The notes below the pieces were generated by a model. That model was given only the letters and a program-made list of their open reading frames with translations. It was not told where the DNA came from and searched no databases. From a virus: a DNA stretch of 27,254 bases. Position 1 is the stretch's first letter. Each line of letters opens with the position of its first letter. The stretch lies in the IMG/VR virus record IMGVR_UViG_3300018405_000054, positions 1-27,254 of that record. One strand, written 5' to 3'. The position numbers were made by a program, and so were the translations under genes. Below, piece after piece: positions 1 to 27,254 of the stretch.

Positions 1-56
1 ACATGGCCGTCGATCTGTTGACCCGTGTGCGTGGATTGATAATAGCTTGTTGCCAT
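1..56 (-). CDS. Tail fibre/tip-associated protein, N-terminal 18 codons (partial)
   Basis: An ATG at position 56 reads MATSYYQSTHTGQQIDGH and runs off the left edge. An AGGAG site at 66-70 lies at a normal distance and overlaps the end of the upstream tip gene. The N-terminal pattern 'YYQSTHTGxQID' is common at the start of short phage tail-fibre or receptor-associated proteins (family knowledge), and the place after the tip protein fits. Only the first residues are seen, so the receptor-binding role is inference from position and this motif. Confidence 0.6.
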   Translation of the reverse strand, partial: MATSYYQSTHTGQQIDGH

Positions 57-60
57 TTTA

Positions 61-2421
61 TTATGCTCCTATCTCAACGTAAAAATCATTTCCGTCAGAC
101 GTGCGGAAAATCTCGTTATCTGCTGTTATGAATTGCTGATAATTAGTGGCGTAAAATGCCGTGCGTAAATGAGACTGCCATGAAATGTAGCTATCCCTCA
201 CAGCATACAATATAATATTAATGTCGCCAAGATAATTGACCTCAGCCGCGGTTATGGTTGCGGTTGTGCCTGTCAACCCTGCCTCTGTGTGCAACAAGGC
301 GTTATTGTCGGATCTCCTCACCTCGACCGTGTACGTCGTGCCAGCCTCCGGCCCGATGTTGGTGTTTTGCAGCCCGTCCACGATTGTTGTTGTGACCTGC
401 TGCAATCTATTCCGATGCCGCCACGTTAAAACGATATCGCCGTTCAGAGCCTCCGAGCTGATTTCTAACAGCCCGTCAACGGTGAGCCTGCCCGGTGGGT
501 ATGGTCTGATTGCCCTGCTGTTGAGCGTTAAGCTAACTGTTGTCCCAGATGCAAAAGGCAAAACGCCATTGCTGGTTATTGTCAGCAGCCGCGCCGCAAG
601 GCTTTTGCCGGTCGGATATGGCAAAGGGGAGCTTTCGTAGTTTTCCGACACAAACATAATCGGCGTGTTGGAAGGATGAGCAACGGGAACGGTGTCAAGA
701 CAACCGCGGCCGGCTGTGACAGACGATAGCCCGACAGAGACAACACTAACGATCTCAGACCCAATAACCGCCCAGGATCCAACAGCAACCTCATCGACAG
801 GCGGAGCAGAAGCCAGGGGGATGATGGTGTCAGTTATTGATAAAGCGTCTGTGGTTGTCGTGCGATAGGAAAAGCCAACCTCGGCAATTTGTTTGTACCC
901 AGTCCCATCATCCAGCCACAGTTCCGCTTCTGCTGCGTCTGAATTGGGAGCCTCCCCCGTAATCAACAGCCGTCCGTCCGTGCCGGTTACGTCGGTTATG
1001 GCGTTAATGGATAACCAATAATAAGGGGCCTCAATGAAGCTGTGATGTGCGACAGGCAAAGGGTCAGAAAGGATCGGCTGCCAGCCGCTTGCCGGGGGAG
1101 CCGTATAGATCAGGTCAGCACCGCCGAAAACATCCTGAACGCACTCTATTTTAGTGTTGTTACCGTCCCGCACAATCGACACAGCACGGGCAACCATCTG
1201 CTGCAAATTATACCGAGGCCATGACAAAAGAAAGGGATCACCAGGGTTAAGTTCAGACCCTTCCCGCGTAGTGGAAATGGTGCAAGATGCAAACGGCACA
1301 GACAGCGCCCTCAAGTCTCGCCAAGCCACCCGCGCTGCGATCTCGTCTGTACAAACACCCGGGTAATCAAGAGTAGCGCTCACCGTGCCGCCCATATCCG
1401 CATGCAGCGCCGAATCCTGAACGCTTATCGACCCGTCATCGTTATTGCTGCGCTTGTGGTATTTGACCGACACTGTATTAACCAGTTCAGATTGCTGTTT
1501 CGTTTCGAATTTTTCAACTTTTGAAACGTTCGACTCATCAAACAATGGCAACGCCTCAATATTATAATCGTTTCGTACCAGTTTGACACGAAATTGGCCA
1601 GTTGTCCGGTCAATAAAAATTGATCCATCAACATGCCGCAGAATCTCCGGCACAAAATCACTGATCTCCGTGCCACGGTCCCAAACCATCGACAAACCGA
1701 ACCCCTCGTTGTTCAGAGTCGTTGCTGCGGCGTTAAAAGAGGCGGTGTGAATGTCTGCTTCATTATATCCCATCCCCCATATTTTATTAGTCAGCACCTC
1801 GCGAACAATAGACATGGGCCTGGCGTCAACCCCGGTGCTTACCCCATCAGGGTACCGAGACACAACAAAAGACCACGGCTCGATATAAGGGGAGTCGCCG
1901 TGATATACCTGACGTAATACAACCGACACAACGCCACGGAACGCCGGAATGTTAGCGCCCAGTTGTCCTTGCAAATATGAATTTCGGCCCTGCAATGGCC
2001 CACCTGTTAAAAAGTCAATTGTACCAACCCCAGAGATTGAAATAGCCCCGCCGGTGGAAGATCCAGACCATTTTTTTTGGTCGCCAATCCATATCTCATG
2101 CAGTGTGATCGCCTCGCCAGCCGTTGCGCCATGGCACAAGATCATGTGCATCCCGAGATAATATTTGTGGCCCACAGTGACCTTGGACTTAAACATGCCT
2201 CCGCTTTTTCTTATGCGCCTCGTCCGCAGGTTGCCATACCAGACCACATTGGGCGATTTCATCATTTTTCGGCCAAACAATACGGGGATATCGCGCCCCA
2301 GTTTGGCGGTCGGGATGTCAAACTCTTCGATACCCGCTGGCTTCTGATTTTTGGCTTTTGGAGCCATCAAAACAGATACGACTAAAGAAACCACCATGGA
2401 CGCAATAAACCAAAACACCAT
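61..2421 (-). CDS. Tail tip/host-specificity protein (TipJ-like)
   Basis: A 786-residue protein and the last large gene of the tail cluster. It starts with a hydrophobic segment (about residues 1-20, FWFIASMVVSLVVSVLM). A region typical of phage tip attachment proteins follows: 'IPVLFGRKMMKSPNVVWYGNL' near residues 45-65, then beta-rich hub-like sequence. Around residues 480-700 the composition looks like fibronectin-III or Ig-type beta domains, and the C-terminus (NEIFRTSDGNDFYVEIG) is small and beta-rich. In siphoviruses such proteins close the tail tube, contact the fibre and set host range. The start has a modest GAGG site, 3 bases after the preceding gene's stop. The hydrophobic N-terminus is usual in this family and need not mean a membrane location in the virion. 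The class is fairly certain; domain limits are approximate. Confidence 0.8.
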   Translation of the reverse strand: MVFWFIASMVVSLVVSVLMAPKAKNQKPAGIEEFDIPTAKLGRDIPVLFGRKMMKSPNVVWYGNLRTRRIRKSGGMFKSKVTVGHKYYLGMHMILCHGATAGEAITLHEIWIGDQKKWSGSSTGGAISISGVGTIDFLTGGPLQGRNSYLQGQLGANIPAFRGVVSVVLRQVYHGDSPYIEPWSFVVSRYPDGVSTGVDARPMSIVREVLTNKIWGMGYNEADIHTASFNAAATTLNNEGFGLSMVWDRGTEISDFVPEILRHVDGSIFIDRTTGQFRVKLVRNDYNIEALPLFDESNVSKVEKFETKQQSELVNTVSVKYHKRSNNDDGSISVQDSALHADMGGTVSATLDYPGVCTDEIAARVAWRDLRALSVPFASCTISTTREGSELNPGDPFLLSWPRYNLQQMVARAVSIVRDGNNTKIECVQDVFGGADLIYTAPPASGWQPILSDPLPVAHHSFIEAPYYWLSINAITDVTGTDGRLLITGEAPNSDAAEAELWLDDGTGYKQIAEVGFSYRTTTTDALSITDTIIPLASAPPVDEVAVGSWAVIGSEIVSVVSVGLSSVTAGRGCLDTVPVAHPSNTPIMFVSENYESSPLPYPTGKSLAARLLTITSNGVLPFASGTTVSLTLNSRAIRPYPPGRLTVDGLLEISSEALNGDIVLTWRHRNRLQQVTTTIVDGLQNTNIGPEAGTTYTVEVRRSDNNALLHTEAGLTGTTATITAAEVNYLGDINIILYAVRDSYISWQSHLRTAFYATNYQQFITADNEIFRTSDGNDFYVEIGA

Positions 2422-2424
2422 AAT

Positions 2425-3231
2425 TTATAGCCTCGCTATCGGCATGCCGCCGAAGGGATCCTGGTCTGGCATCCACGGAAAACCCAGATAGTTGTCAATG
2501 TTGTCAAACTTGTCAATGCAGTTTGCCGTTGTTTTATTGCATCCTGGATACAGCGCGACACTAGTCCCCTGCGCCACGTTCAGCGGTTTTGATAACGTGA
2601 CAACGTCACCAACGTGCGACACAATAAAACGCCTGTCCGTCTCTGTCTCCATCATCCCACTATTAAACCACCCCGACGGATAACCGCTTATCCCAAGCAT
2701 GGTATAACTCACGTTGCTGATCACATTGACCTGAGCCTCCACTCTCATGGCAGGCTTGTTAGCTCTGCACCCGGCGCTGTAAATCGCATGGACGCATGTT
2801 AATTCAAACTGTGTGGATAATCCTAGCCGGCGCATCGAGGTATAGACCGACTCGCAATTTAGGGTTATTTTTTCATCTTTAACTTCGGCCGTAACGATGC
2901 GCCCCTTCCACTCGATCACAGCTTCACCGGCCGGCATCCCGACGTGCATGCGTTTCAGGGCAACGGTAGTGACCTGATCGATAGCGCCTAAAATATACCC
3001 ACGCGCAAAATTATCTGCCCGCGCAAAAGTGATTTTAAGATTGTCCTTGAAAATATCCTTGCCCTGCGTCCTGGCTGTGACTGAAAAATGAGAGGCCCGA
3101 TACGTCCCGACAGGCGAGGCAATATCAACAGCGGTTGAATTGAACCGCGTGACCGAAGCACCCCGCGTAAACTCCAGCAAGTACAGCGGCTTGCCGTCCT
3201 GGACGCTGGTGTCTGTTGCGCTGTAGCTCAC
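2425..3231 (-). CDS. DUF2163 / phage BR0599-family tail tip protein (gpL-like)
   Basis: 268 residues. The C-terminal hallmark of the BR0599 family is clear: YPGCNKTTANC (228-238), then KFDNIDNYLGFPWMP (241-255) and DPF (258-260). The N-terminal half has the DUF2163 pattern (PLYLLEF near 15-21; RADNFARGYI 71-80; VIEWKGRIV 105-113). Four cysteines, C146, C155, C231 and C238, are spaced as in this family; C126 is an extra. By position, between the DUF2460-like protein and the tip protein, it matches the role of lambda gpL, a tip protein known to hold an iron-sulfur cluster. The start overlaps the upstream stop by 4 bases (ATGA), so translation is coupled. Tail-tip assembly is well supported by family and context; metal binding is inference. 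Confidence 0.85.
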   Translation of the reverse strand: MSYSATDTSVQDGKPLYLLEFTRGASVTRFNSTAVDIASPVGTYRASHFSVTARTQGKDIFKDNLKITFARADNFARGYILGAIDQVTTVALKRMHVGMPAGEAVIEWKGRIVTAEVKDEKITLNCESVYTSMRRLGLSTQFELTCVHAIYSAGCRANKPAMRVEAQVNVISNVSYTMLGISGYPSGWFNSGMMETETDRRFIVSHVGDVVTLSKPLNVAQGTSVALYPGCNKTTANCIDKFDNIDNYLGFPWMPDQDPFGGMPIARL

Positions 3232-4901
3232 TGTGGCACCTCCATGACCGGCGCTGATAGTTGGCTGTGCTTATCGTGCCGGATTGTTATTGTGTCGGCG
3301 TTCAGCCTGACCAGAGACAAAAAGCTGATCATATCGAAATCTTCGAGCGCCCTCTCACCGATTGCAGAATCAAGGGTGATTGTTGCGATACCGTTGACGG
3401 TTTGTGTACCGATCACGTCGCGGAATAACGTTTCACCGCCCTTGAAAAAGATCATGATAGCCTTCGGCAATTGGCCGTAAAGATCCAGCAGTATCGGCTC
3501 AATCTGGATTGATGTTTGCAGCTCAGTCGTCGGCTCAAGCGGCTGGATGTCGCGGTTAAATGATGGAATGTAAAAAGCCTTCTGTCGCCCGTACCGAGAA
3601 TGCAGCCATGTCCTCAAATCCCACAGTTCAGCCTTGTTTTCTGCCAGGTAGTTTATGGTCCGCGCAAAGTCTGTGTAATCCTGTCGCGTCTCGACAACTA
3701 CAGTACCCTGCCCGTTGTCAATTTCCACAATAGGGCGGTGGATTCTCTCGTTGAGGCTGCGCGATAAAACAAAACTACGGTCAGTCACGACCGGCTGCCC
3801 CTTGTATGCTGGATAACTTGGAGCCTGCGCCGACAGGTCAATATTATCATCAACTGCAAACCGCGCAGACACCTCCTGAAGCCCAGCGCCGGTCCGCATG
3901 ATGCTAACACCCTCCGGTGTCCGGGCAAAGCGTACAGGCATCACCGCCGCGCCCTGATAGCTGTCAAGAACAGGCCGCACAAGAGTAATCCTGTCGGCTA
4001 AAACCTGATCAATCTCTATAACCTCAAACGTCTGGTAGTCCGAATAAATCAGCGCAACACCACCGGCCCTGTAATCGGCGGTTGTGGTATCCACCATGAT
4101 CTGCTCAGCGTCGCTTGTGATGTTCTTGTCGTATTCCGCCTCAATCCACACCGGCACCGCCCAGACACGGAACGACCAGCCACCCGCGATAGTTTTCAGC
4201 GTCGAAAACTCCAACTCGTCTAACGTATAGCGACAGTCAAACTCCTGACGCGGTGCCACCCTCATGGCGATTCGCTGTTCTCCCCGTCTGGTTTTGATGA
4301 TGTCCGTTAGCCACTTCATCCGCTCAGTTGATTCCAGGTGAGGCAAGAACGGGAACACCACAACCCGATTACCGATAACCCGCACCGTGCCGACGTAATC
4401 CAACCCAAGGAACTGAAAACGATATTGAGCGTCAATCGTTGGAGCGCCGGACAGCGTGACATTGACGGTATACGTGCGCTCTTCCAACGCGGCAAATGAT
4501 GTCGGCGCAGCCTCCGGTTGCGTCAGTGTTAACCCCTCGCCGTTTAGCTGCTCGACTGTTTGCAGCGTTTTCGGTGCGTAAAAAGCGTTCCAGACGGTAA
4601 AATGCCGCACCTGCTCGGTTAGTAGGTTGCCGACATTGATATAGCTAGGCTTGATGTGGATTCGCTCGTAATAATCGTCAACGTAGTGCGTTGTTTTATA
4701 ACCGCTGATCGCCCGAACGTGGGCCAACGCCTCAACCCGCGTGACGGTAGAGTGGAGCGACGGCAACGTATCGCCGGATATGTTGGCCTGAAAATCAAGA
4801 TGGGTTCCAGCATCAAACCCGTCCAGGGTTTTGCCCCAATACGGAATGGTGTTGTGGTTCCCGATCCCACCTGATACTTTTACCGCGTCAATAACTGCCA
4901 T
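3228..4901 (-). CDS. Tail tip/distal tail structural protein (DUF2460-like position)
   Basis: 557 residues with no catalytic motif seen. The centre carries a beta-rich stretch with 'TRRGEQRIAMRVAPRQEFDCRY', followed by a tryptophan-rich 'GGWSFRVWAVPVWIEAEY'. The C-terminal third has 'ENKAELWDLRTWLHSRYGRQKAFYIPSF', a pattern typical of the tail-tip proteins that sit just before DUF2163/BR0599 genes in many siphoviruses. Its place between two virion genes and the gpL-like gene supports a baseplate/tip hub role. It begins 1 base from the previous stop and overlaps the next gene by 4 bases. The exact homology to distal tail protein or lambda gpM cannot be settled by eye. Confidence 0.7.
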   Translation of the reverse strand: MAVIDAVKVSGGIGNHNTIPYWGKTLDGFDAGTHLDFQANISGDTLPSLHSTVTRVEALAHVRAISGYKTTHYVDDYYERIHIKPSYINVGNLLTEQVRHFTVWNAFYAPKTLQTVEQLNGEGLTLTQPEAAPTSFAALEERTYTVNVTLSGAPTIDAQYRFQFLGLDYVGTVRVIGNRVVVFPFLPHLESTERMKWLTDIIKTRRGEQRIAMRVAPRQEFDCRYTLDELEFSTLKTIAGGWSFRVWAVPVWIEAEYDKNITSDAEQIMVDTTTADYRAGGVALIYSDYQTFEVIEIDQVLADRITLVRPVLDSYQGAAVMPVRFARTPEGVSIMRTGAGLQEVSARFAVDDNIDLSAQAPSYPAYKGQPVVTDRSFVLSRSLNERIHRPIVEIDNGQGTVVVETRQDYTDFARTINYLAENKAELWDLRTWLHSRYGRQKAFYIPSFNRDIQPLEPTTELQTSIQIEPILLDLYGQLPKAIMIFFKGGETLFRDVIGTQTVNGIATITLDSAIGERALEDFDMISFLSLVRLNADTITIRHDKHSQLSAPVMEVPQ

Positions 4902-4902
4902 A

Positions 4903-5805
4903 TTACACCACCGGCTCGTATTTTACCGCAACGGCGTACGTGCCTGATCTGATGTTGTCGTATGTCGCTGTTGTTGTATTGCGGTCGTTGATGTTTTTGT
5001 AACTGAACGGGAATATCATCCACCGATCCGGCCCCAGCTCGATAATCGCCTCATCCTCGTAATAATCATTCCTGATGTACCGGGCGTTTTGCATCTCCAT
5101 CACCATGCCCCACTTTGAGGACAAAAACGCATGAAAACAGCGGATTGGGACGAGGATGGACTCTTGGCTGAATGCGTTAGGCTGATTGGATATGATATTC
5201 TCTACACTCCCCGTCCCGACGACAGCGGTTGTAGCTGAATCCGACGCGCGGCTATCATCAGGCCGCCAGCCGTTCCCGCTTGGATGTAAACCGTCATGGC
5301 AATAGTAGTTTCGGCGGCGGGTCAAAGAATCAAACCTTGTGCCCCCAAAAACAAGACTGTACATAGCGCTAGTCTCTGATATATTTGTGCGGACATCAAA
5401 CCCATAAGTTCCGGCAAAAAAGTTCCCCGTCCCCGGCACAGGAAGTTGTGATTGCCCGAATGTTAGGTGCATATAGGTCGCAGGGAAGATATTGACAGCC
5501 ACCCACACCTCAAAATCAAACACAAAAATATGATAAGTAATCGGATACGACCACTCCCAGTTATCAAACTCACTAATCATCACGTTATTGTCAGGGATGT
5601 CCCCGCCAATCAGAGCAGTTCGACCAGCCAAAATAATAGCGTCATGATTGGCCGTTGATCTTGTGTTTGTCCAAGTCAGCTCAAAAAACATCGTCCCTTT
5701 ACTCAGGATGGAGCCATTCCAAGTCCACCCCTCAGAAACAAAAGTGTTTACGATTGCTGTGTGTAACGCCTCTATGCTAGCGGCTGTGCCTGTATGATAA
5801 CTCAT
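4903..5805 (-). CDS. Putative virion protein of the tail cluster (300 aa, unknown)
   Basis: Not assigned to a named family with certainty. The N-terminus is a helix (SIEALHTAIVNTFV) followed by 'SEGWTWNGSILSKGTMFFEL', an arrangement seen in accessory tail proteins of many phages. The rest is rich in aromatic residues and predicted beta strands ('YHIFVFDFEVWVAVNIFPATYMHLTFGQ'), and the C-terminus is compact (DRWMIFPFSYKN). No signal peptide or TM is seen. It overlaps the upstream gene by 4 bases (ATGA). It resembles the preceding 282-residue product in plan: N-terminal helix, GW, aromatic core with 'fevwvavni', then a small beta C-terminus. The two may be diverged paralogues. Location between tape measure and tip proteins suggests a tail or fibre component (inference). 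Confidence 0.65.
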   Translation of the reverse strand: MSYHTGTAASIEALHTAIVNTFVSEGWTWNGSILSKGTMFFELTWTNTRSTANHDAIILAGRTALIGGDIPDNNVMISEFDNWEWSYPITYHIFVFDFEVWVAVNIFPATYMHLTFGQSQLPVPGTGNFFAGTYGFDVRTNISETSAMYSLVFGGTRFDSLTRRRNYYCHDGLHPSGNGWRPDDSRASDSATTAVVGTGSVENIISNQPNAFSQESILVPIRCFHAFLSSKWGMVMEMQNARYIRNDYYEDEAIIELGPDRWMIFPFSYKNINDRNTTTATYDNIRSGTYAVAVKYEPVV

Positions 5806-6650
5806 GCGTCCAACCTCATCGCGTAATAGTCGGGGAATCCCGTCCGGTAAACATCCTGAATAACCACATAATTTACGCCGTTTATTGTCAGTGTGTTTTC
5901 GACCGTGTTGTCAAATCCGGTAATATAATATATACCGTCGAGTGATCCAAAAACATTGTTGGTGATATACAGCTCAACCGGATAAATGTGATATGTCCCC
6001 ACAACATCCCGTTGGCTGTTTGTTGTGCCAAAATATGATGTACTCGCATACGGCCAGCAAAACGGCTGTATCCACACCCCCATCAAGTCACGCATCCTCA
6101 TATTAGCACGATTACCCTTATACGGCATTGAGTGAGAGGTATCGCTGAATCTGGTTGCAGGTGTACCATTGAGCATCCCGCAACAAACGACAGGGTAGGG
6201 GAATTGTGAAGGTCGGGCGTAAGGTAAAAATTTACCCACATAGGCCGACTCATAAACAGGCGTCCCGACTTTGAGGGCAAATTTTATATGTTGTGCGTTC
6301 CATGATAGCCAATAATCAAGCCGCTGGTTATGCGCGGGCACCCCTGACAGAATAGCCCCCGGCTGATTATCGAATGACTCTGCAGCGTTGTATCCGGTGA
6401 AGGTCGCAGCTGCCAGATTATAATAATCAGCGGCTGCGTCTTGATACGTCCTGAACCCAACATATATCCGCTCAAGACCGGTCAAGCCCTCGCCCTGCAA
6501 GATCAGCTCGTGATTGTCTGCGGTGTCAATATAGCGCAGCACCGTCCAGCCCATACCAAGAGCCGTCACTTCGTCCTTAATTTTGCGGAGCATGGCGTAA
6601 TGCGCCAGCTCGATGGCGTTATCAACAAACCCTATCGCATGAGGCATCAC
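5802..6650 (-). CDS. Putative virion protein of the tail cluster (282 aa, unknown)
   Basis: 282 residues. The N-terminal part (AIELAHYAMLRKIKDEVTAL then GMGWTVLRYI) is helical. Then come 'LERIYVGFRTYQDAAADYYNL', a 'YWLSWNAQHIKFALKVGTPVYESAYVGKFLPYARPSQFPYPVVCCG' block, and an aromatic C-terminus. I recognise this pattern from hypothetical structural proteins encoded next to tail-tip genes in proteobacterial phages, but no biochemical role is known to me. It begins with a 4-base overlap on the tape measure stop and ends with a 4-base overlap into the next gene, so the three are co-translated. It may be a paralogue of the 300-residue neighbour. Confidence 0.65.
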   Translation of the reverse strand: MMPHAIGFVDNAIELAHYAMLRKIKDEVTALGMGWTVLRYIDTADNHELILQGEGLTGLERIYVGFRTYQDAAADYYNLAAATFTGYNAAESFDNQPGAILSGVPAHNQRLDYWLSWNAQHIKFALKVGTPVYESAYVGKFLPYARPSQFPYPVVCCGMLNGTPATRFSDTSHSMPYKGNRANMRMRDLMGVWIQPFCWPYASTSYFGTTNSQRDVVGTYHIYPVELYITNNVFGSLDGIYYITGFDNTVENTLTINGVNYVVIQDVYRTGFPDYYAMRLDA

Positions 6651-8713
6651 TGCCCTCCCTGATTGCGTCTGACGACGTTCATGATGATTTCCTCCCCAGC
6701 GTCCGTGTCCAGATAGTCCCCCACCACCGATGGATCAAGCACGTTGATGATCCTGACGGCGTTCGGTTGCTGACCGCCGCCGCCCTTTGTATGATCGATG
6801 ACTGTCTCGTTCGGATGCAGGACCGCAGGGAACCCGCCCCGGCCATCTACACCACCAGAGCGGGAGCCGTAGCCGGTAAAACCGCCACCTTCAAAACTCG
6901 GGCTGGTGGAGCTGATCGTCGAAACAATCCCGCTCGTTGCTGCCGCCACGCTTGACATTGCCGCAAGGTTCGTCGGCCACGGATTCGCGGCTGCTTTGGC
7001 GATACCGGTTTGGATAGCCACAATAGACTCGGCTATTGAAAACGCTTTACTCACGGCAAACATAGCACGATAGATGCCCGACTGCTCTCCGGCGAATGCT
7101 TTTGTTAGCCCTGCAATCCCGTCATACAGATTAGCATAATTCTGGTAGGTTTGGCGTGCTCGTTCGTCGTCCAGCTCCTGCAAACGAGCATTTTTTTCGT
7201 CCTCAAGGGCTATTAAATCCTCATTGGTGGCAATGGTTGATTCTAACAGGGTTTCTCGCCGACGCTGGTAGGATAATTCTATCGCCTCTTCTTCAGATAA
7301 TAGGCTGTCGATAATGGATTGAGCTCTGGCGTTACGGGCGTCCTTCTCCGCTTGCGCCTTTTCTTCTGCGCGTCTGATCTTCTCTTCCCGCCGCTCCGCA
7401 AGTTCCAGCAGTTGAGCGTCTTTCTGCGCCTCCAATGCCAGCAAGTCAGTCATCGAGACAATGGAAGATTGTAACATGATCTCCCGGCGGCGCTCGTAAG
7501 AGGTGCGGATGGCCGTTTCTTCGTCCATCAGACTGTCAAGAATCGTCTGGGCCTGCCTGTTAATCCTTTCTTGTAAGGCTTGCGCCTCTTTGTCCGCTTC
7601 CTCGTCAACCACGGAGCCAGCGGTGGAGATAGCAGTTGGCACTTCGACCGCTTGCTTAGGCCCCTCCCAGGTTCCCGTAGCTCCAGCGCCCCAAGTCCCC
7701 GAAGCGCCACCTTCTTTTGAGGCATTTGGATCTACAAACTCTGCCATTCCAAAAGCCCGGCGGACGGCGTTGTCCATTCCCAAAAGCGCTTGGCTTACCC
7801 TGTTAATCTCCCCCAATACTGGCATTTCGCTGACAGGTGTGTTTCGGAGTCGATCAAAACCGTCAACCGCTTGCTCTAACACACCAACAAGATCACCAAT
7901 TCCTCGGAAAAGACCGCTGACCAGGCGGTCAGCCATTTCCAAGGTCTTTGGATCTTGCAACAATGCGGTTAGCTTTTCGATCTCTTCCCGTGCCTCCGGC
8001 AACCCGCCTTTGGCCTCCAGAAGATCACCAAACGCGTTTTTTAACCCTTGGATAGCGCCGCCGAATGTGTCCCGTGCGGCCTTTGCGCTCCCACCAAATT
8101 GCGTTTCCAGCTCTTTTAGAATGATCGATTGCGCCCCGGCGATATCGCCGACCGCCACCATGTCTTTTATCATCTCTTTCTGAACGTCGGAAAACTGGAT
8201 GCCTGAACGAGACAAGGCAGTTAAACCTTGAATCGGATCGTTCAGCGCCTTGCCGATCTGCACGGTAGCCGTGCGCAAATCCTGCCCCATCGCTGTGGCG
8301 GTGTCGAGGATCGCTTGCGTAGCCCTGGGGAACGCCTCCCCACCTATCTGCGTAAATGTCAGCAATAAGGATTGAGCGCCAATGATTGCCTCATCGCCGA
8401 ATGTGGTTACTTTTTGAAGCTGTGCAGCGTAATCTTGCAGTGACTGAGAAAGCTCTGGTGTGTAGCGGCCTGTCGAGCGCAACGTGGCCTCTAGCTGTGC
8501 TGTAACCCGCTCTTGTTCGATGGTGTTGGCAATGACCATTCGGAACGCCTGTCCGATAGCCAATGCCGATGCAAAGGCACCTAAAACTCGCGTAGCAGAC
8601 CGGAATGTGCTTTGTGCCCGGACACCAGCACGGTCAAGGTTTTGCACTTCGCGCTTTGCGGTGCGGATGTCACGGCTATCTGCTGCGAGTCTGACTTTAT
8701 AAATATCGGTCAT
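6647..8713 (-). CDS. Tail tape measure protein
   Basis: 688 residues. It determines tail length and is ejected ahead of DNA in siphoviruses. The N-terminal coil (DIRTAKREVQNLDRAG, 15-30) is followed by 'FRSATRVLGAFASALAIGQAFRMVIANTIEQE' (37-68) and 'TFGDEAIIGAQSLLLTF' (104-120), a block typical of tape measures. Residues 217-235 (FGGAIQGLKNAFGDLLEAK) are the usual conserved patch. Charged coiled coils fill about 375-525, and hydrophobic stretches lie near 530-600. The Gly-rich 'FEGGGFTGYGSRSGG' (607-620) and 'GGFPAVLHPNETVID' (626-640) are hallmark C-terminal tape-measure motifs. At roughly 0.15 nm per residue the tail would be near 100 nm. Residues 388-438 and 464-514 are a tandem duplication. 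The gene overlaps the upstream chaperone extension by 4 bases. Confidence 0.95.
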   Translation of the reverse strand: MTDIYKVRLAADSRDIRTAKREVQNLDRAGVRAQSTFRSATRVLGAFASALAIGQAFRMVIANTIEQERVTAQLEATLRSTGRYTPELSQSLQDYAAQLQKVTTFGDEAIIGAQSLLLTFTQIGGEAFPRATQAILDTATAMGQDLRTATVQIGKALNDPIQGLTALSRSGIQFSDVQKEMIKDMVAVGDIAGAQSIILKELETQFGGSAKAARDTFGGAIQGLKNAFGDLLEAKGGLPEAREEIEKLTALLQDPKTLEMADRLVSGLFRGIGDLVGVLEQAVDGFDRLRNTPVSEMPVLGEINRVSQALLGMDNAVRRAFGMAEFVDPNASKEGGASGTWGAGATGTWEGPKQAVEVPTAISTAGSVVDEEADKEAQALQERINRQAQTILDSLMDEETAIRTSYERRREIMLQSSIVSMTDLLALEAQKDAQLLELAERREEKIRRAEEKAQAEKDARNARAQSIIDSLLSEEEAIELSYQRRRETLLESTIATNEDLIALEDEKNARLQELDDERARQTYQNYANLYDGIAGLTKAFAGEQSGIYRAMFAVSKAFSIAESIVAIQTGIAKAAANPWPTNLAAMSSVAAATSGIVSTISSTSPSFEGGGFTGYGSRSGGVDGRGGFPAVLHPNETVIDHTKGGGGQQPNAVRIINVLDPSVVGDYLDTDAGEEIIMNVVRRNQGGQ
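7172..7552 (-). repeat. Internal tandem repeat in tape measure gene (two 51-codon copies, 76-codon period)
   Basis: Copy 1 at 7400-7552 (residues 388-438) and copy 2 at 7172-7324 (residues 464-514) align without gaps. Shared residues include AQ-(T/S)-I-(L/I)-DSL, EE-(T/E)-AI, SY-(E/Q)-RRRE, (L/A)-ALE and LxEL. They are separated by a charged linker (RREEKIRRAEEKAQAEKDARN). The DNA copies have diverged, so the duplication is old but visible at protein level. Such coiled-coil repeats change tape length in register. Confidence 0.8.
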
Positions 8714-9093
8714 TGCCGGAACGCCTTTTTAGTTGCTTGAGCGATTGCTCTTTTATCGGCTTGATCTTCACCATACCACGGAGGCGGCATTTCTTTGCCT
8801 TCAAATCTGTGAACCGCTGATGTGTACGCGTGACTCATGCGCATAATTGCTGCGGCCTCATATCCTTGCAGCTTGATCTCGGTAATATCCGACCAGGCTT
8901 TTATTTCCTGCCAGCTGGTTTCGTACATCCCGATTTCGATAGCTATCTCTGCCAGATACTCCCATCCGTCCAGGGGCGGGAGCGTTGCCTGTTCTCCAAG
9001 CAACTGCCCCCGCGTTTTGTCCTGCTTTTTCCCTTTTGTGTGCAGCCAGCCCAGCTGTTTTGCGTATGTTTCTAATGTCGCTAAGCTGGCGGT
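8710..9093 (-). CDS. Tail assembly chaperone, frameshifted extension (gpT-like part of gpG-gpT fusion)
   Basis: The frame is open from the slippery heptamer at 9093-9099 down to the stop at 8710. It reads TASLATLETYAKQLGWLHTK, then a charged run, then LLGEQATLPPLDGWEYLAEIAIEIGM. This adds 127 residues to the first 118 of the upstream chaperone, for a fusion of 245. The only internal initiation candidate is a TTG at 9003, which lacks a clear SD, so expression by -1 frameshift is preferred. Short chaperone plus overlapping frameshifted extension, immediately before the tape measure, is the conserved layout of lambda G/GT (established knowledge). The extension should link the major tail protein to the tape measure during assembly. 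The stop overlaps the tape measure start by 4 bases. Confidence 0.8.
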   Translation of the reverse strand, partial: TASLATLETYAKQLGWLHTKGKKQDKTRGQLLGEQATLPPLDGWEYLAEIAIEIGMYETSWQEIKAWSDITEIKLQGYEAAAIMRMSHAYTSAVHRFEGKEMPPPWYGEDQADKRAIAQATKKAFRQ

Positions 9094-9446
9094 AAAAAAT
9101 TTGCCTGTCGGACGATAAACTGATTAACCTGATTCCGGATCGGCGCGGACAGGGTGTAAACCTTAACGGCGTTGGCCTTGGAAAATTCCAGCGGCTTACC
9201 ATTCATTTCAACGCCCGTCCACCCTTGCGTCAAATCGGCGAGGAATTTTGCATCATCCTCAACCGTTGAAGCATCCACAATGCTTTTGTTTTTGATGCGC
9301 TCCTGCGCTGCTGTTTTAGCCAGCGCCCGGAACTTGTTAGAGTCTGAGCCGTAGACGGTAATCACGATGTCTGTTGGCTCGCCGGTGCGCGGATCGTTAA
9401 TCGCACAATCCGCTGTCTCTTTAGTGCTGATTTTCAAGATGTCCAT
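9081..9446 (-). CDS. Tail assembly chaperone (gpG-like)
   Basis: 121 residues, located between the major tail protein and the tape measure, the standard place for the lambda gpG equivalent. The N-terminus (ILKISTKETADCAINDPRTGEPTDIVITVYG) resembles the beta-rich N-terminal part of phage tail chaperones. It is followed by helices (SNKFRALAKTAAQERIKN; DDAKFLADLTQGW) and the 'GKPLEFSKANAVKVY' pattern found in this family. The start ATG follows the previous stop by 3 bases, with GGGGTG as likely SD. The ORF ends right after a T TTT TTA slippery sequence, so a minority of ribosomes should continue into the extension at 8710-9093. The protein is not expected in the mature virion. Confidence 0.85.
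   Translation of the reverse strand: MDILKISTKETADCAINDPRTGEPTDIVITVYGSDSNKFRALAKTAAQERIKNKSIVDASTVEDDAKFLADLTQGWTGVEMNGKPLEFSKANAVKVYTLSAPIRNQVNQFIVRQANFLPPA
9093..9099 (-). promoter_or_regulatory. -1 ribosomal frameshift site, T TTT TTA
   Basis: In the chaperone zero frame the codons are AAT TTT TTA, so the heptamer T TTT TTA is perfectly phased for a -1 slip (X XXY YYZ). It lies at codons 117-118 of 121, just before the zero-frame stop at 9081. After the slip the next codon is ACC, and the frame stays open for 127 codons. The preceding A AAT TTT also fits the pattern. A 6-bp stem (9084-9089 with 9051-9056, 27-base loop) begins 3 bases downstream and could act as a stimulator; this part is weak. 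Confidence 0.82.
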
Positions 9447-9449
9447 GTA

Positions 9450-10124
9450 TTACACCCCAAAGTTAGCAGTGACAGACAAGTCTCCCTGTACGTAAATATC
9501 CTGACGCGGGTTCTCAGTGCTGCCGTCCGACCAGTCAACAAACACATACCCCGCATCCGGAACAGCGGCAACAGGCGAACCGTTAGCTCCGAGATTGACC
9601 GTCTGCGGAGACTCACCAATCAGATACCCATTAGCCCCGGCAGTGTAGGTCAGGGTAAACGAGGTTTCACCCGGCCCGGCCACCTCAACGACCCCGTTCG
9701 GATGTTTGCGGATCGTGCAGGACTTGAGACGCACAGCGTTTGCGTCGCCCTGATCGTCCACAAGGGCAAAGACTCGCGCCTGGTAGTAATCAACGTCTCC
9801 ATCAGGATATTGCACCTTGAAGCTGTAATAATCGTCCGACAAGTGTGCAGCTCTTAGCAGTTCCTGTCCGGCGTCTGACCGGCTCACGACAAGGTTAAAG
9901 GTTGTCTCGTTCTCGTCATAGGTGCCCTTGAGATGGACAGTCGCACGCTCTTTCAGCAGGTTGTAAGTTACATCCTCATAACTCCGGCCACCACCAGTAG
10001 GTGGAGAAGTGATCTCGCCGATCTCGGTAAACGTGAGGGCCTCAAACCCCGCTTGAGTGTGTACAGCAGGCACCCCGGCGCTGATGCTGACGATTGTACC
10101 GCTTAAAGTTTTGGCTTCACTCAT
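9450..10124 (-). CDS. Major tail protein with C-terminal InlB-B-like repeat domain
   Basis: 224 residues from the ATG at 10124, which has an AAGGAG site 8 bases upstream; an upstream in-frame ATG at 10181 lacks one and would overlap the preceding gene heavily. Residues 1-155 are a beta-rich tail-tube domain ('EIGEITSPPTGGGRSYEDVTYNLL', 'GQELLRAAHLSDDYYSFKVQYPDGDVDYYQARVF'), as in lambda gpV-like tube proteins. Residues about 158-223 form a separate domain: 'GYLIGESPQTVNLGANGSPVAAVPDAGYVFVDWSDG', then 'NPRQDIYVQGDLSVTANF'. This is the consensus of the divergent InlB B-repeat (Flg_new_2) family, whose hallmark is GYxFxxWSDG. Such a domain would decorate the outside of the tube. It overlaps the upstream gene by 4 bases. 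Confidence 0.9.
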   Translation of the reverse strand: MSEAKTLSGTIVSISAGVPAVHTQAGFEALTFTEIGEITSPPTGGGRSYEDVTYNLLKERATVHLKGTYDENETTFNLVVSRSDAGQELLRAAHLSDDYYSFKVQYPDGDVDYYQARVFALVDDQGDANAVRLKSCTIRKHPNGVVEVAGPGETSFTLTYTAGANGYLIGESPQTVNLGANGSPVAAVPDAGYVFVDWSDGSTENPRQDIYVQGDLSVTANFGV

Positions 10125-10525
10125 GACTTGCTCCTTGTGATTATGGCTGTGTAGGAAATTGTTAGGACGATCTTGTACCACCCATCTTCATTGATTCCAG
10201 GCTGTCGTTGTAGCGCCGTCGTTTTAACCTCGATCCCGCCGAAGCTGAATGTTTTACCGAAGCGAAAATGGTTGAGGATCTCGTCCGCTTTTTGTTTGAT
10301 TGCGATTGCTCCGCTGTAAGACGGGTAACGAAGAATTGCCTGAAATACCCCGTCCGTCTGGTCTGAGCTGTTCAGCGTCAACGGCGTGACGTTGTTCTGT
10401 AATACACCAATCTCTGCGTAAGGCTCGCCGTTTGTGGCATCGTAGGCGGTGTTCTCGTGCGCTATTGGCAGACCAAAACCACCGGCAATAAATTCGCTGA
10501 CGAACGCCTGGTCGATTTTAACCAC
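10121..10525 (-). CDS. Tail terminator protein (gpU/DUF4128-like)
   Basis: 134 residues directly before the major tail gene, the normal site of the tail terminator that caps the tube and joins it to the head. The sequence has the fold pattern of DUF4128/gpU-like proteins: 'YAEIGVLQNNVTPLTL', 'GVFQAILRYPSYSGAIAIKQKADEILNHFRFGKTFSFGGIEV', and a final strand 'WYKIVLTISYTAII'. No catalytic motif is seen. It overlaps the preceding gene by 8 bases and the next start by 4 bases. The call rests on pattern plus gene order. Confidence 0.8.
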   Translation of the reverse strand: MVKIDQAFVSEFIAGGFGLPIAHENTAYDATNGEPYAEIGVLQNNVTPLTLNSSDQTDGVFQAILRYPSYSGAIAIKQKADEILNHFRFGKTFSFGGIEVKTTALQRQPGINEDGWYKIVLTISYTAIITRSKS

Positions 10526-10877
10526 GGCTTTTCTCCCTGATGATTCGGTTCAATCTGGCAATGTTTCGCCTAATCATCCCGTCGCGCTCCTCCCAGATCC
10601 CAGAATAACTCAGATTGTTTGACAGCCAGTCCTCGGTTTCTGGTTTGACCGTTGCTGCAACTTCGGCCTGTGCATTCGCCCCAGATGGGTCAGTGCGCTC
10701 AACCTCTCCACTCGCCGGAGTGTTGTTTGTCGTTTGCCAGTTACCCCTGAGCCGTCCGGTATCGACGCGGGTATCCCGGATCACGCCGTTGAACAACTCG
10801 ATCTTGATTGCTCTGACGGTCTGATCAATCGTCGCCCCCGCCACTCGCGCAAGTTGTCCGATCGGTATTTCAGCCAT
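10518..10877 (-). CDS. HK97 gp10-like/minor tail protein (neck)
   Basis: 119 residues. The pattern 'RDTRVDTGRLRGNWQTTNN' near the middle and 'WLSNNLSYSGIWEERDGMIRRNIARLNRII' at the C-terminus are typical of HK97 gp10-family or lambda gpZ-like neck proteins, which have the 'VDTGxLRxxW...YxxxxE' signature. It acts at the head-tail joint. The start follows the previous stop at 10878 without a gap, so translation is coupled. The N-terminal helix is amphipathic. A tail completion role is inferred from family and place between connector genes and the tail terminator. Confidence 0.82.
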   Translation of the reverse strand: MAEIPIGQLARVAGATIDQTVRAIKIELFNGVIRDTRVDTGRLRGNWQTTNNTPASGEVERTDPSGANAQAEVAATVKPETEDWLSNNLSYSGIWEERDGMIRRNIARLNRIIREKSRG

Positions 10878-11234
10878 CTATCTCCTCACATGCACGTAGT
10901 AAATAACCGCCTGGCCGCCTGGCTCAACCGGTGTCACGTCAACTATCGTCCAGTCGGACCCGTTAATGGTCACCGTGTCGGTTAGTTTTGGCTCAAACGT
11001 ATCGTCAATAATCAACATTTTGTCGCCTTGTTGGATCAATCGACCGTCTACCAGGTCATCCTTGGTTATCCGCTTAAATATCCCGTTCGGGTGATACGTT
11101 GCCACGGTTCCGGGAGTCACTGCCCCAGTTACAGGGTCAATGCCCCCTCCCGCGGTGCGCTTAAACTCAAACGATTTGCCGAATCGCGCCAGAAGAAGGG
11201 AGGCGGTCAGCGCGGCGCTATTATAAAAACTCAT
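10878..11234 (-). CDS. Head-tail joining/head closure protein
   Basis: 118 residues with a small beta-barrel pattern: 'KSFEFKRTAGGGIDPVTGAVTPGTVATY', 'GIFKRITKDDLVDGRLIQQGDKMLIID', 'TDTVTINGSDWTIVDVTPVEPGGQAVIYYVHVR'. The order 'xGDxxxxI...D.V.INGxxWxIVxVxPxxPGG' is the common signature of phage head closure (stopper) proteins of the lambda gpFII/HK97 type. It overlaps the adaptor gene upstream by 4 bases. Position between the adaptor and the gp10-like neck protein supports the role. No binding residues can be named from sequence alone. Confidence 0.78.
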   Translation of the reverse strand: MSFYNSAALTASLLLARFGKSFEFKRTAGGGIDPVTGAVTPGTVATYHPNGIFKRITKDDLVDGRLIQQGDKMLIIDDTFEPKLTDTVTINGSDWTIVDVTPVEPGGQAVIYYVHVRR

Positions 11235-11734
11235 ACTCTCACCAAGGGTATGGACAGGCCGTTACGCCGTAACAGGCTGGCCAGCAACGCCTGCCAGTTG
11301 CTCGACCGGCTGAGTTCGGCCTGCGAGTCGCTTCCCATATAAACCACTTCCAGAACGTCAACTTTTTCGCTTTTTACGGCCCGGTTTGGGTTCGCAGGGA
11401 GGTTGTAAGGATCAATCCCTGCGCGGATATCCAGCGCCAGATTAAGCTGGCACAAAATCACTTGGCGCGGGATCTCGGTATCGTCCCAGGCAAACCCGTC
11501 AATTATCAGATTCGTGCGCGGGAAGCTCATCGGCTGGCCACGTTCAACCAGGTAGCCTTTAAGCTGCGGCTCTTTGCTGTTGATATACTGACCGGCCTTG
11601 ACCAGCTCAACATCGGCCAGTGCGTCATCAGTAACCGTTAGGCCCATTGTAGAGGCGTAAGCGATATAATCCGCACGGCTAACGAAGGAATTTGCCCCGT
11701 CAACTATTGCACCTGTTTCAACGATGATTGCCAT
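11231..11734 (-). CDS. Head-tail connector adaptor, DnaT-like domain protein
   Basis: 167 residues with the pattern of the 'putative DnaT-like' family found in phage connector clusters: 'MAIIVETGAIVDGANSFVSRADYIAYASTMGL', then 'VELVKAGQYINSKEPQLKGYLVERGQPMSFPRT', 'IDGFAWDDTEIPRQVILCQLNLALDIRAG'. Despite the family name, proteins at this location serve as the adaptor ring beneath the portal (context inference). The start has only a weak SD and follows the small membrane-protein gene by 1 base. It overlaps the head closure gene by 4 bases. Confidence 0.8.
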   Translation of the reverse strand: MAIIVETGAIVDGANSFVSRADYIAYASTMGLTVTDDALADVELVKAGQYINSKEPQLKGYLVERGQPMSFPRTNLIIDGFAWDDTEIPRQVILCQLNLALDIRAGIDPYNLPANPNRAVKSEKVDVLEVVYMGSDSQAELSRSSNWQALLASLLRRNGLSIPLVRV

Positions 11735-11735
11735 G

Positions 11736-12008
11736 TCAGTGTTGCCTCGTCACTGCGTACCAGATAGACGCTCCGATGATGGCTGCTATTGCTCCGACGA
11801 TGCCACAAAGGCCCTTATCTGACAGCTTCCTTAGTTTTTCACCAAACCGCAAGTCTTCTTGAAAGCATTTAACCTGCCGAGGGTCATCAACATCGACCCC
11901 AAGAATGGCGAACACTTCTTTTACGGCCTTTTTCGCGGCGCTTTCGGCGTGTTCGCAGGTTGAACGCCGCTCTATCCCGTTGTATCTCTGTTCCCGGCAT
12001 GCTGTCAT
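11736..12008 (-). CDS. Small membrane protein in head/connector cluster
   Basis: 90 residues. A charged N-terminal half contains the recognisable 'AVKEVFAILGVDVDDPRQVKCFQEDLRFGEKLRKLSDKG', a pattern I have seen in small phage-encoded membrane proteins near head genes. The C-terminus has one TM segment (about residues 68-85, GIVGAIAAIIGASIWYAV) and a short basic tail, giving a tail-anchored topology. There are four cysteines. The function is not known. A holin-like role cannot be excluded, but a single C-terminal TM after a soluble domain is atypical for class I-III holins. An AGGGA site precedes the start, which lies 1 base after the upstream stop. Confidence 0.72.
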   Translation of the reverse strand: MTACREQRYNGIERRSTCEHAESAAKKAVKEVFAILGVDVDDPRQVKCFQEDLRFGEKLRKLSDKGLCGIVGAIAAIIGASIWYAVTRQH

Positions 12009-12009
12009 A

Positions 12010-12675
12010 CTAAATCCCTGAAACGAATGGCACGATGTAATATTTCATCTTTAATTTGACCCGCGTTGTACCTGTACCCGCAAGCCGTTTTACCCAAAGA
12101 TGATAGCGATGGTTTGTTTTTAAAATCCGTTCCCAGTTTTCTTCTGCCGCGCTCCCGGATGTTTGTTGGCCAACACCTTCCGTCCCCGGCATAAATTTAT
12201 AAAAAACGTGTTTGTTTCCGAAAGAGGTGACCGACGGATTAGATAACACAGAACATCCGCAGGGGAAAGGGTCCCGCTCCAGGTTTAGCGGCATCGGTTG
12301 CATGGAAAACCAGGTTAAGCCGTCAATCGCAAAAGTCGCAGCGGTTCCGCCCGTGGTTTCTGAATCTTCCAAAAACAGAAACACAACTTCGGCGTTGTCC
12401 GGCTGTGCCTCAACTTCTTTCATGTGCACGGGATGTGCGCCGGTCTCAAAGATGAAATTCTGCTCTGTAGTGCCAGACAGGTAGACCATAAAATCGGAAA
12501 CATAAGCTAAACCGTCGTGCACTTTCGCATGTTCAAGGTCGATGATCTTGACGGCTCCCGACAAGTCAATCGCACGGCGCAACTCAGAAACACTGGTTTT
12601 TAGGTCGCGGTCTCCGACTTCCTCGCTGTCTAGCAAGTCAGACGGAATGCCCGGCAAAGTGTAAAAGTCACTCAT
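12010..12675 (-). CDS. Putative virion (capsid-associated) protein, unknown
   Basis: 221 residues, no catalytic motif. The region 'SGTTEQNFIFETGAHPVHMKEVEAQPDNAEVVFLFLED' is followed by 'RDPFPCGCSVLSNPSVTSFG' and a C-terminal 'NHRYHLWVKRLAGTGTTRVKLKMKYYIVPF'. The whole is beta-rich. A similar layout occurs in proteins encoded just after major capsid genes in several phages, where they are virion-associated beta-sandwich proteins (knowledge; homology not certain). The start overlaps the stop of the small upstream ORF (ATGA). Capsid decoration or head fibre is a reasonable guess only. Confidence 0.65.
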   Translation of the reverse strand: MSDFYTLPGIPSDLLDSEEVGDRDLKTSVSELRRAIDLSGAVKIIDLEHAKVHDGLAYVSDFMVYLSGTTEQNFIFETGAHPVHMKEVEAQPDNAEVVFLFLEDSETTGGTAATFAIDGLTWFSMQPMPLNLERDPFPCGCSVLSNPSVTSFGNKHVFYKFMPGTEGVGQQTSGSAAEENWERILKTNHRYHLWVKRLAGTGTTRVKLKMKYYIVPFVSGI

Positions 12676-12794
12676 TCCTCAGGCTCCGGTTCGTTGGCCT
12701 TGCTGCGCTTCTTACGCTTCTGCTGCAACAGCCAGACGCGGTATTTAGGATCGCCGGGGTTTGCGAACTTTTTTGGCAGACTGTTTTGGTTCAC
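12672..12794 (-). CDS. Small basic protein, 40 aa (GTG start)
   Basis: Read from GTG at 12794, with CGGAG about 8 bases upstream: MNQNSLPKKFANPGDPKYRV, then WLLQQKRKK and an acidic end EPEPEE. The 'FANPGDPKYRVWLLQQKRKKR' part looks like true protein, and the stop forms an ATGA overlap with the next gene. It overlaps the 41-codon ORF at 12745-12870 by 50 bases in another frame. The two could be halves of one 65-residue protein joined at the run of six A (12769-12774 on this strand). Confidence 0.6.
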   Translation of the reverse strand: MNQNSLPKKFANPGDPKYRVWLLQQKRKKRSKANEPEPEE

Positions 12795-12870
12795 TCTTCG
12801 GCTCCGTGGATTCGTTGATGCGTTTGTTGATCTCAAGTTGGATGTTCAGTTGATCTTTGATGGATTGCAT
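12745..12870 (-). CDS. Small charged protein, 41 aa
   Basis: ATG at 12870, 3 bases after the stop of the upstream 60-residue gene, whose end carries a GGGG run that may serve as SD. It reads MQSIKDQLNIQLEINKRINE then a Lys/Pro/Ser-rich tail. The N-terminal half is helical; the last 8 residues (VRKPRRS) follow a run of six A. With one A fewer the frame would pass straight into the 40-residue ORF at 12672-12794. Either two overlapping genes or one frameshifted gene is possible. Confidence 0.5.
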   Translation of the reverse strand: MQSIKDQLNIQLEINKRINESTEPKSEPKQSAKKVRKPRRS

Positions 12871-12873
12871 GAT

Positions 12874-13056
12874 TTACCCCGCAGGCTCAAGGACGGTCAG
12901 CCGCGCCTCATGGTCGGCAATGGTAACCAGAGCTGCGTCGAGTGCGTCAGACAACGCCGCAACCTGTGCGGATAATGCTTGAATAGTTGTGGCGGGGAGT
13001 CCGTTGCTGATTTCTTGTTGTTTTACGAGTGCCGCTTTCAATTCTGCGCTGGTCAT
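12874..13056 (-). CDS. Small coiled-coil protein, 60 aa
   Basis: A GGAGT site precedes the ATG at 13056 by about 5 bases. The sequence is almost wholly helical with heptads: 'TIQALSAQVAALSDALDAALVTIADHEARLTVLE' (about residues 24-57). No Cys, TM or signal peptide. It lies after a GC-rich hairpin downstream of the major capsid gene and begins the group of small genes between the capsid and connector genes. In other phages short coiled-coil proteins at this place may be head fibre or assembly factors; no function can be assigned here. Confidence 0.65.
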   Translation of the reverse strand: MTSAELKAALVKQQEISNGLPATTIQALSAQVAALSDALDAALVTIADHEARLTVLEPAG

Positions 13057-13075
13057 ATCAAACTCCTATGATTAA

Positions 13076-13097
13076 GCCGGGGATGTTAATCCCCGGC
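13076..13097 (-). terminator. GC-rich hairpin after major capsid gene (partial terminator or mRNA stabiliser)
   Basis: Perfect 9-bp arms, GCCGGGGAT and ATCCCCGGC, around a 4-base loop, 8 bases past the capsid stop. No T-run follows in transcription direction (TTAATC), so it is not a full intrinsic terminator. It may protect or trim capsid mRNA and so set capsid expression above that of downstream genes (inference). Confidence 0.5.
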
Positions 13098-13105
13098 TGT
13101 TTCAT

Positions 13106-14140
13106 TTATCCATTTGTTACTAAAATAGCCATTGGTATGAGCTTGCGATCGACAACTCGATCCCAGCTTGTAGCAAGGGCCAGCTCAGCCAGATTGAAAC
13201 CGGTTGCACTTGCGGCCGGAGTGCCGGTGTGCTGGAAGCCGAACGGATGCAAGATCCAGGTCTTGCGTGTCCAGAGGGTTTCGATACCACCGCCATCGCC
13301 CTGCGCGGCTTCGCGCTCGACCTCAACAGGAACATCCGGGGTTCCATCGCCATAGCCGAACGCGCCAGATCCGAACAGGATGGAGGTGTACTTGGGCGCG
13401 GTATCAGTACCGAGGGTGCCGCCGGCAGGGGTGTAGGGCATACCATCATCGACAATAACCCGCTTACCGAGGAACGTCGGAATTGTCATGTTGCCCTGGC
13501 TGTCGGGGATGAAGTCGATGTCGTCATTATCCACCATGCGCTTGTAGATCATGGAATGCACGGCGATGGCCTGAGTACCATCGACCCGATCGCCCATTGT
13601 GAATGCGGCTGAGGTGAAGTTTTGACGGGTGAACACGGTATTGGCGCCGATATCCGCATTGGTCGCGCCGGAAGCGTCATAGACCATATCACTACCATCG
13701 TTCGCCACGTTGTCTGCCATCACGCCATTAGCTGCGGCAATAAGGCGGCGTTGCCATTGCTTGGCCCAGTAAGCATCCACACGGCTGCGGATATGCTCCA
13801 TCGCTTTCGGACCCATAGCCAGTTCAGATGCAAGGTCCGCCTTGCTCCAGCCTTGGTTCAGAAACACTTTCCGGCTGATCTGCTCGCCCTGGCTCACCTT
13901 CTGAGGCGTGGCGATATCGGTCGGATCGTCGTTTGATCGGTTAGGCTCGACACTGGAATCAAGATCGCGCCAGAACGGGAGTTCCGCCAATTTGCCGGGC
14001 GCAGTCGCCAGGCCATTCAACAGCGGATTGCTGGTCACAATACCAGATTGATAAAATGCGGTGAGTTCTGGGGAATTTACTGCGGGAAGGTCTTGGAATA
14101 CTACGACATCGATAATGTCGGCAAGCTGCACTGTAGCCAT
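13106..14140 (-). CDS. Major capsid protein (gp13-like)
   Basis: 344 residues from ATG 14140, which has AGGAG 8 bases upstream; an in-frame ATG 12 codons earlier has no SD. The N-terminus 'MATVQLADIIDVVVFQDL' and the pattern 'FWRDLDSSVEPNRSNDDPTDIATPQKVSQGEQISRKVFLNQGWSKADLASELAMGPKAMEHIRSRVDAYWAKQWQRRLIAAANGV' are typical of gp13-like HK97-fold capsid proteins. The middle carries 'IAVHSMIYKRMVDNDDIDFIPDSQGNMTIPTFLGKRVIVDDGMPY', the usual E-loop/P-domain pattern of this family. The C-terminus 'WILHPFGFQH...NLAELALATSWDRVVDRKLIPMAILVTNG' is also characteristic. It follows a scaffold gene, and no separate maturation protease is seen in the window. It has its own long structured leader and a probable promoter, fitting a need for high expression. 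Confidence 0.93.
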   Translation of the reverse strand: MATVQLADIIDVVVFQDLPAVNSPELTAFYQSGIVTSNPLLNGLATAPGKLAELPFWRDLDSSVEPNRSNDDPTDIATPQKVSQGEQISRKVFLNQGWSKADLASELAMGPKAMEHIRSRVDAYWAKQWQRRLIAAANGVMADNVANDGSDMVYDASGATNADIGANTVFTRQNFTSAAFTMGDRVDGTQAIAVHSMIYKRMVDNDDIDFIPDSQGNMTIPTFLGKRVIVDDGMPYTPAGGTLGTDTAPKYTSILFGSGAFGYGDGTPDVPVEVEREAAQGDGGGIETLWTRKTWILHPFGFQHTGTPAASATGFNLAELALATSWDRVVDRKLIPMAILVTNG

Positions 14141-14183
14141 GATTTTTGCTCCTGTCGTTTGGTTTGACCGGAGCAAAAAGGAA

Positions 14184-14226
14184 AAGCGCCCCGGCGATAA
14201 GTGAAACTATCGTCAGCAGGGCGCTT
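14184..14226 (-). terminator. Two-part hairpin before capsid gene, terminator/attenuator-like
   Basis: Read on the minus strand: outer arms AAGCGCCC and GGGCGCTT (8 bp), with an inner stem CGATA/TATCG closing an 8-base loop. TTCCTTTTTG follows, so it resembles an intrinsic terminator lying about 40 bases upstream of the capsid start. The AGCGCCC...CCGGGGCGCT closing stem recurs at 23249-23310 in the early operon. Possible roles are attenuator, processing site or protein-binding RNA. Confidence 0.55.
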
Positions 14227-14238
14227 ACCCCGAACCAT

Positions 14239-14316
14239 CATCTGATGCTTATCTCAGATGGCTCATGCTGTGCTATTTAATTTTTGACCCGTTGTCTGAG
14301 GCTGCTCTCGAACGGG
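14239..14316 (-). other. Capsid-gene leader: two further hairpins
   Basis: Hairpin A: CATCTGA and TCAGATG, 7 bp, 8-base loop, 14239-14260. Hairpin B: CCGTT-containing 6-bp stem CCCGTT/AACGGG, 14288-14316, with a 3-bp inner GAG/CTC. They lie between the terminator at 14321-14356 and the terminator-like hairpin at 14184-14226. The full untranslated leader (14141-14393, 253 bases) holds no ORF on either strand that I support. No known riboswitch was recognised. Confidence 0.5.
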
Positions 14317-14320
14317 CGTA

Positions 14321-14356
14321 AACACAAAAACGGCGAACCTTTTACAGTCCGCCGTT
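14321..14356 (-). terminator. Intrinsic terminator after scaffold gene
   Basis: Minus-strand stem AACGGCG / CGCCGTT (7 bp, 14-base loop) followed by TTTTTGTGTTT, a classic rho-independent terminator 37 bases past the scaffold stop. It would end part of the terminase-portal-scaffold transcript. The start point predicted from the adjacent promoter falls at the inner end of the 5' arm, so transcripts begun there would lack a working hairpin. Confidence 0.7.
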
Positions 14357-14386
14357 ATTTTGCGCACAATTCTTGGATTATGTCAA
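14357..14386 (-). promoter_or_regulatory. Candidate sigma70 promoter for capsid-tail operon
   Basis: Minus strand: -35 TTGACA at 14381-14386 (6/6 consensus), 18-base spacer, -10 CAAAAT at 14357-14362 (4/6). It lies 7 bases after the scaffold stop codon. The -10 is weak, and a phage-specific activator or nothing at all remains possible. Confidence 0.5.
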
Positions 14387-14393
14387 CTCTTTT

Positions 14394-15104
14394 TTAGGTT
14401 GTTCGACGATGCTCTTCAACAAGCCGCTGATACTCGCTCGGATTGTTGCGCCGGATGTCTACCAGCTCAGCGCCGCTGTAGTCGGTGAATTTCTTGCCGG
14501 CCTTCACGCTCCCGGGCTTACCATGCCCACCGGGGCCGGTCGCCTTTGAGCCGACAACGAATGGGGCGAACTTTTGACTTGTCTTGAACTCTTCCTTGAG
14601 GTCGTCAAGGCTCTTGGCAGACGGCTTACCATCCTCAAGCACTCTGACCTTCGGCTTGCCGTCGCTGATCTCATACGTCAACCGCTGTGTCACGTGGTGC
14701 AGCATCAGGTCGGCGTGCTCCCCGAATATCTCGGCGGCAAGTGACGCTGCTGCACTCCCGACGGTCAATCCGCTTATCATGGCGTCACGTTCTTCGATCT
14801 GCTTTTTCAGCTCTGTCTCTTTTTGAGTCAACTTGTCGTTCCAGCTCTTTTCCAACGCTTCAACGTCGCCGCCCTTTTTCGCTGCATCAAGCGCTGCTTT
14901 TTCTGCGGCATCCTGTGCGCGTTTCTTCTCGGACAGCAACTCGCGGTTGTTGTCCTCAAGTTTCTTGAGGCGTTCTGCAAGGCCGTCGTCCTTCTGCTGA
15001 GGCACCCCGTCAACCTTCAAGACAAACTTACCGTCCTTTTCCTCGTACAGCGGTTTGAGGCTGTCGTCGAGGTCGTCAATCTTATCTAGCTGGAATTTTA
15101 GCAC
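14394..15104 (-). CDS. Capsid scaffold protein
   Basis: 236 residues, starting at GTG (15104) with an excellent AGGAGG five bases upstream. The N-terminus 'LDKIDDLDDSLKPLYEEKDGKFVLKVDG' is the common start of phage scaffold proteins. It is followed by a long charged coiled coil (about residues 40-110, 'GLAERLKKLEDNNRELLSEKKRAQDAAEKAA...'), and a C-terminal part that is Gly/Lys-rich and basic (about 185-236). Scaffolds guide capsid assembly and leave the head; the basic C-terminus usually binds the capsid protein (family knowledge). It stands directly before the capsid gene and is followed by a terminator. No protease motif is visible. Confidence 0.87.
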   Translation of the reverse strand: MLKFQLDKIDDLDDSLKPLYEEKDGKFVLKVDGVPQQKDDGLAERLKKLEDNNRELLSEKKRAQDAAEKAALDAAKKGGDVEALEKSWNDKLTQKETELKKQIEERDAMISGLTVGSAAASLAAEIFGEHADLMLHHVTQRLTYEISDGKPKVRVLEDGKPSAKSLDDLKEEFKTSQKFAPFVVGSKATGPGGHGKPGSVKAGKKFTDYSGAELVDIRRNNPSEYQRLVEEHRRTT

Positions 15105-15116
15105 TTTTACCTCCTT

Positions 15117-16190
15117 TTATGGGTTGACTTCTGCACGTTCAAAAACTAACGGGTCGAGCTCCCGCATCTTCGCCAATGTCAGCGGCTCGAACCGCTTCCC
15201 TAGTTGCATTTCAGCAAAGCGTTGCGCCGATATGTTCCCGTCAAGTAACAGCTTGGCACGTTTCGGCCCGATAACACTTTCGACAAACGGCCGATCTTGC
15301 TCTTTGAGCCATTGGTAGTAGGTTTTTTTCGCTGGTATGCGCTCAATCTTTCCAGTCTCTGGTTCTCGCGCCGCTCGCGTTGCGCCTTCTTCCAGAAATG
15401 AAAAACGGTCATCAATGACGGCGGTAAAGGTGGTGCGGCATCGATGGTGCCAGGGCGGGAGGTCGGTAGAATCCAGCGGCAGCACCTGGCCGTCACGGGC
15501 GCGGCACTCTGTTGACGTCGACATGTCAATCGTAGCAACGATCCTGTACCCCTTAATGACATCGCTGTTGGCCTGGTACGTCGCTTGCCGGGACTGCCCT
15601 GCTGCATGTTGCAGGGATGTTCTAACCACAGATTCAAGGTCACGTTCGGCAATTGGAAAAGCCTCCTGCTGTAACCGGCTGAGGATCTGTGTCGTTGTCT
15701 CCCCGCCGGCGTACCCTGCGCGGATTGTATTTGACATGACGCGGATCTGGTTTGCCTCAAAATCATCAATCAGGCCGCCCAGCAACGAGCCTTCAAACCT
15801 CCCGCCAAGGTTCAGCGGGTTTGCCCTGATCGCCGTCATGATCTGGTTTTCTGTTGGCAGGCTGAATTGGTAATTCTGCACTACGCTGTCAAGGTTTTTG
15901 ATCTCGAAGCGCGCCTCGTTTAAGGCAAGCTCGCTCATCTGTCGGTTAAGCTCTGGGATGATGTTGTCTGCGTATTTCTGACCGATCATCTCACGATATG
16001 CGGCAAGCCTTCTCTCCATTTCTCCGCGCGTCCATGATTCAGGCTTTGAGCGGGCTATCCTGGCAACGAGGGTATCCTCAATGTCCTGCAACATCTCGCG
16101 TAGCACGTTCACGTCATGGCTTTTCAGGCGTTCGACGTGGAGCGCGTGACGTGTCGCCTGATCTATCGCTTTACTTGGAGTCGAAGCCAT
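15117..16190 (-). CDS. Head morphogenesis protein (SPP1 gp7 / Mu gpF-like)
   Basis: 357 residues. The N-terminal half is helical. The diagnostic Mu-F domain is at about 170-260: 'ESVVRTSLQHAAGQSRQATY', 'GYRIVATIDMSTSTECRARDG' and 'PPWHHRCRTTF', with C229, D233 (RARDG), H248, H249 and C251 in the CxxxDG...PPxHxxCR pattern. Proteins of this family are minor head components that associate with the portal and affect DNA delivery. It lies between portal and scaffold as usual. The start at 16190 has a weak GGAA site and follows the HExxE gene by 3 bases. The extra C-terminal part (about 265-357) is family-typical but of unknown role. Confidence 0.9.
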   Translation of the reverse strand: MASTPSKAIDQATRHALHVERLKSHDVNVLREMLQDIEDTLVARIARSKPESWTRGEMERRLAAYREMIGQKYADNIIPELNRQMSELALNEARFEIKNLDSVVQNYQFSLPTENQIMTAIRANPLNLGGRFEGSLLGGLIDDFEANQIRVMSNTIRAGYAGGETTTQILSRLQQEAFPIAERDLESVVRTSLQHAAGQSRQATYQANSDVIKGYRIVATIDMSTSTECRARDGQVLPLDSTDLPPWHHRCRTTFTAVIDDRFSFLEEGATRAAREPETGKIERIPAKKTYYQWLKEQDRPFVESVIGPKRAKLLLDGNISAQRFAEMQLGKRFEPLTLAKMRELDPLVFERAEVNP

Positions 16191-16193
16191 CGA

Positions 16194-16505
16194 TTATTCC
16201 AAAAACTGCGCCAAAAGACCGCTAAACATGTTGCAGGCCGTCTCAAATTGTCGATGATCCATAACAAAAATATAATCACTATCAACGTCAGGACGATTCA
16301 ATCTACAGTTCATTTCGATAATGCATATTTCCATAAGTTCGTGTGTTAAAATCATCAGTGCCTGTTCATCCTCGGCTCCGTTTATACCCAGCTCAATCTT
16401 CCGCTCTGAAAACGAAAACCTTCCACCAGCACCCTTATCGGCATAGCTGATATCAAAAACAAAGCTATTTACCCTGAGTTTTTTAATTTTTTTGATTTTA
16501 GACAT
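16194..16505 (-). CDS. Small HExxE putative metalloprotein between portal and head gene
   Basis: 103 residues. A basic N-terminus (SKIKKIKKLR) is followed by a beta hairpin ('NSFVFDISYADKGAGGRFSFSERKIELGI'), then a helix 'DEQALMILTHELMEICIIEMN' with H55, E56 and E59 in HELME. A conserved-looking block 'DYIFVMDHRQFE' (78-87) carries H84. HExxE plus a downstream His resembles small metallopeptidase-like phage proteins; I cannot confirm zinc binding or catalysis. It overlaps the portal stop by 8 bases and has no good SD, so translation should be coupled to the portal. Cleavage of head proteins is a speculative role, notable because no separate prohead protease is seen. Confidence 0.75.
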   Translation of the reverse strand: MSKIKKIKKLRVNSFVFDISYADKGAGGRFSFSERKIELGINGAEDEQALMILTHELMEICIIEMNCRLNRPDVDSDYIFVMDHRQFETACNMFSGLLAQFLE

Positions 16506-17913
16506 GTTGCGGCATCGTCAGCAAATCAGCATAATCCTCATCCGGCGTGTCATCATCAAACAATCCGTACCGGCGCATCAATCTTGTGTAGTCGCTCATG
16601 GGAATAGCCCCCTGCATAAACCCGGCAACGATCTGCTGCAGCTTCGGCGCGTCAATCTCCATCTCGACAAACTCCTGGTTGAGCGTGTAAGCCAATTCGC
16701 TGTCGTCTGATCCCATGTAACGCGCTACCCACTGCAGGCACTGCGTGAATGCTTCGGATACGTTGGATGCTACCAGAGCCAGCACGGACGTTTGCGCCTC
16801 ACGCTCTCCCATGATCTGGCTGGCTGTTTTTGTCGCTGATCCCTGCTGCATGATCCTGGCTCCGAGGCTTACCATCTGATCCACCTTGTCGAGCATGGCT
16901 TGCCTGACCATTGGATTCGGCGGTGCGATTGCAAACCCGAATTGTCCACCCTCAGGAACGCCGATCAGATTCCTGCTGCCTGCGTACATGTTTTCTGATT
17001 TCATCAGCTCGACATGATCGGCGGTTAGTCCAGACATGTATGGCTGTGCCTGCCCGCAATAAAAAACGCTATCTTCATAGTCGGCGCTGTTGCGATAATG
17101 GCCGATATTCAGTTCAACAATGCCAAGCATCGGCGGCTGATCTGGCGTAGGCTCGTTGGTTTCGCTCCCGACAAACTGAAACGGAATGACATCCCAGTTT
17201 TTCCCCTGCGAGTCGGTTGGATAATGCTCTGATTCCAGCGTGAATCCGTCTGAGCCTTTGCGATATGTACGCTCAATGTAAATCCTGGTATCCGTCAGAG
17301 GTTCGCCGATCTCGTTACGCGGATAATCCAGCGTCATCTCCCGGATAATCTCGGCAGGCTGTGAGCTGTAACCGTCCGGCCCTACCTCGTCTACGGCTTC
17401 CTTGGTGACGACCAGCGTTAGTTTTGTCTGACTGCCCTCTGTCTCGGTGCGCCAGTTGATGATCTGCTCAGGCTCAAACCGGTGAATAGTCGCAACGACT
17501 TCGCCACTTGCAATCTGTGCGCGGCTGACTTGCCCCTCTGTCTGCGGAAATGACACAGCCAATCCGGCGCGGCCTTTACTCAATACATCGTGACAAGTAC
17601 CCTGGCTCAACTGGTATATGGAGTTACCTGCACCATCAGCGTTTTTATTGAGGTATTGCATGTCGTCAGGCACTGAAAGTATCGGCCACTTGCGGAAGAT
17701 CGAGCCAACCATCCCCTGCGCGGTTTGTCCAGACAAGGCGTAAAAGATCGCCCGCTCGCGATATTGGCGGTTGCGGATGACGTTATCTTCGCTCTTGTCC
17801 TGGGGGTTCAAATATATAAGATACCGCTCCGTGTTATCGGCTTTGACGATATCGTCGATCTTCTCCCACTTAGGCAGGAGCTTGTTATAAAGAGGGTGCG
17901 TTGTCTCGATCAT
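16498..17913 (-). CDS. Portal protein (DUF4055 family)
   Basis: 471 residues with the pattern of DUF4055 portals. The N-terminal region is 'HPLYNKLLPKWEKIDDIV...ERYLIYL', then 'RNRQYRERAIFYALSGQTAQGMVGSIFRKWP' with 'LSQGTCHDVLSKGRAGLAVSFP'. The middle has 'IHRFEPEQIINWRTE', and the stem/crown part has 'GHYRNSADYEDSVFYCGQAQPYMSGL' and 'QQGSATKTASQIMGEREAQTSVLALVASNVSEAFTQCLQWVARYMG'. It forms the dodecameric channel at the unique capsid vertex and docks terminase. It starts with GAGAGG five bases upstream of ATG 17913, 8 bases after the terminase stop. The acidic tail 'FDDDTPDEDYADLL' ends the protein. Confidence 0.9.
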   Translation of the reverse strand: MIETTHPLYNKLLPKWEKIDDIVKADNTERYLIYLNPQDKSEDNVIRNRQYRERAIFYALSGQTAQGMVGSIFRKWPILSVPDDMQYLNKNADGAGNSIYQLSQGTCHDVLSKGRAGLAVSFPQTEGQVSRAQIASGEVVATIHRFEPEQIINWRTETEGSQTKLTLVVTKEAVDEVGPDGYSSQPAEIIREMTLDYPRNEIGEPLTDTRIYIERTYRKGSDGFTLESEHYPTDSQGKNWDVIPFQFVGSETNEPTPDQPPMLGIVELNIGHYRNSADYEDSVFYCGQAQPYMSGLTADHVELMKSENMYAGSRNLIGVPEGGQFGFAIAPPNPMVRQAMLDKVDQMVSLGARIMQQGSATKTASQIMGEREAQTSVLALVASNVSEAFTQCLQWVARYMGSDDSELAYTLNQEFVEMEIDAPKLQQIVAGFMQGAIPMSDYTRLMRRYGLFDDDTPDEDYADLLTMPQHV

Positions 17914-17921
17914 AAAACCTC

Positions 17922-19235
17922 TCAGTTCGCCGAACGGATGCCTGGAACAAGGATTGGTCTGTTTTGGATAGCGTCAAGCATATAGCCAATTGCTGTCGTT
18001 ATATGCTGGTATTGGTTTGTCTGGTCTTCTTGAAACGTGCTGCCCTTTTGGAGCTGTACTGTCGCTAATCCTTTATTGCACCAAGGAGCTTTTTTCGGAT
18101 TGACAAACAGCCGTATTTCGTTTGCTGCGTTCAAAATATAAGCCCTGACAGTGTTTTGACGGTCTTTAATAGAAGGGTGCTTCTTTTTCACCATGTCTAC
18201 CACCTTCCAGCCGTTCGATTTTAGCACTCGCTTGATATCGTCATAATCGGAAGCGTGACCGTGCTTCTCCCCGGCTCGCCCCGCTGGATCGCCATACAGT
18301 CTGACGGTCTTATTATCGTGGTCTTTGAACTTTTCCACGAACTCAAACGCGGCCTGTTTTGATATAGCAGAAGTCAGAACGATCTCATCAAGAAAATAAA
18401 TCTTTTTATCTCTCGCAACCGCAACAGCAGAAGATAGAGGCGTAAAGTTCTGGTCATGCGTCCAGTGCAGCTCCTCATGGCTTTTTATTTCCTCAGTCGT
18501 GTAGTTGGCCGGTGAATAATCCTCGTAAATGCGTCCTGTTACTGTCTCAAAGCTTGCTTCAAACTCCTGCCGGAACTGTCGTGCCGACATGGTTTTTTTA
18601 GCATTCTCTATAACATCCGGAGGTAAAATTTCGGCAGATGTCCAATGAAAAACAGCAAAATCGCTTTCTCCTTCTTTTGCGGCTTCGCACATATCATAAT
18701 AATGATTGAGTCCGTCTGGCACGCCAAATAACCATGCCCACGCCCTGTAGTCTGGCTTTCGCGGGTCAACAGTGTTCAACGCTGGGTAAATGTTAGCTTC
18801 CCATGCGTGCTCCTTGACGTTTGCAAACTCATCAATACCGCCACCAGTCCATGGGATACCTTCAAAGCGTTCCGGCTTGTCAAGTCCGACAACGTGAATC
18901 TCTGAACCGTTGTTGAAATATATGATTAAATCTGACTCTGATGGTTTTCTTAATAATGCGGATGATAAAGAAAAGTCTTTCAAGTCTTGCCAAAATATCT
19001 TTTTAGCCTGGTTGTGAGTTGGCGCACCGGCAAAATAGATACCCGGTACCTTGTTTGCCTGTTTTACGATGAATCGCTTGAATCGCTCCGTTTTTCCAGA
19101 GCGTCTTCCAGCTGGGACAAGAGGGAACCTTACTCCTTTATCAACAGCTCCAATCAAGTCAAGTTGAACAGGATGATCTTTCAGCGGATACCATCGCTCA
19201 AGCTGTCGATCAAGTGCGTAGTTTCCAGTTTTCAA
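17922..19235 (-). CDS. terL: Terminase large subunit
   Basis: 437 residues, starting at TTG (19235) that overlaps the small-subunit stop (TTGA). The ATPase has Walker A 'GRRSGKT' (43-49) and Walker B 'GGGIDEF' with D135 and E136. The nuclease half shows 'HWTHDQNFTPLSSAVAV' (D261), 'YFLDEIVL' (D283) and 'YGDPAGRAGEKHGHASDYD' (D316 region), and a C-terminal 'HITTAIGYMLDA' with H411, the usual RNase H-like pattern. It pumps DNA into proheads through the portal and cuts concatemers. The packaging type (cos or pac) cannot be told from the sequence alone. Codon usage and context match the neighbours. Confidence 0.95.
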   Translation of the reverse strand: MKTGNYALDRQLERWYPLKDHPVQLDLIGAVDKGVRFPLVPAGRRSGKTERFKRFIVKQANKVPGIYFAGAPTHNQAKKIFWQDLKDFSLSSALLRKPSESDLIIYFNNGSEIHVVGLDKPERFEGIPWTGGGIDEFANVKEHAWEANIYPALNTVDPRKPDYRAWAWLFGVPDGLNHYYDMCEAAKEGESDFAVFHWTSAEILPPDVIENAKKTMSARQFRQEFEASFETVTGRIYEDYSPANYTTEEIKSHEELHWTHDQNFTPLSSAVAVARDKKIYFLDEIVLTSAISKQAAFEFVEKFKDHDNKTVRLYGDPAGRAGEKHGHASDYDDIKRVLKSNGWKVVDMVKKKHPSIKDRQNTVRAYILNAANEIRLFVNPKKAPWCNKGLATVQLQKGSTFQEDQTNQYQHITTAIGYMLDAIQNRPILVPGIRSAN

Positions 19236-19669
19236 TTCGGCAACCTGTCTATGAGTTTGGAGATTGCGGAAGAAAGATCATCAACCGTCCCTTGCTCCTC
19301 TTGTTTGTCCCTCCACTTCTCAGGCTGTCTGTTTTTAAGCCAAATAAATCCGGCTGCTGTATCAGGTGGGTAATGTTTTATCGTTGGGACAATAAGAGGC
19401 TCGCCGTTATCATTAAAAATCTTATCCGCTGGGTGTGAATATCCACAAGCTCTCTCAAACAAAGATCGCGCCACTTTAGCGTCAGCCTGAGCTTTCCCCT
19501 TTTTTAAGGAGTCAAGAAAACTTGGATATTTCTTTTTCCATGTATTTATTGTCTGCTTTGAAACACCAAAAAAAGACGCAAGCTCATCGTCAATGGCACC
19601 CAACAGGCAATAATTATATGCCAGTTCGTCATATTCTGGTTTGTAATCTGTTGGTCTACCTTGCGCCAT
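19232..19669 (-). CDS. terS: Terminase small subunit
   Basis: 145 residues from ATG 19669, which has GGAG six bases upstream; an in-frame ATG 11 codons earlier lacks an SD. The N-terminal helix-turn-helix is clear: 'GAIDDELASFFGVSKQTINTWKKKYPSF' (24-51), the DNA-recognition part of terminase small subunits. Residues 53-78 ('SLKKGKAQADAKVARSLFERACGYSH') and 100-120 ('YPPDTAAGFIWLKNRQPEKWR') are hallmark. The C-terminus 'DDLSSAISKLIDRLPN' probably contacts the large subunit. It binds the packaging initiation site. A promoter at 19703-19730 lies close upstream. Confidence 0.93.
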   Translation of the reverse strand: MAQGRPTDYKPEYDELAYNYCLLGAIDDELASFFGVSKQTINTWKKKYPSFLDSLKKGKAQADAKVARSLFERACGYSHPADKIFNDNGEPLIVPTIKHYPPDTAAGFIWLKNRQPEKWRDKQEEQGTVDDLSSAISKLIDRLPN

Positions 19670-19702
19670 ACGCTCTCCGTTGAATATGCTTAGCCACTCC
19701 AC

Positions 19703-19730
19703 ACTATACCAGAAATCAATAATTTATCAA
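19703..19730 (-). promoter_or_regulatory. Candidate promoter for terminase/late operon
   Basis: Minus strand: -35 TTGATA at 19725-19730 (5/6), 16-base spacer, -10 TATAGT at 19703-19708 (5/6). It sits over the stop codon of a 28-codon ORF, 33 bases ahead of the terminase small subunit start, giving a leader of roughly 27 bases with the GGAG site inside. Confidence 0.6.
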
Positions 19731-19813
19731 CCCCTCAGCAGCAACGTGACCGCCACATCGACCACCCCGGGCACCCGCACCACGTCCAGCTCGTAATTCT
19801 GATAGTGGTTCAT
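19727..19813 (-). CDS. Microprotein, 28 aa
   Basis: ATG 19813 with a perfect AGGAGG about 6 bases upstream: MNHYQNYELDVVRVPG, then VVDVAVTLLLRG. The stop overlaps the -35 of the next promoter. It overlaps the end of the preceding split ORF (CCATGA). It is too short to assign. The strong SD is the main reason to list it. It may only be a translated leader for the terminase genes. Confidence 0.5.
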   Translation of the reverse strand: MNHYQNYELDVVRVPGVVDVAVTLLLRG

Positions 19814-19990
19814 GGTTTTCCTCCTATTTTCGCCATGATCTCAGCTAAAAACCGCCTGCCGTCCTCCATGCCCTGCTCATTTACTTCTGGCACTGGCAGT
19901 GATTGCCTAACAGGTCGCGGCGGCGTCCTCCAATTCCCACCCGATAGAGGTTCTTGCCGCCCTTATTCTTTTAGTTATCTCGTTTGCCAT
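19810..19990 (-). pseudogene. Short gene apparently split by a +1 frameshift (about 59 aa if restored)
   Basis: Frame 1, ATG 19990 to TAG 19907: 27 residues, MANEITKRIRAARTSIGWEL, then EDAAATC. Frame 2, ending TGA 19810: 'VRQSLPVPEVNEQGMEDGRR' and 'FLAEIMAKIGGKP', without an ATG until 19869 (a GTG lies at 19893). If one base is skipped near 'GCGACC' (about 19913-19918) the halves join into one protein-like 59-residue sequence. So either two tiny ORFs, a programmed +1 shift, a decayed gene, or a sequence error. Function unknown. It sits just after the leftward promoter. Confidence 0.45.
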
Positions 19991-19997
19991 GCCGCGA

Positions 19998-20026
19998 ATC
20001 CTACTTATTAGCGGGCCTAATGTCAA
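19998..20026 (-). promoter_or_regulatory. Candidate leftward promoter
   Basis: Minus strand: -35 TTGACA at 20021-20026 (6/6), 17-base spacer, -10 TAGGAT at 19998-20003 (4/6). It would start RNA about 5 bases before the ATG at 19990, so that ORF would be nearly leaderless. Its -35 overlaps the left arm of the dyad at 20025-20060, a common repression layout. Confidence 0.5.
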
Positions 20027-20060
20027 CAATCATAATCTACAAGTAACTGTAATCATTGTT
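20025..20060. promoter_or_regulatory. Imperfect 36-base dyad, candidate operator
   Basis: Arms AACAATCATAA (20025-20035) and TAATCATTGTT (20050-20060) are inverted repeats with 9 of 11 positions matching and a 14-base centre. It touches the -35 of the leftward promoter and lies about 50 bases upstream of the rightward -35. The binding protein is unknown; the first rightward gene product (20258-20419) is a candidate. Confidence 0.45.
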
Positions 20061-20072
20061 AAAACATGAATA

Positions 20073-20105
20073 GCGTCAAAAAAAACACGAAACGTGTCAA
20101 AAAAA
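20073..20105. promoter_or_regulatory. A-tract direct repeat and small palindrome upstream of early promoter
   Basis: GTCAAAAAAA occurs at 20075 and again at 20096, 21 bases apart (two helical turns). Between them is ACACG-AAA-CGTGT (20085-20097), a 5-bp inverted repeat. The position just upstream of the -35 fits an UP-element-like or activator/repressor site. Confidence 0.45.
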
Positions 20106-20108
20106 GCG

Positions 20109-20136
20109 TTGACAAAACATGATCCGTGCCTATAAT
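20109..20136 (+). promoter_or_regulatory. Rightward early promoter, full consensus
   Basis: -35 TTGACA (20109-20114) and -10 TATAAT (20131-20136), both perfect, with a 16-base spacer. It lies at the head of the plus-strand early genes, 121 bases before the first start codon, and is preceded by A-tracts. It should be very strong with host sigma70 RNA polymerase, hence the likely need for the nearby operator-like repeats. Confidence 0.85.
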
Positions 20137-20158
20137 TGGACACAAGCAACACGAATTA

Positions 20159-20223
20159 TGCTCTTTGAAAACAGAATATTTACGGCTCTTGCCTATTGCC
20201 GGTTAGCTCTGGCTCAGTGGCAA
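20159..20223 (+). promoter_or_regulatory. boxA-like antitermination site with downstream hairpin (nut-like)
   Basis: TGCTCTTTGAAAACA (20159-20173) closely matches the boxA sequence of rRNA leaders and lambdoid nut sites (consensus near yGCTCTTTAACA). A hairpin follows: TTGCC (20196-20200) with GGCAA (20219-20223), with an inner AGC/GCT 3-bp stem. It is transcribed from the early promoter. This suggests Nus-factor antitermination of the early transcript (inference). Confidence 0.55.
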
Positions 20224-20257
20224 CCCGTGAACGAAACACTACTTACAGGAGAAAACC

Positions 20258-20419
20258 ATGAAACGAAAACCAATCAACGTGCAACACGAAACGTGGTGCG
20301 ATCTGCAACAAGCGGTTGTGGAGCATCAGCGGCAAGGCCGCAACGTGAAACTGCACGAACTGACCGACCGATTGCTCAGGAGGGCGCTAGCGTCTGAAAA
20401 GCGTCGCCTTGCTAGTTAA
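20258..20419 (+). CDS. Small ribbon-helix-helix-like protein, 53 aa (candidate early regulator)
   Basis: ATG 20258 with ACAGGAG 8 bases upstream, first gene after the early promoter. A basic N-terminus (MKRKP) and a strand 'INVQHETW' are followed by two helices, 'CDLQQAVVEHQRQG' and 'KLHELTDRLLRRALAS'. This is the Arc/CopG ribbon-helix-helix plan: short beta strand, two helices, about 45-50 residues. Such proteins bind inverted repeats as dimers, so it may repress its own promoter through the dyads at 20025-20097. The high Arg/Lys content also leaves open an RNA-binding, N-like antiterminator role given the boxA-like leader. RHH is favoured but not proven. Confidence 0.65.
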   Translation: MKRKPINVQHETWCDLQQAVVEHQRQGRNVKLHELTDRLLRRALASEKRRLAS

Positions 20420-20446
20420 ACCGTACAACCAAGGGGGAGATTGTCA

Positions 20447-20608
20447 ATGACCACCCAAGAAATGCAATTCGCGATTATCGACCTGCGGGAACAGGTGCAA
20501 AAACTCCAAGCCGAAGTTTTCCACACCGGCGACCGCATCCACGAAATTCTGCGACTCAAGAAAGCCGGGAGAAACGACGAAGCCCGGAGAAAGATGAGGG
20601 GGCAATGA
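20447..20608 (+). CDS. Small helical protein, 53 aa
   Basis: ATG 20447 with a strong AAGGGGGAGA site. The sequence is helical: 'MQFAIIDLREQVQKLQAEVFHTGDRIHEILRLKKAG', then a basic tail with RNDEARRKMR. Probably a coiled coil; no catalytic motif or TM. It lies in the early operon and overlaps the next start by 4 bases (ATGA), so translation is coupled. Function unknown. Confidence 0.65.
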   Translation: MTTQEMQFAIIDLREQVQKLQAEVFHTGDRIHEILRLKKAGRNDEARRKMRGQ

Positions 20609-20745
20609 AACACTTCATGAAGGAAACAGCCTCTTTGTTTTTGTGCGCCGCGATTCTCTGCGGACTCGCTCTGGCAGCGATTGAATGGTCATTGCCGGAA
20701 GGGCCGGAGACACCCTACCGAACAGTAGCAAGGGCGCTTAAATGA
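20605..20745 (+). CDS. Single-TM microprotein, 46 aa
   Basis: ATG 20605 overlaps the previous stop (ATGA). The N-terminus is 'MKHFMKETAS', then a TM segment 'LFLCAAILCGLALAAI' (about 11-26), and a short soluble C-terminus 'EWSLPEGPETPYRTVARALK'. This is an inner-membrane small protein, N-in by the positive-inside rule. No lipobox is obvious (CAAI/CGLA do not sit in a signal-peptide II context). Role unknown; superinfection exclusion is a possible but unsupported guess. Confidence 0.6.
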   Translation: MKHFMKETASLFLCAAILCGLALAAIEWSLPEGPETPYRTVARALK

Positions 20746-20912
20746 TCCGGCGTTGCGGCTGGTGCAAGTCGATTATGGGCGAAACCGCAGACTGTAAGGA
20801 CGGAGAAATCCACGGAATATGTCTAAGCTGCCTCTTCCGATACTTCCCGACAGAGGCAGCGAAAATAATAGGGGGAGAAGATGGTAAGCAAGGATGTCTG
20901 GCTGGACCGTGA
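20742..20912 (+). CDS. Zinc-ribbon microprotein, 56 aa
   Basis: ATG 20742 overlaps the previous stop by 4 bases. Four cysteines in two CxxC pairs, C5-x2-C8 ('CGWCKS') and C27-x2-C30 ('GICLSC'), form a small zinc ribbon. The pattern 'CxWC..ImGE....GICxxC' occurs in many small phage proteins of unknown role. Overlap with the next gene is 32 bases; the last dozen residues may not be structured. Likely a metal-bound scaffold for protein or nucleic acid binding (inference). Confidence 0.65.
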   Translation: MIRRCGWCKSIMGETADCKDGEIHGICLSCLFRYFPTEAAKIIGGEDGKQGCLAGP

Positions 20913-21054
20913 AGAGTTAGAGAACCAAGCATATGAAAAGCTAGTTGACGAAGAACTGGACAGGATTCGGAGCCGTATCAAGATCGTCAGTAGTCAGATG
21001 AGGCGACTACAAGAACGGCACATGAAACTGACCGGACGAAGAATGGAGGCGTAA
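20881..21054 (+). CDS. Small coiled-coil protein, 57 aa
   Basis: ATG 20881 lies just after AGGGGGAGAAG, a strong SD within the preceding gene. Mainly one long helix: 'EELENQAYEKLVDEELDRIRSRIKIVSSQMRRLQERHMKL', ending in a basic tail. Probably an oligomerising coiled coil. Overlap of 32 bases with the upstream gene; two bases separate it from the next start. Function unknown. Confidence 0.65.
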   Translation: MVSKDVWLDREELENQAYEKLVDEELDRIRSRIKIVSSQMRRLQERHMKLTGRRMEA

Positions 21055-21056
21055 TC

Positions 21057-21371
21057 ATGTTTTCCGATCCCGTATTTCAAGAAGCGTTTTCTCATGCTTA
21101 TCGCGTCCGGCACGAAAGCAGCCTTAGAGACATGCGGGAGGATTGCGCCAAGGGCCGGACTTGCACAAACGACTGCGGCACATGCCCACCAAAGACTGAT
21201 TTTATTGAACCAGACATTCCGCAGCAGCACGAATACAACAACATTTGCCGGAATTGTTTAGCCGGTGTGTTGACGACAAACAACGTAAACCCGCCGACCT
21301 GCGAACAGTGCCGAGAGTATCCAGTTACCGATATGTGGACCGAGTACCTATTCAGACGGGACAGCGATTAG
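21057..21371 (+). CDS. Cysteine-rich zinc-binding-like protein, 104 aa
   Basis: ATG 21057, GGAGG site within the end of the previous gene. Eight cysteines form two groups: C30, C36, C40, C43 ('DCAKGRTCTNDCGTC') and C64, C67, C82, C85 ('CRNC...CEQC'). The second is a classic four-Cys zinc ribbon. The first is less regular but could bind a second metal. No enzymatic motif. It directly precedes the annealing protein. Function unknown; a nucleic-acid-binding role is inference. Confidence 0.7.
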   Translation: MFSDPVFQEAFSHAYRVRHESSLRDMREDCAKGRTCTNDCGTCPPKTDFIEPDIPQQHEYNNICRNCLAGVLTTNNVNPPTCEQCREYPVTDMWTEYLFRRDSD

Positions 21372-21382
21372 AGGGGGATACA

Positions 21383-22045
21383 ATGAACAACCTTGAATTG
21401 TGGGACAAACTGAGAACACCGCCACCAACGGCGCTAAAGCCTATCGTTGCCGGACGGCTCAAAGGCAAGTCAGATATTTCCCCGCAATGGCGATTCCAAG
21501 CCATGACGGAAACCTTCGGCCCGGTCGGGATTGGGTGGCGCTACACCATTGACAAACTATGGACGGAAGAGGGGTCCGGTGGGCAGATATGCGCTTTTGC
21601 TCTGGTGGCCGTTTACGTCAAGCACAATGGCGAATGGTCCGAAGCGATCCCCGGTATCGGCGGGAGCATGATGGTGGAGCAAGAGCGCAACGGGCCGCAC
21701 ACCAGCGACGAGGCTTTCAAGATGGCGACCACAGACGCTTTATCCGTGGCGATGAAGGCGCTTGGCGTAGCGGCAGACGTTTACTTGGGGATGCTGGACG
21801 GCAGCAAATACAACCGGCAGCCACCGGCCCCACCAGTTCAAAAGCCTGCCCCGCCACCAGACCAGAACGCCGTCCACCGCGAACACTACGCAGCCCTCAA
21901 AGCCGAACTGCTGGCCGCAAAAGACGCCGACGCGGTTAACGCCATCATGAAAAACCGCCACGGCTGGTTGATCGGGATGCCGGAAAAGGGCCGCGCTGAA
22001 CTGAATGCGCTGGCAATGGAGCGGTTGGATAATCTGGCCGCATAG
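21383..22045 (+). CDS. Rad52-like single-strand annealing protein (putative recombinase)
   Basis: 220 residues from ATG 21383, with AGAGGGGGA as SD; longer in-frame starts would overlap the preceding gene without a ribosome site. The core 1-143 has the recognisable pattern 'WDKLRTPPPTALKPIVAGRLKGKSDISPQWRFQAMTETFGPVGIGWRYTI', 'WSEAIPGIGGSMMV' and 'TSDEAFKMATTDALSVAMKALGVAADVYLGMLDGSKY', matching the Rad52/Sak-type annealing proteins of phages. A proline-rich linker (145-161) and a small helical C-terminal domain (164-220) follow, probably for SSB contact. It would anneal complementary strands in recombination and concatemer formation. No partner exonuclease is seen here. NinB, Ref, RuvC-like and SSB genes lie downstream. 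Confidence 0.8.
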   Translation: MNNLELWDKLRTPPPTALKPIVAGRLKGKSDISPQWRFQAMTETFGPVGIGWRYTIDKLWTEEGSGGQICAFALVAVYVKHNGEWSEAIPGIGGSMMVEQERNGPHTSDEAFKMATTDALSVAMKALGVAADVYLGMLDGSKYNRQPPAPPVQKPAPPPDQNAVHREHYAALKAELLAAKDADAVNAIMKNRHGWLIGMPEKGRAELNALAMERLDNLAA

Positions 22046-22052
22046 GAGGGTT

Positions 22053-22127
22053 ATGGACTTGGCAATCATCATCGGCATGGTCGTTTTAGCCATTTACGCC
22101 TGGAACACCAAGGGAGGCTCAAATTGA
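22053..22127 (+). CDS. Single-TM microprotein, 24 aa
   Basis: ATG 22053 with TAGGAGGG 5 bases upstream, a very strong SD. The product is one TM helix (MDLAIIIGMVVLAIYAW, residues 1-17) plus a short tail NTKGGSN. It overlaps the next start (TTGA). Short TM-only peptides like this are common in phage early operons; function unknown. Confidence 0.55.
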   Translation: MDLAIIIGMVVLAIYAWNTKGGSN

Positions 22128-22258
22128 AATGTGTTGCAGACAAGGGAGATCGTCAAACCTACCGTGTACCAGACCGGGAAGCCGAGCGCAGGGTGAAATC
22201 AGGCCGCTACGAGTACGCTACCCGGCAGGTCTGGAAAATCCAAGGGAGGAATCGGTGA
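22124..22258 (+). CDS. Small basic protein, 44 aa (TTG start)
   Basis: TTG 22124 has AGGGAGG seven bases upstream and overlaps the previous stop. The product 'KCVADKGDRQTYRVPDREAERRVKSGRYEYATRQVWKIQGRNR' is strongly basic with an 'R-V-x-S-G-R-Y-E-Y' motif seen in small phage proteins. A nearby ATG at 22129 is in another frame and has poorer context. It overlaps the following GTG by 4 bases. Confidence 0.6.
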   Translation: MKCVADKGDRQTYRVPDREAERRVKSGRYEYATRQVWKIQGRNR

Positions 22259-22434
22259 TATACGAAATCGAGTTTACCGACGGATCACTTGAGAAATTCG
22301 AGGCAGACAGCGGGGTTGACGCTATGCGAATCGCGGAAGTGTGGTTTGCCCGAAAGTACGGAAAGCTGCTGACGGAAATTGGAATCTTTGGATGCAGGGA
22401 GGTGGCGAGTGCGCCGGAAATTTGTCATCCGTGA
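22255..22434 (+). CDS. Small hypothetical protein, 59 aa (GTG start)
   Basis: GTG 22255 with AAGGGAGG about 6 bases upstream. The N-terminus is 'IYEIEFTDGSLEKFEADSGVDAMRIAEVWFARKYGKL', an alpha/beta pattern ('EFxDG') found in many small phage proteins. The C-terminus is less ordered. The last 26 bases overlap the NinB start region. Function unknown. Confidence 0.6.
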   Translation: MIYEIEFTDGSLEKFEADSGVDAMRIAEVWFARKYGKLLTEIGIFGCREVASAPEICHP

Positions 22435-22810
22435 CGAGTATGTGCGGGATCGAGTTGTGGCGGCTGTGCGGGAGGTGCCGGTGGGAATGGAGGTTGAAAT
22501 CAAGCCGCACAAATCCAGCAGGAGTTTAAATCAAAACAGGACCTACTGGATGTGGATCGACCTGATCCGGCTGCACATTGCCGACAGTACCGGCAACATC
22601 TTTTCTTCGGAAGAGTTAGCCGAGTGGTTCAAGTCCAAATTCCTACCCGCAAGAATTGTCGAGATTGACGGCGAGGGGATCCCATGCCGCCGCACAACCA
22701 CCAAACTCAACACGGCAGACATGGCAGCATACCTTGACGCGATAGATCGGTACTGCGTTCAAAGTTTGGGCCTATATCTGCCGCAACCAGGGCAGGAGGG
22801 GGTTGCATGA
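22409..22810 (+). CDS. ninB: NinB/Orf-like recombination protein
   Basis: 133 residues from GTG 22409, with GGGAGG just upstream; an in-frame ATG at 22379 lacks an SD. The NinB pattern is clear: 'RKFVIRDEYVRDRVVAAVREVPVGMEVEIKPHKSSRSLNQNRTYWMWIDLIRLHIADSTG', 'SSEELAEWFKSKFLP', and 'TTTKLNTADMAAYLDAIDRYCVQSLGLYLPQP'. In lambda, NinB (Orf) binds ssDNA and helps load recombinases, replacing RecFOR (family knowledge). Its place after the annealing protein and before the Ref-like gene supports one recombination module. The end overlaps the next start by 4 bases. Confidence 0.88.
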   Translation: MRRKFVIRDEYVRDRVVAAVREVPVGMEVEIKPHKSSRSLNQNRTYWMWIDLIRLHIADSTGNIFSSEELAEWFKSKFLPARIVEIDGEGIPCRRTTTKLNTADMAAYLDAIDRYCVQSLGLYLPQPGQEGVA

Positions 22811-22995
22811 CCGAAAACACAAAACCCGCGCCGCGTTTCTGCTGGGAGTGTGGCCGCAAGCTATGGGCCAATCACTACGCAGAAGGAATGGCCGAAGGGC
22901 ACCTAAGAATATTTCACAAGAAATGTCTAAAGGAGCGCCAGCGTGGCGAGAACGTAAACCGCGATTGGCCTATACATGGGAATCCACAGTCATGA
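22807..22995 (+). CDS. Small zinc-finger protein, 62 aa
   Basis: ATG 22807 overlaps the NinB stop (ATGA). C12 and C15 ('FCWECGRKL') and H37/C40 ('FHKKC') suggest a CxxC...HxxC zinc site. 'WANHYAEGMAEGHLRIFHKKCLKER' is a helical region. In lambdoid nin regions small zinc proteins stand beside NinB, which fits by context. Function unknown. It overlaps the next start by 4 bases. Confidence 0.7.
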   Translation: MTENTKPAPRFCWECGRKLWANHYAEGMAEGHLRIFHKKCLKERQRGENVNRDWPIHGNPQS

Positions 22996-23243
22996 CCGCA
23001 GCCGAGAAACGCCACCTTAGCCGCGTCGCCTCGTTGCCTTGTGCAGCCTGCGGAAACTTCCCCGTTGTGATTCATCATTGCGTCAACCAGCAGCACAAAA
23101 AGCGCGACCATATGCGAACCATTCCGCTTTGCCATGATTGTCATGTAGGCCCGTTCTCGATCCACAAAGCGCGGAAATCGTTTAGGGCAAAATTCGGGCA
23201 CGAGGAAGAACTGCTAACCATCACAGCCGAGAGGCTTAAATAG
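22992..23243 (+). CDS. Ref-like RecA-dependent HNH nuclease
   Basis: 83 residues. The start ATG 22992 overlaps the previous stop (ATGA). The pattern 'EKRHLSRVASLPCAACGNFPVVIHHC' and 'DHMRTIPLCHDCHVGPFSIHKARKSFRAKFGHEEELL' is that of the phage P1 Ref/RecA-dependent nuclease family: CxxC (C17, C20), paired His (H28, H29) and CxxCH (C47, C50, H51), then H58. In P1, Ref cuts DNA displaced in RecA filaments (established). Here the protein is short, with the nuclease core alone and no long N-terminal arm. It would act with NinB and the annealing protein in recombination. Likely monomeric HNH; metal binding inferred from motif. Confidence 0.85.
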   Translation: MTAAEKRHLSRVASLPCAACGNFPVVIHHCVNQQHKKRDHMRTIPLCHDCHVGPFSIHKARKSFRAKFGHEEELLTITAERLK

Positions 23244-23248
23244 TCACC

Positions 23249-23310
23249 GAGCGCCCCGGTGCCCACAAGGGCCACAATCTCACGATTGATTTGAACAGGC
23301 CGGGGCGCTC
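23249..23310 (+). other. Three-way-junction RNA/DNA structure between ref-like and next gene
   Basis: A perfect 11-bp closing stem, GAGCGCCCCGG (23249-23259) with CCGGGGCGCTC (23300-23310), encloses two small hairpins: GCCC-acaa-GGGC (23261-23272) and CAATC-tcac-GATTG (23275-23288). An unpaired ATTTGAACAGG follows. There is no T-run after it, so it is not an ordinary terminator. It sits just before the SD of the next gene. The closing stem is shared with 14184-14226. No known RNA family recognised. Confidence 0.6.
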
Positions 23311-23326
23311 ACCCAAAGGAGGGTAA

Positions 23327-23470
23327 ATGTCCGAAGATCAGCTTATCAATGAAATCCGCTCCAGACTCGGTAACTCTGCCGAAATCCAACGATACCGCGA
23401 CAGTATACGGCACGAGGTATCTACCGCAGAATGGAATATGGCGATGCTCAAAACGGTAAGGGGGGACTAG
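23327..23470 (+). CDS. Small protein, 47 aa
   Basis: ATG 23327 with AAAGGAGGG seven bases upstream, just past the structured element. 'SEDQLINEIRSRLGNSAEIQRYRDSIRHEVSTAEWNMAMLKTVRGD' is mainly helical with no cysteines or TM. Function unknown. Its stop lies 1 base before the next GTG, so the two may be coupled. Confidence 0.55.
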   Translation: MSEDQLINEIRSRLGNSAEIQRYRDSIRHEVSTAEWNMAMLKTVRGD

Positions 23471-23471
23471 C

Positions 23472-23720
23472 GTGGAGATATTAAGAAAAACGGTACTGGT
23501 TCTCGCTCAGGCGACAGAAGGCAGTCCAATATTGGCAATCATCATCGTCTGCCTTTTCTACCTAGCGGCCAACGGCCTGTCTGCAACCATAGAAACACTC
23601 ATTACGGGTGACAGATTCAGCCATTGGGGCGACCCTGTAATTTCCTTACTTTTCATGGCGTATGCGGCTTATGCGGTTTACGGCTGCGCGCTTTATCGCG
23701 CTGGATGGAGGGCAGATTGA
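23472..23720 (+). CDS. Two-TM membrane protein, 82 aa (GTG start)
   Basis: GTG 23472 with AAGGGGGG as SD. TM1 at about 19-36 ('SPILAIIIVCLFYLAANGL') and TM2 at about 57-76 ('PVISLLFMAYAAYAVYGCALY'), separated by a soluble loop 'SATIETLITGDRFSHWGD'. Short N and C ends are basic (LRKT; RAGWRAD). This could be an inner-membrane protein such as a class II holin, but it lies in the early operon and has no endolysin beside it, so the role is open. It overlaps the next TTG by 4 bases. Confidence 0.65.
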   Translation: MEILRKTVLVLAQATEGSPILAIIIVCLFYLAANGLSATIETLITGDRFSHWGDPVISLLFMAYAAYAVYGCALYRAGWRAD

Positions 23721-24097
23721 CCTATCACAACACAACCGATGTTGCCGGCGACACGCTAACCCACTACCGCAGATCCGCACAGACCCAAAACGACACCATC
23801 CTCAGCCTCTTCCAGATCCACCGCCGCTTATCTCCTAGCCAAGTATCCGACCACACAGACCACCACTGGCCTTTGACTTCCATTCGCCGCGCCATATCCG
23901 ACCTGACCAAGGAGGGCAGGCTGCAAAAGACGGAGGTTAAGGTGCGGGGGAGATACGGCAAGCCGGAGCATGTTTGGCAGCTTATCGAGTTGTTGGATTA
24001 CAAACCGCCGAAGGTTCCGCGATGGGACGAAAAGGGCTTTTACGATTCCGGATTTGGCCGCAAAGCGCGGTGGAATCAATACAAAAAACACAGTTAG
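23717..24097 (+). CDS. Winged-helix DNA-binding protein, 126 aa (TTG start)
   Basis: TTG 23717 with GGAGGG upstream; the first residues are MTYHNTTDVAGDTLTHYRRS. Residues about 25-90 have the winged-helix plan: 'NDTILSLFQIHRRLSPSQVSDHTDHHWPLTSIRRAISDLTKEGRLQKTEVKVRGRYGKPEHVWQL', with a recognition helix 'PLTSIRRAISDLTKEG' and a wing 'KVRGRYGKPEHVW'. The C-terminal tail is basic and aromatic. Probably a phage regulator or replication-linked DNA-binding protein; DNA target unknown. It lies in the early transcript. Confidence 0.8.
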   Translation: MTYHNTTDVAGDTLTHYRRSAQTQNDTILSLFQIHRRLSPSQVSDHTDHHWPLTSIRRAISDLTKEGRLQKTEVKVRGRYGKPEHVWQLIELLDYKPPKVPRWDEKGFYDSGFGRKARWNQYKKHS

Positions 24098-24105
24098 GAG
24101 GCAGC

Positions 24106-24255
24106 ATGTGCAGCTCATGTAGGCAAAAAATAGCAGAATTGGAGCAGGAGCGCGACGAACTCAGACAGGTTAACCGCTACCTCGCATACGAACTGGCCGA
24201 GGCAACCGACAAGCTCAAGGCGATTAGCAAACTGATGGAGAGGGAGACGTCATGA
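24106..24255 (+). CDS. Small CxxC coiled-coil protein, 49 aa
   Basis: ATG 24106 with TTAGGAGG. It begins 'MCSSCRQKIAELEQERDELRQVNRYLAYEL', a CxxC pair followed by a leucine-zipper-like helix to the end. A single CxxC may bind zinc in a dimer. Function unknown. Overlaps the next start by 4 bases (ATGA). Confidence 0.65.
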   Translation: MCSSCRQKIAELEQERDELRQVNRYLAYELAEATDKLKAISKLMERETS

Positions 24256-24518
24256 TAGCAGCAACAACGGACTTCTGGCAGACGTTTTATATCGAGGTGG
24301 GCGAGGAAATGGAACGGGCAGACGCTAAATATGGCCCCATGCCCGACGAGAGGGACGGCCTGCACACCATAAAGTGCGAGTTGGCCGAGTTGGAACGGGC
24401 GATATCCTGCGACCACGACAGAGACGCCAAGCGCAAAGAGGCGGTTCAGGTGGCGGCGATGGCGTTTAAGTTTTTGCGGGATTGCGTCTATGGGAGGCCG
24501 AATGATTTTAGGAATTGA
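24252..24518 (+). CDS. MazG-like protein, 88 aa
   Basis: Helical. 'YIEVGEEMERADAKYGPMPDERDGLHTIKCELAELERAI' and 'KEAVQVAAMAFKFLRDC' carry an ExxE pair (E43, E46) and E63 on a second helix with 'EAVQVAAMA'. This pattern recurs in phage MazG/NTP-PPase-like proteins, which hydrolyse nucleoside triphosphates. The last ExxD acid of full MazG is not obvious, so activity is uncertain. ATG 24252 overlaps the previous stop. It may alter the dNTP pool or (p)ppGpp signalling (inference). Confidence 0.65.
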   Translation: MIAATTDFWQTFYIEVGEEMERADAKYGPMPDERDGLHTIKCELAELERAISCDHDRDAKRKEAVQVAAMAFKFLRDCVYGRPNDFRN

Positions 24519-24969
24519 TCCCGGCAGCGAGGAAACAGCCTTTGCAATCATGACGGACGATTACGAGGTTGCCGACGCCGGAAAGATAGACAACGACGAA
24601 TTTCTAGACCTGACCCTGCCCGCCATGCTTGGCAATGGAATCAAGGCGGTGGTTATCGAGGGAATCCAGAGTTACGGCATGGCAGTAGGCAAGACGGTTT
24701 TTGAAACCTGCTACGTCGTCGGGGAGTGCCGCAGGGTGGCGAAAATGAGAGGCAAGCCGGTTTACATCTACTCCCGGCCCGAATATGCAAGGGCGATTGT
24801 CGGAGGCATGAAAGCCAACGATGCGCTGATTCGTGGGGCGCTAATCAACCGCTTCGGTGGGGATAAAAAAGGGGAGCCGCTGAACAAATTGAAGGGGAAC
24901 AGTGACAAGCGCAGCGCCTTTGCCGTTGCCGTCTACCATGCCGACAAAATGAGATGTGAGGGACAATGA
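24502..24969 (+). CDS. RuvC-like Holliday junction resolvase
   Basis: 155 residues from ATG 24502, with GGAGG five bases upstream; an in-frame ATG four codons earlier has poorer context. RNase H-fold acids are visible: D6 ('LGIDPGSEETAFAI'), E53 ('VIEGIQSYG'), and in the C-terminal helix 'GNSDKRSAFAVAVYHAD' D135 and D148. This is the layout of RuvC-like phage resolvases. It should resolve branched DNA from replication and recombination before packaging. It overlaps the MazG-like gene by 17 bases and the next by 4. There is no helicase gene RuvB in the window, as usual for phage. Confidence 0.88.
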   Translation: MILGIDPGSEETAFAIMTDDYEVADAGKIDNDEFLDLTLPAMLGNGIKAVVIEGIQSYGMAVGKTVFETCYVVGECRRVAKMRGKPVYIYSRPEYARAIVGGMKANDALIRGALINRFGGDKKGEPLNKLKGNSDKRSAFAVAVYHADKMRCEGQ

Positions 24970-25319
24970 CCGACGAAGAAAAGATATCAGAACTGCGGAA
25001 GTGGCGCAAAACCTACCGCAGGTTAAACAAGGACTTTGAAAAGATCGAGTCCGCTTTAGGTTCCTGCGCTGACTGGCCGTTATGGGAAACAGTCTGGAAG
25101 GGGTTTGAGGCGTACACGGACACCCTGAGCCGGTTAATCGGTGATAACGACAAGTGGCTAGATTGGTTTTGCTACGAGAACGACATGGGCACAAAGGGCT
25201 ACGAGGCCGGTCTCGGCGACAATGTGCGGCCCATTAAAACCGTTAAGGATTTGCTGGATTTGATAGGGAGGCAGGATGACCAAAACACAGGAGATACGGA
25301 AGGAGTACGGAAGTTTTAA
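24966..25319 (+). CDS. Hypothetical phage protein, 117 aa
   Basis: ATG 24966 overlaps the resolvase stop. 'WETVWKGFEAYTDTLSRLIGDNDKWLDWFCYENDMGTKGYEAG' and 'RPIKTVKDLLDLI' are a pattern I have seen repeatedly in early-region phage proteins of no known function ('WLxWFxxENDxG'). Helical, acidic, no TM. The C-terminal 44 bases overlap the next gene in another frame. Function unknown. Confidence 0.7.
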   Translation: MTDEEKISELRKWRKTYRRLNKDFEKIESALGSCADWPLWETVWKGFEAYTDTLSRLIGDNDKWLDWFCYENDMGTKGYEAGLGDNVRPIKTVKDLLDLIGRQDDQNTGDTEGVRKF

Positions 25320-25686
25320 AGCTGCCGTAAAACACTACGCAGGAATCGGCTGTAGCCGTGTACTGGCCGCAGAGTATCTGGGTATCAGCCTACCATACTT
25401 CCGAGACTTGCTAAAGCGGCACAACCTGAACGGGGAGTTTAAGCCGCAAAAGGAGATGCTGAGAGAGTGCAGGCCAAGGGGCGGGGCGTGGCGAAAAAAG
25501 GGAATGAAGATTCCCAGGAGGCTGAAATACAGTGACGAATATTTGCTGGAAGAGGTAAGTCGCTACCCTGTTTCGACAACTTTTATGTCTATGTCAGACG
25601 TTGACGTTAGCACCATATACCGGCGGTTCGGGTCCTGGTCTAACGCTAAAAAACTTTCGGAATCAACTTTAACTTTAGGAGCGTAA
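25276..25686 (+). CDS. HTH protein with homing-endonuclease-associated repeat (HNE_rpt), 136 aa
   Basis: ATG 25276 has a strong GGGAGGCAGG just upstream although it lies 44 bases inside the previous gene, so the overlap is probably real. Residues about 14-50 form an HTH ('SFKAAVKHYAGIGCSRVLAAEYLGISLPYFRDLLKRHNL'). Residues about 84-127 match the HNE_rpt pattern: 'YSDEYLLEEVSRYPVSTTFMSMSDVDVSTIYRRFGSWSNAKKLS', whose FGSW-NA ending is diagnostic. No HNH, GIY-YIG or LAGLIDADG catalytic site is present. It is therefore a DNA-binding protein built from homing-endonuclease parts, perhaps a regulator of the following ssb gene. Confidence 0.82.
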   Translation: MTKTQEIRKEYGSFKAAVKHYAGIGCSRVLAAEYLGISLPYFRDLLKRHNLNGEFKPQKEMLRECRPRGGAWRKKGMKIPRRLKYSDEYLLEEVSRYPVSTTFMSMSDVDVSTIYRRFGSWSNAKKLSESTLTLGA

Positions 25687-25690
25687 ACAC

Positions 25691-26158
25691 ATGGGTTATC
25701 AGAAGATTATCATTGCGGGAAATATCGGGCGTGAAGTTGAATTGAAGTACACTCCGGCAGGCAAGGCGGTTTGTTCGTTCCCTGTTGCCGTCACAGAGGG
25801 GATGGACAAGGAGCATACAGAGTGGTTTCAGGTAGAGGCGTGGGAAAAGACCGCCGAAGCCGCAGCGAAGTTTTTACAAAAAGGATCATTCGTTATCGTG
25901 GAGGGGAGGCTCAAGACTCGCAAGTGGACGGATAAGGAGGGTGGCGACCGCTACTCCACCGACCTGAAAGCCTCCAGGGTTGAGTTTGGCCCGAAAACCA
26001 CAGGCGACTCCACGCCCCGCCCCGAACGTCCAGCACAGAGCCAGCCAGCAGCGTCCAGCGGGGGATATGATAACAACCAGTTCAGCCCAGACGAGGATAT
26101 ACCTTTTAATTGCCTGCCGCACTGGAAAGAAGGCGACCACAATATGCCGTGGAGGTGA
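25691..26158 (+). CDS. ssb: Single-stranded DNA-binding protein with extended C-terminus
   Basis: 155 residues. The OB fold is clear: 'KIIIAGNIGREVELKYTPAGKAVCSFPVAVTE' (5-36), 'TEWFQVEAWEKTAEAAAKFLQKGSFVIVEGRLKTRKWTDKEGGDRYSTDLKASRVEF' (43-99). A Pro/Gln/Ser linker follows, then 'SPDEDIPF' (132-139), the acidic tip that recruits partner proteins when it is C-terminal. Unusually, 16 more residues follow (NCLPHWKEGDHNMPWR). A T4 run at the Phe codon (26104-26107) means that a -1 slip would read TAA at once and end the protein at DEDIPF. The start has AGGAG about 10 bases upstream. It is the main ssDNA protector for the phage replication/recombination module. Confidence 0.92.
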   Translation: MGYQKIIIAGNIGREVELKYTPAGKAVCSFPVAVTEGMDKEHTEWFQVEAWEKTAEAAAKFLQKGSFVIVEGRLKTRKWTDKEGGDRYSTDLKASRVEFGPKTTGDSTPRPERPAQSQPAASSGGYDNNQFSPDEDIPFNCLPHWKEGDHNMPWR

Positions 26159-26161
26159 CAC

Positions 26162-26467
26162 ATGGCAATGACCAAACCGCACCCCTTCGAGATTGAGCTA
26201 GAAACCGTCCCCGTCACCTGCTTCCGCTGTGGGAAACCCTGCAAACAGATCACCATTGAAAAAGGTTCCCGCATACCTAGAAAGCTGTGCAGCGCCTGCC
26301 GGGAGGTAGACGAAAACGGCATAGACGGGGAGGTGTGGTGCCGCGATCAGACGCGGGGGTTGAAGTTCGGCCACCGGATCGGCTGGAAAACGCTAAAGCG
26401 CGGCTCGAAAGAGTGGAAGGAGGCGGCAGCGAAAGTCAAACCGCCAGGAGGAAAACACAATGTTTAA
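26162..26467 (+). CDS. Zinc-ribbon protein, 101 aa
   Basis: ATG 26162 with GGAGG six bases upstream. Four cysteines, 'CFRCGKPC' (C20, C23, C27) and 'LCSAC' (C43, C46), make a zinc ribbon. The C-terminal half is basic ('RDQTRGLKFGHRIGWKTLKRGSKEWKEAAAKVKPPGG'). Probably a nucleic-acid or protein-binding accessory factor. The ORF overlaps the methyltransferase start by 8 bases. Function unknown. Confidence 0.7.
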   Translation: MAMTKPHPFEIELETVPVTCFRCGKPCKQITIEKGSRIPRKLCSACREVDENGIDGEVWCRDQTRGLKFGHRIGWKTLKRGSKEWKEAAAKVKPPGGKHNV

Positions 26468-27254
26468 CGATACGTTTTACCCGACACCGCCAGAATTAGC
26501 CAAACGGATGGCGGCGAAAGTCAAAGGATATCCAGCCAAGATTCTGGAACCGTCTGCCGGAAAGGGGGATATTGCTGATTTCCTAAAAGAGCATTTCGGC
26601 CAGTATCGACGGGCCGAGGTTGAGTGCATCGAGGTAGACGAAACCTTGCAGGCCACACTTCGCGGCAAGGGCTACAAGGTGCTTGACGCAGACTTCCTGC
26701 AATACTCCGGGCCGGACAAGTTCGACCTGATTGTTGCCAACCCGCCTTTTGATAACGGCGACAAACACCTGCTCAAGGCGATTGACATTCTGTACCGGGG
26801 GCAGATCGTTTTCCTGCTCAACGCGGAAACACTCAAAAACCCTTGCACGAATACCCGCAAATTGCTTGCCCGTAAACTGTCGGAGCTGGGCGCGGAGATC
26901 GAGTATATCCAGGGGGCGTTTAAAGACGCAGAGCGGAAAACAGGCGTCGAGGTGGCGCTGGTCAATATCGTAGTTGAGCGTTGCGTGGAGGATGATCTTT
27001 TCCAAGGGTGCGACGATCACGCGGCCAGAGCTTACGAGCGGGTGCAAGACCAGCACGAACTATCCACCGGGCAGAACGTTGTTGAACTGGTCGCGGAATA
27101 CAACAAGACCGTTGATATCGGACAGCAAACGATCCTGGGTTATTTCAAGAACTACAAACAGGTATCGCCCTTTATCGGACTCAACCGGGAAGCAGGACAC
27201 CGAGACTTTGCCGGGAAAGACCTGACGGAGAAAATGCAAACCAAGCTCAACGAC
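26460..27254 (+). CDS. Class I SAM-dependent methyltransferase (N6-adenine type), N-terminal 265 codons, partial
   Basis: ATG 26460, AGGAGG with spacing of 9; the frame is open to the window's right edge. 'FYPTPPELAKRMAAK' (6-20) and 'ILEPSAGKGDIADFL' (28-42) form the SAM-binding motif I. 'VECIEVD' (54-60) has the acidic ribose contact. 'DADFLQY' (76-82) and 'FDLIVANPPF' (88-97) give motif IV, the (D/N)PP(Y/F) catalytic signature of adenine-N6 methylases. Beyond about residue 200 ('RAYERVQDQHELS...EYNKTVDIGQQTILGYF') the sequence resembles the DUF4942-type extension found in phage orphan methylases. No cognate endonuclease is seen, so it may protect phage DNA from host restriction (inference). 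Confidence 0.88.
   Translation, partial: MFNDTFYPTPPELAKRMAAKVKGYPAKILEPSAGKGDIADFLKEHFGQYRRAEVECIEVDETLQATLRGKGYKVLDADFLQYSGPDKFDLIVANPPFDNGDKHLLKAIDILYRGQIVFLLNAETLKNPCTNTRKLLARKLSELGAEIEYIQGAFKDAERKTGVEVALVNIVVERCVEDDLFQGCDDHAARAYERVQDQHELSTGQNVVELVAEYNKTVDIGQQTILGYFKNYKQVSPFIGLNREAGHRDFAGKDLTEKMQTKLND

Follow-up and report, generated by a model that had tools for sequence, protein, structure and literature searches.

The slippery heptamer of the tail assembly chaperone pair G/GT in phage lambda is G GGA AAG. Lambda produces G in an excess over GT of about 30:1. The partner of G, and of the G portion of GT, is the tape measure protein, and the T portion binds the major tail protein (PMC5009743). 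According to Xu et al. 2004, as cited in PMC5009743, this frameshift arrangement of the chaperones is conserved in long-tailed phages. U6-type slip sites are found in P2-like tail genes, for example T6G in P2 (E/E+E'), T7G in Smp131 and T7C in others (PMC3931495). In E. coli, U UUU UUA is reportedly less shift-prone than A AAA AAG, and U UUA of HIV is reported to yield Phe in 20-30% of cases (PMC5009743). Our text search of the literature found no paper tying TTTTTTA or AAATTTT to tail assembly, which is weak evidence given its limited journal coverage.

Here we analyze a G/T gene pair in a 27,254-base IMG/VR virus record, IMGVR_UViG_3300018405_000054, the whole of which we call the window. 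The pair very probably undergoes programmed -1 ribosomal frameshifting between tail assembly chaperone genes of the lambda G/GT type. This conclusion draws on features computed here: the reading frames, the phase of the heptamer, homology, selection on T, the lack of a separate T start, and a recurring slip site and hairpin. The arrangement itself is a known one, the conserved tail-chaperone frameshift, to which an uncultured phage group is now added.

The G/T locus and its neighbors

Open reading frames and profile matches place a tail terminator, a major tail protein, G, T and a tape measure protein in this order on the minus strand, to which all coordinates below refer. The major tail protein (9450-10127, start codon taken at 10127) matches phrog_158 (E = 3.6e-17), and the tape measure protein (6647-8713) matches phrog_1538 (E = 8.9e-38). 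Between them are two overlapping open reading frames. G (9081-9446) is a zero-frame protein of 121 residues that ends in ...QANFLPPA* and resembles the tail assembly chaperones of phrog_313 (E = 1.1e-14). The second frame, T (8710-9093), lies in -1 and continues for 127 codons after the slip site, from TASLATLE to AFRQ, up to a TGA stop (8712-8710) that forms an overlapping ATGA with the start codon of the tape measure gene (8713-8711). Under a dinucleotide model, 127 open codons in the -1 frame have a p of about 0.008. Neither a whole-contig DNA search against phage records nor a search for G in genome contigs returned a match.

An earlier note on this DNA had likened the position of the pair to that of lambda G/GT, and this was borne out, as G and T lie between the major tail protein and the tape measure and T ends at the tape measure start. 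The two systems are further alike in the -1 direction and in a slip near the end of G, and function is assigned by analogy; however, the window carries A AAT TTT / T TTT TTA in place of the lambda heptamer, with a strong stem predicted downstream. Similarly, P2 E/E+E' (T6G) and Smp131 (T7G) share with the window a U6-type site in a tail chaperone pair and the -1 direction. P2 differs in that its Z base is G rather than A, the likeness drawn here being one of site type, and in that the window has a tape measure with siphovirus-like neighbors rather than the P2 FETUD operon. The earlier note had also contrasted the heptamer with that of lambda as being of the HIV gag-pol type. It is indeed the same as in HIV-1, U UUU UUA, and is likewise followed by a stem, but the gene is unrelated and the window has the overlapping A AAT TTT and a full stem 2 nt past U UUU UUA. 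The match is unremarkable, since U6 sites are known in the tail genes of P2 and its relatives, and U UUU UUN occurs in several lineages here; the likeness to the HIV-1 signal is convergent.

Two observations concern the neighboring genes. The C-terminal domain of the major tail protein resembles Flg_new_2, a divergent InlB B-repeat (E = 1.8e-9), and is a predicted Ig-like decoration on the tail tube protein. Open reading frames 4903-5805 and 5802-6650 each match the structural protein phrog_687 and are apparently tandem paralogues.

The -1 frame as a coding region

In comparisons with two close relatives, L003 and L004 (88-92% protein identity), dN/dS in the -1 frame of T was 0.115 and 0.067, much like the 0.073 and 0.102 obtained for G, and third codon positions of T held 35/50 and 37/47 of the changes. 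These values, about 0.07-0.12, indicate purifying selection on T as read in -1. The match of window T to the Pfam family Phage_TAC_18 is weak (E = 5.8e-4, with a score of 20.4 under the cut-off of 27); the same family was matched by seven of eight T homologues, with a best E of 4.4e-15.

A separate start for T in homologues, named in the earlier note as an observation that would speak against frameshifting, was looked for, and no strong one was found. Indeed, the T frame contains no ATG, GTG or TTG before the conserved LGWLH in the window, L003, L004, L018 or L022-L025. After the slip, L022 offers no start codon in this frame until codon 46 and L023 none until codon 49, and L042 has none within 66 codons.

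Overlapping slip sites in the window and in relatives

The 3' end of G reads ...CAG GCA AAT TTT TTA CCG CCA GCT TAG, with the TAG at 9083-9081. Heptamer T TTT TTA (9093-9099) fits the X XXY YYZ phase exactly and is followed by three sense codons and then the stop, and it overlaps A AAT TTT (9096-9102), so that two heptamers stand in tandem, both in the phase of G. The coordinates and codon counts given previously, namely the phase of T TTT TTA, the three codons to the stop, the 127 codons of T and the overlap with the tape measure, all agree with the sequence and its reading frames. The other minus-strand genes, about 6,090 codons in all, contain 11 in-phase X XXY YYZ (Y = A/T) heptamers. When the codons of G were shuffled, 3.5% of trials had one such heptamer among the final 14 codons and 0.2% had two. 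These odds are only modest, and the case therefore rests on the homologues.

Both heptamers are present in the window, L003, L004 and L036. A AAT TTT is the sole register in L018 (whose G, 49% identical, is the nearest relative outside the 88% group), L043, L047, Effie, MD-2021a, CGphi29 and ppBdUSDA122-1. T TTT TTN is the sole register in eight others, where N is A (L022, L042), G (L023, L024, L025, L037), C (L029) or T (L030). More distant T homologues, all with T in -1, carry A AAA AAA (L026-L028, L031, L033, L034, L038, L039), A AAA AAG (L040, L041), G GGA AAC (L044, L045) or C CCT TTT (L035). Among relatives with an identifiable T, most retain the -1 overlap. A G-T tree, in which many of the deep branches lack resolution, puts T TTT TTN in at least two lineages and gives no direction of change.

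The homologues alter the standing of A AAT TTT, which had been put forward as a second slip option. It is in phase at 9102-9096, but because several relatives, including L018, have it alone, it is more than an added option. Effie, CGphi29 and ppBdUSDA122-1, which carry A AAT TTT alone, at first suggested that no other slip site is genuine, but T TTT TTN is the sole register in other relatives, and this view was dropped. No canonical in-phase X XXY YYZ was found near the G end of L046. The same holds for Vibrio phage K13 (L010, 1986-2022), where T overlaps in -1, yet the sequence is GAA ACT TTT ATT CTC GCG TAG.

Predicted RNA structure after the slip site

Folding predicts an 11-bp stem (9090-9080 with 9055-9045; -19.7 kcal/mol, z -3.8) that begins 2 nt past T TTT TTA, rather than the 6-bp stem three bases downstream that had been proposed. 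Its 5' arm, GCCAGCUUAGC (9080-9090), holds the UAG stop of G, and its 3' arm, GCUGGGCUGGC (9045-9055), encodes residues Q-L-G-W-L of T. We took the canonical -1 signal to be a heptamer, a spacer of about 5-9 nt and a stem. The full stem starts 5 nt past A AAT TTT, and its 2-nt distance from T TTT TTA is short against the canonical signal; the inner 8 bp begin 5 nt past T TTT TTA. Relatives show either geometry without the other. L018, of the A AAT TTT type, forms a 10-bp stem, GCCACGUUAG with CUAGCGUGGC, in matching alignment columns and with two compensatory pairs, C-G where the window has G-C and G-C where it has C-G, and L022-L024, of the T TTT TTN type, retain a 7-bp core that begins 5 nt past the heptamer.

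In L003 and L004, as in the window, the stem has z of -3.2 to -3.8, and L004 changes a U-G pair to U-A. Pooled over ten sequences, 75.5% of cells were paired versus 71.3% after shuffling (0/500), and 17-50% when the arms were slid; double-sided pair changes alone were matched by 58/500 shuffles and so are not beyond chance. Covariation of the predicted stem, when pooled, is modest. When synonymous codons of T were permuted, the stability of the 60 nt after the slip ranked at 17/1000 in the window, 1/1000 in L018 and 0/1000 in L042; it reached 21/1000 or better in 9/16 sequences and 27/1000 in 11/16. By the same procedure L030, L037, L009 and L012 showed no convincing structure after the slip. 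Two further measures from the window, L003 and L004, an invariant run of 28 nt at the slip site (p 0.34, unexceptional alone) and the low variability of the first stem (p 0.08), are weak, and neither is relied on.

A second very stable hairpin of about 16 bp is predicted within T, 80 nt past the slip site (8976-9013), with arms GCGGGGGC-A-GUUGCUUG and CAGGCAAC-GCUCCCGC. L003 and L004 carry changes in its loop and almost none in its stem (p 0.01 for stem variability). Weaker hairpins fold at this position in L022 and L023, and in the window the hairpin covers a TTG at 9003.

Alternative explanations

That TTG could be the start of T as a separate gene of 97 residues, made with no frameshift at all; L003 and L004 share it, and a G-rich stretch (GGGGG in the window) lies 3-4 nt upstream. 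We regard this as most improbable: such a start would forfeit 30 selected residues of T, LGWLH among them, it has no equivalent in the homologues L022, L023 and L042, as described above, and it is buried in the strong predicted hairpin 9013-8976. Even harder to credit is an error of sequencing or assembly at the T6 run that splits what is really one plain G-T gene. Homopolymer runs are classic indel sites and the source is a metagenome contig; however, the T6 run and the frames are identical in L002, L003 and L004, and diverse relatives with other sequences at this point, among them L018 and Effie with just four Ts, keep the -1 overlap, in the very place where tail chaperones are expected. The agreement of independent contigs refutes this reading in practice.

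The frame might also change in the transcript, by slippage of RNA polymerase on the T6 run rather than of the ribosome. Six Ts can in principle produce some transcript heterogeneity, but the run is short for such slippage, it is just four Ts long in the A AAT TTT relatives, and the exact X XXY YYZ phase followed by a hairpin suits ribosomal slipping, so that we give this route very little credence.

Proposed frameshift and its product

Programmed -1 frameshifting in the chaperone pair, as the earlier note had proposed, is supported by homology, by selection in the -1 frame, by the -1 overlap in diverse relatives and by the stem in relatives. The slipping, its rate and the choice of heptamer are here matters of inference. 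The majority of ribosomes would translate G through to its UAG, which falls within the stem's 5' arm. A minority, stalled by the adjacent hairpin, would slip -1 on A AAT TTT TTA and read on through T, giving a fusion of 245 residues (118 from G and 127 from T). Its junction would read ...QANFL-TASLA after a slip on T TTT TTA, and ...QANFF-TASLA either after a slip on A AAT TTT or where T TTT TTA takes up Phe. The functions of both proteins we infer from lambda, by analogy with which G would coat the tape measure protein, the T part would recruit the major tail protein, and the ratio of G to G-T would matter in tail assembly.

It is plausible that both slip registers are used in the window. Tentatively, and with rather less than even confidence, we suggest a two-register signal in which all 11 bp of a single hairpin serve A AAT TTT and the inner 8 bp serve T TTT TTA. 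The slip position could then move by one codon in evolution with function kept, and the window group and L036, which have both heptamers, would represent intermediate states.

For annotation, the correct G-T product is the 245-residue fusion, which start-to-stop calling of open reading frames splits or truncates. Effie and CGphi29 are publicly annotated with G and T as separate hypothetical proteins, an internal codon being taken as the start of T, and the MD-2021a record leaves T unannotated (L008:1633-2477, L009:1615-2486, L013:1633-2477); the G-T fusion has therefore been missed in all three.

One homologous overlap that occurs with A AAT TTT, with T TTT TTN, with both, with other heptamers and in two +1 cases makes slip-site evolution easily testable. 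The +1 cases are Limnohabitans phage DC31 and Curvibacter phage P26059A (L011:1995-2787, L014:1926-2697), in which the G homologues end AAC TTT CGA and a chaperone-like open reading frame follows G in +1, not -1; the direction of the shift seems to have switched at this one position.
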